64,000 nucleotides of DNA from an uncultured Pelagibacteraceae bacterium (GTDB lineage: Bacteria; Pseudomonadota; Alphaproteobacteria; Pelagibacterales; Pelagibacteraceae). The stretch is from NCBI GenBank assembly GCA_902592325.1, contig CACJEC010000001.1, positions 124,001 through 188,000 on the forward strand. The letters run 5' to 3'. Numbering within the stretch: the first letter of the stretch is position 1; each line of letters begins with the position of its first letter. Both the position numbers and the translations under genes were made by a program. The notes below the pieces were generated by a model. The model worked only from the letters and a program-made list of their open reading frames with translations. It did no database searches and was not told where the DNA came from. Shown here one piece after another: positions 1 to 64,000 of the stretch.

Positions 1-965
1 AACAAAATACTAAAGAAGAAGGTTTTGAACAAATGGATTATGCTTTAGATCAAGGTGTAAATTTTTGGGATACGGCTGAAATTTACTCTATTCCACCTAA
101 AAAAGAAACTTTCGGTGATACTGAGGTTATTATTGGAAAATGGTTTGAAAAAACAAAAAAAAGAGACAAAGTAATTTTGGCTTCAAAAGTTTGTGGACCA
201 ATGAGAGAATATGTAAGAGGTGGTGGAAATCAATTTGGCACAAAAAATATTACTGAAGCATTAGAGGGCAGTCTAAAACGATTAAGGACTGATTATATTG
301 ATTTATATCAATTACATTGGCCTGAGAGAAATACAAATTTTTTTGGAAAATTAGGATATGAACATGATGATAGCAATGAATGGACTAAATTTGAGGATAT
401 ACTATTAGATTTAAAAAAATTCATAGATCAAGGAAAAATCAGATATGTTGGATTATCAAATGAAACTCCTTGGGGTTTGTCTAAATTTTTAGAGTTATCA
501 AAAAGTAAAGATTTACCAAGAATGATTTCAGTTCAAAATCCATATAATTTACTTAATAGAACGTATGAAGTTGGTCTTGCAGAAATATCGGTAAGAGAAA
601 AAGCTGGATTACTAGCTTACTCACCCTTAGCTTGTGGGTTCTTATCAGGAAAATATAGAAACAACCAACTACCTAAAGGATCAAGAATAGAACGAGATGG
701 AGAATTTTGGACTAGATATAATAAACCTAATTCTAATAAAGCTATAGATGCTTACTATGAAATAGCAAAAAAGAATAATTTAAACTTACCTCAAATGTGT
801 TTAAAATTTTTAGAAATTCAACCTTTTGTCACATCTGTCATCATAGGTGCAACTACTATGGATCAGTTGAAAACAAATATAGAAAGTGTAAATATAAAAT
901 TAACAAATAAAGTTATAGAAGAAATAAATGAAATTCAAAAAATTTATCCTAATCCATGTCCATAA
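1..965 (+). CDS. tas: Aldo/keto reductase, Tas type (5' end cut by window)
   Basis: NAD(P)H-dependent aldo/keto reductase of the E. coli Tas type. The reading frame is open to the window edge (frame starting at base 3), so the gene begins upstream; the first internal ATG, at base 33, is not a plausible start. Visible family features are the Asp/Tyr pair (DTAEIY), the Lys in ILASKV, the His in YQLHWPER, and a C-terminal cofactor-binding stretch ending GATTMDQLKTNIES, which is very close to what I remember of E. coli Tas. The physiological substrate is unknown. It overlaps the next gene by 10 bp. The family call is firm; the Tas orthology rests on recall. Confidence 0.88.
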   Translation, partial: QNTKEEGFEQMDYALDQGVNFWDTAEIYSIPPKKETFGDTEVIIGKWFEKTKKRDKVILASKVCGPMREYVRGGGNQFGTKNITEALEGSLKRLRTDYIDLYQLHWPERNTNFFGKLGYEHDDSNEWTKFEDILLDLKKFIDQGKIRYVGLSNETPWGLSKFLELSKSKDLPRMISVQNPYNLLNRTYEVGLAEISVREKAGLLAYSPLACGFLSGKYRNNQLPKGSRIERDGEFWTRYNKPNSNKAIDAYYEIAKKNNLNLPQMCLKFLEIQPFVTSVIIGATTMDQLKTNIESVNIKLTNKVIEEINEIQKIYPNPCP

Positions 966-1468
966 TTAAAAAAAAATTAATTTTAATCTTAAGTTTTACC
1001 TTAATGTTTTTAATAAATTCTAATGCTGAAGAATTAAAACAAATTGGTAAATATAAAGATTGGAAAACAATGATATTAATTGAACCTACTGGCACAGTTT
1101 GTTTTGCACAGTCTTCTCCAGTTTTGCAGGCTCCAAAATCAAATAAAAGAGATGCCAGATTGTTTGTTACCTTTAGGCCAAGTGAAAAAATTACAGATGA
1201 AATAAGTGCAAGTCCAGGGTATGACTTTAATAAAAAAAACTCTGTAACGGCAACATCTGGAAAAAATAAAATCAAATTTGATATTATTCAACAACGTTTT
1301 GCTTGGATAGCTGATAACAAAATTGAAAAGAAAATGGTCAAGGTTATGAAAAAAGGTTCAAGAATTATGATTACTGGATATAATCAAAAAGGCTCACAAA
1401 CTATTGACCACTATTCGTTATTAGGTTTTACTAAAGCTTACAATGCTGCAAAAAAAGCCTGCAGTTAA
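956..1468 (+). CDS. Invasion-associated locus B (IalB)-like secreted protein
   Basis: 170-residue protein with an N-terminal signal peptide (basic start, hydrophobic run at about residues 7-22, cleavage likely near SNA-EE). The mature part resembles the IalB family found across Alphaproteobacteria: a short region with one Cys (TVCFAQSSP), then a beta-rich domain ending in a Cys-containing tail. Despite the name, the family is common in free-living marine bacteria, where its role is unknown; a periplasmic location is likely. The start overlaps the end of the aldo/keto reductase by 10 bp and argG follows after 3 bp, so the genes are probably co-transcribed. Family assignment is by pattern recall only. 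Confidence 0.65.
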   Translation: MSIIKKKLILILSFTLMFLINSNAEELKQIGKYKDWKTMILIEPTGTVCFAQSSPVLQAPKSNKRDARLFVTFRPSEKITDEISASPGYDFNKKNSVTATSGKNKIKFDIIQQRFAWIADNKIEKKMVKVMKKGSRIMITGYNQKGSQTIDHYSLLGFTKAYNAAKKACS

Positions 1469-1471
1469 TTA

Positions 1472-2656
1472 ATGAATTCAAAAAAAAAAATTGTTTTAGC
1501 TTACTCCGGAGGCTTAGATACATCAATAATTTTAAAATGGCTTCAAGAAAATTATAATGCTGAAGTTATTTGTTATACTGCAGATATTGGTCAAAAAATT
1601 AATAGAAAAAAAATATTAGCTAATGCAAAAAAATTTGGTGTCAAAAATATTATAATTAAAGATTTAAAAGATGAATTTGTTAAAAATTATGTTTACCCAA
1701 TGATAAGAGGACACGCAATTTATGAGGGAGTTTATTTATTAGGAACTTCAATTGCCCGACCACTTATTGCAAAAGATCAAATTAGAGTTGCAAAAAAATT
1801 TAAAGCATTTGCAGTATCACATGGTGCAACAGGTAAAGGAAATGACCAGATTAGATTTGAGCTAGGTTATCATTATTTTGGTCCAAAAATAAAAATCATA
1901 GCTCCTTGGAGAATTTGGAAATTAAAATCTAGGACTGATTTAATTAATTATGCAAAAAAACATAAAATAGAAATTCCTAAAGATAAAAAAGGTGCCCCAC
2001 CTTTTTCGATTGATGATAATTTATTTCATACATCAACAGAGGGGAAAGTTTTAGAAAATCCAAAAAATTCAGCTCCAGAATTTATTTTTCAAAGAACCAC
2101 TTCTCCTGAAAAAGCTCCTACAAAACCATCATTTGTTTATATCAATTTCAAAAATAGTGATCCAATTAGTATTAATGGAAAAAAATTATCCCCATCAAAG
2201 CTATTAGAAAAACTTAACCATCTTGCTGGTAAAAATGGAATAGGAAGGGTGGACTTAGTTGAAAATAGATTCATTGGAATTAAATCTAGAGGAGTATACG
2301 AAACTCCTGGTGGTGCATTATTAATTCAAGCACATAGAGCAATTGAGTCTGTAACTTTAGATAAAAAAACTATGCATAAAAAAGATCAAATAATGCCTAG
2401 ATATGCAGAACTTATTTATAATGGTTTCTGGTATTCAAAAGAAAGATTTAAGCTTCAAAAAATAATTGATCTTAAAAAAAATAAGGTAAATGGATCTGTT
2501 AAGTTAAAACTTTATAAAGGAAATATTATTATTCATTCAAGAATTACTAAAAGTAATGCCTACTCGATGAAAAAAGTATCTTTTGAAGAAAATAAAACTT
2601 TCAATAAAACCAATGTTGAGAGATTTATTAATTATCACAAAAAAAAGCTCAAATAA
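1472..2656 (+). CDS. argG: Argininosuccinate synthase
   Basis: Joins citrulline and aspartate with ATP to form argininosuccinate, the penultimate step of arginine synthesis, in the cytosol. The ATP pyrophosphatase P-loop AYSGGLDTS sits at residues 10-18; other family stretches are ATGKGNDQIRFE (citrulline/aspartate site) and STEGKVLENP. At 394 residues it matches the usual bacterial type of about 400, not the longer E. coli form. The codon run after the start is A-rich (NSKKKK), normal for this genome. It lies 3 bp after the IalB-like gene and 6 bp before the photolyase-like gene on the same strand, so it may be part of a four-gene transcript. Confidence 0.97.
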   Translation: MNSKKKIVLAYSGGLDTSIILKWLQENYNAEVICYTADIGQKINRKKILANAKKFGVKNIIIKDLKDEFVKNYVYPMIRGHAIYEGVYLLGTSIARPLIAKDQIRVAKKFKAFAVSHGATGKGNDQIRFELGYHYFGPKIKIIAPWRIWKLKSRTDLINYAKKHKIEIPKDKKGAPPFSIDDNLFHTSTEGKVLENPKNSAPEFIFQRTTSPEKAPTKPSFVYINFKNSDPISINGKKLSPSKLLEKLNHLAGKNGIGRVDLVENRFIGIKSRGVYETPGGALLIQAHRAIESVTLDKKTMHKKDQIMPRYAELIYNGFWYSKERFKLQKIIDLKKNKVNGSVKLKLYKGNIIIHSRITKSNAYSMKKVSFEENKTFNKTNVERFINYHKKKLK

Positions 2657-2662
2657 TTTAAA

Positions 2663-3805
2663 ATGAATTTTGTTCCTTCAAGAGCTTCGGCAATTGAGAA
2701 TCTGAATAAATTTGTTGAAAATAATCTTTCAGATTATTCTAGGTTAAGAAATTTTGATTTTGGTCCAAAAAACAGATCAAATATTTCTTGTCTCTCACCT
2801 TATATAACTCACGGTATAATTTCTGAACTAGAATTAATAAAAAAATCTTTAAGTAAATTCTCATTTTTAAAAAATGAAAAATTTATTCAAGAAGTTCTAT
2901 GGAGAACTTATTGGAAAGGTTGGTTGGAATTAAGACCTAATGTTTGGACAGATTATCTAAACGAACTTAAAAAAATTCGTGAAGATTTTAAAGACAATGC
3001 TAATTACAAAAATGCTATTGAGGGTAAAACTGATATTGAATGTTTTAATCAATGGGTAAAAGAATTAAAAGAAAACAACTATTTACACAACCATGCAAGA
3101 ATGTGGTTTGCAAGTATTTGGATTTTTACTTTGGATCTTCCTTGGCAACTGGGAGCAGAAGTTTTTATGAAACACTTATATGATGGAGATGCTGCTGCAA
3201 ATACTCTGGGATGGAGATGGGTTGCTGGAATTCAAACCCAAGGTAAAAATTATCTAGCTAGTGAATGGAATATTAAAAAATTTACAAATAATAGATTTAG
3301 CAATATAAAACTCAATGAAAATGCTCCTTCAAAGATAAGCAGCAAAACTTATGCGGCATCAAAATTAGAATTTAACAATCCCCAAAATTTTAAAGAAAAA
3401 AATCTTCTTATTTTTGATAATAGTTTATCTTTTGAAATAAGTGATTTTAATAATCTAAAATTTAAAAAAATCTTTTTAATTTCGAACAAAAATGAAAACC
3501 GTATCATAAAGCTCAGTGAGAAATTAATAAAATTCAAGTCAAAATTAATTGAAGATCAAAAAAAGAGATTAGAAGAAAAATCAATCAACTCTGAAATTAT
3601 AGATTTAAGTGAAATACAAAATATTAATGAAAGTTCTTATGGTTTATATCCAACAGTTGGTGAAAACTTGGATTTTATAAATATAAATGATTTAAAAATA
3701 GAATTTCTATATAGAAAACTAGATCAATTTTCTTGGCAATATTGTAATAAGGGTTTTTTTAATTTTAAAAATTATATTCCAAAAATAATTACAACTTTTA
3801 ATTAG
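2663..3805 (+). CDS. Photolyase-like FAD-binding protein with the FAD domain first
   Basis: 380 residues. The first ~225 residues read as the helical FAD-binding half of a DNA photolyase/cryptochrome: SCLSPYITHGIIS, then EVLWRTYWKGW, NYLHNHARMWFAS and DGDAAANTLGWRWVAG. In ordinary photolyases this half is preceded by an alpha/beta antenna domain; here the protein starts directly at it. The antenna-like part seems to come after it: residues ~235-345 alternate strands and helices (LLIFDNSLSF, KKIFLISNK, NSEIIDLSE). The tail FSWQYCNKGFFNFKNYIPKI looks like a conserved ending. I recall similar proteins in other Alphaproteobacteria annotated only as FAD-binding domain proteins. Whether it repairs DNA or senses light is not shown. 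It overlaps the convergent 73-residue gene by 4 bp. Confidence 0.8.
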   Translation: MNFVPSRASAIENLNKFVENNLSDYSRLRNFDFGPKNRSNISCLSPYITHGIISELELIKKSLSKFSFLKNEKFIQEVLWRTYWKGWLELRPNVWTDYLNELKKIREDFKDNANYKNAIEGKTDIECFNQWVKELKENNYLHNHARMWFASIWIFTLDLPWQLGAEVFMKHLYDGDAAANTLGWRWVAGIQTQGKNYLASEWNIKKFTNNRFSNIKLNENAPSKISSKTYAASKLEFNNPQNFKEKNLLIFDNSLSFEISDFNNLKFKKIFLISNKNENRIIKLSEKLIKFKSKLIEDQKKRLEEKSINSEIIDLSEIQNINESSYGLYPTVGENLDFININDLKIEFLYRKLDQFSWQYCNKGFFNFKNYIPKIITTFN

Positions 3806-4023
3806 AACCACCTAATCATTCCAATAATCCCAGCTGTTGCGTAAAAAAATTGTAATAATAATATTCCTTTATGACCTCCTCTGTAAGCCCAAATTCCAAT
3901 TAAAATTGCTGACAATAATAATAAACAAAAACCAAAAAATTCAATTCCAATATTTAGAGCAACAAACAATGAATATAAAATGGCCGTAATAACCCCTGCC
4001 CATTCAAAAAATTTATTATTCAT
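3802..4023 (-). CDS. Small membrane protein, function unknown
   Basis: 73 residues, mostly hydrophobic, with about three membrane-spanning stretches (residues ~8-28, 30-47 and 54-71) and a Gly-rich turn WAYRGGHKG. I do not recognise the family with confidence; short PnuC-like or amino-acid-transporter-like fragments have a similar look. Its ATG overlaps the TGA of the upstream glutamine amidotransferase (ATGA), so it is translationally coupled and the last gene of the cryptochrome operon. Its 3' end overlaps the convergent photolyase-like gene by 4 bp. Confidence 0.6.
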   Translation of the reverse strand: MNNKFFEWAGVITAILYSLFVALNIGIEFFGFCLLLLSAILIGIWAYRGGHKGILLLQFFYATAGIIGMIRWF

Positions 4024-4739
4024 AAAAGTTTTTTAAAATTAGTATAAAGAATTTTGGAATAATTATTCATATCAGACATATTATCTCTCGCAGATTGATC
4101 AAATTTTTCTAATGCTCCATTTCCCAATTGATCCTCAAGAGCCTTTTTGTACTCTGGAACACATCCCCATTCATTGACAGTAGTATCCTTAATTTCAATG
4201 TGAAATTGAATTCCATAAGCATGATTTTGATATTTAAAAATTTGATTTTTAGTAACTGGAGATGAGGCTAATAAAGTTACCTCTTTGTTATTCTCAATTC
4301 CTTGGACTTCATAAGAATGCCATTGTAAACTTTTGATTTGCTCTGGAAATTTTGAAAAAAGATTATCTTTGTTTTTTTCATTGGTAAAATTAATATCCAT
4401 AATACCTATTTCTGCTGGTTGAGATTTAACTACTTTGCCACCAATAACTTCACCTAATAACTGGCACCCCAAACAAAAACCCAAATAAGGTTTTTTCAAA
4501 TTAATAACGAATTCTTTGATTGCTTTTTTTTCTTCAATTAACCAAGGATAATCTTTTTCCATAAACGTATCCATTGGACCACCCATACAAAACATCCCAT
4601 CAAATTTACTAAGATCACTTGGAATTTTTTCACCTTCATCAAGCTCTATAGTGGTTAAATTTAATCTATCAGCCAACATTAGATCTTTAATGTAACCAGG
4701 GTCTTCAATTTTAATATGCTGTAATACAATTATGTTCAC
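4020..4739 (-). CDS. Class I glutamine amidotransferase-like protein
   Basis: 239-residue stand-alone glutamine amidotransferase domain. The nucleophile elbow GFCLG places the catalytic Cys at residue 89; the His/Glu partners are in QFHIE (H180, E182), so the triad is complete. The oxyanion region MGGPMD is at residues ~52-57. Such stand-alone domains, related to the GMP-synthase N-half, act as gamma-glutamyl hydrolases or ammonia donors; the partner here is unknown. It starts 5 bp after the DUF2256 gene and ends in an ATGA overlap with the membrane-protein gene, so it belongs to the cryptochrome operon. Family is clear, substrate is not. Confidence 0.85.
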   Translation of the reverse strand: MNIIVLQHIKIEDPGYIKDLMLADRLNLTTIELDEGEKIPSDLSKFDGMFCMGGPMDTFMEKDYPWLIEEKKAIKEFVINLKKPYLGFCLGCQLLGEVIGGKVVKSQPAEIGIMDINFTNEKNKDNLFSKFPEQIKSLQWHSYEVQGIENNKEVTLLASSPVTKNQIFKYQNHAYGIQFHIEIKDTTVNEWGCVPEYKKALEDQLGNGALEKFDQSARDNMSDMNNYSKILYTNFKKLL

Positions 4740-4744
4740 TAAAA

Positions 4745-4873
4745 TTAGCTTAGCTTAGAACACTTCTTTGAACAATATTTAACTCTATCCCAATTTAGCT
4801 TCCATTTCTTTCGCCAAATAAAAGGTCTTTTACAAACAGGACAAATTTTTGATGGTAGATTTTCTTTTTTCAC
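4745..4873 (-). CDS. DUF2256 zinc-ribbon-like micro-protein
   Basis: 42-residue ORF starting with GTG, below the length usually called. It has CPVC at residues 11-14 and CSKKC at 34-38, separated by the aromatic/basic stretch RPFIWRKKWKLNW. This is the DUF2256 pattern as I know it, a presumed four-Cys zinc-binding protein often encoded next to or fused with cryptochrome/photolyase-related genes. The GTG overlaps the TGA of the cryptochrome gene (GTGA), indicating translational coupling, and the amidotransferase gene follows after 5 bp. Function is unknown; a role with the cryptochrome is inferred from linkage only. Confidence 0.8.
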   Translation of the reverse strand: MKKENLPSKICPVCKRPFIWRKKWKLNWDRVKYCSKKCSKLS

Positions 4874-6363
4874 TTAATTGTATTTTGTTTTATGAATTTG
4901 TCTGCTGCAGATAAAATTATTTTTTTTCTATCAGTATTCATTTTATCAAAGATACGAACCATCATCGACAATCTAGGATTTTTTAAAAAGAATTTTCTAT
5001 TTCGGTCTATAAATCTCCAATACAATCCATCCATTGTATTGCACCATTCTCCTTTTTTAAAATCCATCATTTTCATAAAATAAGCTGATCCACAGATATA
5101 AGGTTTGGTCGCAAAAATTCCACCATCACTAAATAAACCCATCCCATAAACATTTGGAACCATTACCCAATCAGAAGAATCCACAAACATTTCCATAAAC
5201 CATTTATAAACAATTGTAGGCTTAATCTCACAAAGGTTCATTATGTTAGATAAAATCATTAATCTCTCAATGTGATGAGACCATCCATGTTTTACAGCGT
5301 TTTTAATAGCATGATCTAAAGGTGGTAAACCTGTAGAACCCTCATACCAGGATTTTTTCATTTTTCTATTATGTTTGAAAAAGTTGTTTGTTTCCAATTC
5401 GTCAGAATAACTTTGATAAATTCCACGCATGAATTCTCTCCAGCCAATTACCTGACGAATATATCCCTCTAATGAGTTCATTCTTATTTTATTTTTTTTG
5501 TGAAACTCTAAAACTTTTTGAATAATAAATTCAGGAGTTATAAGACCTAAATTAATATAGGGACTTAAAGCACTATGAAACAGAATATTATCTTTTTGAT
5601 TTACAGCATCTTCATAATCACCAAACATATTTGATTTTTCTTTTATAAAAAAATTTAAAAGTTTTACTACTTCATCAAATTCTGTTGCAAGCCAGAAGTC
5701 CTTTGTGTTACCAGGGTGATCTTTAAATAATTTTTCAATAATAGGTTTTAACTTTTTTGTATGCTTAGTTTCATTAATTTTAGGAAATTTTGGTATTAAA
5801 ATATCTTTAGGTAATTTATTTCTATTTTCTTCATCAAAGCTCCATTTTCCTCCAACTGGATTTCCATCAGCGCCTATTAATATTCCAGATTTTTTTCTAA
5901 CTTCTTTATAAAATGTTGCCATGAAAGGTTTTTTAGTTTTTTTTAAATAATTCTTAAATTCATTTCTTGAATTTAAAAACATTGAGGTTTGAATAATATT
6001 CCAATTAATTTTTTCTTTTTTTAAAAATTGTGAAATTTTCTTTTCAAAAAATTTATCTTCAACTTCAAAGCTTGAGATTTCTTTAATCTTTTTTTTGATG
6101 ATTATTTTTTTTAATTTTTTAAAATAATCATCTTTAAAATCTCTGTCCTCAATTTTTAGATAGTCTAATTTATATTTATTCTTTTTGAGACTATCAGCAT
6201 AAGAACGCATGGAAGATAAAAATAACAAGATTTTTTGCTTATGGTGTTTTTCATAAGTACATAATCCGTTATCTTCTGCCATAAAAAATAGATGGTCCTT
6301 TTTGTAGCGGTCGAGGTATTTTAATGGAAATAATTGATTACCAAGTATAAAAAATAACTTCAT
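4870..6363 (-). CDS. Cryptochrome/photolyase-related protein (FeS-BCP/PhrB-like lineage)
   Basis: 497 residues, full length for the deoxyribodipyrimidine photolyase-related family. The N-terminal alpha/beta domain starts FFILGNQLFP. The C-terminal FAD domain contains LSPYINLGLITPE (~266-278), GYIRQVIGWREFMRG (~300-314), HIERLMILSN (~364-373), DWVMVPNVYGMGLFSDGG (~398-415) and LYWRFIDRNR. The (6-4) photolyases of this lineage bind a 4Fe-4S cluster with four Cys. Here I see C378, C424 and C441, and not the CxxC pair I would expect near residues 430-440, so cluster binding is doubtful. It heads a leftward operon with DUF2256, an amidotransferase and a membrane protein, and is divergent from the SDR gene with a 27-bp gap. 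Confidence 0.87.
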   Translation of the reverse strand: MKLFFILGNQLFPLKYLDRYKKDHLFFMAEDNGLCTYEKHHKQKILLFLSSMRSYADSLKKNKYKLDYLKIEDRDFKDDYFKKLKKIIIKKKIKEISSFEVEDKFFEKKISQFLKKEKINWNIIQTSMFLNSRNEFKNYLKKTKKPFMATFYKEVRKKSGILIGADGNPVGGKWSFDEENRNKLPKDILIPKFPKINETKHTKKLKPIIEKLFKDHPGNTKDFWLATEFDEVVKLLNFFIKEKSNMFGDYEDAVNQKDNILFHSALSPYINLGLITPEFIIQKVLEFHKKNKIRMNSLEGYIRQVIGWREFMRGIYQSYSDELETNNFFKHNRKMKKSWYEGSTGLPPLDHAIKNAVKHGWSHHIERLMILSNIMNLCEIKPTIVYKWFMEMFVDSSDWVMVPNVYGMGLFSDGGIFATKPYICGSAYFMKMMDFKKGEWCNTMDGLYWRFIDRNRKFFLKNPRLSMMVRIFDKMNTDRKKIILSAADKFIKQNTIK

Positions 6364-6390
6364 GGTTAAATATAACTAATAAAAAATTTT

Positions 6391-7101
6391 ATGTCAGAAA
6401 AATATTTAATTTTTGGTGCGACAGGTTCAATCGGTTCAAGCTTAGCTGAACAATTAGTAAGTTCAGGCAATAGTGTTCATTTAGTTGGACGAAATGAAAC
6501 TGAACTAAAAAATATTTCTGACAAATTAAAATGCACTTCCACAGTAGCAGATGTATTGGAGGAAGGATTTATTGATAAAGTTAAAAATGATATTTCAGAA
6601 ACAAAGGGAATTGCTTACTGCGTAGGTTCTATTGATTTAAAACCCTTGAGAATGGTGACCGAGCAAGATTTTAATAATTGTATGAAACTTAATCTTTATT
6701 CAGCTGTTGAAACTATAAAGGGTTTTCAAGAAAGCTTGAAAAAAAATAAAGGATCGATAGTTTTATTTTCTACAGTTGCCGCACAAAGAGGATTTACAAA
6801 TCATGCAATAATTGCTTCTACAAAAGCTGCTGTTGAGGGACTAACTGTGTCTCTAGCTGCAGAATTTGCGCCAAACATTAGAGTTAACTGTATAGCACCT
6901 AGCTTAACAAATTCTAAAATTGCTGAACCGATGTTAAAAAATAAAGCTTTAGCAGATGGTATTGCAAAAGCTCATCCACTAAAAAGACTAGGCGAAGGGA
7001 AAGATTCTGCTTCACTTGCAAAATTTCTTATTACTGAAGATAGTTCTTGGGTTACAGGACAAATAATTGCAGTAGATGGAGGCAGATCTAAATTATCTTA
7101 A
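6391..7101 (+). CDS. SDR-fold protein lacking the catalytic Tyr
   Basis: 236-residue short-chain dehydrogenase/reductase-like protein. The Rossmann cofactor motif GATGSIG is at residues 9-15, Asn at 101 (MKLNLYSA), Ser at 127 (VLFSTVAAQ), Lys at 145 (ASTKAAVEG), and the family ending VTGQIIAVDGGRS is intact. At the position four residues before the Lys, where the YxxxK motif needs Tyr, there is Ile141. It may therefore bind NAD(P) without classical dehydrogenase chemistry, or use another residue. It is divergent from the cryptochrome operon with only 27 bp between starts, suggesting shared or closely spaced promoters. Confidence 0.85.
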   Translation: MSEKYLIFGATGSIGSSLAEQLVSSGNSVHLVGRNETELKNISDKLKCTSTVADVLEEGFIDKVKNDISETKGIAYCVGSIDLKPLRMVTEQDFNNCMKLNLYSAVETIKGFQESLKKNKGSIVLFSTVAAQRGFTNHAIIASTKAAVEGLTVSLAAEFAPNIRVNCIAPSLTNSKIAEPMLKNKALADGIAKAHPLKRLGEGKDSASLAKFLITEDSSWVTGQIIAVDGGRSKLS

Positions 7102-7117
7102 TAAATAAAGAAAAAAT

Positions 7118-7381
7118 TTAATTGTCTAAAATTTTTTTTTTAGCTTTTTCAAACTCTTCTTTAGTTAAAACACCACTTTTTAAAAGTTCATTTAAATTAT
7201 TTAATTCTTTGCTTAAATTTTCAGAATTATTTGAAGAATTTTCCTCTTCGATGTTTTCATTTTCTAAGTCCATTTTATTTGCACTTTTTGCACTAGAACC
7301 TGTCATGATAGCTCTAACACCTAAATAAATTACAAATAAAAAAATAGGTATTACTAATCCAAAAAAAATTATTTTTTCCAT
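7118..7381 (-). CDS. Small membrane-anchored SHOCT-domain protein
   Basis: 87 residues. An N-terminal transmembrane helix (~4-25) is followed by an acidic, Asn/Ser-rich linker (~35-58) and a C-terminal SHOCT-like helix pair (LNNLNELLKSGVLTKEEFEKAKKKIL). SHOCT domains are short oligomerisation or interaction elements often found at protein ends; no enzymatic function is implied. It is the last gene of the leftward folD-hemC block, 3 bp after the preceding small membrane gene. The domain call is fairly clear, the function is not. Confidence 0.75.
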   Translation of the reverse strand: MEKIIFFGLVIPIFLFVIYLGVRAIMTGSSAKSANKMDLENENIEEENSSNNSENLSKELNNLNELLKSGVLTKEEFEKAKKKILDN

Positions 7382-7384
7382 ACT

Positions 7385-7603
7385 TTAATCCTCATCTTCT
7401 TCTCTCCAATTTTTTTCATACATTAACCAAGCCGCATATATTACTGAAAATGTTCCTACTATCATACCATAATCAAATCCGGTCTGTATATCATACAAGT
7501 ACCAACCTAATTGTGTTGCTCCTATCGGAGGAATAGTAAGTATGCCCATAAGAATAGCTATTCTGTATGGATATTTAGGTTTTTTCATAACCCACTTTAC
7601 CAA
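7385..7603 (-). CDS. Small two-helix membrane protein, unknown
   Basis: Up to 72 residues with two predicted membrane helices (~residues 13-35 and 43-62) and an acidic C-terminus (NWREEDED). A Met at residue 6 (MKKPKYPYRIA) is an equally likely start and would give 67 residues. I do not recognise the family. It is co-oriented with folD upstream (22 bp) and the SHOCT gene downstream (3 bp). Confidence 0.55.
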   Translation of the reverse strand: MVKWVMKKPKYPYRIAILMGILTIPPIGATQLGWYLYDIQTGFDYGMIVGTFSVIYAAWLMYEKNWREEDED

Positions 7604-7625
7604 AAATGTTTTGTTGTTTTAATTA

Positions 7626-8471
7626 TTAAATTTGCGATCTTTTGAAACAGTCAATTGTATTTTTAAGTAAACAAGCAATCGTCATTGGACCTACACCACC
7701 AGGAACTGGGGTTAATGCTTTTGCATTTTTAGAAACTTCGTTAAATTCTACATCGCCAACAATACCTTTCTCTGTTTTGTTTATTCCAACATCTATTACA
7801 ATTGTATCTTTTTTTACCCAATCTCCTTTAACAAGCTCTGGAATACCAACTGCCGCTACAATAATATCTGCCTTTAAACATTCTGATTTTAAATCTTTAG
7901 TTTTAGAGTGAGTAATTGTTACAGTGCAATTTTCTTTTAAAAGAAGTTGAGTCATAGGCTTACCATTTAAATTTGACCTACCAACTATAACTGCTTTTTT
8001 TCCACTTAAATTAGGTTCAATTTTTTTTATCAGTAAATAACAGCCTAGGGGTGTACAAGGTACAGAGCTTTCATAACCTGAGGATAAATTTCCAACATTC
8101 ATAGGATGAAATCCGTCAACATCCTTATAAGGGTCTATGGTTTCTATTACTTTTTGTTTATCAATATGTTTTGGTAATGGTAATTGAACTAAAATTCCTG
8201 AGACAGTTTCATCCTTATTTAATTCTTTTATTTTATCTAGTATTACCTTTTCTTCGACAGAATCTGGATATTTAATTACATCAGATTTTAATCCAACTTC
8301 TTTAGCAGATTTTTCTTTATTTCTAACATATATTTGACTTGGTGTTAAATCTCCAATCAAAATAACTGTTAAACCTGGAACTTTATTATGTTTAGCTTTT
8401 AACTCGGAAACTTCATTTTTTAGTTTCTCCCTTAATTCAGCTGCTATTTTTTTTCCATCAATTAAAATCAT
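7626..8471 (-). CDS. folD: Methylenetetrahydrofolate dehydrogenase/cyclohydrolase
   Basis: Bifunctional cytosolic enzyme interconverting 5,10-methylene-, methenyl- and 10-formyl-tetrahydrofolate, feeding purine and formyl-Met synthesis. 281 residues, normal length. The active-site Tyr/Lys pair is in YVRNKEKSA (Y48, K52); the NADP-binding part has GRSNLNGKPMTQLL, and the C-terminal signature PVPGGVGPMTIACLL is intact. It is followed by two small membrane protein genes and preceded by yggT at 7 bp on the same strand. Confidence 0.97.
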   Translation of the reverse strand: MILIDGKKIAAELREKLKNEVSELKAKHNKVPGLTVILIGDLTPSQIYVRNKEKSAKEVGLKSDVIKYPDSVEEKVILDKIKELNKDETVSGILVQLPLPKHIDKQKVIETIDPYKDVDGFHPMNVGNLSSGYESSVPCTPLGCYLLIKKIEPNLSGKKAVIVGRSNLNGKPMTQLLLKENCTVTITHSKTKDLKSECLKADIIVAAVGIPELVKGDWVKKDTIVIDVGINKTEKGIVGDVEFNEVSKNAKALTPVPGGVGPMTIACLLKNTIDCFKRSQI

Positions 8472-8478
8472 AAATTTT

Positions 8479-8769
8479 TTAGAATATTATTGGTGCAATG
8501 TAGAGCTTCATACACATTTCTATAAACCAAATCAATAGAAGTAAAATAATAGGTGATATGTCTAATGATCCTAAATTTGGTAGGAATAGTCTTATTTTAT
8601 TTAATATTGGATCAGTAAGTCTGTAACTAAACTCTAAAACAGAATAAACAAATCTATTTTGAGTATTTAAAATATTAAAAGCTATCAACCAACTCACAAT
8701 AACATTTGCAATCACAACGTATGAGTAAAGTTTTAATATTTGTAAAACCAAATAAAAAATAGCTATCAT
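8479..8769 (-). CDS. YggT family membrane protein
   Basis: 96 residues with two hydrophobic segments (~3-28 and ~66-90) flanking a loop with the YggT hallmark LTDPILNKIRLFLPNLGSLDISPIILLL. Members are small inner-membrane proteins linked to osmotic tolerance, division or photosystem biogenesis in different bacteria; a specific role here is not shown. The ATG overlaps the stop of the mscS-like gene by 4 bp, so the two are coupled. A second YggT-like gene lies at 17994. Confidence 0.88.
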   Translation of the reverse strand: MIAIFYLVLQILKLYSYVVIANVIVSWLIAFNILNTQNRFVYSVLEFSYRLTDPILNKIRLFLPNLGSLDISPIILLLLIWFIEMCMKLYIAPIIF

Positions 8770-9851
8770 TTTTTTTCAATATAAATTGAAGAACTTGGAA
8801 ACGCGAATGAAGCTTTATTATTTTCTACGATTTGTTTAATTTCTATCGCCAATTTTTCTTTTACAGAAAGCCATTCATTCCAACTATCTGATTTTGTAAA
8901 ACATCGAACATACATATCGATTGAACTATCTGAAAATTTGTCAACTCTAACTGCAATTCCAATGTTTATATTAAAGTCCTCACTTTTTTTTATATGATCT
9001 TCAATTTGATTTCGGATAGTCTTTAGTTGATCAACTGTTGTATCATATTGAAGAGTAATGATCCAGCTTATCAACCAGTTGGAGGTTTCACTAACATTAA
9101 CAACTGCATTTTCTGCAAACTGAAAATTTGGGATGATTGCTAATGACTTATCAAATTTTCTGATTGTTGTTGATCTAAATCCAATTTTTTCAACTATACC
9201 TTCTATTATTCCATCAACTAAAATCCAATCACCTATTTTAAATCTTTTTTCAACAAGGACTAAAATTCCTGAAATTAAATTTTTGAATAAATCTTGAGCA
9301 CCTAATGCAACAGCAACACCAAACAATCCAAGTCCAGCAATAATAGGTCCAATTTTTATCCCCCACAATTCAAGCACTGCTGCGAGACCTAAAATAAAAA
9401 TTAATATTTTAAGTGATTTTATGATCCAACCAATTAATTCTCTTGTTAAAATTTTATCTAGTCCACTTAAAATATAAGAAATAGGTTCAATAATTTGGTG
9501 AATAACCCAAAAAATTAAAATTGTAATTAAAGTTCTATTAATTGTATCCGCTACTTCTCTACCCTCATTGGAAAATGTCATGTAGTAACTAGCTATAAAA
9601 AAACCTAAAACAATTGGTAAAAATCTTGCTGGCCCTTCTAACGCTTTTACAAAAGTATCATCTAATTTGTTAGTAGTTTTTTTTGATATTATCTCCAGTT
9701 TTTTAATAATTAACTTACTAATTAAACCTCTAAATATCAAAAATATTAGAAATATTCCTATTCCAATTAAAATTTGAAAAATGTCTACGCCAAGAATACC
9801 TTTATTCCATACAGACAAAAAAATTTCTGAAAAATTATTTATTAAATCCAT
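8766..9851 (-). CDS. MscS-family small-conductance mechanosensitive channel
   Basis: 361 residues. About four transmembrane helices precede the pore-lining TM3 (GLGLFGVAVALGAQDLFKN), which is followed by the beta domain (LVLVEKRFKIGDWILVDGIIEGIV) and the C-terminal alpha/beta cage domain. The protein is longer than E. coli MscS (286) because of the extra N-terminal helices. It opens under membrane tension to release solutes on hypo-osmotic shock. Coupled to yggT downstream by a 4-bp overlap and 2 bp from hemD upstream. The family is certain; conductance type is not inferable. Confidence 0.93.
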   Translation of the reverse strand: MDLINNFSEIFLSVWNKGILGVDIFQILIGIGIFLIFLIFRGLISKLIIKKLEIISKKTTNKLDDTFVKALEGPARFLPIVLGFFIASYYMTFSNEGREVADTINRTLITILIFWVIHQIIEPISYILSGLDKILTRELIGWIIKSLKILIFILGLAAVLELWGIKIGPIIAGLGLFGVAVALGAQDLFKNLISGILVLVEKRFKIGDWILVDGIIEGIVEKIGFRSTTIRKFDKSLAIIPNFQFAENAVVNVSETSNWLISWIITLQYDTTVDQLKTIRNQIEDHIKKSEDFNINIGIAVRVDKFSDSSIDMYVRCFTKSDSWNEWLSVKEKLAIEIKQIVENNKASFAFPSSSIYIEKK

Positions 9852-9853
9852 GG

Positions 9854-10552
9854 CTAAATTTTATATAACAAAAACTCTTCTTCTCCAGGGTTAAAAAGAA
9901 AAATCTTTTTCCATTTAATTTCATTCAATATTGATGAGGTTTTTTCACCTATACACATCAAATTAGTATTCATCCAAAGGGTTTCGGACTGATGGATTTT
10001 GATGAATTTCAAAAAACTTAACGCACTATTTTGAGAATATACATAAACAATATCAGGCATATTAGACTTAAGTGCCTTAATAAAATTTTCATCGAATTTT
10101 TCATTGTACCTTGTACGATAATTAATAATTCTTCTTACATCATACCCTTCTTTTGATAATTTTTGATCAAGATCCATGGAGATTGTTTCACCACTTACAT
10201 AAATTAATTTCCCATTTTTTTTATCGAAATTTTGTAGAATTAACTCCTTTAGATTTTCAACATTTCCTTCTGCTGCGATAACATTTTGAAATCCAACACT
10301 TCTAGCTTTTTTTTCTGTAGCATTACCCACACAAAAACATAAACACTCTTTATCAATTTTTTTAATATCTAAAAATTTTATAGCGTTGGCACTTGTAAAA
10401 ATAATAGCTTTAAAATCTGAAAAGTTAATCTCCTTGTAATTTAGCTTTTCTATAATTAACAATGGAAGATTTGAAACTTGGTGACCTAAATTTTGAAATT
10501 TTAAAATCATTTCAGAACAATCTTCTAAAGATCTAGTTAACAAAATATGCAT
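9854..10552 (-). CDS. hemD: Uroporphyrinogen-III synthase
   Basis: Cyclises hydroxymethylbilane with inversion of ring D to uroporphyrinogen III, the common tetrapyrrole precursor. 232 residues, usual length. The family diverges strongly in sequence; recognisable pieces are ILLTRSLEDC at the N-terminus, FTSANAIKFL, CVGNATEKKARSVG and the C-terminal CIGEKTSSILNE. The assignment is strengthened by its place 1 bp downstream of hemC, the previous enzyme in the pathway. Confidence 0.92.
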   Translation of the reverse strand: MHILLTRSLEDCSEMILKFQNLGHQVSNLPLLIIEKLNYKEINFSDFKAIIFTSANAIKFLDIKKIDKECLCFCVGNATEKKARSVGFQNVIAAEGNVENLKELILQNFDKKNGKLIYVSGETISMDLDQKLSKEGYDVRRIINYRTRYNEKFDENFIKALKSNMPDIVYVYSQNSALSFLKFIKIHQSETLWMNTNLMCIGEKTSSILNEIKWKKIFLFNPGEEEFLLYKI

Positions 10553-10553
10553 G

Positions 10554-11471
10554 TTATTTTTTATAAGAATTATTAGACTTCATTTTTAACATTTTTCCCA
10601 CATCGTTACCTAATTCTTTTGAATTTTTTATTTCTGAAGATTTTTTTTCATAAAACCTTTGAGACCCATCTAAAGAAAAAAGTTCTGCTTCCAAAATTAT
10701 TTTATTTTCTTCTACCATAGCATGAACACCTACTGCTGTCTCACAATCTCCTTCTAAAACTTTCAAAACATTTCTTTCAGCATTAGCTCTTTGATAAGTT
10801 TCATTATGATTAATTTTTTTTAATATTGAAATTATTTCTTTATCATCTTCACGACATTGTAGTGAAATAATACCTTGCCCAGCACTTGGAATTAATTCTC
10901 TTACTGAAAATATCTCTGAAATTTGATGATTTAATTTTAAAGATTGAACGCCTGCATAAGATAAAATTATAGCATCGTATAATCCATCTTTTAATTTTTT
11001 AATTCTCGTATCAACATTTCCTCGTATAAGCTTACAATTAAGATCTGATCTAATATTTTTAATTTGAAATTCTCTTCTTAAGGAAGAAGTTCCAATTATT
11101 GAATTTGATTTTAATTCTTTTAATTTTTTTTTATTATTAGTTATTAAAATTTCTCTAGGATCATTTCTCTCTAGAAATGTATCTACAATTAAACCTTTAG
11201 TCTCTAAAGCAGGTAGGTCTTTTAAAGCATGAACTGCTATATCAATATTTTTTGCTTTAAGCTCCTTTTCAATATTTTTAGAAAATAAACCCTTTCCTCC
11301 AACTTCAGATAACCGAACATCCTGAACTTGATCACCTTTTGTGGTAATTCCTTTAATTTCAACATCTTGATCTTTTAAATTTGTATTATCAATAATTTTA
11401 TCTTTAGCAATTTTTGCATAAATTAATGCCAGCTTACTGTTTCTTGATCCTATTATAATTTTTTTACTCAT
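10554..11471 (-). CDS. hemC: Hydroxymethylbilane synthase (porphobilinogen deaminase)
   Basis: Condenses four porphobilinogens into hydroxymethylbilane. With the ATG at 11471 it has 305 residues (MSKKIIIGSRNSKLAL). The frame stays open to 11660, but that extension would run into tsaD on the other strand and lacks homology-like content, so I reject it. Catalytic Asp85 is in HALKDLP, and the dipyrromethane-cofactor Cys243 is in LEGDCETAVGVH. Divergent from tsaD with a 55-bp gap, and first gene of the hemC-hemD-mscS-yggT-folD block. Confidence 0.96.
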   Translation of the reverse strand: MSKKIIIGSRNSKLALIYAKIAKDKIIDNTNLKDQDVEIKGITTKGDQVQDVRLSEVGGKGLFSKNIEKELKAKNIDIAVHALKDLPALETKGLIVDTFLERNDPREILITNNKKKLKELKSNSIIGTSSLRREFQIKNIRSDLNCKLIRGNVDTRIKKLKDGLYDAIILSYAGVQSLKLNHQISEIFSVRELIPSAGQGIISLQCREDDKEIISILKKINHNETYQRANAERNVLKVLEGDCETAVGVHAMVEENKIILEAELFSLDGSQRFYEKKSSEIKNSKELGNDVGKMLKMKSNNSYKK

Positions 11472-11526
11472 AAATAATTTATTTCTTACTTGTATTGAGA
11501 TTGTACAATTAATAAAAACTATTTGA

Positions 11527-12600
11527 ATGAGTAAAAAACCTTTAATTCTTGGGATTGAAACAAGCTGTGACGAGACGGCCGCCTCCTTAATAACTGAAAA
11601 TGAACAAGGAATACCTATTATTTTATCAAATATTGTTTCAAGCCAAACTGATGTGCACAAAAAATTTGGGGGAGTAGTTCCAGAATTGGCGGCTAGATCT
11701 CATTTAGAAAAAATTGATTGGATTGTTCAAAAAGCAATTAATGATAGTGGAAAAAAAATTGATGAAATTGATGCTGTAGCATCTACAGCAGGACCTGGTT
11801 TAATAGTTTGTTTATCAATAGGGTTAAGCTTTGGTAAAGCTTTGGCCGCATCATTAAATAAACCTTTTATAGCAGTTAATCATTTAGAAGGTCATGCTTT
11901 AAGCCCAAAACTTGGATTGGTTTTAAATTATCCATACTTACTTTTGTTAATTTCTGGTGGACATTCACAATTTTTAAATGTTCAAGATCTTGGAAAGTAT
12001 AAAAGATTAGGCACAACTATTGATGATGCTTTAGGTGAAGCATTTGACAAAACTGCAAAACTTTTAGGAATAGAATTTCCTGGTGGGCCAAAAATTGAAG
12101 TCCTGGCTAAAAAAGGTAATCCAAATAAATATGATTTACCAAAACCAATATTTAATAAAGGTGGTTGTAATTTATCTTTTGCTGGACTTAAGACAGCAAT
12201 TTTAAAAATAACTAAAAATATTAAAACTGAACAAGAAAAATTTGATCTTGCCGCATCATTTCAAAAAACAGTGGAAGAAATTTTACATAAAAAAACTAAA
12301 ATTGCTTTTAAAGAATTTGAAAAACAAAACAATCTTAAGGAAAAAATATTTGTAGTCGCTGGTGGTGTTGCTGCGAATAAAAATATCAGATCTATGTTAA
12401 TAAATTTATGTAAAGAACAAAATTATAAAAGCGTATTTCCTCCAATAGAACTATGTGGTGACAATGCTGCTATGATTGCAACAGTTGGTTTAGAAAAATT
12501 TAAACAAAAACAATTTAATAATCTAGATCATCCAGCAAAACCAAGGTGGCCGTTAGATGAAAATGCAGCTTTTCTTAAAGGTGCAGGAGTACAGTTGTAA
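11527..12600 (+). CDS. tsaD: tRNA threonylcarbamoyladenosine transferase subunit
   Basis: Universal enzyme that places the threonylcarbamoyl group on A37 of ANN-decoding tRNAs, with TsaB/TsaE. 357 residues. The N-terminal GIETSCDETA (9-18), the metal-binding HLEGH (H119, H123), the SGGHSQ and DDALGEAFDK loops and the C-terminal CGDNAAMIA are all present. The stop overlaps the next ATG (TAATG). Next to hemC/hemD in divergent orientation, an arrangement familiar from other Alphaproteobacteria. Confidence 0.97.
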   Translation: MSKKPLILGIETSCDETAASLITENEQGIPIILSNIVSSQTDVHKKFGGVVPELAARSHLEKIDWIVQKAINDSGKKIDEIDAVASTAGPGLIVCLSIGLSFGKALAASLNKPFIAVNHLEGHALSPKLGLVLNYPYLLLLISGGHSQFLNVQDLGKYKRLGTTIDDALGEAFDKTAKLLGIEFPGGPKIEVLAKKGNPNKYDLPKPIFNKGGCNLSFAGLKTAILKITKNIKTEQEKFDLAASFQKTVEEILHKKTKIAFKEFEKQNNLKEKIFVVAGGVAANKNIRSMLINLCKEQNYKSVFPPIELCGDNAAMIATVGLEKFKQKQFNNLDHPAKPRWPLDENAAFLKGAGVQL

Positions 12601-13013
12601 TGCAATACTGGTTAATGAAATCAGAACCAGATGTTTGGTCCATTGATCAACAGATGAAAAAAGGAGTTAAAGGTGTGCCTTGGGATGGTGTTAGAAATTA
12701 TCAGGCAGCAAAAAACTTAAAATTAATGAAAAAAGGTGATCAATGTTTTTTTTATCATTCAAATATAGGAAAAGAGATTGTGGGTATTGTAGAGGTCATC
12801 AAAGAGGCTTATTTAGATAAAACAGATAAATCTGGTCGATTTGTGGCTGTAACGGTTAAGTTTTTAAAAAAACTAGATAAACCAGTCAGTCTAAATGAAA
12901 TCAAAAAAAACAAGCAATTAAGCCATTTATCCTTAATTAAACAAAGTAGATTATCTGTAATGTCAATAGATTCTAAAAGCTGGAAAATTTTGAACAACAT
13001 GAGTAAAATTTAG
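12600..13013 (+). CDS. EVE domain protein (PUA-like fold)
   Basis: 137 residues comprising a complete EVE domain: YWLMKSEPDVWSIDQ at the start, GVPWDGVRNYQAAKNLK, KKGDQCFFYHSN, then KEIVGIVEVIKEAY. EVE domains bind modified bases in DNA or RNA; stand-alone housekeeping versions like this are common in Proteobacteria next to tsaD and are of uncertain function. Coupled to tsaD by a one-base stop/start overlap, so co-translation is likely. Confidence 0.93.
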   Translation: MQYWLMKSEPDVWSIDQQMKKGVKGVPWDGVRNYQAAKNLKLMKKGDQCFFYHSNIGKEIVGIVEVIKEAYLDKTDKSGRFVAVTVKFLKKLDKPVSLNEIKKNKQLSHLSLIKQSRLSVMSIDSKSWKILNNMSKI

Positions 13014-13028
13014 ATATAAATCTAAGAT

Positions 13029-15113
13029 ATGCCTAAAAAAAAGAAAAAAAGAAAAAATAAAAAAAAACCTTCTAAAAAAAAAAGAGTAAAAAAAAAGGTT
13101 AATAAACTTTCAAGAAAAAAAACAAAAAAAATTTCAAGAAAAAAGAAAAAAAGAAAAAGTAATGGAGTAGATACACCATCTGAATTAATTATTAAAACTA
13201 GACATGAATGGGTTAAGTCAAGCCTAGCAAATAAAACGCAATATCAAAAGAATTATAAAGAATCGATAAAAAATAATGATGGTTTTTGGAAAAAAGAAGG
13301 GAAAAGAATAACTTGGATAAAACCTTATAAGAAAATTAAAGATGTAAAATATAATTCTAAGGATGTTAAAATTAAATGGTTCTATGACGGAACTTTAAAT
13401 GCTTCAGCGAATTGTATTGACAGGCATTTAAAAGATAAAAAAGATAAGACTGCAATAATTTGGGTTGGAGATAATCCAAAAGATAGTCAAAAAATTTCAT
13501 ATAAACAACTTCATCAAAAAGTATCCAAAGCTGCGAATGGTTTAAAAAAATTAGGAATTAAAAAAGGAGACAGGGTTACAATTTATTTAACAATGATTCC
13601 AGAACTTGCAATTTTAATGTTAGCTTGTGCAAGAATTGGCGCCGTACATTCAATCATTTTTGGTGGTTTTTCAGCTGACTCTATATCTGGCAGAGTAAAT
13701 GATTGTGAGTCAGAATATATTATTACAGCAGATGAAGGTGTAAGAGGAGGAAAAACAATTCCTTTGAAAGCTACAACAGACGAGGCATTACAAAGCTGTC
13801 CTAATGTTAAAAAATGTATAGTAGTCAAAAGAACAGGAAATGAAATTGGATGGAACGATTACAGAGACATTTGGTATCATGATTTAATTAAAGATGTTTC
13901 CTCTCATTGCGAACCAGAAGAAATGGAAGCAGAAGATCCATTATTTATCTTATACACATCCGGATCAACGGGAAAACCAAAGGGTGTGTTACATACCACT
14001 GGTGGTTATATGGTTTATGCTTCAATGACACATCAATATATTTTTAATTACAAACCAAAAGATGTTTACTGGTGCACTGCAGACATTGGTTGGGTCACTG
14101 GACATAGTTATATTATTTATGGGCCTCTTGCTAATGGTGCAACTACTATGATGTTTGAAGGTATCCCTAATTATCCTGATAGCTCTAGATGGTGGCAGAT
14201 TATTGATAGATATAAAGTAAATACTTTTTACACAGCACCAACTGCTATTAGGGCATTAATGAGAGAGGGCGATGGTCCAGTAAATAAAACTTCTAGAAAA
14301 TCATTGAAGTTATTAGGTACTGTAGGTGAACCAATAAATCCAGAAGCTTGGATGTGGTACTACAAAAAAGTAGGAAATTCTAAATGCCCAATAGTTGATA
14401 CCTGGTGGCAAACAGAAACTGGTGGAATTATGATATCCCCACAAACAGGCGCTATGCCACTTAAACCAGGTTCAGCTTCAAAACCTTTTTATGGAATTAA
14501 GCCTGCGCTTTTGAATAAGGATGGAAAAGAAATAAAAGGTGCAGGTGAAGGAAGACTTTGTATTTCTCAATCTTGGCCTGGACAAATGAGAACGGTCTAC
14601 GGAGACCATCAAAGATTTATAGATACTTACTTTTCTCAATTCGAAGGAAAATATTTTACTGGTGATGGATGTAAAAGAGACAAAGATGGATATTATTGGA
14701 TTACAGGAAGGGTTGATGATGTAATTATAGTATCTGGTCATAATCTAGGTACAGCAGAAATTGAAAGTGCATTTGTTGCTCATCCCAAAGTAGCTGAGGC
14801 AGCTGTTGTTGGCTATCCTCACGATATAAAAGGAAATGGATTGTATTGTTATGTAACCTTAAACGCTGGTGAACCAGAAACTGGTGAACTTGAAAGGGAT
14901 TTAAAACTTTGGGTAAGAAAGCAAATAGGCCCTCTTGCTACACCTGATTTAATTCATTTTACTCCAGGATTACCAAAAACAAGATCTGGAAAAATTATGA
15001 GAAGAATTTTAAGAAAAATAGCTGCAAATGAACATGATCAATTAGGAGATACTACAACTTTAGCAGACCCAAGTGTTGTTCAAAGTTTAGTTGATAATAG
15101 AAAAAATAATTAA
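13029..15113 (+). CDS. acs: Acetyl-CoA synthetase with a polybasic N-terminal tail
   Basis: AMP-forming acetate-CoA ligase converting acetate, ATP and CoA to acetyl-CoA. The adenylation P-loop [11 protein letters not shown] is at 309-319; [10 protein letters not shown] and the hinge/tail [11 protein letters not shown] follow, with K655 the conserved Lys controlled by acetylation in known Acs proteins. 694 residues, about 40-45 more than usual. The excess is residues 1-46, almost wholly Lys/Arg with a few Ser/Asn (begins [18 protein letters not shown]), before a normal Acs start near HEWVKSS. No other in-frame ATG precedes the conserved core. Likely works with the DUF4212/ActP-like permease encoded downstream. 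Confidence 0.96.
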
Positions 15114-15733
15114 AACTCAACTCTGTCTTTAAATTCTTTTTTTATTATATCCCATTTTAAAATTACAGAATTCAAAACTATTTTTCTATCAAGAGTTTTT
15201 AACTCATCAGCAATAGGTGCCCACTTATATAATGAAAGAGCACTAGGATTAAAAGGAAGATCATCATAGTATTTATTCCAATCAATAGAATTTAATCTTT
15301 CATTAAAATTTTTTTTTGCTTCTTCAATAATGTCTAATGGCATACTGTTAGTACTTTCATCATCTAAAATTTTTAAAAAAATCTCTTTAGCATTATTTTC
15401 TTCTTCTAACTTAAAATGAACTTTAATATATGAAAATGTATAGAAAGTAAGATCCTGAAGAGAAACAGCGTAAATATTCCATTTTGCTTTATTCACAGAC
15501 TCCATAAATTCATCATTCTCAAAATGAAGAACATATCTTGTGCCCATTCTTGTCTTTAAGTAATTATAAAGAGTCACTTGAGAAACCCATGCTGCTTTTG
15601 TTTGAATAAATTTTTCTAATTCATCAAAATTTTTAATTTTTTTTTTAGGTATGAATGCTTTAAAAAGAGAGAAAAAATAAACTTTAAAATCATTTAAAGT
15701 TAAATCTCTCCAAGTTGGTTTTTTTTTTGTCAT
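15110..15733 (-). CDS. Conserved protein of unknown function in the acetate cluster
   Basis: 207 residues, soluble, no signal peptide or membrane helix. Lys-, Asp- and Trp-containing helical sequence with stretches such as [21 protein letters not shown] (~48-68) and [26 protein letters not shown] near the end. I recall similar proteins next to acetate permease genes in other Alphaproteobacteria but cannot name a family. It overlaps the acs stop by 4 bp on the opposite strand and is divergent from the symporter pair with a 119-bp gap. Confidence 0.7.
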
Positions 15734-15852
15734 AAATTCTATTTTTAGTAGAAAATACTGTTAAAACTAACCTAATATGTACATTTTTTACACTTTTAAT
15801 CTATCTCAGAATAGGTAAGGTTTCGCCAGTTATAACTAAAAGAGAGGTATAA
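15734..15852. promoter_or_regulatory. Divergent promoter region before the acetate symporter genes
   Basis: 119-bp gap between the unknown leftward gene and the DUF4212 gene. It is AT-rich with a GC-richer patch near 15808-15830 (GGTAAGGTTTCGCCAG) and ends in a good ribosome binding site (AGAGAGGT, about 15841-15848) 4 bases before the ATG at 15853. It must hold promoters for both directions; I could not pick a convincing -35/-10 pair. Confidence 0.4.
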
Positions 15853-16113
15853 ATGTCAAAAAATGAACAACACTGGGAAAAAACCAAAGGTTTGCTATTT
15901 GTTACTTTAGCAATCTGGTTTGTATTCTCAATTGGCATCTTCCTTTTTGGCGCTGAGATGAACGAAGTTACTGGTCCTTTTGGATATCCATTAACTTATT
16001 GGTTCACTTGTCAGGGTTCTCTTGGATTATTTGTAATCCTAATTTTCTGGTTTGCAAATAGACAAGAAAAAATTGATGAAGAATTTGGTTTCAGTGAAAA
16101 AGGAGACAGCTAA
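15853..16113 (+). CDS. DUF4212 small subunit of a sodium/solute symporter
   Basis: 86 residues with two transmembrane helices (~16-38 and ~50-72). The pattern HWEKTKGLLFVTLAIWFVFS, FPFTWYFTCQG-like middle (here LTYWFTCQGSLG) and the tail NRQEKIDEEFGF is characteristic of DUF4212, the small partner of VC_2705-type sodium:solute symporters. Its last base is the first base of the permease ATG, so the two are translated together. GC and codon choice are richer than in neighbours, as expected for a highly expressed gene. Confidence 0.92.
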   Translation: MSKNEQHWEKTKGLLFVTLAIWFVFSIGIFLFGAEMNEVTGPFGYPLTYWFTCQGSLGLFVILIFWFANRQEKIDEEFGFSEKGDS

Positions 16114-17924
16114 TGATTAAAGGTAATTTTATAGATAACTTGCCTAAAGTTTACGGAATCTATACTGGAGGTTTTATAGGTTTCATAATCTTGATGGCAA
16201 TTGGTGAGCAGATGGGAATGACATCGAAAGCAATCGGAATTTGTTTTGTTGCTTTCACAGTAGCCATCTACGCACTTATTGGTTGGCTATCTCGTACAGC
16301 TCAAGCGAGCAATTATTACGTAGCTGGAAGACAAGTTCCAACTGTGTTCAACGGAATGGCAACAGCAGCCGACTGGATGTCTGGTGCTTCATTCGTTGCA
16401 ATGGCAGGTGGAATTTATTTTAAAGGTTATGGTTATATGGCTCTGCTCGTTGGTTGGACAGGTGGTTATGTGTTAGTTGCAACTTTACTAGCTCCGTACT
16501 TAAGAAAATTTGGTTGTTACACTGTTCCAGATTTCGTTGGTACAAGATATGGTGGTAATTTAGCAAGATTACTTGCGGTAATAGTTTTAACTGTTGCCTC
16601 ATTTACATATGTGACTGCACAAATTAATGCCACTGGTACTATCGCATCAGTTGCTTTAGATATCCCATTTCAATATGCTGTTTACATTGGATTAATAAGT
16701 ATCTTATTATGTTCAATGCTAGGTGGTATGAGAGGGGTAACTTGGACACAGGTTGCGCAATATATCGTGCTAATTATAGCTTACTTACTTCCAGTATTCT
16801 GGATCAGTAACAAAATAGGTGCGGGTTTCTTCCCACACTTCATGTTGGCTGATGAAGTAGCTAGAATTGGAGAATTAGAACAACAGTTTGGTTTTGTAAA
16901 AAATGCTGCTGCTGATCTAAAAACAGTACCTAAAGGGCTAGCAGGAATAACTAAAGCTCACTCAGCAGTTAACGCTACACCTTGGGCGTTCATCTCTTTA
17001 GCACTGGCAATGATGATGGGAACAGCTTCATTACCTCATGTTATGATGAGATTCTTTACTACTCCAAGTGTAAAAGCAGCTAGAAAATCAGTAGGTTGGT
17101 CTTTATTCTTTATCTTCTTACTTTATTCTTCTGCACCAATGTTAGCGACTATGTCTAAACTTTCGTTAATTGATCCAACATTACCAACAGGTATTATTGG
17201 TAAATCAATTGCAGAAGTTCAAGCAATAGATTGGTACCAAAACTGGAATCAAGCAAACTTAATGTTTATCAGTGACTTTAACAGCAATGGAACTGTTGAA
17301 TTAAATGAGTTTTTCATGGCTGGTAAAGCTGTTGTGTTAGCAACTCCTGAAATAGCTGGATTACCATACGTAATCTCAGGACTAGTAGCTGCTGGAGGTA
17401 TGGCTGCTGCCATGTCAACTGCAGACGGTTTGATTCTTGCGATTGCGAATGCGATCTCTCATGATGTTTATTATAAAATGATAGATCCAAAAGCTGAGAC
17501 AGCAAAAAGACTAGTTGTTGCAAGGGTACTACTTGTAGTAATTGGTTTTGCTGGAGCAACTATTGCAGCAATGGAGATTCAAGGTATCTTAGGTTCAGTG
17601 ATATGGGCTTTTGACTTTGCGATGTCTGGTTTGTTCTTCCCACTTGTACTTGGTGTATGGTGGAAACGAGCTAACAAAGAAGGTGCTATAGCTGGTATGG
17701 CTTTAGGTTTAATTTCTGGTTTTGCGTATCTAATTTGGGTGCGTAATGGTGGAAGTGGATTCCTTGGTATTACTCAGTTAACTTTTGGTATCTTTGGATC
17801 AGCTGTGAGTTTAGTAGCAATGGTTGTTGTGAGTTTGATGACTCCAGCACCAAATGCTTCAACTCAGAAAATGGTTGATGATGCTAGAGTACCTTCGGGT
17901 GCACAAGTAATTTCACAAAGATAA
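16113..17924 (+). CDS. Sodium:solute symporter, VC_2705/ActP-like (probable acetate uptake)
   Basis: 603-residue inner-membrane permease of the SSS family with 13 or so helices. Hallmarks are AADWMSGASFVAMAG, RKFGCYTVPDFVGTRYGG, the sodium-site region GGMAAAMSTADGLILAIANAISHD and VVSLMTPAP near the end. It is clustered with DUF4212 and acs, which points to acetate or a similar short carboxylate. A loop at residues ~370-405 has an EF-hand-like element (D388 to E399). Codon use (GCT, GGT, GTT rich, fewer A-runs) suggests high expression. A strong terminator follows directly. Confidence 0.92.
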   Translation: MIKGNFIDNLPKVYGIYTGGFIGFIILMAIGEQMGMTSKAIGICFVAFTVAIYALIGWLSRTAQASNYYVAGRQVPTVFNGMATAADWMSGASFVAMAGGIYFKGYGYMALLVGWTGGYVLVATLLAPYLRKFGCYTVPDFVGTRYGGNLARLLAVIVLTVASFTYVTAQINATGTIASVALDIPFQYAVYIGLISILLCSMLGGMRGVTWTQVAQYIVLIIAYLLPVFWISNKIGAGFFPHFMLADEVARIGELEQQFGFVKNAAADLKTVPKGLAGITKAHSAVNATPWAFISLALAMMMGTASLPHVMMRFFTTPSVKAARKSVGWSLFFIFLLYSSAPMLATMSKLSLIDPTLPTGIIGKSIAEVQAIDWYQNWNQANLMFISDFNSNGTVELNEFFMAGKAVVLATPEIAGLPYVISGLVAAGGMAAAMSTADGLILAIANAISHDVYYKMIDPKAETAKRLVVARVLLVVIGFAGATIAAMEIQGILGSVIWAFDFAMSGLFFPLVLGVWWKRANKEGAIAGMALGLISGFAYLIWVRNGGSGFLGITQLTFGIFGSAVSLVAMVVVSLMTPAPNASTQKMVDDARVPSGAQVISQR

Positions 17925-17935
17925 ACAATCTTTTT

Positions 17936-17963
17936 AAGGGGCGATTAATTTCGCCCCTTTTAT
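17936..17963 (+). terminator. Rho-independent terminator after the symporter gene
   Basis: A perfect 9-bp stem AAGGGGCGA / TCGCCCCTT (17936-17944 with 17951-17959) around a TTAATT loop, followed by a T-rich run. It is GC-rich in an otherwise AT-rich stretch and starts 12 bases after the symporter stop codon. It ends the DUF4212-symporter transcript. Confidence 0.9.
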
Positions 17964-17993
17964 TCTTCACAATTTTCAAATATAAATTCTTTA

Positions 17994-18350
17994 ATGTCTG
18001 CTAACTTTCACCCACTTGTCTATATCGTAGACTATATTCTTGGAATTATAATGTGGACCTTAATAGGAAAAGTTGCGATGAATATTTTTCAAAGGGAAGA
18101 CTCGGAATTCTTTTTTATGAAGGTTTTTGTGAAATTTACAAATCCATTACTTACTATCTTTAAGCCAATAACTCCATCTTTTATTATTCGGCCATTAGTA
18201 CCTTTATACGTTGCTTGGTTCTTTTTTATGATTAGATTTTATCTAATGCCATATGTGTTAGGGTACTCAGTTATGGGAATGCTTTCTTTTCCACTTGAAA
18301 GTGAGATATCAAGACATATTTATCAATTTTTTAATTCAATAAAATTTTAA
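17994..18350 (+). CDS. YggT-like small membrane protein
   Basis: 118 residues with two strongly hydrophobic regions (~7-28 and ~65-95) and a YggT-like linker FTNPLLTIFKPITPSFIIRPLVPLY between them. It is more divergent than the YggT protein at 8479 and longer at both ends. A membrane role is clear; function is unknown. It precedes rpe by 28 bp on the same strand and follows the symporter terminator, so it probably has its own promoter. Confidence 0.7.
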   Translation: MSANFHPLVYIVDYILGIIMWTLIGKVAMNIFQREDSEFFFMKVFVKFTNPLLTIFKPITPSFIIRPLVPLYVAWFFFMIRFYLMPYVLGYSVMGMLSFPLESEISRHIYQFFNSIKF

Positions 18351-18378
18351 AAATTGATACTAATTGATTTAGTTTCAA

Positions 18379-19038
18379 ATGAAAAAAATACAAATTTCAC
18401 CCTCAATTTTATCTGCAGATTTTAGTCAGTTAGGTAAAGAAATAAAAAGACTTGAAGAGGCTGGAGCTGACTTTATTCATGTCGACGTAATGGATGGCCA
18501 CTTTGTACCTAATTTAACAATTGGCCCACCTGTTATAAAAGCACTTAAAAAAAACTGCTCAATTAAATTTGATGTACATTTAATGATTTCACCAGTACAT
18601 GAATTCATTGAAGCCTATGCTGAGGCGGGCGCAGATATAATCACTATTCACCCTGAAGCAACTGAAGATTTATCAGCCTCTATTTTAAAAATTAAAAAAT
18701 TAAAAAAAAAAGTCGGGGTATCACTAAATCCAGAGACAAAAGTGAATGTAATAAAAGATTATTTAAGTCAAATTGATTTAGTTCTAATTATGAGTGTTAA
18801 TCCTGGTTTTGGAGGTCAAAAATTTATGCCTAAAGTTCTAGATAAAGTAAAAGAACTCAAAGATATCCAAAAAAATCATAATTTAAATTTTGATATTGAG
18901 ATTGATGGTGGAATTAATTTTGAAAATTCAAAACTTGTAATTGAGGCAGGGGCTAATATCCTAGTCTCAGGGACAACAATATTTAAAAGTAATAATGGAA
19001 ACATAAAAAAAAATATTGATTTACTAAAATCTTCATAA
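18379..19038 (+). CDS. rpe: Ribulose-phosphate 3-epimerase
   Basis: Interconverts ribulose 5-phosphate and xylulose 5-phosphate in the pentose phosphate pathway. 219 residues, TIM barrel. Conserved metal and catalytic stretches are SPSILSADFSQLG, HVDVMDGHFVPNLTIGP, FDVHLMI, VNPGFGGQKF and EIDGGIN, all intact. Followed after 4 bp by the heparinase-like gene and then purH, in one transcription unit. Confidence 0.97.
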   Translation: MKKIQISPSILSADFSQLGKEIKRLEEAGADFIHVDVMDGHFVPNLTIGPPVIKALKKNCSIKFDVHLMISPVHEFIEAYAEAGADIITIHPEATEDLSASILKIKKLKKKVGVSLNPETKVNVIKDYLSQIDLVLIMSVNPGFGGQKFMPKVLDKVKELKDIQKNHNLNFDIEIDGGINFENSKLVIEAGANILVSGTTIFKSNNGNIKKNIDLLKSS

Positions 19039-19042
19039 CTAA

Positions 19043-20671
19043 ATGATTTTAAGAAATTCCTTAAATTTCATAAGTCAATTTTCGTCAAATATTATAAGAA
19101 AGATAAAAAATATCTATCTTAACTCAAATTATTATGACAAAAAAATTTCTAAAGTAAATATTGAAGATTTAATTTATAAACCAAGTCCACATTTACTTTC
19201 ATCATTAATAAAATATCAAAAAAAGAAGATTAATTTAGATGAAATTACAACAAAAAATTTATGGGATAATAAAAATATTAATCAAAAAAATTTTAAAAAG
19301 TTAAATAACTTTTACTGGTTTTTTAGTTTAGATTTAAAATCGTCAAAAAAAAATACCCAAAAGATTATTTCTGAATGGATAAAAAAAAATTCCAAATATA
19401 ATTCAAAGAGTTGGGAATTTGATCTTACATCAAAAAGAATTATAGCTTGGCTATCGAATCATAAACTGACAATTGAAGAAAGTGATAGAGACTACCTTAA
19501 TTTATTCAATAGAATAATCAAAAAACAAACTAATCATCTAATGAGCGAAATAAATAATTCAAAAATAGTCGATGATAAAATGATTGGTTGTTCTGCTATT
19601 ATTTTAGTTGGCTTATGTTACAAAAATGAAAAAAAATATCTATTATATGGTTTAAGTTTACTTAAAAAAATATCTACTCTTGTTTTTGATAATTATGGGT
19701 TTCCAAAATCGAGAAACATTAAACAGCTTATTTTTTATCTTAAATATTTTATTCTTATTAGAGAATGGTTTAAAGAGGCTCAAATTGAAATTCCTGAACA
19801 TATAAATGAAATAATCTATTATTTAGGCCAAGGTTATGCATTTGTATGGCAAAATACAAAAACAGACATTTTAATGAACGGTAATAATATTTCTGATAAT
19901 TTTGAGTTTGATCAATATCTCAAAAGATTTAGCTACACGTTTAAAAATGAAAACAAAGAATTTGGTGGTTATACAGTATTATATAATAAAAAAATTTCTA
20001 TTATAATGGATATTGGTAGTACACCTTCCTCTAAATTTTCTTCCAAATATCAATCCGGAGCGCTTTCATTTGAAATTAATTCCAATGGAAAAAAATTAAT
20101 CAGTAATTGTGGATATTATAATGGTAGTAATAAAAAATTGGTCCAATTATCTAAATCAACTGCAGCACATAGCACTTTAATAATTGATGATAACTCCTCA
20201 TGTCTTTACAATAAAAATAATGAAAATTATGTGGTAACTAATGGTTTAAAAATTTTAAAAAAAGATATTGTATTTGAAAAAGATTATTGGAAAATAAATG
20301 CATCTCATGATGGATATCATAGAAAATATAACACAACTCATGAAAGAAAAATTGAGTTTTATCCTCTACAGTTTAAATTTATCGGTACTGATAAAATTTT
20401 GAATAAAAAAACCAATCAAAATATTAAATTTGATATTCGATTTCATCTGGAGCCAGAGATTAAATTAATGAAAACACAAGATAACAAAACAATTCTGATA
20501 GAATTAAATGATGAAGGTTGGAAGTTTACTTGTAATAAATTTGATATAAATATTGATAATGGTTTATATTTCGGTAATAAAAATTCTTATACTCAGAACC
20601 AAAATATATTTATTTCTGGAATAACAAGTAAACAAAATGAGAATATTGTATGGGAATTAACTAAAATTTAA
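19043..20671 (+). CDS. Heparinase II/III-like protein
   Basis: 542 residues. The N-terminal half is helical (TSKRIIAWLSNHKLTI, SEINNSKIVDDKMIGCSAIILVGL), as in the alpha/alpha toroid of polysaccharide lyases. The C-terminal half is beta-rich and carries the heparinase II/III-like signature FGGYTVLYNKK, GALSFEINSNGKKLISNCG and AHSTLIIDDNSS. No convincing signal peptide is visible, which is odd for a lyase but usual for this alphaproteobacterial family. I recall the gene between rpe and purH in other Alphaproteobacteria. The substrate is unknown. It shares one base with purH (TAATG). Confidence 0.85.
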   Translation: MILRNSLNFISQFSSNIIRKIKNIYLNSNYYDKKISKVNIEDLIYKPSPHLLSSLIKYQKKKINLDEITTKNLWDNKNINQKNFKKLNNFYWFFSLDLKSSKKNTQKIISEWIKKNSKYNSKSWEFDLTSKRIIAWLSNHKLTIEESDRDYLNLFNRIIKKQTNHLMSEINNSKIVDDKMIGCSAIILVGLCYKNEKKYLLYGLSLLKKISTLVFDNYGFPKSRNIKQLIFYLKYFILIREWFKEAQIEIPEHINEIIYYLGQGYAFVWQNTKTDILMNGNNISDNFEFDQYLKRFSYTFKNENKEFGGYTVLYNKKISIIMDIGSTPSSKFSSKYQSGALSFEINSNGKKLISNCGYYNGSNKKLVQLSKSTAAHSTLIIDDNSSCLYNKNNENYVVTNGLKILKKDIVFEKDYWKINASHDGYHRKYNTTHERKIEFYPLQFKFIGTDKILNKKTNQNIKFDIRFHLEPEIKLMKTQDNKTILIELNDEGWKFTCNKFDINIDNGLYFGNKNSYTQNQNIFISGITSKQNENIVWELTKI

Positions 20672-22206
20672 TGAAAAAAATTAAAAGAGCTCTAATTTCT
20701 GTAACAGATAAAAACAACTTAAAACCTTTATTAAATATACTAAAAAAAAATAAGGTTGAAATTATTAGTTCTGGGGGCACCTATAGAGAAATCAAAAAAT
20801 TAAAATTTAAATGTAATGAGGTGTCAGATTATACTGGATCACCTGAAATACTTAATGGAAGAGTTAAAACACTACATCCTAAAATTCATGCTGGAATTTT
20901 GAGTCAAAGAAAGAATAAATCTCATCATAAAGATTTAATAAAAAATAAATTTAAAAATATTGATCTTGTAATAGTTAATTTTTATCCTTTTCAAAAAACT
21001 ATAGAAAACACATCTAATCATAAAAAGATAATTGAAAATATTGATATTGGTGGTCCAGCTATGGTTAGGGCTGCAGCAAAAAATTATAATGATGTAACTG
21101 TTATAACTTCTAATACTCAGTATAACGAACTTATTAAAGAAATGATTAAATTTAAAGGCTGTACATCTCAAAATTTCAGAGAAAAGATGTCTCAAATAGC
21201 CTTTGCAGAAACTGCTTATTATGACGCTACAATCTCAAATTATTTTAACAAAAAAATTAAGGAAAATTTTCCTCATAAAAAAATTATTTTTGGAAATTTA
21301 ATTAAAAAACTCAGATATGGTGAAAATCCACATCAAGAGAGTGCAATATACTCAAAAAGTGATTTTTTAAAGTTAAACCAATTGAATGGTAAAAAATTAA
21401 GTTATAATAATTTTAATGATATTTTCACAGGGTTAGCAATTTCTAAATCTCTCCCAAAAAATTCAGGTATAGTAATTATAAAACATGCTAATCCATGTGG
21501 AGTATCTATTTTAAAAGATCCTTTAAAGTGTTACAAATCAGCTCTTGCATGTGATCCTATTAGTGCTTTTGGTGGAATAATTTCCTGTAATTTTAAAATA
21601 AACAAAAACCTGGCACTAGAACTAAATAAATTATTTTTTGAAGTGATAATTGGAAACAATTTTGATTTTGATGCTATAAAAATTTTAAAAAAGAAAAAAA
21701 ATTTGAGGTTAATTGATGCATCAAATTTTAGTTTTAAAGAAAGTTTAAATTTTAATTCTATTGATGAGAATATTTTAATACAATCAGAAGATAGGAAAAT
21801 TTTTACAATAAAAGACTTTAAGATTGTATCAAAAAAGAAACCATCAAAATCTCAACTAGATGACTTAATTTTTGCTTTTAATATATGTAGATTTGTAAAG
21901 TCAAATGCAATTGTTTTAGCATCTAACAAAACGACTGTAGGTATTGGTTCAGGCCAGCCTAGTAGGTTAGATAGCTGTCAAATAGCAATTAATAAAATGA
22001 AAAAATTCACAACATCATCATTAGAAATTGTTGCAGCCTCAGATGCTTTTTTTCCATTCGTTGACGGAATTGAAAAATTAGTTCAATCTGGAATAAAAGC
22101 TGTAGTTCAACCAGCAGGATCTATTAGAGATAAAGAAATTATAAAATTTGCAAATGAAACTAATACAGTTTTGTTATTTTCAAAAACAAGACATTTTAGA
22201 CATTAG
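20671..22206 (+). CDS. purH: Bifunctional AICAR transformylase/IMP cyclohydrolase
   Basis: Performs the last two steps of IMP synthesis. 511 residues, normal length. The IMP cyclohydrolase (MGS-like) domain is N-terminal with ALISVTDKNNL, SSGGTYREI and GRVKTLHPKIHAGIL. The AICAR transformylase domain has RYGENPHQESA, KHANPCGV, SAFGGII, GIGSGQPSR and ASDAFFPFVDGIE. It begins in a one-base overlap with the heparinase-like gene and ends in an 11-bp tail-to-tail overlap with phhB. Confidence 0.98.
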   Translation: MKKIKRALISVTDKNNLKPLLNILKKNKVEIISSGGTYREIKKLKFKCNEVSDYTGSPEILNGRVKTLHPKIHAGILSQRKNKSHHKDLIKNKFKNIDLVIVNFYPFQKTIENTSNHKKIIENIDIGGPAMVRAAAKNYNDVTVITSNTQYNELIKEMIKFKGCTSQNFREKMSQIAFAETAYYDATISNYFNKKIKENFPHKKIIFGNLIKKLRYGENPHQESAIYSKSDFLKLNQLNGKKLSYNNFNDIFTGLAISKSLPKNSGIVIIKHANPCGVSILKDPLKCYKSALACDPISAFGGIISCNFKINKNLALELNKLFFEVIIGNNFDFDAIKILKKKKNLRLIDASNFSFKESLNFNSIDENILIQSEDRKIFTIKDFKIVSKKKPSKSQLDDLIFAFNICRFVKSNAIVLASNKTTVGIGSGQPSRLDSCQIAINKMKKFTTSSLEIVAASDAFFPFVDGIEKLVQSGIKAVVQPAGSIRDKEIIKFANETNTVLLFSKTRHFRH

Positions 22207-22540
22207 TTATCTGATCAATTTTAGATGCTAAAATAAAATCATTTTCAGATAAACCTTCAATTGCATGAGTTGTGATATTAATTTTTGCATATCCCCAGCC
22301 AAAAATAATATCTGGGTGATGCCCTTCATCCTCTGAAATTCTTCCAACATTATTCACAAAATCTTGACTGTCTTTAAAATTTTTAAAATTAAATTTTTTT
22401 TCTAAAAAAAAAATATTTTTTTCATTTTGAACAATTTTCCAACCATCCACCATTTTTTGATATTTATGAATTTCTGAAATATCAAATGGTGTTACACCAC
22501 CTTCACAAGGTTTACATTTTTTATCCTTTAAATCATTCAT
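22196..22540 (-). CDS. phhB: Pterin-4a-carbinolamine dehydratase
   Basis: 114 residues with the catalytic signature EDEGHHPDIIFGWGYAKI and the flanking THAIEGLSENDFILASKID. Recycles 4a-hydroxytetrahydropterin after aromatic amino-acid hydroxylation, and may double as a transcription cofactor in animals. An N-terminal KKCKPCEGG stretch is typical of the bacterial versions. Its start overlaps the stop of the sulfotransferase gene by 8 bp; its end overlaps purH by 11 bp. Confidence 0.93.
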   Translation of the reverse strand: MNDLKDKKCKPCEGGVTPFDISEIHKYQKMVDGWKIVQNEKNIFFLEKKFNFKNFKDSQDFVNNVGRISEDEGHHPDIIFGWGYAKINITTHAIEGLSENDFILASKIDQITNV

Positions 22541-23369
22541 ATTTTAATTCCTTTAAATCATTTAAAAATTGATCTCTAATTTTATCTGATAATTCTTTAG
22601 ACAAAAATTTTTCCCATTTATTATTGAAACCTAAGTTAAAAAAATTTATTGATTTTCCATCCTTAGAAACTGCACTTTCTCCAAAACCATATAATTTCTC
22701 TTTATTTTTTAAATTTGAAAAACTTGTTGAATTTATAGAATTAATCATTTTTTCCTCATTAATTTCATTGTTAGTTCCTTTTAAATTTTCAATGAAATTC
22801 AAAATTTTTCTAAATTCTTCATGAGTATTGTCTCGCAAATCTTCATATTTAACTATTAAAGTTTTAAAATTTATATCATTTTTCCAAGATCTATAGTGAT
22901 TTGACCATGATCCCAAAAAAGTAAAATTACTACAATCACCATCTGCTGTTTTAAAAGATAATGAAGAATTATTGTCTGTCATTTTTGCATACGCCTCATC
23001 TAGATTTAATGAGTAATGATTACACATTGATGAGATAATATTTCTTGGGTCTCTAATTATATATATTGCCCCCGCCGTTTCCGATGAAGTTGTAAATTTA
23101 TTTCCAAAATATTCCTCTAATGAACTATGAGTTTTGAGGAAATAAAATTCTTCTTTTTTAAAAAAATTCTTTTGATTAGGTATCCAGCTACTTGCTGCAT
23201 CCATAAAAGTATAAGCCTTTTTAGATGAATATCTTAAGGCTGGAAATTGTTTTATATTTAGTAGTAATTCAAAATCAAATTTACCTTTTTTAGAAAAATA
23301 ATATGCTGACAGAAATGATCTAACATACGTATTTCCACTTTTAGGGTAAGATGCAATCCAAATTATCAT
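22533..23369 (-). CDS. PAPS-dependent sulfotransferase-like protein (first paralogue)
   Basis: 278 residues, sulfotransferase fold. The 5'-phosphosulfate loop YPKSGNTYVRS is at residues 8-18 and the 3'-phosphate region IYIIRDPRNIISSMCNHY at ~102-119. Such enzymes move sulfate from PAPS to hydroxyls or amines of small molecules or glycans; the acceptor is unknown. A close paralogue is encoded on the other side of tRNA-Gly, in the same orientation. The first residues (IWIASYPKSGNTYVRSFLSA) are nearly the same in both copies. Confidence 0.88.
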   Translation of the reverse strand: MIIWIASYPKSGNTYVRSFLSAYYFSKKGKFDFELLLNIKQFPALRYSSKKAYTFMDAASSWIPNQKNFFKKEEFYFLKTHSSLEEYFGNKFTTSSETAGAIYIIRDPRNIISSMCNHYSLNLDEAYAKMTDNNSSLSFKTADGDCSNFTFLGSWSNHYRSWKNDINFKTLIVKYEDLRDNTHEEFRKILNFIENLKGTNNEINEEKMINSINSTSFSNLKNKEKLYGFGESAVSKDGKSINFFNLGFNNKWEKFLSKELSDKIRDQFLNDLKELKYE

Positions 23370-23382
23370 AATTTCATTTTAA

Positions 23383-23457
23383 TGGAGCGGGCAAAGGGGG
23401 TCGAACCCTCGACCTTCTCGTTGGCAACGAGACGCTCTACCACTGAGCTATGCCCGC
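23383..23457 (-). tRNA. tRNA-Gly (anticodon GCC)
   Basis: 75 nt on the minus strand with encoded CCA. The acceptor stem GCGGGCA/TGCCCGC, the D arm GCTC-loop-GAGC, the anticodon arm TCTCG-TTGCCAA-CGAGA (anticodon GCC) and the T arm GAGGG-TTCGACC-CCCTT all pair; the discriminator base is T. Reads Gly GGC/GGU codons. It lies between the two sulfotransferase genes. Confidence 0.97.
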
Positions 23458-23511
23458 AAAAATTTTATTATATTTCTCAATTATATAAATGCAAGAAATA
23501 TGAAAGATGAG

Positions 23512-24366
23512 TTAATGATAATGTAATTCTTGTAAGTTTTCTTTAAAAATTTTATTAATTTTGTTGGCAAAACTGGTTTCAAAAAAAACTTTCCAATCAT
23601 TACTCGGCCCAAGATGAAAGAACGGTATTTTGTTACTATCTTGATTTTTGGACTTTATAGATTCAGAAAAACCATAATTTTTTTCAATTTTTTTCAATTT
23701 TTCAAAAGAAGTAGTGGCTATTGCTTTTTGCGCTTTGAGTTTATCAAAATTAAGACCTGTTTTACATGTTTTATCAATAAAATTAATTAAATCTTTTACT
23801 ACATAAAAAGTTTTATCTAAAAGATCTTCATACTTAATAAGCTTAATTGGAAAATCACTATTATTAATCCAAGATTTATAATTCTTTTGCCAAGAGCTGA
23901 TAAATTGAAAATCACTATAATCATTTTTTTTAAAATAATCATATGTATATTTTTTTTCATTTAGCATAAAATTTAAAGCTTCTTCTTTATTCATCTCAAA
24001 ATGATTCATAATTGAAGTTAAAACATTTCTTGGATCCCTTACTATATAAACAGCTCCAATTGAATTATTTTTATTGGAAAAATTATTATTGTTTAAAGAA
24101 CCATAAATATTATGAGTTTTAAAAAATTTTATTTTTTTATCTTTATTTATTAATTCTTGAGCTTTAATCCAATGCTTAACTGTTGCGACTGGATTACTTT
24201 TATCATATTCAAATTTATCAAAATATTTTTTTTCTGGAAATTGAGGAATATTTTTTAAAATTCTATCATTTGTAAAATTTCCGTCTTTGGTAAAATAATA
24301 AGCACTTAAAAGAGACCTTAACCATGTGTTTCCATTTTTAGGGTATGAAGCAATCCAAAAAATCAT
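23512..24366 (-). CDS. PAPS-dependent sulfotransferase-like protein (second paralogue)
   Basis: 284 residues, same architecture as its neighbour at 22533: 5'-phosphosulfate loop YPKNGNTWLRS near the N-terminus, 3'-phosphate segment VYIVRDPRNVLTSIMNHFEM at ~105-124, and a matching C-terminal block FFHLGPSNDWKVF against FFNLGFNNKWEKF. The two probably arose by tandem duplication and have since diverged. The target is unknown. It is divergent from the Lon-domain gene with a 41-bp gap. Confidence 0.88.
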   Translation of the reverse strand: MIFWIASYPKNGNTWLRSLLSAYYFTKDGNFTNDRILKNIPQFPEKKYFDKFEYDKSNPVATVKHWIKAQELINKDKKIKFFKTHNIYGSLNNNNFSNKNNSIGAVYIVRDPRNVLTSIMNHFEMNKEEALNFMLNEKKYTYDYFKKNDYSDFQFISSWQKNYKSWINNSDFPIKLIKYEDLLDKTFYVVKDLINFIDKTCKTGLNFDKLKAQKAIATTSFEKLKKIEKNYGFSESIKSKNQDSNKIPFFHLGPSNDWKVFFETSFANKINKIFKENLQELHYH

Positions 24367-24407
24367 TTAATTATTTATTTTTTAAAGGTATACTTAAGCT
24401 CATAATA

Positions 24408-25046
24408 ATGAAATTACCAAAAAAAATAGCAGTATTTCCCCTAAGTAATTTTATAATTTTTCCAAAAACTACTGTGCCACTTAATATTTTTGAACCAAGA
24501 TATATTGAGATGGTTAATGATAGTATGAAATCAGAAAAGTTAATAGGCATGATACAGCCTAAAACTGTTAAAAAAGTTAAGAAATTAGATTCTGAACTTT
24601 ATGATATTGGTTGTTTAGGCAAAATAACAAGTTTTAAAGAAACAAATGATGGCAGATATTTAATTGATTTGAAAGGCATTATTAGATTCAAGATAAATAG
24701 AGAAATCAAGTCAGAAAAAAAATATAGAGAATGTGAGGTCAATTACGATACTTATTTGGAGGATCTAAATGAAAAAAAAGAAGATTTAAAATTCTCTGAT
24801 TTAGAATTAATTTTTAAAGACTTAAAATCATTATTTGAAAAAAGAGGTTTTATAATTAATTGGAAGGCTCTCGAAAAACAAAGTTTAGATGAAACAATTA
24901 ATGCCTTAGCAATGGCTTCTCCATTTAGTCTAGAAGAAAAACAAGTTTTATTAGAAGCTGTAAGTTTAGATTTGAGAAAAAATAAAATAGCTGAAATCTT
25001 ATCTACGTATACATTTGATCAATTTCAAAATACAACGCTTCAATAA
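24408..25046 (+). CDS. Lon N-terminal substrate-binding domain protein
   Basis: A stand-alone Lon substrate-binding (LAN/PUA-like) domain of 212 residues. I place the start at the ATG at 24408 (MKLPKKIAVFPLSNF), because the in-frame ATG at 24345 would overlap the divergent sulfotransferase and adds no conserved sequence. Key stretches are FPKTTVPLNIFEPRYIEMV, IGMIQP, YDIGCLGKITSF and LAMASPFSLEEKQVLLEA. No AAA or protease domain is present, so it is not Lon itself; the role is unclear. It converges with the UbiH-like gene (3-bp gap). Confidence 0.9.
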   Translation: MKLPKKIAVFPLSNFIIFPKTTVPLNIFEPRYIEMVNDSMKSEKLIGMIQPKTVKKVKKLDSELYDIGCLGKITSFKETNDGRYLIDLKGIIRFKINREIKSEKKYRECEVNYDTYLEDLNEKKEDLKFSDLELIFKDLKSLFEKRGFIINWKALEKQSLDETINALAMASPFSLEEKQVLLEAVSLDLRKNKIAEILSTYTFDQFQNTTLQ

Positions 25047-25049
25047 ATT

Positions 25050-26132
25050 TTAAATTCTGAAACCATTATCTGCAAATTTTTTAAAATAAGAATTTATAGC
25101 TTTATTTTTTCCAATTATATTTATGGACTTAATTAAAAAATTTGATTTAATTTTACTTTCGAAATTAAATAATTCATAAATAAAATCAATTCCAGTTGAA
25201 AAAAGATAATTTTTATCTTGTGATTTTTTTTGAAACTCTTGACAAATAGCACTATCTAAATCCAAACCTAAATTAATTTTTTCATTAATTAAATTCGACA
25301 AAAGTTTAATATCTCTTAATGACATATTAAATCCTTGGCCTGCTAATGGATGAATTTTATGAAGCAAGTCTCCAAAAGCAATAATATTGTCTTTATAATA
25401 TTTTCTTAAATGAGAAGATTTTAGATTAATATATTTACAGTCGTTAATTTTTTTTATTGAATAAATAGGATTATACTTTTTTATCAAATTTTTAATGTCA
25501 AAGTTATTTTTTTTGTTTTTTGTTCTTATAGAATAAACTACAGAGGTTTGGTTTTCAGAAATTGGCAAAAAAGCTATAGGACCATTATTAGTAAAATTTT
25601 GGTAAGCAGTTTTATTATCAACTACTTTTTCATGATCAATGATTGTAGTGTATGCAAAACTATTATAATTTTTCTCTATTCTTTTAGAGAAAAATTTTTT
25701 TGTTATTTGATGGTTAGGATTACAGTTAATTATCAATTTATAATTTTTTTTAACAATATCGTTATAATTGATAATAGATTTAAATCTAACAAATCTACTC
25801 TTTTTTAATTTATTGTTCAGTAATTTTAACAATTCATAGTTTCTAACAATAGAAAAAATTTGTTCATTGTTATTATCAAATTTAATTATCTCTTTACTGA
25901 GGTTTTTTTCAGTATAAATTTTTATCTTATTTATTTTCCATAAAATTTTCTCTATATCTAATATTTCACTTTTAAAATAATCAATATTAGATTTTGAAAT
26001 CCCTAAAGTTCTAAATTTATCAAATTTTCTATTTTTTCTATTTGATAAAATATCGACTGTTAATTCTTTTTTGATTAACATGTTGGCTAATGTTAAGCTA
26101 ACTAATCCATCACCAATAATACAAACTTTCAT
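25050..26132 (-). CDS. UbiH/COQ6-type FAD monooxygenase (probable ubiquinone hydroxylase)
   Basis: 360 residues. The N-terminal nucleotide-binding motif is slightly off consensus (CIIGDGLVSLTLANML), and the C-terminal FAD motif reads AFGDLLHKIHPLAGQGFNMSLRD, the UbiH/COQ6 signature. It hydroxylates the ring of ubiquinone precursors; which position cannot be told. Alphaproteobacteria use one to three enzymes of this group (UbiL, UbiM and others). It is divergent from ftsK with a 61-bp gap. Confidence 0.88.
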   Translation of the reverse strand: MKVCIIGDGLVSLTLANMLIKKELTVDILSNRKNRKFDKFRTLGISKSNIDYFKSEILDIEKILWKINKIKIYTEKNLSKEIIKFDNNNEQIFSIVRNYELLKLLNNKLKKSRFVRFKSIINYNDIVKKNYKLIINCNPNHQITKKFFSKRIEKNYNSFAYTTIIDHEKVVDNKTAYQNFTNNGPIAFLPISENQTSVVYSIRTKNKKNNFDIKNLIKKYNPIYSIKKINDCKYINLKSSHLRKYYKDNIIAFGDLLHKIHPLAGQGFNMSLRDIKLLSNLINEKINLGLDLDSAICQEFQKKSQDKNYLFSTGIDFIYELFNFESKIKSNFLIKSINIIGKNKAINSYFKKFADNGFRI

Positions 26133-26193
26133 AACAAAGTAATTTTAACAACAAAAATTAGATGATACAAAGTGTTATATTTGATTCATTAAA

Positions 26194-28284
26194 ATGAATA
26201 TTAAAGAAATTACAAATACAGTTATTAAATTTTCAATCAATAGATTGATTGAAATTCTTGCTACATCAGTCACGATAATAGGTCTTTTGCTATTAACAGC
26301 ACTAATCTTTTATTCTCCAAATGACCCTAATTTTATTTTCCCAGAAAATACTGAAATCAATAACATATTGGGATTTCAAGGAAGTTATACCGCAGATTTA
26401 TTTTTTCAATCGGTTGGAATTATTTCTTATTTAGTATCTATAACTCTAATATTTACAGGTATAAATGTTTTTAGATGTAAAGATCTTTTTTTAATCCTTG
26501 AAAACATTTTTTTTGCTATTCTTTACTGTATCTTTGGATCATTGTTCTTTGACTATTTTTATCAAAATACTTTTGAATTATATATTAATGGTAACGGAGG
26601 ATTTGTTGGACAGTACCTAAATCAAACGTTTTTTGAAAATTTGTTAAATTTACAACCAACCATTTTATATTATTTTTTAATTTTCTTAATCTTAGGTTTA
26701 TTTTTATATAGCATCAACTTTCACCCTCAAAAATTTTGGATCTTTTTAAAAACTACTAAAAATCTTTTGAAAAAAGATGATAACAGAAACTATACTAACA
26801 GAAATGAAATTATTAGTGAATATATTCCTCAAGATGAAATTAAAGATTTAATTCAAAAGGATCTTCCATTTATAAAAGCAGAGAGAATAAAAGAGAATGA
26901 AAAAACAAAGTTTAAACTTCCTGGTTTAGATTTATTAAAAACTCCATCAAAAAAGGAAAGGGAAAATTCTTACAAAGATAAAACTCATAATTCTGAATTT
27001 CTTGAAAAAATTTTACTGGATTTTGGTGTAAGTGGCAATGTTAATAAAGTAAGTCACGGTCCTGTTGTTACATTAAGCGAGTTTGAGCCAGCAGCAGGAG
27101 TTAAAGTATCTAAAATAATTAATCTATCTGATGATATAGCTAGAAATACAAGTTCAGAATCTGCACGAATTTCAACCATTCCAGGTAGTAATACTGTTGG
27201 AATAGAATTACCAAACTCCTCAAGAGAGAATGTTTATTTGAGTGAAATTTTAGATAAAGCTGATTTTAAAAAGAAAGAGATTAAGTTACCTATTGCTTTA
27301 GGAAAAAATATTTCAGGTGCACCAATAATTGGTGATTTAACTTCAATGCCTCATTTATTAATTGCTGGAACAACAGGATCTGGTAAATCAGTTTGTATTA
27401 ATACAATTATATTATCTCTTCTTTACAGACACTCACCTGAAAAATGTAAACTTATTTTGATTGATCCTAAAATGTTAGAACTTTCAACATATGAAGGCAT
27501 TCCTCACTTACTATGTCCTGTTATAACTGAAGCTAAAAAAGCAGCATCTGTTCTTGGTTGGGTAGTTAAAGAAATGGAAAGTAGATACCGATTAATGACT
27601 AAAGAAGGCGTTAGAAATATAGACGGTTACAATGCCAAACATAAATTACCTATGCCATACATAGTAGTTGTTGTTGATGAAATGTCTGATCTTATGTTAG
27701 TGGCTGGTAAAGAAATAGAAAATTATATTCAAAAATTATCACAAATGGCTAGGGCAGCTGGAATTCACATTATAATGGCTACACAAAGACCAAGTGTAGA
27801 TGTAATTACTGGCACAATTAAAGCTAATTTTCCTACAAGAATTTCATTTCAAGTAACATCAAAAATAGACAGTAGAACAATATTAGGAGAGCAAGGAGCC
27901 GAGCAGCTTCTTGGAAAAGGTGATATGCTTTATATGTCATCTGCTAATAAAATCTTGAGGATTCATGGTCCTTTTGTATCAGATAAGGAAATTGAAAAGA
28001 TTAATGATTTTATTAGATCTCAATCAGAGCCAGATTATATTGATGAAATATTAAATTTTGTAGATGAGAAGGAAATAGGTGATAAATCTTTAAAGAGTGG
28101 AGATAAAGATGATCTTTATCAAACCGCATTAGAAATAATTAAATCTGAGGGCAAAGCATCTACATCATTTTTACAAAGAAAACTTCAAATTGGTTACAAT
28201 AGAGCTGCTAGGATTATTGATATGATGGAAGATGAAGGGATTGTGAGTAAAGCTAATCATGTTGGTAAACGAGATGTTCTTTAA
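26194..28284 (+). CDS. ftsK: DNA translocase FtsK
   Basis: 696 residues. About four N-terminal transmembrane helices (~30-190) anchor it at the septum; a short linker (~190-270) replaces the very long one of E. coli. The RecA-like motor follows with Walker A AGTTGSGKSVCINT, Walker B VVVDEMSDLM, and TQRPSVDVITGTIKANFPTRISFQV, and a C-terminal winged-helix gamma domain (KASTSFLQRKLQIGYNRAARIIDMME) that reads KOPS-type sites. Couples chromosome dimer resolution to division. The stop overlaps the lolA start by one base. Confidence 0.98.
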   Translation: MNIKEITNTVIKFSINRLIEILATSVTIIGLLLLTALIFYSPNDPNFIFPENTEINNILGFQGSYTADLFFQSVGIISYLVSITLIFTGINVFRCKDLFLILENIFFAILYCIFGSLFFDYFYQNTFELYINGNGGFVGQYLNQTFFENLLNLQPTILYYFLIFLILGLFLYSINFHPQKFWIFLKTTKNLLKKDDNRNYTNRNEIISEYIPQDEIKDLIQKDLPFIKAERIKENEKTKFKLPGLDLLKTPSKKERENSYKDKTHNSEFLEKILLDFGVSGNVNKVSHGPVVTLSEFEPAAGVKVSKIINLSDDIARNTSSESARISTIPGSNTVGIELPNSSRENVYLSEILDKADFKKKEIKLPIALGKNISGAPIIGDLTSMPHLLIAGTTGSGKSVCINTIILSLLYRHSPEKCKLILIDPKMLELSTYEGIPHLLCPVITEAKKAASVLGWVVKEMESRYRLMTKEGVRNIDGYNAKHKLPMPYIVVVVDEMSDLMLVAGKEIENYIQKLSQMARAAGIHIIMATQRPSVDVITGTIKANFPTRISFQVTSKIDSRTILGEQGAEQLLGKGDMLYMSSANKILRIHGPFVSDKEIEKINDFIRSQSEPDYIDEILNFVDEKEIGDKSLKSGDKDDLYQTALEIIKSEGKASTSFLQRKLQIGYNRAARIIDMMEDEGIVSKANHVGKRDVL

Positions 28285-28835
28285 TGAAAAATATTTTTTT
28301 AATACTGATAATCATTAATTTTAACAATATTGCTCTTGGATCTATTAAAGAAAATATAATAAATAATTTAGTTAAAATAGATAATTTCAATTTTAATTTT
28401 GAGCAAAACATTAATGGTAAAATTGAAAGAGGAAATTGTGTTATCGAATATCCAAAAAAAATTTTTTGTAAATACAAAAAATCGAATGGTAAAATTTTGG
28501 TTTCAAATGGAAAATCATTAGTAATTCAAACTAAAAATGGAACTTATTACAGATATGCTATAAATAGAACTCCTTTAAATTATATTCTTGATAAAAAATT
28601 TATAGTTAATCAAATTAATTTTCTTGAAGAAAGAATTATTGATAACAAATTTATAAACTTTACAATTTTCAAAAATGAAAATGAAATTAATATCTTTTTT
28701 GATAAAAAAAACTTCAATTTAATAGGATGGCAAGTATTAGATGTTTATCAAAATTTAAATATTACTTATATAAATATAAGAGAAATAAATCAAAAATTAG
28801 ATAAAGATTTATTTAATCTTCCTAAACAAAATTAA
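28284..28835 (+). CDS. lolA: LolA-like outer-membrane lipoprotein carrier
   Basis: 183 residues with an N-terminal signal peptide (hydrophobic ~4-18) and a LolA-like half-barrel: NFNFNFEQNINGKIERGNCVIEYPKKIFCKY, SNGKSLVIQTKN and PLNYILDKKF. It would carry lipoproteins through the periplasm from LolCDE to the outer membrane. Identity is strengthened by position: lolA directly after ftsK is common in Proteobacteria. It ends in a 4-bp convergent overlap with the FkbM-like gene. Confidence 0.87.
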   Translation: MKNIFLILIIINFNNIALGSIKENIINNLVKIDNFNFNFEQNINGKIERGNCVIEYPKKIFCKYKKSNGKILVSNGKSLVIQTKNGTYYRYAINRTPLNYILDKKFIVNQINFLEERIIDNKFINFTIFKNENEINIFFDKKNFNLIGWQVLDVYQNLNITYINIREINQKLDKDLFNLPKQN

Positions 28836-29719
28836 GAAAATAATTTATTGATTGTTTTTACAGATTGAACATGACCATAAGAATTAGATCCATAAACATT
28901 ATGTAAAAAATATCTTGGTGAGACGTAAATGTCATTTATATCTTTTGGAACGTCTTCAAATAAATGCTTATAATCTTTTTTTACAAAAAAAGCATTTGAT
29001 CCTGTATGAGCATTACAACAAACTAAAAAATAATTATTTTTTTCAAACAATTGATCAAAAGAAGCTAGAGAAGCACCATAATAATCACTACCATCCCAAA
29101 TATGATTTTCATTATATTCAATGCTCCATTTAACAGGTGGAGGAAATTTTGAATTATACTCAACTATAAATAATTTTGGTCTAAATTGATTCTTTAATAG
29201 CTCAGAAACTAAGTACAGATCATTACCATCTAAATCAAATGAGATTACATCAATGTTATCACATTTGATTTCTGATTTTCCTTTTGAGGCTAAAGTAACG
29301 ATATTCTTTAAAGAGACGAATTCTTTAAAAAAGGAAAATTTATTATCTTTTTTATAATCAATAATTAAATCTTCACCACCAACCCAAAAACCTTTCCATC
29401 CTAATGATTTCAATATTAATGTATTATTTTCCATTCCATCGCCTGGGCCAAATTCAGCAAATGTCCCTTTATCTAGTGAACCTATTCTTTTTAAAATCTC
29501 AATTGTTATTCCATCCTCATCAGTTTGAGAAAAACATTTTTTCCCATACTTGTTTAAAGGATTTTTATGATCCATTTGTAATTTTTGAGTTTGATAATTA
29601 AGAGTTAATTCTCTCAAATCTTTTGCATATGTATCAAGTCTTGAAGGTCTTTTTCTTCTTTTATATCCTCCAAGGGTAATCAAATTAAGTATTTTTTCTT
29701 TAATTTTTTTCATTTTCAT
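28832..29719 (-). CDS. FkbM-like (Rossmann) methyltransferase-fold protein
   Basis: 295 residues, soluble. The centre has a SAM-binding-like GTFAEFGPGDGMENNTLILK (motif I) and ISFDLDGNDLYLVSELL (motif II/III), both typical of FkbM-type proteins that act on sugars or glycans. The N-terminus is basic (GGYKRRKRPSRLDTY). A strict methyltransferase role cannot be confirmed because the family includes uncertain members. It is transcribed toward lolA and follows the leftward his-GNAT block by 37 bp. Confidence 0.65.
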   Translation of the reverse strand: MKMKKIKEKILNLITLGGYKRRKRPSRLDTYAKDLRELTLNYQTQKLQMDHKNPLNKYGKKCFSQTDEDGITIEILKRIGSLDKGTFAEFGPGDGMENNTLILKSLGWKGFWVGGEDLIIDYKKDNKFSFFKEFVSLKNIVTLASKGKSEIKCDNIDVISFDLDGNDLYLVSELLKNQFRPKLFIVEYNSKFPPPVKWSIEYNENHIWDGSDYYGASLASFDQLFEKNNYFLVCCNAHTGSNAFFVKKDYKHLFEDVPKDINDIYVSPRYFLHNVYGSNSYGHVQSVKTINKLFS

Positions 29720-29756
29720 AAATTTAATCTAAAGCAAACCTATATTAAAAAAAAAT

Positions 29757-30263
29757 TTATACAATTAGTGTTTCTTTTTTAAAAATAGTCATACCTCTTG
29801 CTAAATAATTTTTTAAAGCGTTTTTATGATCAAGGGTACAAGTATGAAGCCAAACCCTTTTTATTTCTTTTTTTTCAAAAGATTTTTTAATTGCAGTTGT
29901 AAGCAAATATCCCCCTAATTTTTTATTATGGTATTCCTCTAATAAACCAAAATAAGCAATTTCAATTTCATCAGGGTCTGTATGAAAAATTAACTCAAAA
30001 TACCCCGCAAAATCATCATTAACTTTTAAAATATATGTTTTTACTTTCGGGTTAGAAATGTATTTTATCCAATCATTATCCTTCCAAACAAGCCTATCAT
30101 TCCATCTATGTTTCTTACCAACATTTTTATAAAAAAATTTATTTATTTGAAAATCATCTGATTTTACAAGTACAACTTTATACTGTGATTCAGTAAAACT
30201 ACTTTCAATTAAAGCGTTAATAGACTTTATTTCTAAATAATTTCTGTCAATCTTCTCTTTCAC
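29757..30263 (-). CDS. GNAT family N-acetyltransferase
   Basis: 168 residues. The acetyl-CoA binding segment EEYHNKKLGGYLLTTAIKKS is a slightly altered Q/RxxGxG/A motif, preceded by the beta strand EIEIAYFGL and followed by VWLHTCTLDHKNALKNYLARGM, where the family often has the catalytic Tyr/Cys. The substrate is unknown. Its ATG overlaps the TGA of the HIT gene by 4 bp, so it is the last gene of the his-linked operon. Confidence 0.87.
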   Translation of the reverse strand: MKEKIDRNYLEIKSINALIESSFTESQYKVVLVKSDDFQINKFFYKNVGKKHRWNDRLVWKDNDWIKYISNPKVKTYILKVNDDFAGYFELIFHTDPDEIEIAYFGLLEEYHNKKLGGYLLTTAIKKSFEKKEIKRVWLHTCTLDHKNALKNYLARGMTIFKKETLIV

Positions 30264-30625
30264 TCAACCATTTTTCCTACTTTTTCGCCACCAAATAAAT
30301 GGAAATGTAAATGAGGTACTTCTTGCCCCCCATCTTCACTAATATTTGCTAATGCTCTATAACCTTTTCCCGTATCAACAGAAATTTTAAGTTTTTTTGC
30401 AACTATATTAATTCCTTTTAATAAACCAACCATTTCGTCTGGACTTGCATTTGAACTAAAATCGTCAAGATCAACATATTTTCCTTTAGGAATAACTAAT
30501 GCATGAATTTTTTTTTGTGGATTAATATCATAAAATGATAATACAAACTCATCTTCATAAATCTTATTACACGGAATATCGCCACTTAATATTTTTGCAA
30601 AAATATTATTATTGTCGTAACTCAT
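30260..30625 (-). CDS. HIT (histidine triad) family hydrolase, HinT-like
   Basis: 121 residues with the histidine triad HLHFHLFGG near the C-terminus and the start NIFAKILSGDIPCNKIYEDE typical of HinT. Such proteins split nucleoside phosphoramidates such as AMP-lysine. 4-bp overlaps with hisE upstream and the GNAT gene downstream suggest coupled translation. hisE-HIT adjacency is common in Alphaproteobacteria. Confidence 0.93.
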   Translation of the reverse strand: MSYDNNNIFAKILSGDIPCNKIYEDEFVLSFYDINPQKKIHALVIPKGKYVDLDDFSSNASPDEMVGLLKGINIVAKKLKISVDTGKGYRALANISEDGGQEVPHLHFHLFGGEKVGKMVE

Positions 30626-30894
30626 TTTTTTCTTTTATCTAACTCTTCCATTACATCTTCAATCTTAATATTATTTGTCTCAAGATACATGATAAGATGA
30701 TAAAAAACATCTGCCGCTTCATGAATTTTATTTGTACCCTTTTCTACGGCTTCTATTAATTCATTTATTTCTTCTAAAATTTTAGCTTTGCTTAATGATT
30801 TGTCACTCAATAGTTTATTTGTATATGAGTTTTCTTTAGGAGATTTTTTTCTCTCTCTTGCTAAATTTAACAAGTTTTCTAGGTTCTTAAGCAT
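30622..30894 (-). CDS. hisE: Phosphoribosyl-ATP pyrophosphatase
   Basis: Second step of histidine synthesis, splitting pyrophosphate from PR-ATP. 90 residues, an all-helical MazG-like domain with the acidic metal motif EEINELIEAVEKG and EAADVFYHLIMYLE. The monofunctional (not HisIE-fused) form is usual in Alphaproteobacteria. It lies 1 bp after hisF and overlaps the HIT gene by 4 bp. The cyclohydrolase HisI is not encoded in this window. Confidence 0.95.
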   Translation of the reverse strand: MLKNLENLLNLARERKKSPKENSYTNKLLSDKSLSKAKILEEINELIEAVEKGTNKIHEAADVFYHLIMYLETNNIKIEDVMEELDKRKK

Positions 30895-30895
30895 A

Positions 30896-31651
30896 CTAAA
30901 TTCTAACAGGTATTCCTTTTGAATCCAAATATTCCTTAGCCTCTTTTACTGAATGGGTTCCATAATGAAATATTGATGCTGCCAATACACCGCTAGCATT
31001 TCCCAATTTTATTCCATCAACTAAATGATCTAAATTTCCTACTCCACCAGATGCAATTATAGGTATGTTTACCTTTAAAGATATTTTAGACATTAAATCA
31101 ATATCATAACCAACTTGTGTCCCATCTCTATCCATAGAAGTTACTAGTAATTCTCCTGCCCCACTTTCCTCCATTTTTTTTGCGTATTCTAGTGCATTAA
31201 TCCCACTATTGTTTCTTCCTCCATGAGTAAACACTTCCCATTTATTTCCATTTTTTTTTGCATCAATTGCAACTACTATACATTGAGATCCAAATTTTTT
31301 TGAGCTTTCATAAACAACTTTTGAGTTTTCAACTGCAGCAGTATTTATTGAAACCTTATCTGCTCCACAATTAAGTAATTTATTAATATCATCTACACTC
31401 CTGACACCACCACCAACAGTTAATGGTACAAAGCATTTCTTTGAGGTATTTTTAACCACATCATAAATTGTTTTTCTATTTTCATTAGAAGCAGTAATAT
31501 CTAAAAGACAAATTTCATCTGCACCACCATCAGAATAAATTTTAGCTTGCTCAACAGGATCTCCAGCATCTTTTAGATCAACAAAATTAATTCCTTTTAC
31601 TACACGACCATTTTTAATGTCTAAACAAGGTATTATTCTATTTTTAAGCAT
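30896..31651 (-). CDS. hisF: Imidazole glycerol phosphate synthase, cyclase subunit
   Basis: TIM-barrel subunit that, with HisH-derived ammonia, converts PRFAR to IGP and AICAR. 251 residues. The catalytic Asp pair is in [16 protein letters not shown] and [14 protein letters not shown]; phosphate-binding loops VGGGVRS and ASGGVGN are intact. The N-terminus overlaps the hisA 3' end by 8 bp. The AICAR by-product links to purH elsewhere in this window. Confidence 0.98.
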
Positions 31652-32369
31652 CTAATTCTTTAACTAGTTCGTTCAACTCAATATCACCATCATAGATAGC
31701 CTTTCCAACTATAATACCCTCTATGTTTTTATTATTCATTTCCTTGGCTTTTTTAATATCATTAATAGAAGAAACTCCACCTGATATTATTACAGGACAA
31801 TTAGATATGTTAGCAACCTTAGTTGTATCATCAAAATTAGGGCTTTGCTTCATTCCATCTCTATTTATATCAGTATAAATTAATCTACTGACACCAAAGT
31901 CATTTACCTCTCTCAAATAATCTAAAGTTAATTGATTAGAATTTTCTTTCCAACCAGAAACAGATAAATATCCATCTTTAGCATCCAATCCTAAAGCGAT
32001 TTTATTTGGAAATTTTATACATGCGTCTTTTAAAAAGTTTTTATCTTTTACGGCCGCACTTCCTAATATTACTTTCTCAACACCAATGTCCACATATTTC
32101 TGAATACTTTCAAAATTTCTCACACCTCCACCAACTTCGATTTTAAGATCAAATTTACTTACTATTTCTTGAATAAAACTTAAATTGACTATTTCACCAG
32201 TCAAAGCTCCATCTAAATCTACTATGTGTAAATTTTTAAAACCATAATCTTTATATAAACTAGCTTGATCAATTGGAGTAATTTCATATTCAGTTTTATT
32301 ATCAAAGTCTCCCTTGACCAACCTTACACATTTTTTATCTTTAATATCTATTGCTGGCAATATTTTCAT
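31644..32369 (-). CDS. hisA: Phosphoribosylformimino-AICAR-P isomerase
   Basis: TIM-barrel isomerase (Amadori rearrangement) producing PRFAR. 241 residues. Conserved residues are in [40 protein letters not shown] and [10 protein letters not shown]. The upstream neighbour is a secreted polysaccharide-lyase gene ending only 1 base away, where hisH would be expected; hisF follows in an 8-bp overlap. Confidence 0.97.
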
Positions 32370-33209
32370 TTAATTATTTTTAAATTTTTCATCTTCTTCT
32401 GGTTTTCTTAAAACTATATTATCCAGATAAATGGTTTGATCTTGTAAACTTTCCCAATCAGAATTCCAATATCCTATTGTTCTATGTCTATAAATTCCTA
32501 TTTTCATATACCCTCCTGTACAAGTATCAGCCAAAGTTTTTATATTTTTAAGATCAACAACTACTTTGTCATTTTTGTAAATTTTAAATCTTCCTGTTTC
32601 ATCTAACTTCCACAAAACATGAAATTTAATATGAGTCCATTTTCCTTTTAACTCATCAATTTTTCCTATAACCACAGGTTCAGACGAATAAGCTGCCTTA
32701 CTCGCCCAACTATAATAACGTTCTCCTTTATATTTAAAATCTTGAAACCAAAAATGACAGCAACTATGGCAGCCCTTGGCTTTATTATCAGTATGCATTT
32801 GGACAATTATAACAACCGCACCTTTCTTTAAAGGTTCATAATTTTCATCAAAGTAAACTGCATATTCATAAATATACTCCTTATTTTTTAACTTCATATT
32901 ACCTAAGTGTAACTCTTGCCTACTTCTATTACCTTTTCCATCACACTGGATTTGTGTAGTTTGTGCTTTGCCAGTGCCACAACCTGCATCTTCCCGGTTA
33001 ACAGTAAATTGGATACTAGTTTCTCCTTCATAAACTGGAAAACCGTCAGATTTTTTAACTTCTTTAATTCTATTCTCTTTTTTTTTATGCATTGAAATAA
33101 ATTGTTTTTTAAATCCTGTGATATCTTTAAATTTTGTTTTATGACCATCAGAAAAAGATGTGTGACAATAAAAAGAAAATAGAATTACTATACTTAAAAT
33201 TTTTTTCAT
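32370..33209 (-). CDS. Secreted heparin-lyase-I-like polysaccharide lyase
   Basis: 279 residues with a signal peptide (residues 1-20, MKKILSIVILFSFYCHTSFS). The rest is a beta-jelly-roll fold like Pfam Polysacc_lyase (heparin lyase I-like): FTVNREDAGCGTG, NRSRQELHLGNMKLK, YEYAVYFDENYEPL, IIVQMHTDN, then WTHIKFHVLWKLDETGRFKIYKNDKVVVDL and GYMKIGIYRH. Six or more Cys suggest disulfides and fit a periplasmic or external location. It sits in the his operon between hisH and hisA with 1-bp gaps on both sides, so it must be co-transcribed with them. The substrate is unknown. Confidence 0.8.
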   Translation of the reverse strand: MKKILSIVILFSFYCHTSFSDGHKTKFKDITGFKKQFISMHKKKENRIKEVKKSDGFPVYEGETSIQFTVNREDAGCGTGKAQTTQIQCDGKGNRSRQELHLGNMKLKNKEYIYEYAVYFDENYEPLKKGAVVIIVQMHTDNKAKGCHSCCHFWFQDFKYKGERYYSWASKAAYSSEPVVIGKIDELKGKWTHIKFHVLWKLDETGRFKIYKNDKVVVDLKNIKTLADTCTGGYMKIGIYRHRTIGYWNSDWESLQDQTIYLDNIVLRKPEEDEKFKNN

Positions 33210-33210
33210 T

Positions 33211-33837
33211 TTACAAATTTATAAAATTATTAATAATTTGTAATCCAATTTTATCACTCTTCTCTGGATGAAATTGAGTTCCAAAAATATTTTCCTTTTC
33301 AACTGAACAAACAATTTTCGATGAATAATCTGTTGTTGCTGAAATTACACTTTTATCTTCAGGAATGAATTCATAACTATGTACAAAATACATGTGTGAG
33401 TTATTTTCTATATCTTTAAAAATTTTACTATCCTTTAGAATGTTTATCTGATTCCAGCCAATGTGAGGAAGTTTGTATTTTCCATTTTGATTATCTATTT
33501 TTGATACCTTACCCGAAATCCAACCGAGACCTTTGGTTTCTGTTTCTTCGTAACCAACCTCAGCAAACATTTGTAGTCCAACACAAATTCCAAGAAGTGG
33601 TTTTTTATTGTTAATTGCAAAATCATTTAAAGTATCAACTAAACCTTTGATATTATTTAAAGCATCAACACAACTCTTGAATGAACCCTGTCCTGGTAAA
33701 ACAACTTTATCACAAGATTTAATCTTATTTAAATCCGAAGTTACATTAATATTTACTTTATCTTTAGCAACTTCCTCAAAAGAGTTTATCACCGAGCTTA
33801 TGTTGCCCGAATTATAATCAACAATTGCAACGTTCAT
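33211..33837 (-). CDS. hisH: Imidazole glycerol phosphate synthase, glutaminase subunit
   Basis: Class I glutamine amidotransferase supplying ammonia to HisF. 208 residues. The nucleophile region GICVGLQMF, the PGQGSFKSC loop and the FGTQFHPEKSD His/Glu motif are present. It lies 5 bp after hisB and 1 bp before the polysaccharide-lyase gene; HisF is encoded three genes downstream. Confidence 0.97.
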   Translation of the reverse strand: MNVAIVDYNSGNISSVINSFEEVAKDKVNINVTSDLNKIKSCDKVVLPGQGSFKSCVDALNNIKGLVDTLNDFAINNKKPLLGICVGLQMFAEVGYEETETKGLGWISGKVSKIDNQNGKYKLPHIGWNQINILKDSKIFKDIENNSHMYFVHSYEFIPEDKSVISATTDYSSKIVCSVEKENIFGTQFHPEKSDKIGLQIINNFINL

Positions 33838-33842
33838 TAAGC

Positions 33843-34433
33843 TTATAATGAGCCTTTAGTGGATGGGATACTCTTCTTATTTCTAGGATCCATCTCTAAA
33901 GCAACTCTTAACGATCTTGCTAGCCCTTTATAACAAGATTCAATAATATGATGGCTATTGTCACCATAAATATTTTCAATGTGCAAGGTTATACCAGCTG
34001 ATTGTGAGAAGGCCTGAAACCACTCTTTAAATAATTCAGTATCCATCTCTCCAAGTTTCTCTACTTTTAATTTTACTTTCCATATCAGATAAGGTCTGTT
34101 CGAAACATCAACCGCTACACGTGATAATGTTTCATCCATTGGTATCATCGCATGTGCATATCTTTTTATGCCCACAAATTTTTTAGCAGCTTTTTTTAAA
34201 GCCTCTCCAATAGCAATACCTGTATCTTCTGTTGTATGATGAAGATCTATATGAGTATCACCTTTTGCTTTTACTTTTAAATCAATAAGTGAATGCTTTG
34301 ATAACTGCTCAAGCATATGGTCCAAAAAACCTATTCCAGTGTCAATTTTATATTTGCCTTTTCCATCAATATTAACTTCAACATCAATACTGGTTTCTTT
34401 TGTTTTTCGCGAAACTTTTCCTTTTCTTGCCAT
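33843..34433 (-). CDS. hisB: Imidazoleglycerol-phosphate dehydratase
   Basis: Sixth-step enzyme of histidine synthesis, a Mn-dependent dehydratase. 196 residues, the monofunctional form (no phosphatase domain). Metal-binding motifs are [26 protein letters not shown], and [19 protein letters not shown]. It is the first his gene of the leftward operon and divergent from hslV, as in many Alphaproteobacteria. Confidence 0.97.
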
Positions 34434-34486
34434 ATGTTGTAGAGGTATACATACATAATACCACTATATCAATATCAGTATGAGCA

Positions 34487-34514
34487 CTTGAAGTATCAAA
34501 AATAGTTACCATTT
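34487..34514 (+). promoter_or_regulatory. Sigma-32-like heat-shock promoter of hslVU
   Basis: CTTGAA at 34487-34492 and CCATTT at 34509-34514, 16 bases apart. Counted against the E. coli sigma-32 consensus (CTTGAA, 13-15 bases, CCCCAT), this is N14 then TACCATTT. The -10 ends 7 bases before the hslV ATG at 34522, so the transcript would start at or next to the start codon. This fits hslVU, a classical heat-shock operon. Confidence 0.6.
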
Positions 34515-34521
34515 ATTAAGA

Positions 34522-35037
34522 ATGACAACGATTGTGTTAGTAAGAAAAAACAATGAAGTAGTAGTTGCTGGTGATGGACAAGTTAGTATGGGAAATACTG
34601 TTGTTAAAAGCACAGCTTCAAAAGTTAGAAAAATTGAAAAAAGAGATGTGGTTGCTGGCTTTGCAGGTTCAACTGCGGACGCATTAACATTATTTGAAAG
34701 ATTAGAGGGAAAGCTTGAGAAACATGCTGGAAACTTATCAAGAGCTGCAGTCGAGTTAGCAAAAGACTGGCGGACAGATAAATATTTAAGAAGATTAGAG
34801 GCTTTAATGGCTGTAGGTGATAAAAATAATAGTTACATTATTTCTGGGACTGGGGATGTTTTAGAGCCTGAAGGAGACGTGATTGGAATTGGTTCTGGAG
34901 GAAATTATGCTCTAGCTGCAGGAAAAGTATTAATGGAAGGAAATATGTCTGCTGAAGAAATAGCTAAAAAAGCAATTAAAATTGCTGCCGATATATGTGT
35001 TTTTACAAATGACAATGTAAAGATTGAGAAAATATAA
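34522..35037 (+). CDS. hslV: HslV, ATP-dependent protease peptidase subunit
   Basis: Proteasome-like Thr peptidase forming the core of HslUV. 171 residues. The start Met is followed by TTIVLVRK; Thr2 becomes the N-terminal nucleophile, so the ATG at 34522 is fixed. The [10 protein letters not shown] and [13 protein letters not shown] stretches are conserved. No long leader exists upstream. One-base overlap with hslU. Confidence 0.97.
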
Positions 35038-36410
35038 TGGATAATTCTAACGTAACACCTCTACATCCAAAAGATAGAAATAAAATAGAAAATGAATCAT
35101 TAGTGAGTTCTTTATCTCCTAGAGAAATAGTTTCTGAGTTAGACAGATTTGTTGTTGGTCAAAACAAAGCTAAGAAAGCTGTTGCTGTGGCACTTCGTAA
35201 TAGGTGGAGAAGGCAAGCTCTTAAAGGTGAAATGAAAAACGAAGTTTTACCAAAAAATATTCTGATGATTGGACCTACTGGGGTTGGAAAAACAGAAATT
35301 TCTAGAAGACTATCGAAATTGGCAGAAGCTCCTTTTGTAAAAGTTGAAGCAACAAGATTTACAGAAGTTGGATATGTAGGAAGAGATGTTGAACAAATTG
35401 TAAGAGATTTAATTGAAATTGCAATTTCAATGGAAAAAGTAAAAAAAAGAAAAGAAGTACATGCCAAAGCTCAGAAAGCTGCTGAAGAAAAAGTTTTAGA
35501 TGCACTAGTTGGAAAAAAAGCAAGTTTAGCAACAAGAGAAAGTTTTAGAAAAAGACTTAGAAATGGTGATTTGGATGATAATGAAATAGAAATAGCAGTT
35601 AGTGATACTGGCTCTGGAGGAACATCATTTGAAATACCTGGAATGCCTGGAGCAAATGTTGGTATGATAAACATCGGTGAGATGATTGGTAAATCGATGG
35701 GCAACAAAGAGAAAAAAAAGAAAATGACTGTAAAAGAATCTCATGAAATTTTAATAAATGATGAATCCGATAAATTAATTGAGCAAGATAAAATTGTTAA
35801 AGCTGCTAAATTATCAACTGAAAATAATGGGATAGTTTTTTTAGATGAAATAGACAAAATTTCAGCGAGAACAGATAGAGTTGGTGGTGATGTATCACGA
35901 GAGGGAGTTCAAAGAGATTTGTTACCTTTAATTGAAGGGACAACTGTGAATACAAAACATGGTCCTATCAAAACTGATCATATTTTATTTATTGCTTCCG
36001 GTGCTTTTCAACTGGCAAAGCCCTCGGACTTACTTCCTGAGCTTCAGGGTAGATTACCTATCAGAGTTGAATTAGAGGCTTTAACTAGTGATGATTTTAA
36101 AAGAATACTTAAAGAACCTGACTATAGCTTAATTAAACAATATGTGGCTTTATTGAAAACAGAAAATGTAGAACTTGAATTTTCAGAGGATGGTATTGAC
36201 TCAATTGCAAAAATAGCATCCGAAGTAAACGCAACTGTTGAAAACATTGGAGCAAGAAGACTTCATACTATTATTGAAAAAATATTGGATGAAATTAGTT
36301 TTACAGCAACTGATCGAGCTGGAGAAAAAATAGTTATCAATAAAGAATATATAAATAAAAACTTAGATAATTTAATAAAGGATACAGATTTATCTAAATT
36401 TATTTTATAA
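35037..36410 (+). CDS. hslU: HslU, ATPase subunit of HslUV
   Basis: AAA+ unfoldase that feeds HslV. 457 residues. Walker A is [14 protein letters not shown], Walker [12 protein letters not shown], and the pore loop [14 protein letters not shown]; the I-domain (about 120-250) has [15 protein letters not shown]. The C-terminus FIL (ending SKFIL) is the tail that activates HslV. It overlaps the convergent Smr gene by 6 bp. Confidence 0.98.
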
Positions 36411-36818
36411 CTTTTTTTTTAAAAAAATATAAAAAGCACCACTGCCACCATCGCCAATTTCTGCTTCCTTTATCTCCAAAATCTTTTTAATCAAATCATT
36501 ATTATTTCTTATAAACTCTGGGACTGAGTATTTAAGAATGCTATAATCTTTCGAAATATAAGGATCTTTTTCAACATATGAATGAAGTCCTTTACCTGTA
36601 ACAACAACAATTTTTGAAATACCATTATCATACGAATCATTAATAAATTTTTCAATAACCTTATTAGCTTCAAGCAAACTTAAACCATGTAAATCTATAT
36701 GCTTAGATTTTGAAATTTTTTTTTTACTAAAATTTAAATCTTTATCAGGTAATTTATCATCACTAGATAAAAAATTTTCCCAATCTTTTTTATCTTTATC
36801 TGAAATTTTATCGTTCAA
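36405..36818 (-). CDS. Smr-domain protein
   Basis: 137 residues. A variable basic/acidic N-terminus (~1-40) precedes a Smr domain (~41-137) with [20 protein letters not shown] and the terminal [14 protein letters not shown]. Smr domains nick or cleave nucleic acids (recently linked to ribosome-collision rescue in MutS2/SmrB types). In other Alphaproteobacteria this gene lies with a lytic transglycosylase (mltA) and the Tim44-like gene; mltA is missing here. It converges with hslU and abuts the Tim44-like gene with no gap. Confidence 0.9.
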
Positions 36819-37415
36819 TTAAGTAAGGGTATCAACTAATTGCCAATTTGGATTATTTGATCTTGTATCTCTTGAAAAAATCCAAGTATCATAAATTTTT
36901 TTTATCTTTTCTGGATCTCCTGAAATAACTTTTTTATCTTTATCTTTTATGCAAGTAATCACTTCACTAACAAAATCAACAGTAACATTTAGAATTTTAT
37001 CAATCTTCTTATGTTCTTTAATTTTAGCTGAATTTATACCAATAAAAGTAATCTCAGCATATTGACCTCTTTTAGTTCTTTCTTTTAAAGCCTCTTCAAA
37101 TTGATCATGTATTTTTTTACTTAGTAAAGGTTTACTAGCAATTAATTTATTATCATTGTCGCTAAAATCAGTGATAATTGTCTCATAAGCAATTTTTGCA
37201 CCTTTTAAAAATTCTTGCTGTGCTTCGTTATCAAAATTTTCTTTTTGAATAATTTTTTTTTCGGCTGGCACGTTATTTAACACCTTTTCAAATTGGGATG
37301 TTGTTTCAGCCTCGAAACCTGTTCTTTTTCCCAAAATACCTCGCAATCTCAAGAAAATAAATCCCGCAATCATTGCAAGTAGTATAATATCGATATATTC
37401 AAAACTATAACTCAT
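36819..37415 (-). CDS. Tim44/TimA-like membrane-anchored protein
   Basis: 198 residues if started at the ATG at 37415 (MSYSFEYIDIILLAM), which puts the single N-terminal membrane helix (~6-24) at the front. The frame extends 14 codons further up, to 37457, with no conserved content. The C-terminal half (~70-195) is a Tim44-like domain: EFLKGAKIAYETIITDFSD, LLSKKIHDQFEEALKERTKRGQ, ending WIFSRDTRSNNPNWQLVDT. Tim44-like (TimA) proteins are conserved near the alphaproteobacterial origin; the function in bacteria is unclear. It is divergent from fxsA. Confidence 0.9.
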   Translation of the reverse strand: MSYSFEYIDIILLAMIAGFIFLRLRGILGKRTGFEAETTSQFEKVLNNVPAEKKIIQKENFDNEAQQEFLKGAKIAYETIITDFSDNDNKLIASKPLLSKKIHDQFEEALKERTKRGQYAEITFIGINSAKIKEHKKIDKILNVTVDFVSEVITCIKDKDKKVISGDPEKIKKIYDTWIFSRDTRSNNPNWQLVDTLT

Positions 37416-37472
37416 TAGGTAAATGTAATTACTATGTTGATTAATTTCAACTAACAATTACATTAAAGACAA

Positions 37473-37898
37473 ATGAACTCAGTTTTATTAGCAATAATTT
37501 TAATACCAGTTTTAGAAATTTACTTATTTATTAAAATAGGCTCACAAATTGGAGCTTTTAATACAATATTATTAATATTTATAACTGCAATAATCGGTAT
37601 TTATTACGCAAGATATGAAGGACTAAATACTATAAGGTCAGGATTTACTCAAATAGTTAAAAATAAGGTTCCTGCTTATGAAATTATATCTGGAGCTGCT
37701 ATAGCTTTTGCCTCAATTCTTTTAATTATTCCAGGTTTCGCAACAGATTTATTTGGTTTTTTACTTATTTTTCCAATTACAAGAAAGTTATTATTAGGAA
37801 ATTTATCAAATAAAATTAAAAAAGAAGGAATAAGAAAAGATAAAATTATAGAAGGTGAGTTTGAAGATATAGAAAATAACGATGACAGAAAAATTTAA
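37473..37898 (+). CDS. fxsA: FxsA family membrane protein
   Basis: 141 residues, about three transmembrane helices, with the family stretch ILIPVLEIYLFIKIGSQIGAFNTI and GAAIAFASILLIIPGFATDLFGFLLI. In E. coli FxsA interferes with phage F exclusion by T7; in most bacteria its normal role is unknown. It overlaps the following secB by 17 bp in another frame. Confidence 0.92.
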   Translation: MNSVLLAIILIPVLEIYLFIKIGSQIGAFNTILLIFITAIIGIYYARYEGLNTIRSGFTQIVKNKVPAYEIISGAAIAFASILLIIPGFATDLFGFLLIFPITRKLLLGNLSNKIKKEGIRKDKIIEGEFEDIENNDDRKI

Positions 37899-38304
37899 GA
37901 TACTAGCAAAATATATCAAAGATATGTCAAGCGAGACCTCTGATATAGAAACTTTTTTATTTGTTAAAGAAAATATTTCAAAGTATCAACTTAATATAGA
38001 TATTAACTCTAAAGCTCTTAAAAATAAATTAATAGAAATTAATACTACATTAAAATTTGAAGATAAGGAAGCAAACGAAAAAAAATCTCATTATGAAATT
38101 GTTCATGCAACAATAATTAAAGTTGATGAAAAAGTTAAAGAAAAAAAAGATCTCGAAAAAATTGTTTTATGTGATGTACCTACAAAGATTTATCCTGATT
38201 TAGAAAATTCCTTTCTCAATTTAATCCATAACTCGGGACATCCAGAAATTAAGTTAGAAAAAAAAATCGATTTTAATAAACTATATAACGAAAGATTTAA
38301 TTAA
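37882..38304 (+). CDS. secB: SecB protein-export chaperone
   Basis: 140 residues. Keeps preproteins unfolded and delivers them to SecA. Recognisable stretches are ILAKYIKDMSSETSD, NIDINSKALKNKLIEINTTLKFED, HYEIVHATIIKV and the C-terminal LNLIHNSGHPEIKLEKKIDFNKLY. The sequence is divergent, with IYPDLENSFLNLIHNSG replacing the usual LFPYAR region, but length and position (fxsA-secB next to dnaQ) agree. The start lies 17 bp inside fxsA. Confidence 0.9.
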   Translation: MTEKFKILAKYIKDMSSETSDIETFLFVKENISKYQLNIDINSKALKNKLIEINTTLKFEDKEANEKKSHYEIVHATIIKVDEKVKEKKDLEKIVLCDVPTKIYPDLENSFLNLIHNSGHPEIKLEKKIDFNKLYNERFN

Positions 38305-38962
38305 TAAAATTTTTCTTCAAATCTTTTTTTAGAAAATCTTTATGCTTTTTTAATTCTTCTTCGGTAGGTTTAATTACCTTTTTAAAATATAATATTTTAT
38401 TTCTTTCTAGATTTTGAGGTTTTTCTTCTTGTTTTTGAAAATCTAAAGTCGGTTCTTTTTGATCAATTAGATTGATATAAACTTTTGCTAACAAATCACA
38501 ATCAATTAGAGCTGTATGTTGAACTCTTTTAGAATTATCAATTCTGTACCTTTTACATAGAGCATCAAGACTTATTGAGGAGCCTGGAAATTTTTCTCTA
38601 GCTAGAACCAGAGTATCAATAACTTGGTTATTAATTTTATCCATTCTAAGAATTTCTAATTCATGATTAAGATGAGCCAAGTCAAACTCTGCGTTATGTA
38701 TTATTAATTTTTTTCCATTTATAAAATTTAAAAATTCCTTTACAATTTCTTTAAATTTTTTTTGGTTTGATAAGAATTCATCTGTATATCCATGAACTTC
38801 AAAAGCTTTTTCAGAAACTTTTCTTTCTGGATTTAAATAACAATGAAATTTTCTTTTCGTTGGTATTAAATTATCAAGTTCAATACATCCTATTTCAACA
38901 ATTCTATGACCATCTTTAACAGATAAACCTGTTGTTTCAGTATCTAATACTACCTCTTTCAT
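38297..38962 (-). CDS. dnaQ: DNA polymerase III epsilon subunit (3'-5' exonuclease)
   Basis: 221 residues. DEDD exonuclease motifs are visible: LDTETTGL (Exo I), IHNAEFDLAHLNHEL (Exo II), and QHTALIDCDLLAKVYI (Exo III, with His/Asp). The C-terminal helix rich in Lys (~175-221) is the linker that binds the alpha subunit. Proofreads replication. It converges with secB (8-bp overlap) and is directly downstream of coaE (0-bp gap). Confidence 0.97.
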   Translation of the reverse strand: MKEVVLDTETTGLSVKDGHRIVEIGCIELDNLIPTKRKFHCYLNPERKVSEKAFEVHGYTDEFLSNQKKFKEIVKEFLNFINGKKLIIHNAEFDLAHLNHELEILRMDKINNQVIDTLVLAREKFPGSSISLDALCKRYRIDNSKRVQHTALIDCDLLAKVYINLIDQKEPTLDFQKQEEKPQNLERNKILYFKKVIKPTEEELKKHKDFLKKDLKKNFIN

Positions 38963-39532
38963 TTATTTAATTTCTTTTAAAATATATTTTATCGCTTTTT
39001 TAACAGTTTTTTTAGTAAAATCATTTTTTATAACAAATTTAGATTTTTTTTTTTTATAGCTAAGTGGCAACTGAATATTTTTAAATTTGTTAAAAAGCAG
39101 TTTATTAAAATTTGTTCTTTTTTTTAATCTTTTTAAAATATCTTTTTTTTCTGATTCAACGAAGACTAGAATATCTTTTTTATTATTAATTTTATTTTCT
39201 AACAAAAGGGGAATGTCTAAAATTACAATTTTTTTATCTTTATTCTTTTTTAAAAAAATATTCATTTTTTTTCTAATTTCTAAATGAACAATTTTAACAA
39301 TTTTATTAAGATTCGATTTATTTGCTAGTATAGCTTTTGAAATTTCATTTTTTTTTATTGGGAAAGAATAAATATATTTTGATAAGATTTTATTTAATTT
39401 AATATAAATTTTTTTATCTTTCTTATATAATTTGCTAACTTCAAGATCAGCGTTAAATACAGGGTACCCAAAATTTTTTGCTACATAACTTTTACCAGAA
39501 CCAATGCTGCCTAAAATTCCAATCTTTATCAT
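38963..39532 (-). CDS. coaE: Dephospho-CoA kinase
   Basis: Last step of CoA synthesis, phosphorylating the 3'-hydroxyl of dephospho-CoA. 189 residues, with P-loop GILGSIGSGKSYVAKNFG, FNADLEVSKLYK and DIPLLLENKI. Very Lys-rich, as usual in this genome. Its start overlaps the aroE stop by one base. Confidence 0.95.
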   Translation of the reverse strand: MIKIGILGSIGSGKSYVAKNFGYPVFNADLEVSKLYKKDKKIYIKLNKILSKYIYSFPIKKNEISKAILANKSNLNKIVKIVHLEIRKKMNIFLKKNKDKKIVILDIPLLLENKINNKKDILVFVESEKKDILKRLKKRTNFNKLLFNKFKNIQLPLSYKKKKSKFVIKNDFTKKTVKKAIKYILKEIK

Positions 39533-40323
39533 TAATCTAAAATTTCAATTACTTCCTTATTTATCTTTGGTTTAATACCATGCCATATATTAAATGCTGC
39601 AGACGCCTGGTATATAAACATCGATTTACCATTTTCTATTCTGTTTCCCAATTTTTTTCCAACTTTCAGAAAATTTGTTTCACTTGGTTTATAAATTACG
39701 TCGTAAAAAAGTTTGTTTTTACCTATTTTAAATTCATCTAAGTTTATCTTATCGTCATTTTTGAGACCTAAGCTTGTTGCATTAATAATTATATCAAAAT
39801 TAGGAATCTCACCCCATTCAACTACATTTATATTTTTAAATTGATCTTTTAATTTGTCTGCTTTACTTTTAGTTCTATTACTGAGTGTAATTTCAGATAC
39901 CTTCATTCTATTTAAAGCAAAAATTATCGATGGTGCTACGCCACCTGCTCCTAATATTAAAACTTTTTTATTATTCATATCTAGTCTTAAATCTTGAATA
40001 CTTAGCTCAAATCCTTCGATATCAGTATTATGACCAACAATTTTATTGTTATCTAAATAAATCGTATTAACTGATTGAGTATTCTCTGACTCGACACTCA
40101 AATGATCAAGAAAAGGAATTACAGCTTTTTTAAACGGAATTGTAACATTAATTCCATGAATATTTTTTTTTTTAACTTCCTCAATTAAACTACCAAGCTC
40201 AGTTTCATTGAGTTTTTTTTTTTCGTAAATTGCACTAAGATTATTAGTCTTAATCCAAAAATTATGTAATTTTGGGGATAAAGAATGTTCAATAGGATTT
40301 CCTATAACTAAAAATTTTTTCAT
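39532..40323 (-). CDS. aroE: Shikimate dehydrogenase
   Basis: Reduces 3-dehydroshikimate with NADPH. 263 residues. The substrate site has GNPIEHSLSPKLHN (catalytic Lys in VTIPFKK), with NTDIEGF, the nucleotide motif LGAGGVAPSI and SNRTKSKA. Part of the compact ppsR-maf-aroE-coaE-dnaQ string left of the origin; overlaps maf by 4 bp. Confidence 0.97.
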   Translation of the reverse strand: MKKFLVIGNPIEHSLSPKLHNFWIKTNNLSAIYEKKKLNETELGSLIEEVKKKNIHGINVTIPFKKAVIPFLDHLSVESENTQSVNTIYLDNNKIVGHNTDIEGFELSIQDLRLDMNNKKVLILGAGGVAPSIIFALNRMKVSEITLSNRTKSKADKLKDQFKNINVVEWGEIPNFDIIINATSLGLKNDDKINLDEFKIGKNKLFYDVIYKPSETNFLKVGKKLGNRIENGKSMFIYQASAAFNIWHGIKPKINKEVIEILD

Positions 40324-40907
40324 TCAACTTCTTTAAGGTATTCTTTAATTTTTTCAATTGGTAAGCCCATTATTGTATTTTCATTTCCATCTATTTTTGA
40401 AAATAAATTTTTTCCCTCACCTTCAATCTGATAAACATTATAAGCATATAACGCTTGATCTGAAATTTTAGATAGATATGATTTCAGCTCATTTTCGGAA
40501 AAATTTTTCATCGTTAATGTTGCTTTATCAGTATAATTCCAGATCATAGAGCCATTCTTTGAGATACATACTGAACTAATTAAATAATGTTTTTTTCCAT
40601 TTAATTTTTTTAAAATATTTAAAGCTTCATCCCTATTTTCAGGTTTTGAAATTAATTCTCCATCCAAATCAATCACACTATCAGCACCTAAAACCATTTG
40701 ATCTGTTTTTTTTTGACTTATCTTATTGGCTTTTAATTCTGCTAAATTTTTAGAGATAATATCTGGAGTAACGTTTTCTTTTATCAAGCTTTCTTTAACT
40801 GTATCTTCGTCAATATTTGATGGTTCAACTTTATTTGGTATATTATTTTTATCTAATATTTCTTTTCTCACTTTGCTTTTTGAAGCAAGAATAATTTTAG
40901 TTAACAT
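40320..40907 (-). CDS. maf: Maf-like nucleotide pyrophosphatase
   Basis: 195 residues. Maf/YceF type, hydrolysing non-canonical or methylated nucleoside triphosphates. Motifs are IILASKSKVRKEIL at the N-terminus, VLGADSVIDLDG, and GKNLFSKIDGNENTIMGLP. Its start overlaps ppsR by 11 bp, and its 3' end overlaps aroE by 4 bp. Confidence 0.94.
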   Translation of the reverse strand: MLTKIILASKSKVRKEILDKNNIPNKVEPSNIDEDTVKESLIKENVTPDIISKNLAELKANKISQKKTDQMVLGADSVIDLDGELISKPENRDEALNILKKLNGKKHYLISSVCISKNGSMIWNYTDKATLTMKNFSENELKSYLSKISDQALYAYNVYQIEGEGKNLFSKIDGNENTIMGLPIEKIKEYLKEVE

Positions 40908-41724
40908 TTTTAAGATATATTTCGTGTATTTTTATTATTGAAGCCGCTGCTTCTTCAACTGACTTTCTTGTAACATCAATAACAGGCCACCTATATTTTT
41001 GGAAAGTTTTTTTTGCATCCGCGATTTCTTTTGTAATATTTTCAATATTTGTATAATTTTTATTTTCTGTCTCTTTTAAAGAGTTCATTCTATTTTTTCT
41101 TATTTCTACTAATCTTTCTGGTTCTGTGCTTAAACCGACAACACATGTAAGTTGTGGATTATCTTTTAGTTTTTTTGGCAAAGAATTTTCATTTACAAGT
41201 GGTATGTTTGAGGTTTTAAAACCTCTATTAGCTAAATAAATAGAAGTTGGTGTTTTACTTGTTCTACTAACCCCAACTAATATTATATCTGACTTATCTA
41301 TATCTTTGGTTGATTTTCCGTCGTCATGATTCATAGTAAATTGAATAGCTTCTATTCTTTCATAATACTCATCATTTAAAGCATGCTGACCACTAGGTTC
41401 ATGAGAAGCTTTCTGATTGAGAATTTTTGAAAAATTTAAAATTAAATTACCTAATACTCCAAAACAAGGAATATTTTTTTCATCACTCATATTCGCTAAA
41501 TACTTTGCTAAATTATTATCTACAATTGTATAAAGAATTACAGAATGTTGGTTTTTGCTAGCTTCCTCTAAAATTTTCAAGACTTGATTTTCTGTTCTTG
41601 TAAAAGAATAGGAATGAACTTTATATTCAATATTCTTAAATTGTGCTTTTAAAGCTAAAAAAATCCTATCTAAAGTTTCTCCTGTAGAATCTGAAATCAA
41701 ATAAATTTGATATGTATTAGTCAT
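40897..41724 (-). CDS. Pyruvate,phosphate dikinase/PEP synthase regulatory protein
   Basis: 275 residues of the DUF299/PPSR family, which adds and removes regulatory phosphate on PPDK or PEP synthase. The P-loop-like GVSRTSKTPTSIYLANRG and the N-terminal YLISDSTGETLDRI are diagnostic; the C-terminal PVIDVTRKSVEEAA is typical. In Caulobacter and Rickettsia this gene borders the replication origin opposite hemE, as it does here. It is transcribed away from the ori gap. Confidence 0.95.
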   Translation of the reverse strand: MTNTYQIYLISDSTGETLDRIFLALKAQFKNIEYKVHSYSFTRTENQVLKILEEASKNQHSVILYTIVDNNLAKYLANMSDEKNIPCFGVLGNLILNFSKILNQKASHEPSGQHALNDEYYERIEAIQFTMNHDDGKSTKDIDKSDIILVGVSRTSKTPTSIYLANRGFKTSNIPLVNENSLPKKLKDNPQLTCVVGLSTEPERLVEIRKNRMNSLKETENKNYTNIENITKEIADAKKTFQKYRWPVIDVTRKSVEEAAASIIKIHEIYLKNVN

Positions 41725-41996
41725 GAATAAATTGTAAATAAGTTTGTATTATTTTAATAAAATTACTCAATTTAAATATTGTAAAATTATTGCTGTAAAA
41801 TAAGGGTTTTGTTAACAATTATAAATTCGTTTATAAAATAATACAGTAAATATAATAAAATACTTAAAAGCTACATTTTAAACGATATTATTAATTTTTA
41901 GATGTTATTAAACTGTCGATATAATGTTAATAAAAAATAATTATCCTTATTCACATTACATAATACTAATACAATAATAATATATATTATTTTAAT
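41725..41996. other. Probable chromosomal replication origin (oriC)
   Basis: 272-bp gap between ppsR and hemE, the longest non-coding stretch in the window and strikingly AT-rich. The sequence shows one TTATTCACA matching the DnaA box TTATNCACA (41947-41955), a near match in reverse (TGTAAATAA, 41733-41741), and a 16-bp AT-only palindrome before hemE (41976-41991). The location matches the known origin of Caulobacter and Rickettsia (between hemE and the DUF299 gene), and neighbouring genes on both sides read outward. Origin function is inferred. Confidence 0.8.
41947..41955 (+). promoter_or_regulatory. DnaA box in the origin region
   Basis: TTATTCACA, an exact fit to TTATNCACA. It is the best DnaA site I find in the ppsR-hemE gap, close to the most AT-rich part (~41960-41996) that could be the unwinding element. 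Confidence 0.65.
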
Positions 41997-42998
41997 ATGA
42001 CACCTATACACAAAGTAATACTTAATAAAGACACACATATAAAACCTATATGGATAATGAGACAAGCAGGTAGATACTTACCTGAATTTAGAGAAATTAG
42101 ATCTAAAAATACAGATTTTATAAAATTATGTTTAAATCCAATCTTATCTTCAGAAATTACTCTTCAACCTTTGAAAAGATTTGATTTTGACGCAGCAATT
42201 ATTTTTTCAGATATATTAATGTTGCCCTATGGTTTAGGCCAAAATGTAGAATTTAAAAAAGATTTTGGTCCTATTTTAGGTCAGCTTGATTTAAATAAAA
42301 TATCTAAAATGAAAGAAATTAATTTTACTGAAAGAGTTAAACAAGTCTATGAAGCTATAAAAAATGTAAGTAATAATGATGTTTTAAAAAATAAAAATAC
42401 TATTGGATTTGTAGGTGCTCCTTGGACCATATTAGTTTATATGATAAATCAACAATCTCCTAAAAAAAAATTAAAAAAAGATTTCTTTGAAAATAAAGAT
42501 TTAATAAATAATGTTTTATTGATTATTGAGAAATTTTTAAAAATTCACATTAAAAATCAAATAGATAATGGTGCAAATGTAATTCAAATATTTGATAGTT
42601 GGGCAGGATTATTAGAAGAAAAGAACTTACCATATTATATATATAACCCGACACTAAATTTAGTAAAATTCATTCAATCTTTGAATACACCTGTCATATG
42701 CTTTCCAAGGAATATTAAGGACTATAAAAAATATTGTGACTTTATAAAACCTGATGCAATCTGCATTGATTATGAAGTTGACCCAGTAAAAATAAAAAAA
42801 GAGATAAGCATACCTATACAAGGTGGAATGGATCCAAAAGTTTTACTGACAGATAAAGAAAATATAAAAAAGGAAGCAACTAAATATTTAGATATATTTA
42901 AAGATCATCCATATATTTTTAATCTAGGCCATGGAGTTTTGCCAAAAACAAACCCGGAAATGATGGAGTATCTAGTTAAAACTGTAAAAGATTATTAA
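41997..42998 (+). CDS. hemE: Uroporphyrinogen decarboxylase
   Basis: Converts uroporphyrinogen III to coproporphyrinogen III. 333 residues, usual length. Diagnostic PIWIMRQAGRYLPEFREIR with conserved Arg residues, FSDILMLPYGLG (Asp), GFVGAPWTIL, and the C-terminal NLGHGVLPKTNPEMM. First gene right of the origin; one-base overlap with hemH. With hemC/hemD at 10 kb it extends the same pathway. Confidence 0.98.
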   Translation: MTPIHKVILNKDTHIKPIWIMRQAGRYLPEFREIRSKNTDFIKLCLNPILSSEITLQPLKRFDFDAAIIFSDILMLPYGLGQNVEFKKDFGPILGQLDLNKISKMKEINFTERVKQVYEAIKNVSNNDVLKNKNTIGFVGAPWTILVYMINQQSPKKKLKKDFFENKDLINNVLLIIEKFLKIHIKNQIDNGANVIQIFDSWAGLLEEKNLPYYIYNPTLNLVKFIQSLNTPVICFPRNIKDYKKYCDFIKPDAICIDYEVDPVKIKKEISIPIQGGMDPKVLLTDKENIKKEATKYLDIFKDHPYIFNLGHGVLPKTNPEMMEYLVKTVKDY

Positions 42999-43996
42999 TG
43001 AAAAAAGATTTAGAACATCCCCCTATAAATTTTGGAAAAATTGGAGTTTTAATAATAAATTTAGGAACACCGGATTCAACAAGCTGGTTAGACATAAGAA
43101 AATATTTAAAAGAATTTTTATCTGACAGAAGAGTAATAGAAGTAAATCCTATAATATGGCAAGTCATATTGAATGTTTTTATATTAAATTTAAGACCTTC
43201 AAAAACAGCAAAAGCTTATAAAGAAATATGGATGAAAGAAGAAAATATTTCTCCCCTTTTATATTATACAAGAAAACAAGCAGAAAAATTATCAATCTCA
43301 ATATCTAAAGAAAATTTGGTAGTAGATTATGCTATGAGGTATGGAAATCCAAGCATTAGAAGTAAAATAAAAATTCTTCACGAAATGGGTTGTGAAAATT
43401 TAGTAATACTTCCGTTATATCCTCAATATGCTGCTGCCACTACAGCCACTGTTTGTGATGAAGTATATAGGACACTTATGAAAATGAGGTGGCAGCCATC
43501 ATTAAAAATAATTCCACATTATGAGTCCAATCCTTTATACATAGAAGCATTGGTTAACTCCTTAAACAAAAAGATTAAAGAAATTAATTGGAAACCAGAT
43601 CTAATATTAGCTTCCTATCATGGAATTCCTCAAAAATATTTTGATAAAGGAGATCCCTATCATTGCTACTGTCATAAAACCACAAGATTAATATCTGAAA
43701 AATTTAACTCAATTGAAATCAAGACTACATTTCAGTCTAGATTTGGCCCACAAAAATGGCTTCAACCTTATACTGATAAGGCTTTAGAAAACTTGCCAGC
43801 TGAAGGAAAAAAAAATGTCTTAGCCATATGTCCTGGCTTTTCTTCAGATTGTGTTGAAACTCTGGAAGAAATACTTATTCAAGGCAAAGAGAGTTTTTTA
43901 AATTCTGGCGGTGAAAATTTTGACATGGTACCATGCTTAAACGATAGTGATGACCATATTGCGTTATTAAAATCTTTAATTCAAAAAAGTATATAA
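42998..43996 (+). CDS. hemH: Ferrochelatase
   Basis: Inserts Fe2+ into protoporphyrin IX. 332 residues. Conserved blocks are GVLIINLGTPDS, SDRRVIEVNP, ILPLYPQYAAATTATV, the catalytic His in LASYHGIPQKY, and the Glu in CPGFSSDCVETLEEI. Co-transcribed with hemE (one-base overlap) and hemJ (3-bp gap). Confidence 0.98.
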   Translation: MKKDLEHPPINFGKIGVLIINLGTPDSTSWLDIRKYLKEFLSDRRVIEVNPIIWQVILNVFILNLRPSKTAKAYKEIWMKEENISPLLYYTRKQAEKLSISISKENLVVDYAMRYGNPSIRSKIKILHEMGCENLVILPLYPQYAAATTATVCDEVYRTLMKMRWQPSLKIIPHYESNPLYIEALVNSLNKKIKEINWKPDLILASYHGIPQKYFDKGDPYHCYCHKTTRLISEKFNSIEIKTTFQSRFGPQKWLQPYTDKALENLPAEGKKNVLAICPGFSSDCVETLEEILIQGKESFLNSGGENFDMVPCLNDSDDHIALLKSLIQKSI

Positions 43997-43999
43997 TAA

Positions 44000-44434
44000 A
44001 TGAACACTTACTTGCTTTTTAAATCATTACATTTAATAGCGGTAATTTCTTGGATGGCTGGACTATTATACCTACCAAGAATTTTTGTTTATCACTCCCA
44101 AAATAATACTCAACCAATTATTTCAGAAGTATTTAAAGTGATGGAAAAAAAACTTTTCTATTACATAATGACACCAGCAATGATTTTATCATGGATATTT
44201 GGTTTAATATTAATCCATGAAATTGGATTTGATAAATTGGGACAAAAATGGATGATTTTAAAATTGATTCTTGTAGTTTTATTAACGCTTTATCATCTTT
44301 ATCTTGGGAAAATTCTTGGTCAATTTAAACTAGACTCAAACAAGCATTCACATAAATTCTATAGATATATAAATGAAATACCCACATTATTGCTTATTTT
44401 AATCATTTTTGTTGTGATATTTAAGCCTATCTAG
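44000..44434 (+). CDS. hemJ: Protoporphyrinogen oxidase, HemJ type
   Basis: 144-residue membrane protein with four transmembrane helices. LFKSLHLIAVISWMAGLLYLPRIFVYH has the conserved His and WMAG..LPR signature, and WMILKLILVVLLTLYHLYLG contains the second conserved His/Lys region. It oxidises protoporphyrinogen IX, filling the step between HemE/HemF-N and HemH where no HemG/HemY is seen. The position after hemH supports it. Confidence 0.92.
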   Translation: MNTYLLFKSLHLIAVISWMAGLLYLPRIFVYHSQNNTQPIISEVFKVMEKKLFYYIMTPAMILSWIFGLILIHEIGFDKLGQKWMILKLILVVLLTLYHLYLGKILGQFKLDSNKHSHKFYRYINEIPTLLLILIIFVVIFKPI

Positions 44435-44470
44435 GGTTGAATATTTATGAATTGTATATATATTAGTTAT

Positions 44471-44490
44471 ATTATTAAGTCCTTAATAAT
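44471..44490 (+). repeat. Perfect 9-bp palindrome just upstream of rho
   Basis: ATTATTAAG-TC-CTTAATAAT followed by TTTT, ending 8 bases before the rho ATG at 44499. It could form a short A/U hairpin with a two-base loop or be a binding site for a dimeric regulator. Being AT-only, with one G-C pair per arm, it is weak as a terminator. The 64-bp hemJ-rho gap holds nothing else obvious. Confidence 0.5.
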
Positions 44491-44498
44491 TTTTAATC

Positions 44499-45767
44499 AT
44501 GAACATACAAGAACTAAAACTTAAATCGTCTGAACAGCTTATTACTCAAGCAGAAGAACTTGGAATAGAAAATGCCAGTACTTTAAGAAAGCAAGAAATT
44601 CTTTTTGCTATATTAAAAAAAGTAGCTGAAAAAGAGGAAATTACAGGTGCAGGTGTTTTACAACTATTGCAAGATGGATTTGGTTTTCTTAGAGCCATGG
44701 AGTCTAACTATTTGCCTGGACCTGATGATATTTATGTAAGTCCAAGCCAAATCAGAAAATTTGGATTGAGAACTGGAGACACAGTAGAGGGACCTGTAAG
44801 AGCACCAAAAGAAGGCGAGAGATATTTTGCACTTCTTCAAGTTAGCAAGATAAATTTTGAAGAACCAGAAAAATCAAGACACAAAATTGCATTTGAAAAT
44901 CTCACACCACTTTATCCTAATCAACAATTAGTAATGGAAGTTGAACCAACAAAGGTTGAAAAGAAACAAGATCTTACACCTAGATTAATTGATCTAGTGA
45001 GTCCTATTGGTAAAGGACAACGTTCAATAATTATATCACCACCTAAAGCTGGTAAAACTATGATTTTACAGAGTATTGCAAACTCTGTAGCTAAAAATTA
45101 TCCTGAATGTTATCTTATTGTCCTCTTAATTGATGAAAGACCAGAAGAGGTTACCGATATGCAAAGATCAGTAAAAGGAGAGGTAATAAGTTCAACTTTT
45201 GATGAACCAGCTCAAAGACACGTTGCAGTGGCTGAAATGGTAATTGAAAAAGCGAAAAGATTAACAGAAAATAAAAAAGATGTTGTTATACTATTAGATT
45301 CTATAACCAGGCTTGGAAGAGCTTATAATGCTGTGATACCTAGTTCAGGTAAAGTATTAACTGGAGGAGTTGATGCAAACGCCCTACAAAGACCAAAAAG
45401 ATTTTTTGGTGCAGCAAGAAATATTGAGGAAGGTGGCTCTTTAACCATTATTTCCACAGCATTAATAGATACTGGGAGTAGAATGGATGAAGTAATTTTT
45501 GAGGAATTTAAAGGAACAGGAAATAGTGAAACAATTTTAGATAGAAAGATTGCAGATAAAAGAATTTACCCTGCAATAGATATAACCAAATCAGGAACTA
45601 GAAGAGAAGAATTACTTTTTGATAAAAATGATTTACAAAAAATGAATGTATTAAGAAGAATAATAGCCCCAATGGGTACGATGGATGCAATCGAATTTAT
45701 AAGTTCTAAATTAAAAGATACAAAAAATAATGCTGAATTTTTTAATTCAATGAATAAACCTGCATAA
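44499..45767 (+). CDS. rho: Transcription termination factor Rho
   Basis: Hexameric RNA helicase that ends transcription. 422 residues. The N-terminal RNA-binding domain has [17 protein letters not shown] and [18 protein letters not shown]; the ATPase has [12 protein letters not shown] (Walker A), [13 protein letters not shown], and [13 protein letters not shown] (Walker B), with Q-loop and R-loop [18 protein letters not shown]. Standard length. Follows the hem genes as in other Alphaproteobacteria. No clear Shine-Dalgarno is seen. Confidence 0.98.
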
Positions 45768-45785
45768 TAAGGTATTAAAAAATGT

Positions 45786-47363
45786 ATGGATTTAGAGAAA
45801 AAAATTAGATCAATACATGATCTTCTCCAAAAGAAAAAATTTTTACAAGTTAAAGAAGAATTAGAAAAACTCTTAAAAAAGATTCCTAATAATCCCTATT
45901 TATTGAATCTAAGTGGTCTCACACTTCAATACTTAAACGATTATAAATCAGCGATAAATTATTTTATTCTTGCAATCAAAAATGATGAAAAAAATATTGC
46001 AGCAATGAATAATTTAGCCAATTCTCATAAAAATTTATCAAATTATACAGAGGCTGAAAAAATTTATAAAAAAATTTTAGAAATTGATCATAATTATGTT
46101 CATGCACTAAACAATTATGCAAACCTTAAAATTGAAATTAATGATCATAAAGAGGCAATTCCTTTACTAGAAAAAGCAATATTAATTTCTAATCAAAGAA
46201 ATATTAAAGCAATAGATATTATGCTCACTTTAGCCAGTGTTTATCAAAGTATCAATAATTTAGAAAAAACAAGAAAAATTTTAGATGAAATATTTTCAAT
46301 TAAACCTAAATGGTCTAAGGCTCATAAACTATTAAGTGAAATTACTAAATACTCTTCCGATGACTCTAAATCTTTATCTCATATTGAAGAGATGAAAAAA
46401 ATTATGTTAGATAAAGAATTAAAGGATGATGATAAGTCAATTTTGTCTTTTGCTTTAGGAAAATCATTAGAGGATCTAAAAAAATATGATCAGTCTTTTG
46501 TTTATTTAAAAACGGCCAATGATTTAAAAAAAAATTTAATTATTTCAAATTTAAATGATGAAATTGGCCTCTTTAAAGAATTAATCAAAAAATTTGATGA
46601 TATAGATTTTGAAAAGATTAAGAATAAAGTCGAGACAAAAAAAATTATATTTATTTGTGGTATGCCAAGATCTGGCACTACTTTGGTTGAGCAGATTTTA
46701 TCATCTCACCCTGAAGTCTATGGAGCAGGTGAGTTATTATACCTAGAAAATACATTAAAAAATAATTTTTTAGAGGATAATAAGATTAACAAACAAAAAA
46801 TTATAGATTTAAAAAACTCTTCATCAGATGAAATTTTATCAGACTATTTAAAGTTTTTTGAAATTTATAATTTAGATAAAAATATAATTACAGATAAAAC
46901 TCCACAAAATTTTAAGTGGATAGGTTTTATAAAAATTTTCTTTCCTAATACAAAAATTATTCTTTGTCAGAGAAATCCAAAAGATAATTGTGTTTCCCTT
47001 TTTAAGAATGATTTTCCTTCATCAACTATGAATTGGTCATTTGATCAAGAGGAAATTGCTGAATATTATAATGAATATCATAAACTTACTAGTTTTTGGA
47101 AAAATAAAATTTCAAAAGATATTTATGAATTAAATTATGAAAAATTGATAGAAGATGATAAAGGCGAAATAGATAAACTTTTAGAGTTTTGTAATTTAGA
47201 TTTAAGTGAAAAATGTTATAATTTTACGAAATTTAGTAAAACTCCAATTAAAACAGTAAGTGTATCTCAAGCAAATAAACCTATTTATAAAGATTCTATT
47301 AATTCATTTGATCCGTATCAAAATCATTTACAAAAAATGTTAAAAAAACTTAGTATAATTTAA
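45786..47363 (+). CDS. TPR-sulfotransferase fusion protein
   Basis: 525 residues. Residues ~1-260 are tetratricopeptide repeats (for example LNLSGLTLQYLNDYKSAINY, MNNLANSHKNLSNYTEAEKI). From ~285 on there is a sulfotransferase domain with the P-loop IFICGMPRSGTTLVEQIL (P-loop 292-303) and a second motif IILCQRNPKDNCVSLF, where R/K and S contact the PAPS 3'-phosphate. I recall such fusions as common in marine bacteria; the TPR part probably selects protein or glycan substrates. It lies between rho and mnmE, where most Alphaproteobacteria have no gene, so it may be a SAR11-specific insertion. Confidence 0.87.
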   Translation: MDLEKKIRSIHDLLQKKKFLQVKEELEKLLKKIPNNPYLLNLSGLTLQYLNDYKSAINYFILAIKNDEKNIAAMNNLANSHKNLSNYTEAEKIYKKILEIDHNYVHALNNYANLKIEINDHKEAIPLLEKAILISNQRNIKAIDIMLTLASVYQSINNLEKTRKILDEIFSIKPKWSKAHKLLSEITKYSSDDSKSLSHIEEMKKIMLDKELKDDDKSILSFALGKSLEDLKKYDQSFVYLKTANDLKKNLIISNLNDEIGLFKELIKKFDDIDFEKIKNKVETKKIIFICGMPRSGTTLVEQILSSHPEVYGAGELLYLENTLKNNFLEDNKINKQKIIDLKNSSSDEILSDYLKFFEIYNLDKNIITDKTPQNFKWIGFIKIFFPNTKIILCQRNPKDNCVSLFKNDFPSSTMNWSFDQEEIAEYYNEYHKLTSFWKNKISKDIYELNYEKLIEDDKGEIDKLLEFCNLDLSEKCYNFTKFSKTPIKTVSVSQANKPIYKDSINSFDPYQNHLQKMLKKLSII

Positions 47364-47397
47364 TATTAATTTTGTGTGATTTTAATATGATAAAGAC

Positions 47398-48729
47398 ATG
47401 ACAATTTATGCTTTATCAAGTGGTCCAGGGGTTTCGGGTGTAGCAATAGTTAGAATTTCAGGACCTGAGTCATCAAATGTAATCAAGTCTCTTACTGGCA
47501 AAGAAGTTCCTAAGCCTAGAATGGCAACCCTTCGAAAAATAAACAATATCAACACTTCTGAGCTGATTGATGAGGGTATAATAATTTGGTTTCCTGGGCC
47601 TGAGAGCTACACAGGTGAGGATATGGCTGAAATTCATGTTCATGGAGGTAAAGCAGTGATCTTAGCTTTACAAAATGAAATATCAAAAAACAAAAAATGT
47701 AGATTAGCTGAGCCTGGGGAATTTACAAAACTCGCTTTTCAGAATGGTAAAATTAATTTGTTAAAAGCTGAAAGTTTAGCCGATCTTATATCTGCTGAAA
47801 CAGAAATCCAGAGAATGCAAGCAGTAAGAATTATGAAAGGTAAGTCATCAATAAAATTTAACGAACTAAGAGAGAAATTATTAAAACTTTTATCATTTGT
47901 TGAAGCCAAAATAGATTTTCCAGAGGAAGAATTGCCAAATGAAAATATTAAAAAGTTAACAAAAGATTCAACAGAAGTTTTAAATGAAATTAAAAAAATA
48001 TTAGATGACCAAAAAGTTGGTGAAATGATACGTGAGGGTTTTAAAATTGCTATTATAGGACCGACTAATGCAGGAAAGTCCAGTTTACTAAATAATTTAT
48101 CGAATAGAGAAGTTGCAATAGTCTCTGAAATAGCAGGTACAACAAGAGATGTGATAGAAACACATTTAAATTTAGATGGTTACCCAGTAATCATTTCAGA
48201 TACTGCTGGTATAAGAAATTCAAAAGATGAAATTGAAAAAAAAGGTATTAAATTATCACTCAATAAAGCTGAAAATGCCGATTTAAGACTGGTTGTGGTT
48301 GATGCAAAAAATGTTGATTTAAGCGGCTTTTTGAACGATTTATTAAAAAAAAATGCAATCTTAGTAATAAATAAGTCAGATTTATTAAAGGATAAATTGG
48401 ATGATCAAGTTAAAAAGTTTGAACATGTTTTAATTTCATTAAAGGAAAATTCTAATATAGATCAATTAATTTCAAAAATTAAAAATAATTTAAAAAATAA
48501 ATTTGTTTCCGCCGATGATATTTTAATTACCAGAGAAAGGCATAGAGAACATTTAGATCAATGCGTTGATCATTTAAATAATTTTCTGAAAAAAAAAGAT
48601 AAAAAAGATTTTGATAAAGCAGCCGAAGATTTAAGGTTAGCCACTAGACATTTAGGAATGATTGTCGGAAAAGTCGATGTAGAGGAGATATTAGGCAGTA
48701 TTTTCAACGATTTTTGTATTGGGAAATAA
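47398..48729 (+). CDS. mnmE: tRNA uridine-5-carboxymethylaminomethyl GTPase
   Basis: With MnmG, modifies wobble U34 in tRNAs. 443 residues. The formyl-THF-binding N-domain starts TIYALSSGPGVSGVAIVRISG; HVHGGKAV and AEPGEFTKLAFQNGK follow. The G domain has GPTNAGKSSLLN, SEIAGTTRD, DTAGIR and NKSD, and the protein ends in the essential FCIGK motif. It is separated from mnmG by a 116-bp gap. Confidence 0.98.
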   Translation: MTIYALSSGPGVSGVAIVRISGPESSNVIKSLTGKEVPKPRMATLRKINNINTSELIDEGIIIWFPGPESYTGEDMAEIHVHGGKAVILALQNEISKNKKCRLAEPGEFTKLAFQNGKINLLKAESLADLISAETEIQRMQAVRIMKGKSSIKFNELREKLLKLLSFVEAKIDFPEEELPNENIKKLTKDSTEVLNEIKKILDDQKVGEMIREGFKIAIIGPTNAGKSSLLNNLSNREVAIVSEIAGTTRDVIETHLNLDGYPVIISDTAGIRNSKDEIEKKGIKLSLNKAENADLRLVVVDAKNVDLSGFLNDLLKKNAILVINKSDLLKDKLDDQVKKFEHVLISLKENSNIDQLISKIKNNLKNKFVSADDILITRERHREHLDQCVDHLNNFLKKKDKKDFDKAAEDLRLATRHLGMIVGKVDVEEILGSIFNDFCIGK

Positions 48730-48845
48730 TTGTCATTTTGCTGTATTTTTAGCCTATTTTCTTCAATTATCGTTGATAAATAACAATTATTCAGCTTCTC
48801 TAACTCAAAACTTGTAAATATTTTAATCGAATATAAATTTATATC

Positions 48846-50717
48846 ATGAAAAATGATTTGGCTTTTGATGTAGTTGTAATTGGCGGAGGTCATGCTGGCT
48901 GTGAAGCAGCAGCAGCTTCAGCACGCCTTGGAGCTAACACTGCACTTTTCACTCACAATAAAGATACGATTGGAGAAATGTCATGTAATCCAGCTATCGG
49001 TGGTTTAGGTAAAGGTCATTTAGTTAGAGAAATAGATGCTTTAGACGGTGTTATGGGTGAAGTTGCAGATAAGTCTGGTATCCAATTTAGACTATTAAAT
49101 AGAAGCAGAGGTCCTGCTGTAAGGGGTCCTCGAACTCAATCTGATAGATCACTATATCGTAAATTTATGCAAGAAAAACTTGTAAACTATTGTAATTTAA
49201 GCATTTTTTCAGATCCTGTTATTAAGTTTATTTTTAATAATAATGAAATAAGTGGATTTATAACATTAAAAGGCAACAAAGTAAGTTGTAACAAGTTAAT
49301 TCTTACAACAGGCACATTTTTAAATGGATTGATACATATTGGTGATGAGAAAACTCCTGCAGGTCGATTTAATGAAAAACCAACTACAGGTTTAAGTGAG
49401 CAGTTAAAAAAGTATAATTTTAAAATTGGAAGACTGAAAACTGGTACACCTCCTAGATTAGATTCTAGAACAATTAATTTTGATAAATTGGAAAAACAAT
49501 TTGCAGACGATAATCCTTATTTTTTTTCTTTCTTAACTAAAAAAAATTTAAATAAGCAGGTATCGTGTTCGATGACCTATACCAACGAAAAGGTTCATAA
49601 GATCATCGAAAAAAATTTATCTAAAAGCGCTATGTATTCTGGTAGTATCCAGGGTGTTGGTCCGAGATATTGTCCTTCGATAGAAGACAAAATAGTAAAA
49701 TTTGCTGATAAATCTAGACATCAAATCTTTTTAGAGCCAGAAGGCCTTAATGATCATACTATTTACCCTAATGGTATATCAACTTCTCTACCTGAGATTG
49801 TTCAGCATGAAATTCTCAATAATATCAACGGTTTAGAGAGTGTAAGAGTTATTAGACCAGGATATGCTATAGAATATGATTATATTGATCCTAGAGAGCT
49901 TTTTTTAACATTAGAGACAAAAAAAATACGTAACCTGTATCTTGCTGGTCAAATAAATGGAACAACAGGATACGAAGAAGCTGCCGCTCAGGGTCTTATA
50001 GCAGGTATTAATGCTGTTCTTTCTTTAAAAAATATGGAGCCTTTTATTTTGGACAGGTCAGATGCTTATATTGGTGTAATGATTGATGACTTAGTAACCA
50101 AAGGTGTTGCTGAACCTTATAGAATGTTTACGTCTCGAGCTGAATATCGATTAAGTCTTAGATCTGATAATGCCGACTTAAGGCTTACTCATAAAGGTAT
50201 CAAGATTGGTTTAATAACTGATTATCGAAAAAAAATATTTGAGGATAAATTTGATAAATTAAGCAAAATATCAATGCAAATGTCTAATTTAAACATTACA
50301 CCCTCTAAGGCAGATAAATTTGGAATTAAAATAGCCAAAGATGGAGTTTTAAGATCTGCTGACGAAATTTTAACCCATAATGGAGTGAATATGGTTAATA
50401 TTAGAGATATATGGCCTGAAATAAAAAATTATGGTTCCGAAATTGATGAACAGGTAGAAATTAACTCTCATTATAGAGGGTATCTTAAAAAGCAAAAAGC
50501 AGATATTCTTGCTTTTAAAAGAGACGAAAATCTATCAATTCCTGATAATATTGATTATGACCAATTCTCAGGGCTTTCTAATGAGGTAAAAGCTAAATTT
50601 AAGCAAATAAAGCCTAAAACTATGGGTCAGGCATTAAGAATTGATGGAATTACACCTGCTGCAGTATATATTTTGTTGTCACATGTAAAAAGAAAGTCTA
50701 TTAAGCATATAGCTTAA
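48846..50717 (+). CDS. mnmG: tRNA uridine-5-carboxymethylaminomethyl enzyme, FAD subunit
   Basis: 623 residues, the MnmE partner. The FAD dinucleotide motif is [20 protein letters not shown]; then [35 protein letters not shown], and the [21 protein letters not shown]-terminal FAD block. The helical C-terminal domain ends with [17 protein letters not shown]. Overlaps rsmG by one base. Confidence 0.98.
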
Positions 50718-51361
50718 TGGATCAAGAAATTTTAAATTCTTACTCAAGACTCAATGACTTAGATGTTTCACGTGAAACAATTTCAGACTTTGAAAACTAT
50801 ATATCGATGATATTGGAAAAAAATAAAAAAATTAACATAATCAGCAAAAATACAGCATCAAAAAAGTCAATAATTGAGAGACATATCTTAGATTCAGCAC
50901 AAATTATTGATTTTGTTGATTTAAATAACAATACAACTACAGATTTAGGTTCAGGGGGAGGTTTGCCTGGGATTATAGTGGCAATTATATTAAAAAACAT
51001 GAAAAATAATATGAATGTGCACCTTTATGAAAAAAGCTATCATAAAAGCCATTTTTTGAGGGAAGTATCAAAAAAATTGAAATTGAAAACAGAAATTTTT
51101 CAGAAAGATATTTTTAAAATAAAAAATATTAAAACTGGCACTATAATGTCAAGAGCCTTTAAGCCAATGCCTGTAGTTTTAAATTTAGTTAATGAAAATT
51201 TTTCAAGTTATGAAAATTTAATTTTTTTTATGGGTAGAAATGGAAAAAAAATTTTTGAAAATTCTTTAAGAGATTGGGATTTAGAATATACAGAAAAAAA
51301 AAGCTTAACTAATAAAGATTCGTTCTTGTTGAATATAAAAAAAATTAGAAAAAAAAATTAG
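50717..51361 (+). CDS. rsmG: 16S rRNA m7G527 methyltransferase
   Basis: 214 residues. The SAM-binding motif is TDLGSGGGLPGI; the upstream ERHILDSAQI is the RsmG/GidB signature. The codons for VSRET near residue 18 carry a complete parS site (see separate entry). Overlaps mnmG by one base and abuts parA with no gap. Confidence 0.96.
   Translation: MDQEILNSYSRLNDLDVSRETISDFENYISMILEKNKKINIISKNTASKKSIIERHILDSAQIIDFVDLNNNTTTDLGSGGGLPGIIVAIILKNMKNNMNVHLYEKSYHKSHFLREVSKKLKLKTEIFQKDIFKIKNIKTGTIMSRAFKPMPVVLNLVNENFSSYENLIFFMGRNGKKIFENSLRDWDLEYTEKKSLTNKDSFLLNIKKIRKKN
50764..50779. promoter_or_regulatory. parS centromere-like site (ParB binding)
   Basis: TGTTTCACGTGAAACA, a perfect 16-bp palindrome identical to the bacterial parS consensus. 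It lies inside the rsmG coding sequence (codons of DVSRET), about 600 bp upstream of parA/parB and 8.8 kb right of the presumed oriC. It should nucleate ParB for origin segregation. Confidence 0.93.
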
Positions 51362-52156
51362 ATGCAGATCATTTCAATTATAAATCAAAAGGGCGGAGTT
51401 GGAAAAACGACAACTGCAATTAATCTTGCGGCGGGACTATCTCAACAAAACAAAAAAATTCTTGTTATAGATTTAGATCCTCAAGGTAACGCTACCACAG
51501 GTCTTGGACTATCTAATATAGAAAATTCTAGTCATACAATTTATGGAGTTTTAAATGGAACGAAAGAAATTTCAGAGGTAATTAAGAAAACTAAATTTGA
51601 AAATCTAGATATTATAACCTCAAATGTTGATTTATCAGGCTTGGAGGTTGAAACAGCTGATGATACTGAAAGAGCCTTTATATTGAAGCGTAAATTAACC
51701 TCATATTTAAATGATTCTAGAGCATTATACGATTATGCTTTAATTGATTGCCCACCTTCGCTTAGTTTATTGACTGTGATGGCATTAGTTAGTTCTCATT
51801 CACTATTGGTCCCCCTTCAGACCGAATTTTTTGCTTTAGAGGGATTAACACAACTTATGAAAACGATAGAGAGAATAAAAGTAAGTTTAAATCCTGAATT
51901 AGAAATAAGAGGAATACTTCTAACAATGTATGATAAGAGAAATAAACTTTCATCTCAAGTTGAAAAAGAGGCTAGGGATTACTTTAAAGAAAAGGTTTAT
52001 AAAACTGTAATCCCAAGAAATGTTCGATTATCTGAAGCACCTTCACATGGAATGCCCGTCCTAATTTATGATAAGTCATGTCCTGGAAGCAAATCATACT
52101 TTAGTTTTACAGATGAGTTTATTAATCAAAAAACATCTTTAGGAAGTGCAGCATAA
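51362..52156 (+). CDS. parA: Chromosome-partitioning ATPase ParA
   Basis: 264 residues. Deviant Walker A motif INQKGGVGKTTTAINLAAGL at the N-terminus, DLDPQGNATTGLG (A') and YALIDCPPSLSLLT (Walker B). Drives origin segregation with ParB and parS, which lies just upstream in rsmG. Overlaps parB by one base. Confidence 0.97.
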   Translation: MQIISIINQKGGVGKTTTAINLAAGLSQQNKKILVIDLDPQGNATTGLGLSNIENSSHTIYGVLNGTKEISEVIKKTKFENLDIITSNVDLSGLEVETADDTERAFILKRKLTSYLNDSRALYDYALIDCPPSLSLLTVMALVSSHSLLVPLQTEFFALEGLTQLMKTIERIKVSLNPELEIRGILLTMYDKRNKLSSQVEKEARDYFKEKVYKTVIPRNVRLSEAPSHGMPVLIYDKSCPGSKSYFSFTDEFINQKTSLGSAA

Positions 52157-53004
52157 TGGATTCTAATAAAATTAAAAAAGGGTTAGGTCGAGGGTTATCC
52201 TCATTAATTGGGGAGACGAAAGTTCAAGAAAATAAAAATAATCTTTTAATTTCAGAAATTATCCCAAATAAATATCAACCTAGAAAAGATTTTGATGAAG
52301 ATAATTTAAGAGATTTAACAAATTCAATTATTGAGAGAGGGATAATCCAACCGATTGTTGTGAGGAAGTCTAATGATGATAAATCTAAATTTGAAATTAT
52401 AGCTGGAGAAAGAAGGTGGCTCGCAGCTCAAAAAGCTGGTTTACACAACGTGCCAGTTATTATAACAGAGGCTGATGATCTCAAATCACTTGAATTTGCA
52501 ATCGTAGAAAACGTTCAAAGACATGATTTAAATCCACTCGAAGAAGCTCAAGGATACAAACGATTAATTGATGAGTTTAAATATGATCAAGAAAAAGTCT
52601 CAAAATTTATTGGTAAAAGTAGAAGTTATATAACAAATTGTTTAAGACTTTTAACCCTACCAGAAGAAGTTATTAAGCTTATCGAACGAAAAAAGTTAAC
52701 TGCCGGCCACGCTAAAATTTTGGTCGGCTTGGATAATGCGGTTTTTGTTGCTAATAAAATTATTGAAAAAAAACTTTCAGTAAGGCAAACAGAGAATTTT
52801 GTTAAATTGTTTAAAGGAAAAAAACAAAGATCTAATATTTTAAAAGATGCAAATTTAAGAGATCTTGAAAGAACAATTTCTGATAAAATTGGACTCAATG
52901 TTATCATTAAGAACAATAAAAGAAATCAAGGATCAATTACTTTTTCTTATAAAGAAATTGACCAATTAAATAAAATAATTGAAATTATAAAATCTAATTA
53001 TTAG
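52156..53004 (+). CDS. parB: Chromosome-partitioning protein ParB
   Basis: 282 residues. The N-terminal CTPase/ParB box has NKYQPRKDF and IAGERRWLAAQKAG (the GERRxRA motif), with VENVQRHDLNPLEEAQGYKRL; the HTH follows in VSKFIGKSRSYITNCLRLLTLP, and a C-terminal dimerisation domain ends the protein. Binds the parS at 50764. It ends in an 11-bp tail overlap with holA. Confidence 0.97.
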   Translation: MDSNKIKKGLGRGLSSLIGETKVQENKNNLLISEIIPNKYQPRKDFDEDNLRDLTNSIIERGIIQPIVVRKSNDDKSKFEIIAGERRWLAAQKAGLHNVPVIITEADDLKSLEFAIVENVQRHDLNPLEEAQGYKRLIDEFKYDQEKVSKFIGKSRSYITNCLRLLTLPEEVIKLIERKKLTAGHAKILVGLDNAVFVANKIIEKKLSVRQTENFVKLFKGKKQRSNILKDANLRDLERTISDKIGLNVIIKNNKRNQGSITFSYKEIDQLNKIIEIIKSNY

Positions 53005-53989
53005 ATATTTCTAATTTCTCTAAAATAAAATTATTAATTAATTGATTTGAGATTTGGGAATTTTTTTTTATTAATAACTCCATATTATTTGTCTTTCTCA
53101 TTAATAATTTTATTTCAGCTAATGATAAATTTTTTAATTGTTGTTTAATTATGTCTTTATCTTTCCAAAAAATTGGTGGTTTATATGAAGATATAACTAA
53201 ATCAGTATTTTTCTTAATTTGTATTTCTAATTTCAATTTTTTTAATCTTTTCAATTTGTATAAAAAAGTCTTAAGAATTAAAATATTATCTTCAGACGAA
53301 GGTATGTTTTCATTTAAAATATTTAAAGTTTTTTTCTTATTTTTAGCAAGGCAGTGATCAATCATTTCAGAGATACTATAATTTTCAGCTAAGTTTGAAA
53401 GTTTTATAATTTCTTCTAATTCAATAGATAACTTCTTTTGACTAAAATTTTTAATTTTTTCTAACTCGTTTTTTAAGTTACTTCTATTTCCCTTTGAATT
53501 TTCAATAATATAATTGATATTTTGAGTTGAAATTTTAATTTTATGTTCTTTAAAAAAATTTTGGGCGATAAATAAAAGTGATTGATGATTGTCTTCATAA
53601 AATGGAACTGTAATTAGATCTTTATGTTTTTCAAAAAAATTTCTTAGTTTTGATTTTTTTTCAAGACTTCCGGCTTTTATTATGATTTTAAAGCTTTCAT
53701 CTTTTTTTTCTAAAATTTCTTTTATTAAATCTAAAATCTTATCTGAAGCTCGATTAATTATAATTAATTTATCATTTTCAAAAAAAGATTTATTGAATAT
53801 CCCATCTTTAAAATTGTCTAGGCCAGATAAGATTTCTGATTCATCGTACTTATATGTATTTTTAGAAAAAATTGGCTTTAAATCTTTGTCTATAATTTCT
53901 TCCATTAAGCCGTTATTTTGACCATAGAAAAGAAATAAATTAATATTTTTTTTTAAATTTTTTTTTAATTCATAAGATTTAATTATCAT
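52994..53989 (-). CDS. holA: DNA polymerase III delta subunit
   Basis: 331 residues, clamp-loader subunit that opens the sliding clamp. Weakly conserved, but FLFYGQNNGLMEEIIDKDL at the start, the middle domain and the C-terminal LKLEIQ...PPIFWKDKDIIKQQLKNLS pattern are typical of alphaproteobacterial HolA. Location with lptE and leuS agrees. Its start and the lptE stop share one base. First rightward-to-leftward switch in strand after the origin. Confidence 0.92.
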   Translation of the reverse strand: MIIKSYELKKNLKKNINLFLFYGQNNGLMEEIIDKDLKPIFSKNTYKYDESEILSGLDNFKDGIFNKSFFENDKLIIINRASDKILDLIKEILEKKDESFKIIIKAGSLEKKSKLRNFFEKHKDLITVPFYEDNHQSLLFIAQNFFKEHKIKISTQNINYIIENSKGNRSNLKNELEKIKNFSQKKLSIELEEIIKLSNLAENYSISEMIDHCLAKNKKKTLNILNENIPSSEDNILILKTFLYKLKRLKKLKLEIQIKKNTDLVISSYKPPIFWKDKDIIKQQLKNLSLAEIKLLMRKTNNMELLIKKNSQISNQLINNFILEKLEISNN

Positions 53990-54435
53990 TATAAATTTAA
54001 ATATAATATGATTTCACTAATTATTTTATCGACAAGATCATTTTTAACAGTATTTTGATATTCAACTAATTCAAACTTATTTTGTTTGTTAGTATAAGTG
54101 AATTCTTTTAAAAATTTTTTTCTTTGAGTAATATTATTTTTGATATTCTTAATCTCTAAATTAACTGAAACTATAGTTTTAAATGATTTCACCTGTCCTT
54201 CTTTATTTTTTACTGTTTCTTCAATCAGAGATGAACTTGAAATTAATAATGTATTTAGATTATCATTTTCTTTATTCTCTTTTACCGAAAGAGAATTAAT
54301 AATTTTCTTATTAATATCTTTCTCACCTATTAAATTGATTTCCCGAAATTCAATACTTTCAAGATTTTTATTTACATAAATTGGCTGATAACCACAACTT
54401 GTTAAAAATAGTAAAATAAAAAAAATTTTTTTCAT
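53989..54435 (-). CDS. lptE: LptE-like outer-membrane lipoprotein (LPS assembly)
   Basis: 148 residues. The N-terminus [20 protein letters not shown] has a signal peptide with lipobox (LTSC-G), and the next residues GYQPIYVN are the LptE-like CGFxPxY start. LptE plugs LptD to place LPS in the outer membrane. The rest is beta-rich and variable. leuS is upstream and holA downstream, the usual leuS-lptE-holA order. Confidence 0.87.
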   Translation of the reverse strand: MKKIFFILLFLTSCGYQPIYVNKNLESIEFREINLIGEKDINKKIINSLSVKENKENDNLNTLLISSSSLIEETVKNKEGQVKSFKTIVSVNLEIKNIKNNITQRKKFLKEFTYTNKQNKFELVEYQNTVKNDLVDKIISEIILYLNL

Positions 54436-56975
54436 TATTTAATTATAAAATTTATTAATCTGTTCTTAATATATATTGTTTTTTTTAATTCTCCATTGTC
54501 TAAATATTTTGATATTAGTTGTTTATTTTTTATTAAATCTACCAAATCCTTTTCATCAATATCTTCCCCAATTAATATAGTGTTTCTTTTTTTGCCGTTA
54601 ACTTGAATTACAATTAAATTTTTATCTTTAACTAGATATTTTTTATCTATTTGTGGCCATTGAAAATCTTCTTTAAAGTTAAATTTAGATAAACATTCAT
54701 TAGCAAAATGAGGTATTACCGGTAGCATTATAATGAGAATTTTTTCAAAATTTTTTTTTAAATTTTTAAAGTTTTTATTTTTTTCAGATATTTTTCTAAA
54801 AAATGTATATATCTCATGAAAGACAGCGATAATTATATTGTATCTAAATTTATCTAAAGCACGATTAATTTTGTCAATTATTTGATTTGTGAAAATTTCA
54901 ATTTCTTCACTATTTTCTTTTGCTTCTAATTTTGAAATTTCAAAAATATTTTCACTTAAAGCCCAAAGTTTTTGAATAAATTTATATGAAGATAACATAC
55001 CTTCTTCAGACCACTGAATATCTCTTTCTGGTGGGCTGTCAGATAAAATAAAAAATCTAACTGAATCAGCTCCGTATTCATCAATAATATTTTGTGGATC
55101 TATTGTATTCTTTTTCGACTTAGACATTGACTCAGAAGGTCCAACTTTTACTTTTTTTGACGGCTCATTTTTTTGGAAATAATTTTTTCCATCTTTAGTA
55201 AAAACTTCTTCTGGGCTAAGCCAGTTATTTTCTTCATCTTTATAAGTTTCATGACACACCATGCCCTGAGTAAATAAACCTCTAAAAGGTTCTTTAAAAT
55301 TTATTTCATTGTTATTCATGCCAATAGCTCTCATAAAAAATCTTGAGTATAGTAAGTGTAAAATAGCATGCTCAACACCTCCGATATATTGATCAACCGG
55401 CATCCAATAGTCTATTTCTTCTTGATTGAAAGGATTAGTCTTATCATTTGATGAACAGAATCTTAAAAAATACCACGATGAGTCAACAAACGTGTCCAGT
55501 GTATCTGTTTCTCTCTTGCATTTTTTCCCATCAATAATGATATTTTTCCATTCTTTAACAGCATCTAGTGGATTTCCATTCGTATTAATATCTATATTTT
55601 CTGGAAGCTTTACCGGTAAATCTTTTTCAGGTATTTTAACAATTTCATCATTTTCATCATAGGCAATTGGTATTGGACATCCCCAATATCTTTGTCTGGA
55701 TATGCCCCAATCTTTAAGTCTATAATTAGTTTTTCTTTTTCCTAAATTTTTTTTTTCTAAAATATCAATTGTTTTATTAATTGACTCATCAGGAACCTTT
55801 GATCCATTTAAAAATTCTGAATTTATAATATAACCTTCACCCACATAAGGCTCTGTATTGACTCTATAATCTTCATTTTCATCTTTGGGCCTAACAACTG
55901 TTTTTATCTCAAGATTATATTTTTTTGCAAAATCGAAATCTCTTTGGTCATGGGCAGGACAACCAAAAACAGCACCTAATCCATAATCCATTAATACAAA
56001 ATTAGCGAAATAAACTGGGACTTTATTATTCTGATCAAAAGGGTTTATAGCAAATAAATCTGTTTTAAAACCTATTTTTGGAGCTTGAGCAATAGATTCC
56101 TCTGTAGTTCCAGAGGTGGAACATTCTTTTTTAAAATCCAAAAACTTTTTATCATTAATGTATAATTTGGAAAGAGGATGATCAATTGATAACGCGAGAA
56201 AAGATAATCCATAAAGTGTGTCAGGTCTAGTAGTATAGCATTTGATTGATTTAATATCTTTTGATCCTTCTATTTGAAAATCTATTTCGCAACCAAAAGA
56301 TTTTCCTATCCAATTTCTTTGCATTGTTTTAACTTTTTCAGGCCATTCACTTAAAGTATCTAAGTTTTTGAGTAGATCTTCGGAGAAATGTGAAATTTTG
56401 AAAAACCATTGATTAAGCTTTTTTCGCTCTACAATAGCACCTGATCTCCAACCTTTACCGTCAATTACTTGTTCATTTGCAAGAACTGTTTTATCAATAG
56501 GATCCCAATTTACATAACTGTCTTTTCTGTAAACAAGTCCTTTATCATAAAGTTCTAAAAAAATTTTTTGTTGATGTTTATAATAACTTTCAGAACAAGT
56601 TGAAAGTTCTCTGTTCCAATCTATAGAGAGTCCCAATTTTATAAGTTGAGACTTCATTACTTCAATATTATCTTCCGTCCACTTTTTTGGATCAAGTTTA
56701 TTTTGTTTTGCCGCATTTTCTGCTGGCATACCAAAAGAATCCCAACCCATTGGATGTAAAACATTAAAGCCTAACAAAGATTTATATCGAGAAAGAACAT
56801 CTCCTATAGTATAATTTCTTACATGACCCATATGGATTTTTCCTGATGGATAAGGAAACATCTCAAGACAATAAAATTTTTTTTGATCCTTATTAACTTT
56901 TGAAGAAAAGAAATTTCCTTTTTTCCAAACTTTTTGCCATCTTTCTTCAATTATTTTAAAGTTATATCTGTTCAC
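54435..56975 (-). CDS. leuS: Leucyl-tRNA synthetase
   Basis: 846 residues. Class I signature HMGH in [22 protein letters not shown] loop as [14 protein letters not shown], the CP1 editing domain with [17 protein letters not shown] and the discharge motif [13 protein letters not shown]. The C-terminal domain ends in a [14 protein letters not shown] tail. Shares its stop with the lptE start. Slightly shorter than E. coli LeuS (860). Confidence 0.98.
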
Positions 56976-57018
56976 TTATGGTAGCCATTTGGAGATTAAT
57001 TATTAAATGAAAATGAAA

Positions 57019-57546
57019 TTAATCATCTTTCTTTTTTTTGTCTTCTTTATATTTTGAGGCTTTTTTCAAAATTGTTGAAATAAGTTTTTTTTTAATTTCA
57101 GGGTTATCTTCATTAATTGTACATTTATCCATGCTTTTACAATTCTTTGTATAAACTTTAACATTAAGTGAGTCAGATCTAATTTCATTCGTTAAAAACC
57201 GAATAGATATTTTTATATAATCTTGATAATTGTTATTTTCATTATACCAATCAGTAATTAAAATACCCCCTCCATAATCAGCTGACATTAATGGCATAAA
57301 ATCCAAGGTATCTAAACTAGCTCTCCAAAGTTCATTAGATGTCGCAAAATCAAAAACACCACCGCCCTTATTATCAGGACCAAATAATCGAAATCCACGC
57401 CCTTCCTCTATGTTTTTGGCGACTCTTTTTTCAGGTTCAGGAGGGAATTCCCTAGCGTCTACTGGTCTGTAAATTCCACATGAATTTAAAAGAATTAAAA
57501 CAGGTATAAAAAGTAAAAATTTGCCTATATATTTGGTTAAAATCAT
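57019..57546 (-). CDS. DUF3576-type lipoprotein
   Basis: 175 residues. A signal peptide with lipobox (LILLNSC-G) is followed by YRPVDAREFPPEPEKRVAKNIEEGRGF and FDFATSNELWRASLDTLDFMPL, the hallmark of DUF3576, an alphaproteobacterial lipoprotein family of unknown role. The SADYGGGILITDWY and EIRSDSLNVKVYTK stretches fit. The next gene upstream of leuS, as in related genomes. A C-terminal Lys-rich tail (~160-175) is variable. Confidence 0.9.
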   Translation of the reverse strand: MILTKYIGKFLLFIPVLILLNSCGIYRPVDAREFPPEPEKRVAKNIEEGRGFRLFGPDNKGGGVFDFATSNELWRASLDTLDFMPLMSADYGGGILITDWYNENNNYQDYIKISIRFLTNEIRSDSLNVKVYTKNCKSMDKCTINEDNPEIKKKLISTILKKASKYKEDKKKKDD

Positions 57547-57732
57547 AATATCTCACTAAGTTTTATATCAAAAAGTTAAAAAAAATAGTTAATTCCTTAT
57601 CTAATTAATAATATGTGATATTATTACAACACTTTTATAAATTAGTATGCTAAATGTCATTTTTTTTACAATAAATTCAAATCCTATAATAATTTTACCC
57701 TGTTTATAATTATAAATATATAGGAGTAAAAT
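57547..57732. promoter_or_regulatory. Upstream region of the porin gene
   Basis: 186-bp AT-rich gap between the divergent lipoprotein and porin genes. It carries several TATAAT-like boxes (for example 57685-57690) but none with a clear -35 at proper spacing. The strong AGGAG ribosome binding site at 57722-57726, 6 bases before the ATG at 57733, is one of the few good Shine-Dalgarno sites in the window, in keeping with a highly expressed gene. Confidence 0.45.
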
Positions 57733-58650
57733 ATGAACAATTTAAAAAAACTAGGATTAACAGCTTTAGCTGGATCTTTAGTTGCTTCAACTGCTGTAGC
57801 TGGAAGCTTAGATGTTTCTGGAACAGCGAAAGTGAAGTATCAGTCAAAAGGTTCTGAAAGAGTTTCAGCAAACCCTTGGTCTGATTCAACTACAATCACA
57901 TTTTCTGGATCAGGTGATCTAGATAATGGTATGGCTATAAGTTACGGTTACACAATGGCTAACGCTGTGTTCTCAAGTTCTAAACTTGCTTTAGATATGG
58001 GTGACGCTGGTGTTATTTCATTTGGTAACGTTTCACACCAAGCTGGTATCAGTAAATATTCTGATGTTATGCCAACTGCTGGAGAGCAAGTTTGGGATGA
58101 CGTTGACGGTACTGACAACGGTGTAACTGATTTAGGTGGTGATAATACTTTAGGTTATGAAATGACTATGAATGGTATTACAGCATCTGCTTCATATGCT
58201 AGAACTGGTTTAGGAACTGATAACTCAATAGTGCTTATCGCTAATGAATTAGTAGATGGTGCTTCTTTTGGTATAGGTTCTGGAACTAACGTAATATCAA
58301 ACACTTCAGAAGATGATATGACTACTATGTGGGCTAAGTACACAGCCGGCGCTGCAACTTTTGGTGTTCAATTATCAGAAATAGATAAGACTGCTGCAAA
58401 CTCTGACGTAGATAGAGAAGCTGCTTCAATATCTGTTGCTGTTAACGAAAACCTAAGTGTATCGTATGGTATATCTACTGTAGAATATGAAGATTCTACA
58501 AAATCTGACGAAGAAAGTTCTGGTTTCTCAGCTTCTTACACTATGGGTTCTATGACTCTTGGTGCAGTTGCTAACAAAACTGATTCAATTTCAGGAACTG
58601 CAGGAACAGATTATTCGTTCACTGAAGTTTCTTTAGCATTTGCGTTTTAA
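57733..58650 (+). CDS. Major outer-membrane porin
   Basis: 305 residues. A signal peptide (MNNLKKLGLTALAGSLVAST, cleavage near AVAG) precedes a beta-barrel with alternating hydrophobic strands (DVSGTAKVKYQSKG, ISYGYTMANAVFSSSKL, ISFGNVSHQAGI) and the terminal Phe expected of BAM substrates (FTEVSLAFAF). It resembles Gram-negative porins of SAR11 and other Alphaproteobacteria. Its composition (low Lys, high Ala/Gly/Ser/Thr/Asp) and codon use stand out from its neighbours, as expected for a very abundant protein. Substrate range is unknown. Confidence 0.9.
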   Translation: MNNLKKLGLTALAGSLVASTAVAGSLDVSGTAKVKYQSKGSERVSANPWSDSTTITFSGSGDLDNGMAISYGYTMANAVFSSSKLALDMGDAGVISFGNVSHQAGISKYSDVMPTAGEQVWDDVDGTDNGVTDLGGDNTLGYEMTMNGITASASYARTGLGTDNSIVLIANELVDGASFGIGSGTNVISNTSEDDMTTMWAKYTAGAATFGVQLSEIDKTAANSDVDREAASISVAVNENLSVSYGISTVEYEDSTKSDEESSGFSASYTMGSMTLGAVANKTDSISGTAGTDYSFTEVSLAFAF

Positions 58651-58671
58651 TTAAACGTAAAAAGTTAAAAT

Positions 58672-59238
58672 TTAAAACGGCCTAAGTTTACTTAGGCCGT
58701 TTTTTTTTGCCCAACTTATAGATGCAAATCCTTTAGATTTTAATAATCCAATTTTTTTTATATTTTTTTGATTAATTCCACCAAGCGCAATACAGTCAAC
58801 TTTGCTATTTAAAGCTATTAAATTGAATCTTGATATATCTAAATAATTTTTGGATTTATCAACTTTAAAAATTGGAGAAAGAAAAATTTCATCACATTTT
58901 TGTTTTTGTTTAGTTATAATTTCAGTCAAATTGTGAGCCGAACCAATAATTTTAAAAGATTTTGGTAGGCTATAACCTAGACCATAATTAATTGTTTTAT
59001 TAAATGATGGTATGTAAAGACCATTTAAACCCAATTTGATACAAAGCTTTATATTATTTGACAGATAAAGCTTATTACCAGAATTTCTACAAAATTTTTT
59101 TAATTTAAGAATATTATCTATGTGATTAATATTATTATAATTTCTATAAATTATATTAATATTCTTACTTAATTTTGATAAATCTGATAAATTAAATTCA
59201 TCAACAAAACAGTAAATTTTAGGTAAATTTTTTTGCAT
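58672..59238 (-). CDS. Thiamine-phosphate-synthase/TenI-like protein
   Basis: 188 residues, short for ThiE (~210). Visible TIM-barrel features are IIGSAHNLTEI (compare GxSxH), CDEIFLSPIF (SLGPIF-type) and VDCIALGGINQKNIKKIG. The substrate-binding GVHLGQ.D stretch of ThiE is replaced by GLYIPSFNK, so ThiE activity is uncertain; TenI-like or another role is possible. The C-terminus (KKNGLSKLRPF) is encoded by the porin terminator. Its 5' end overlaps the yggS start by 6 bp in divergent orientation. Confidence 0.75.
   Translation of the reverse strand: MQKNLPKIYCFVDEFNLSDLSKLSKNINIIYRNYNNINHIDNILKLKKFCRNSGNKLYLSNNIKLCIKLGLNGLYIPSFNKTINYGLGYSLPKSFKIIGSAHNLTEIITKQKQKCDEIFLSPIFKVDKSKNYLDISRFNLIALNSKVDCIALGGINQKNIKKIGLLKSKGFASISWAKKNGLSKLRPF
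58674..58708 (+). terminator. Terminator of the porin gene, overlapping thiE-like coding sequence
   Basis: A strong stem AACGGCCTAAG / CTTAGGCCGTT (58676-58686 with 58691-58701) with a four-base TTTA loop, flanked by AAAA before and T8 after, so it can act in both directions. It lies 24 bases after the porin stop. Its sequence also codes, on the other strand, for about the last 11 residues of the thiE-like protein. Confidence 0.92.
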
Positions 59239-59886
59239 AAAAGTATTAACAACTTAGTTTTAATAAATGAGGAGATAAAGTCAAAATTTGATGATATTGA
59301 GAATATAAATATTGTTGCTGTTAGTAAAACTTTTCCAATAAATGAAATTAAACCATTAATTGATAATGGCCACATTCATTTTGGAGAAAATAAAGTTCAA
59401 GAAGCTGTTGAGAAATGGGCAGCTATAAAAAATTCTTTAAAACATGTTAAATTACATATGATAGGTAAATTACAAACTAACAAGGTAAAATATGTAGTAC
59501 CTTTATTTGATTATATCCATTCTTTAGATAACATTAAATTAGCTGAAAAAATTTCAACAGAACAAAAAAAACAAAAAAGAAATTTAAAAATATTTATTCA
59601 AATTAATATAGGGGATGAAATGCAAAAAAGTGGAATAGATAAAGAGAAGTTAAGAGATTTCTATGAAAAGTGTGTTAATGAATATAAATTAAACATTGTT
59701 GGGTTAATGTGCATACCTCCACAGGATGGAATGCACAAATCATATTTTAATGAAATGTTAAAACTTAATAAATTAATAGGTCTTAAAGATTTAAGTATGG
59801 GTATGTCATCTGATTATTTAGATGCTATAAATTGTGGTGCTACTTTTATAAGAATAGGATCTAAAATTTTTGGAAATAGAAATTAA
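59233..59886 (+). CDS. PLP homeostasis protein, YggS family
   Basis: 217 residues. Binds pyridoxal 5'-phosphate on the Lys of AVSKTFP (K33 or so); HFGENKVQEAVEKW and HMIGKLQTNKVKYVV follow, and the phosphate loop LSMGMSSDYLDAINCGATFIRIGSKIFG is intact. YggS family members keep free PLP and amino-acid pools in balance. The start codon is TTG at 59233: no in-frame ATG exists between the upstream stop and the conserved core. It overlaps the 5' end of the thiE-like gene by 6 bp and the L,D-transpeptidase gene by 4 bp. Confidence 0.9.
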   Translation: MHKSINNLVLINEEIKSKFDDIENINIVAVSKTFPINEIKPLIDNGHIHFGENKVQEAVEKWAAIKNSLKHVKLHMIGKLQTNKVKYVVPLFDYIHSLDNIKLAEKISTEQKKQKRNLKIFIQINIGDEMQKSGIDKEKLRDFYEKCVNEYKLNIVGLMCIPPQDGMHKSYFNEMLKLNKLIGLKDLSMGMSSDYLDAINCGATFIRIGSKIFGNRN

Positions 59887-60374
59887 ATAATTTTGATTTT
59901 TGTTTTTTTATTTATTATTTTTAGGAGAATTAACATATCTTTTTTTTTAATTGCTACACAACCTTGTGTTTTACTATAATTATTTGTCAAATGTAGAAAA
60001 ATTGCACTTCCTTTATTTTTTTTTGGTTTTGTAGTGTTATAATGAATTATAAGTACAAGATCATATTTTTTATCTCTCCTATATAGTTTTTCAGATCTAA
60101 TTTTTTTTCTCGATCTTATAATTTTATTATAAAACCTACTGTTAATATCATCACACCATCTAAAATTTTTATTGATTTTTATTGTTTTAATTTTCGTTTG
60201 AGGTTTTGATAGTCTATCTTTTCTAAAATAAAGTGGGCCTAAAGCGTAAGTACCTTTGGGAGTTTTATTATCTCCTTCAATTTTTTTTGATGATACACCT
60301 GCTTTTCCAACACTACATTTAAATTTAAAATCATCGTATAAAAGTGTATCTTTATTTTGAATTATGATTTGCAT
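59883..60374 (-). CDS. L,D-transpeptidase-domain (YkuD-like) protein without signal peptide
   Basis: 163 residues, of which the whole is a YkuD-like catalytic domain: CSVGKAGVSSKKIEGDNKTPKGTYAL at the front, LHLTNNYSKTQGCVAIKKKDM (catalytic His, Ser/Gly, Cys) at the end. No signal peptide or lipobox is visible in the first 25 residues, though this domain normally acts on peptidoglycan in the periplasm. It converges with yggS and is divergent from the winged-helix gene. Confidence 0.85.
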   Translation of the reverse strand: MQIIIQNKDTLLYDDFKFKCSVGKAGVSSKKIEGDNKTPKGTYALGPLYFRKDRLSKPQTKIKTIKINKNFRWCDDINSRFYNKIIRSRKKIRSEKLYRRDKKYDLVLIIHYNTTKPKKNKGSAIFLHLTNNYSKTQGCVAIKKKDMLILLKIINKKTKIKII

Positions 60375-60383
60375 TTTATTTTT

Positions 60384-60944
60384 ATGAATTCTAAAAATTT
60401 ATTAATATATGACTCAGTTAAATTATTTCAAATACTAGATGAAATCAAAGAAAATTTAAATTTTAAAATTAATTTTATTGCTAAAAGTGAACTCTCAAAA
60501 ATAGAATTTGAAAAATATAATAACTATTTGGTAGTTACTACAGAATTCAATAAAGACATTAAAAATTGTTTAGTAATAAATAGTCTACCCAAAAAAATTA
60601 AACAAATAATAGAATTAATTAATTTAGGTTTCTTAAGGAATCAATTCAATAACCAATCAAAAATTAAAATTGGAAAATATATTCTTGATTTAAATTCTCG
60701 AAAAATAAATTTTGGTAAAATTAATATTGATCTTACTGAAAAGGAGTGTGATTTAATTTTATTTATTCAAGCTAATAAAAAAGTAAATCTGAAAAAGATA
60801 CAGAAAAATGTTTGGAATTACTCATCAGATTTAGAAACACACACAGTTGAAACACATATATACAGAATTAGAAAAAAAATGATTGATAATTTTAATGACC
60901 CTAGTTTTATAAAATTTGATAAAGAAGGATATTCTTTAAATTGA
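60384..60944 (+). CDS. Winged-helix regulator with degenerate receiver-like domain
   Basis: 186 residues if started at the ATG at 60384; the frame opens at a TTG at 60357, which would overlap the L,D-transpeptidase gene. The C-terminal half (~95-186) is an OmpR-type winged helix (KYILDLNSRKINFG, LTEKECDLILFIQANKK, DLETHTVETHIYRIRKKM, FIKFDKEGYSLN). The N-terminal half (~1-85) is shorter than a receiver domain and I find no phospho-acceptor Asp in a fitting place (LVVTTEFN), so it may respond without phosphorylation. The stop TGA overlaps the TTG of the next gene. Confidence 0.8.
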   Translation: MNSKNLLIYDSVKLFQILDEIKENLNFKINFIAKSELSKIEFEKYNNYLVVTTEFNKDIKNCLVINSLPKKIKQIIELINLGFLRNQFNNQSKIKIGKYILDLNSRKINFGKINIDLTEKECDLILFIQANKKVNLKKIQKNVWNYSSDLETHTVETHIYRIRKKMIDNFNDPSFIKFDKEGYSLN

Positions 60945-61045
60945 AAAAAAATCCAATAGCAAAAAGTCTAATTAATAAAAGGTATAAACCAAAAGTTGTT
61001 AAGCCAAAAAAAGGGAAAGGTAGTTTTAAAAGAAAAAAAAATTAA
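60941..61045 (+). CDS. ArfA-like ribosome-rescue micro-protein
   Basis: 34 residues from a TTG at 60941 to TAA at 61043-61045. The sequence has NPIAKSLINKRYKPKVV followed by KPKKGKGSFKRKKN. This resembles the part of E. coli ArfA reading [29 protein letters not shown], whose basic tail enters the empty mRNA channel of a stalled ribosome and lets RF2 release the peptide. The start TTG overlaps the TGA of the winged-helix gene (TTGA), implying coupled translation, and no earlier in-frame start exists (stop at 60920). Convergent with the adenosine-kinase gene by 4 bp. Function is inferred from short similarity only. Confidence 0.72.
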   Translation: MKKNPIAKSLINKRYKPKVVKPKKGKGSFKRKKN

Positions 61046-61968
61046 ATTCTAGCTCCAATTTTTTGGATAATTTTTGATGATAATTCTGTTCCTTTAATTA
61101 AACTTTCTTTTATTGTTAAATTATTAATTATTCCGTGTAAATAACCTGCAGCAAATAAATCACCAGCCCCAGTCAAATCTTTAATTTTCAGATTTTTTTT
61201 TGCATCACACTCAATTATTTCATCTCCAAAAATAGATAATGCTCCTTTTTCACCTCTGGTAATTATTATATTTTTTTTAATTTGTTTAGAAAATGAAATA
61301 ACTTCATCAAATGATTTGGCATTAATTAATGAAATTATTTCTTGTTCATTTGAAAAAACAATATCTAGATCATTTTGAACAAGTTTTAAAAAATTTAATC
61401 TGTGTCTATCAACACAAAATGTATCAGACAATGACATTGCAGTTTTTTTTGAAATTTTAATTGCTTTATCAAATGCTTTCTTAGGTTTTCCTTCATCCCA
61501 TAAATATCCTTCTAAAAAAACAATATCTGATTCTTTAATATTTTTTTCATTAACATCTTTGTCACTTATGTCTCCTGCAGTTCCTAGAAATGTACACATA
61601 GTTCTCTCCGAGTCAGGTGTTATTAGGATTAAACAAGAACCAGTTGGAACTTTTTCATTTTTTTTATTATATAAATATTTAACATTTTCTTTTTTTAATC
61701 CATCCTCATATTTTTGGCCAAGCTCATCGTCACTAATTTTTCCTATAAATCCAACTTCATTACCAAGTTGAGATAAACCAACAATAGAATTAGCAACAGA
61801 ACCCCCAGAAATAGTTTCTTCAATTTTTAATGATGATATTAATGTCTTAAATTCTGACTCATCTATCAATTTCATTGTTCCTTTTATAAGCGAATGATTC
61901 TTTAAAAAATCTTCTGATACTTTACAAAGTACATCAACTATAGCATTTCCAATTCCTAAAATTTTCAT
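61042..61968 (-). CDS. PfkB family carbohydrate kinase, adenosine-kinase type
   Basis: 308 residues. The N-terminal MKILGIGNAIVDVLCKV, the GGSVANSIVGLSQLG loop, GFIGKISDDELG and the ATP/anion-hole DLTGAGDLFAAGYLHG are diagnostic of PfkB kinases. The closest I recall are alphaproteobacterial proteins called adenosine kinase, but the substrate (adenosine, sugar or other nucleoside) cannot be settled here. Overlaps nth by 4 bp. Confidence 0.9.
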   Translation of the reverse strand: MKILGIGNAIVDVLCKVSEDFLKNHSLIKGTMKLIDESEFKTLISSLKIEETISGGSVANSIVGLSQLGNEVGFIGKISDDELGQKYEDGLKKENVKYLYNKKNEKVPTGSCLILITPDSERTMCTFLGTAGDISDKDVNEKNIKESDIVFLEGYLWDEGKPKKAFDKAIKISKKTAMSLSDTFCVDRHRLNFLKLVQNDLDIVFSNEQEIISLINAKSFDEVISFSKQIKKNIIITRGEKGALSIFGDEIIECDAKKNLKIKDLTGAGDLFAAGYLHGIINNLTIKESLIKGTELSSKIIQKIGARI

Positions 61969-62621
61969 TTTGGTTTTTTTGTGATAATAGGTTTTTTTCT
62001 TTTAGGATAACAAGTAGTACAAATTTTACAAGTCAATCCATAACATTCACGAGCTTTACAATATTCTCTTCCATAATAAATTATTTGAAGATGAAGTTTA
62101 TTCCAATTTTTTTTTGGAAATAATCTTTTTAAATCTTTCTCTGTCTGAATAACATTTTTACCATTTGTTAGTCCCCATCTTTGAGCTAGTCTATGAATAT
62201 GTGTATCAACAGGGAAAGCTGGATAACCAAATCCTTGAGACATCACTACACTCGCTGTTTTGTGTCCAACTCCTGGCAATTTTTCTAATTCTCCAAAAGT
62301 TTTTGGTACTTTACCATCATATTTTTTAATTAAGATTTTTGACATATTATATATACTTTTTGCTTTAACTCTAAAAATTCCAATTTTTTTTATTAAAGTT
62401 TCAATTTTTTTTCTTCCTAATTTTATAAAGTGATCTGGTTTATAGTATCTTGGATAAATATTTCTTGTAACATTATTTACATTTAAATCAGTGCATTGAG
62501 CAGATAGAAGAACGGATACTAGTAAAGTAAATACATTTCTACTTTTTAAAGGCACTTTTATTTTTGGATAAGTTTTATTAAGTATTTTTAATACTTTACT
62601 TGCCCTTTCAATTTCGTTCAT
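61965..62621 (-). CDS. nth: Endonuclease III (DNA glycosylase/AP lyase)
   Basis: 218 residues. Base-excision repair of oxidised pyrimidines. Helix-hairpin-helix LPGVGHKTASVV (with catalytic Lys) and the catalytic Asp in FPVDTHIHRLAQRWGL are intact. The C-terminal iron-sulfur region holds five Cys in C-x4-C-x4-C-x2-C-x2-C, not the usual C-x6-C-x2-C-x5-C, so ligand use is unclear. One-base overlap with dapB. Confidence 0.96.
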   Translation of the reverse strand: MNEIERASKVLKILNKTYPKIKVPLKSRNVFTLLVSVLLSAQCTDLNVNNVTRNIYPRYYKPDHFIKLGRKKIETLIKKIGIFRVKAKSIYNMSKILIKKYDGKVPKTFGELEKLPGVGHKTASVVMSQGFGYPAFPVDTHIHRLAQRWGLTNGKNVIQTEKDLKRLFPKKNWNKLHLQIIYYGREYCKARECYGLTCKICTTCYPKRKKPIITKKPK

Positions 62622-63397
62622 TATCCGAAATTCATTAAATCTCTCATGGAGTATAAACCATTTTTTTTATTGTTTAACCATTTTGCAGCTGAGAGAGCCC
62701 CTTCAGAATACAAAGTTCTGTCGAAAGCTTCATGATTTAATTTGATTATTTCTTTATTATTTGAAAATAAAACTTCATGTTCTCCTATTATTTCACTTTT
62801 TCTTATAGAATTAAAATTTATTTTTTTTCCATACGGAAAAGATTTTTTATTAAGAAATTTTTTTCCTATTAAACTATAAAATTCTTTTTTTCTTCCAACG
62901 GCTATTCCTTTGCCAAGCATTAAAGCGGTTCCTGAGGGATAATCTTTTTTATACTTATGATGAACTTCAAAAATTTTACTTAAGTATTTATTTCCCAAAG
63001 CTTTTGAGGCAATTTCAGTTAAATACATTAAAAGATTTATGCCTAAACTCATATTGCCAGCTTTTAATATTGGTATTTTTTTTGAGTAAGATTTAATCAA
63101 ATTTTCCTCTTTTTTTGTAAAACCAGTAGTTCCAATAACTACCTTTTTTTTTAATTTAGATGCTATTTTTAAAACTTCCAAAGTACATTTAGGATTTGTA
63201 AAATCAATAATCACATCTGTTTTTTTAAAAGCTTTTTCAGTGTTTAGTTGTGGTTTTATTCCAAGGAATTTTTTATTCATTTTTTTGTATTCTGTTAAGC
63301 TATGAATTTTAAAGTTTTTTTCTTTTTTTAATGATTTAATTATTTGTTGGCCCATACGACCCATACAGCCTGTGATTGATATGTTTATTTTTTTCAT
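62621..63397 (-). CDS. dapB: 4-hydroxy-tetrahydrodipicolinate reductase
   Basis: Second step committed to lysine/diaminopimelate. 258 residues. Nucleotide-binding ISITGCMGRMGQQII, then VIDFTNPK, GTTGFTKKEE, and the substrate loop EVHHKYKKDYPSGTAL containing the catalytic His and Lys. Between dnaJ and nth in one leftward string. Confidence 0.97.
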   Translation of the reverse strand: MKKINISITGCMGRMGQQIIKSLKKEKNFKIHSLTEYKKMNKKFLGIKPQLNTEKAFKKTDVIIDFTNPKCTLEVLKIASKLKKKVVIGTTGFTKKEENLIKSYSKKIPILKAGNMSLGINLLMYLTEIASKALGNKYLSKIFEVHHKYKKDYPSGTALMLGKGIAVGRKKEFYSLIGKKFLNKKSFPYGKKINFNSIRKSEIIGEHEVLFSNNKEIIKLNHEAFDRTLYSEGALSAAKWLNNKKNGLYSMRDLMNFG

Positions 63398-63437
63398 TTA
63401 TAGGGATTTTATAACTATCTTTTGATTATTACAAAGA

Positions 63438-64000
63438 TTAGTTTTTCCAAAAATTTTTTGCTTTTTGGAAAAATTGTTTAATACTTGGATTAGATTTTTC
63501 ATTTTCAATTTTTCTAAATTTTTCCAATAAATCTTTTTGTTCTTTATTTAAATAAATTGGCACCTCGGTCTTAACTTGCACATATAAGTCACCAAAATCT
63601 CCTCTTTTCATAAAGGGCATGCCTTTCCCTTTCAATCTAAATTGTTTACCATCTTGAGTACCATCAGGAATCTTTATCTTCGCTTTTTTTCCATCAATAG
63701 TTGGTATTTCAATTGTTGTACCAAGTGCAGCATCAGCTATAGAAATTGGAAATTCAAAAAATAAATTGACATCAGATCTTTTAAACAAATCATGATTTTT
63801 AACATTGATGAATAGATATAAATCACCACTTGCCCCACCCCTTGTTCCTGCTTCACCTTTTCCTGCAAGTCTAATTCTTGTGCCATCATCGACTCCTTTT
63901 GGGATAGTTACAGATATTTTTTTAGTAGTTTGTTTATTTCCCTGTCCATTACAATCTGAACATGGATTTGTTATCTCTTCTCCACTACCGTTACATTGAG
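63438..64000 (-). CDS. dnaJ: Chaperone DnaJ, 3' part (5' end off the window)
   Basis: About 187 C-terminal residues; the frame stays open to base 64000. It begins inside the zinc-finger domain (CNGSG and CSDCNGQG repeats), followed by KKISVTIPKGVDDGTRIRLAGKGEAG, and the second client-binding domain IPDGTQDGKQFRLKGKGMP with the family ending. Works with DnaK and GrpE. The J domain and the Gly/Phe region are outside the window. dapB follows with a 40-bp gap, the usual dnaJ-dapB order in Alphaproteobacteria. Confidence 0.96.
   Translation of the reverse strand, partial: QCNGSGEEITNPCSDCNGQGNKQTTKKISVTIPKGVDDGTRIRLAGKGEAGTRGGASGDLYLFINVKNHDLFKRSDVNLFFEFPISIADAALGTTIEIPTIDGKKAKIKIPDGTQDGKQFRLKGKGMPFMKRGDFGDLYVQVKTEVPIYLNKEQKDLLEKFRKIENEKSNPSIKQFFQKAKNFWKN

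Follow-up and report, generated by a model that had tools for sequence, protein, structure and literature searches.

The main finding in the window, that is, the whole 64,000-nucleotide stretch of DNA that was analyzed, is a gene for a 380-aa protein (Table 1), very probably a NewPHL, also called short photolyase-like (SPL), protein of SAR11: a CPD photolyase with its domains in the inverted order and a displaced antenna-type domain at the C-terminus. The assignment is made with high confidence from the layout, the named relatives, and secondary descriptions of the class, the reference sequences themselves standing outside our alignments. In this class an N-terminal FAD half is followed by a C-terminal "Z-domain", and CPDs are repaired in single-stranded DNA (PMC13274461, PMC9426592). 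The original prediction held such an arrangement to be unusual for the superfamily, a claim that has to be dropped: the inverted class is already described (PMC13274461, PMC9426592), being credited to Emmerich et al. 2020 in PMC13274461, and Phr7 and Phr4/5/6 are described as inverted photolyases as well (PMC9426592). Within this class, whose layout and activity are already described, the 380-aa protein is conserved and unexceptional. No paper on the SAR11 member was found in a literature search of partial coverage.

Table 1. Positions of the photolyase genes, their parts, and adjacent genes (positions in the window, unless a locus is named)
Feature	Position	Strand	Remarks
Argininosuccinate synthase (argG), directly upstream	1472..2656	+	identity read from sequence
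NewPHL-type (short photolyase-like) gene, inverted domain order	2663..3805	+	380 aa, intact ORF
N-terminal catalytic FAD half, residues ~1-207, all helical	2663..3283	+	aligns with E. coli photolyase 203-395; E77, W80, R81, N143, R146, M147, W161, W184, W186
Linker, residues ~208-243	3284..3391	+	poorly conserved, modeled with lower confidence
C-terminal alpha/beta "Z-domain", residues ~244-380	3392..3802	+	antenna-domain-like fold; conserved terminal motif D354..W358..G364-F-F..I372
Class I glutamine amidotransferase-like gene	4020..4739	-
Second photolyase, prokaryotic (6-4)-photolyase family	4870..6363	-	PF04244 then FAD_binding_7, normal order
Split inverted photolyases	L135:1034-2160, L137:1306-2609, L138:1252-2597		similar ORFs in L136, L139
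Fused inverted photolyase, Deinococcus sp. AJ005 plasmid p380k	L144:1899-3269		456 aa

The only Pfam family recognized in the 380-aa protein is FAD_binding_7 (residues 74-198, E 1.2e-17), and neither the PF00875 antenna domain nor PF04244 was found there by Pfam. In a sequence alignment against proteins of solved structure, residues 6-197 correspond to residues 203-395 of the E. coli photolyase, and thus the protein starts where the canonical FAD half starts, with no antenna in front of it, as had been proposed. Beyond residue ~207, the sequence finds no partner in the alignment with the E. coli enzyme. The models of the better known classes fit poorly: there is no N-terminal PF00875, and the class I family PRK10674 of NCBIfam scores 74.5 bits where 506 are required; the cryptochrome DASH model TIGR02765 scores 50.5 bits where 317 are required; and of the marks of the Fe-S prokaryotic (6-4) photolyases (FeS-BCP), a PF04244 N-domain and four Fe-S cysteines, the protein has no PF04244 and no conserved cysteines after the FAD core. 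The features of NewPHL/SPL, namely no antenna before the FAD domain, a C-terminal alpha/beta domain, and a tryptophan dyad, are all present.

The catalytic residues are largely retained. E274, W277, R278, N341, R344, and M345 of E. coli correspond to E77, W80, R81, N143, R146, and M147, respectively, and D372, D374, N378, W382, and W384 to D174, D176, N180, W184, and W186. In the E. coli enzyme, E274, W277, N341, M345, and W384 belong to the CPD pocket and R344, D372, D374, and N378 to the FAD site, and W382, W359, and W306 are the electron-transfer tryptophan triad. The triad is reduced to the dyad W184-W161, since W382 and W359 are kept and F109 occupies the position of W306; further, R342 is replaced by His144 and W271 by Phe74. 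The conserved positions are nearly all invariant, or nearly so, in the alignment of 39 diverse homologs, which are full-length proteins with 32-89% identity to the 380-aa protein, among them named alphaproteobacterial ones such as that of Ruegeria (Roseobacteraceae). A tryptophan dyad is stated for the NewPHL of D. shibae (PMC8948257).

The C-terminal domain was characterized by structure modeling. The AlphaFold2 model of the whole protein, built from an alignment of 51 rows (the window and the GTDB-locus sequences only), has pLDDT 83.6 and pTM 0.84. It contains strands at 247-251, 270-274, 310-314, 325-329, and 347-350 with helices between them, so that residues 247-350 have a beta-alpha-beta topology, and it ends in a conserved helix at 365-377. 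The alpha/beta character expected for residues ~235-345 was thus confirmed; the range was set slightly short, the domain covering residues ~244-380. In a Foldseek search with the whole model, photolyases were matched over ~220 columns, the FAD half matching 1dnp and 1owl. Residues 230-380 were also modeled alone (pLDDT 81.8, pTM 0.77) and compared with the PDB, as the original prediction had suggested. The first three matches are the (6-4) photolyases 5kcm, 8a1h, and 9q8f, aligned over 124-130 columns with a probability of 0.99 and a query TM-score of 0.48-0.49. Of the first 19 places, 10 go to photolyases or CryB; the E-values are modest (best 7.5e-3). As the FAD half of the targets is helical, these matches, for which the output gives no target coordinates, probably fall on the alpha/beta antenna domain. 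Since the C-terminal domain alone best matches (6-4) photolyases, whose sole alpha/beta part is the antenna domain, the order is the FAD half followed by an antenna-like domain; it is inverted, and results neither from a deletion nor from an unrelated tail. The earlier idea of permuted domains is borne out as far as the order is concerned: two entire domains have changed places, and neither is circularly permuted within itself.

At the sequence level, the comparison is less definite. By hhalign, the C-terminal domain aligns with class I antennae, with separately encoded antenna ORFs (see below), and with both merged at 5-53% probability in a mostly consistent register; the controls SDR, GATase, ArgG, AKR, and FolD give at most about 2%, a weak contrast as these were single sequences. 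A search of the C-domain profile against PDB sequences found nothing meaningful, and none of the Pfam models recognizes the domain; hence sequence alone leaves its identity unsettled. No similarity to the PF04244 domains of SAR11 was found by sequence comparison either, and a case for homology with the antenna built on sequence only would be weak.

Relatives with a similar order were also found. In Deinococcus sp. AJ005, the fused protein starts with FAD_binding_7, which is followed by a Cys-rich segment and then by a PF00875-like C-terminal antenna domain (residues 300-395, E 7e-4, under the Pfam curated cut-off). In several Alphaproteobacteria, the FAD half has an ORF of its own (244-295 aa), and a second, short ORF that resembles an antenna overlaps it or directly adjoins it downstream. 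Two of three such short ORFs tested match PF00875 weakly in Pfam, and a profile made from ORFs of this kind covers, by hhalign, the full length of the class I antenna with 94-96% probability. In some of the split and fused proteins, the FAD core is likewise followed by a Cys-rich stretch. The split layout is that of Synechococcus phr4/phr5, but in another phylum; for marine Synechococcus and Cyanobium, the phr4/phr5 and phr6 layout is described as an inverted FAD half and antenna, and Phr7 with its Z-domain as closest to Phr4/Phr6 (PMC9426592).

The FAD-half tree was rebuilt without the class I row L147 and without a very long Fe-S outgroup. The NewPHL-like proteins form one clade (100/99), which holds the 380-aa protein and its homologs from Ruegeria, Peteryoungia, and other Alphaproteobacteria in a tree built without A8LJA9 and M7YZC8, and the split and fused inverted proteins form another (94/87). 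In the tree with a (6-4)-type and a DASH-like row, the two groups are sisters (91/81). The sister proteins retain a more recognizable antenna, fused to the C-terminus or encoded by a gene of its own; the simplest reading of the Z-domain is therefore a diverged, displaced antenna domain.

These relatives raise the question of substrate, since inverted Fe-S proteins Phr4/Phr6 have been proposed to be (6-4) photolyases (PMC9426592). That the 380-aa protein is one too would fit the nearest fold of its C-terminal domain, the antenna domain of prokaryotic (6-4) photolyases, and the position of its FAD half as a sister to a group of which some have a Cys-rich segment. However, this segment is absent from the protein, the characterized NewPHLs repair CPDs, and the adjoining gene already encodes a (6-4)-type photolyase, so that we consider a (6-4) activity very unlikely. 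The adjoining gene is the second, normally ordered photolyase that had been noticed about 1 kb away, the gap being 1.1 kb. The Fe-S cysteines known from A. fabrum PhrB are missing from its product (C350 is replaced and the C438-x2-C441 segment is deleted), the CxxC motif occurs in none of the 52 SAR11 copies of the (6-4)-family photolyase, and the protein resembles the reported Fe-S-free Prochlorococcus type. Between the two photolyases lies the glutamine amidotransferase-like gene, which is found at the same place in 47 of the 80 SAR11 loci.

A simple N-terminal truncation, leaving a class I photolyase without antenna and with an unrelated tail, could account for the lack of a Pfam family and for the weak profile-profile similarity to antenna domains. 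It is nevertheless highly improbable: the C-terminal fold matches photolyases first in the PDB, the domain is conserved across Alphaproteobacteria, sister proteins have antenna-like domains at the same position, and in the trees the FAD half falls outside class I. A C-terminal part unrelated to the antenna, which by the original prediction would speak against the permuted order, was not observed, given the photolyase matches and the C-terminal, sub-cut-off PF00875 of a sister protein.

It is about as likely as not that the inversion happened a single time, in an ancestor shared by the NewPHLs and the split and fused inverted photolyases, and that the NewPHL C-terminal domain is a degenerate antenna, still positioned against the FAD half but no longer recognizable by sequence; NewPHL/SPL would then be derived, as opposed to the proposed antenna-less ancestor of the superfamily. 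The alpha/beta domain at the other end, together with a sister group having a more recognizable antenna there, makes the derived origin a reasonable alternative. The related inverted, split, and fused forms are relevant to the choice between an ancestral and a derived origin of the short photolyases.

The named relatives place the window in a SAR11 (Pelagibacterales) genome. Of the 36 genomes of the same genus that were searched, 22 have a full-length ortholog and two others a partial copy; in a second family of the order, an ortholog is rare (2/24 genomes). In all 80 SAR11 loci taken from GTDB genomes, the match spans practically the full protein. Across the class, a match at E <= 1e-25 was found in 34 of 337 genomes, SAR11 itself counted, and in most of these the frame is open over ~380-450 aa. 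Median pairwise dN/dS values of 0.08 (FAD half) and 0.135 (C-terminal domain) indicate purifying selection on both; together with the whole-length conservation in SAR11, this argues that the layout is neither a chance ORF nor an assembly artefact. No relative was found in viral contigs by single-protein and alignment searches. The gene order AKR, small ORF, argG, NewPHL-type gene, (GATase), (6-4)-type photolyase is kept in SAR11, the second photolyase being still seen in 74 of the 80 loci, some of the rest being cut by contig ends. The 6-bp gap and the conserved order suggest that argG and the NewPHL-type gene are co-transcribed. Elsewhere, in Ruegeria, Peteryoungia, and Asticcacaulis, NewPHL-type genes occur on large plasmids (L140, L141, and L143), where an AarF/ABC1/UbiB kinase gene adjoins or lies near them.

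SAR11 bacteria are among the most abundant organisms of the sunlit ocean. Most sampled SAR11 genomes carry a NewPHL-type gene, usually at a fixed place beside the (6-4)-type photolyase, and none of the 61 genomes of the order has a DASH-type protein above the curated cut-off (44 have sub-threshold photolyase matches). NewPHLs are said by Emmerich et al. often to replace DASH photolyases, and the absence of a DASH-type protein is in line with a NewPHL in this role. Since most sampled genomes carry it and none has a recognizable DASH protein, the NewPHL-type protein is a candidate for the main single-strand CPD photolyase of SAR11.

By analogy with the class, we infer FAD binding, light-driven electron transfer to CPDs, CPD repair, and single-strand preference for the SAR11 protein. 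The N-terminal helical half would bind FAD and flip the damaged dinucleotide into the conserved pocket; blue light would excite FADH-, an electron would pass to the cyclobutane dimer and split it, and the two-tryptophan chain W184-W161 may re-reduce the flavin. The displaced antenna-type Rossmann domain would most likely shield the FAD side of the catalytic half; the C-terminal domain reportedly seals the FAD site from solvent (Emmerich et al.). A cryptochrome-like light sensor is a highly improbable alternative: the superfamily includes both sensors and repair enzymes, and repair activity in SAR11 is itself a prediction, but the CPD-binding pocket is conserved, characterized class members repair CPDs (PMC13274461, PMC9426592), and there is no signaling tail or partner gene, the neighbors being argG, the GATase-like gene, and the (6-4)-type photolyase.

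Among known systems, the NewPHL/SPL proteins of Dinoroseobacter shibae (A8LJA9) and Methylobacterium mesophilicum (M7YZC8) share the inverted order, the tryptophan dyad, and the alphaproteobacterial distribution. The SAR11 proteins are shorter, mainly in the C-terminal domain (376-382 aa, compared to mostly 380-428 aa in the other alphaproteobacterial members found in this analysis). The Prochlorococcus Phr7 (PMC9426592) likewise has the FAD half followed by a Z-domain, lacks Fe-S cysteines, and belongs to an abundant open-ocean picoplankter; unlike the SAR11 protein, it is cyanobacterial, and the likeness is drawn from its published description. Phr4/Phr5 and Phr6 of marine Synechococcus and Cyanobium are inverted too, and their relatives found here are the nearest sister of the FAD half, but they have a more recognizable PF00875-like antenna, often encoded by an ORF of its own, and, in several cases, Fe-S-type cysteines. 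The class I CPD photolyase of E. coli (1dnp) is homologous in its FAD half, with 24% identity across ~220 columns and the same core pocket residues, and differs by the N-terminal antenna, the full tryptophan triad, and extra C-terminal helices after the FAD core. Finally, the prokaryotic (6-4) photolyase PhrB of A. fabrum (4dja), which differs in its normal order, its Fe-S cluster, and a FAD half of another group, has the antenna domain closest in fold to the C-terminal domain of the SAR11 protein.
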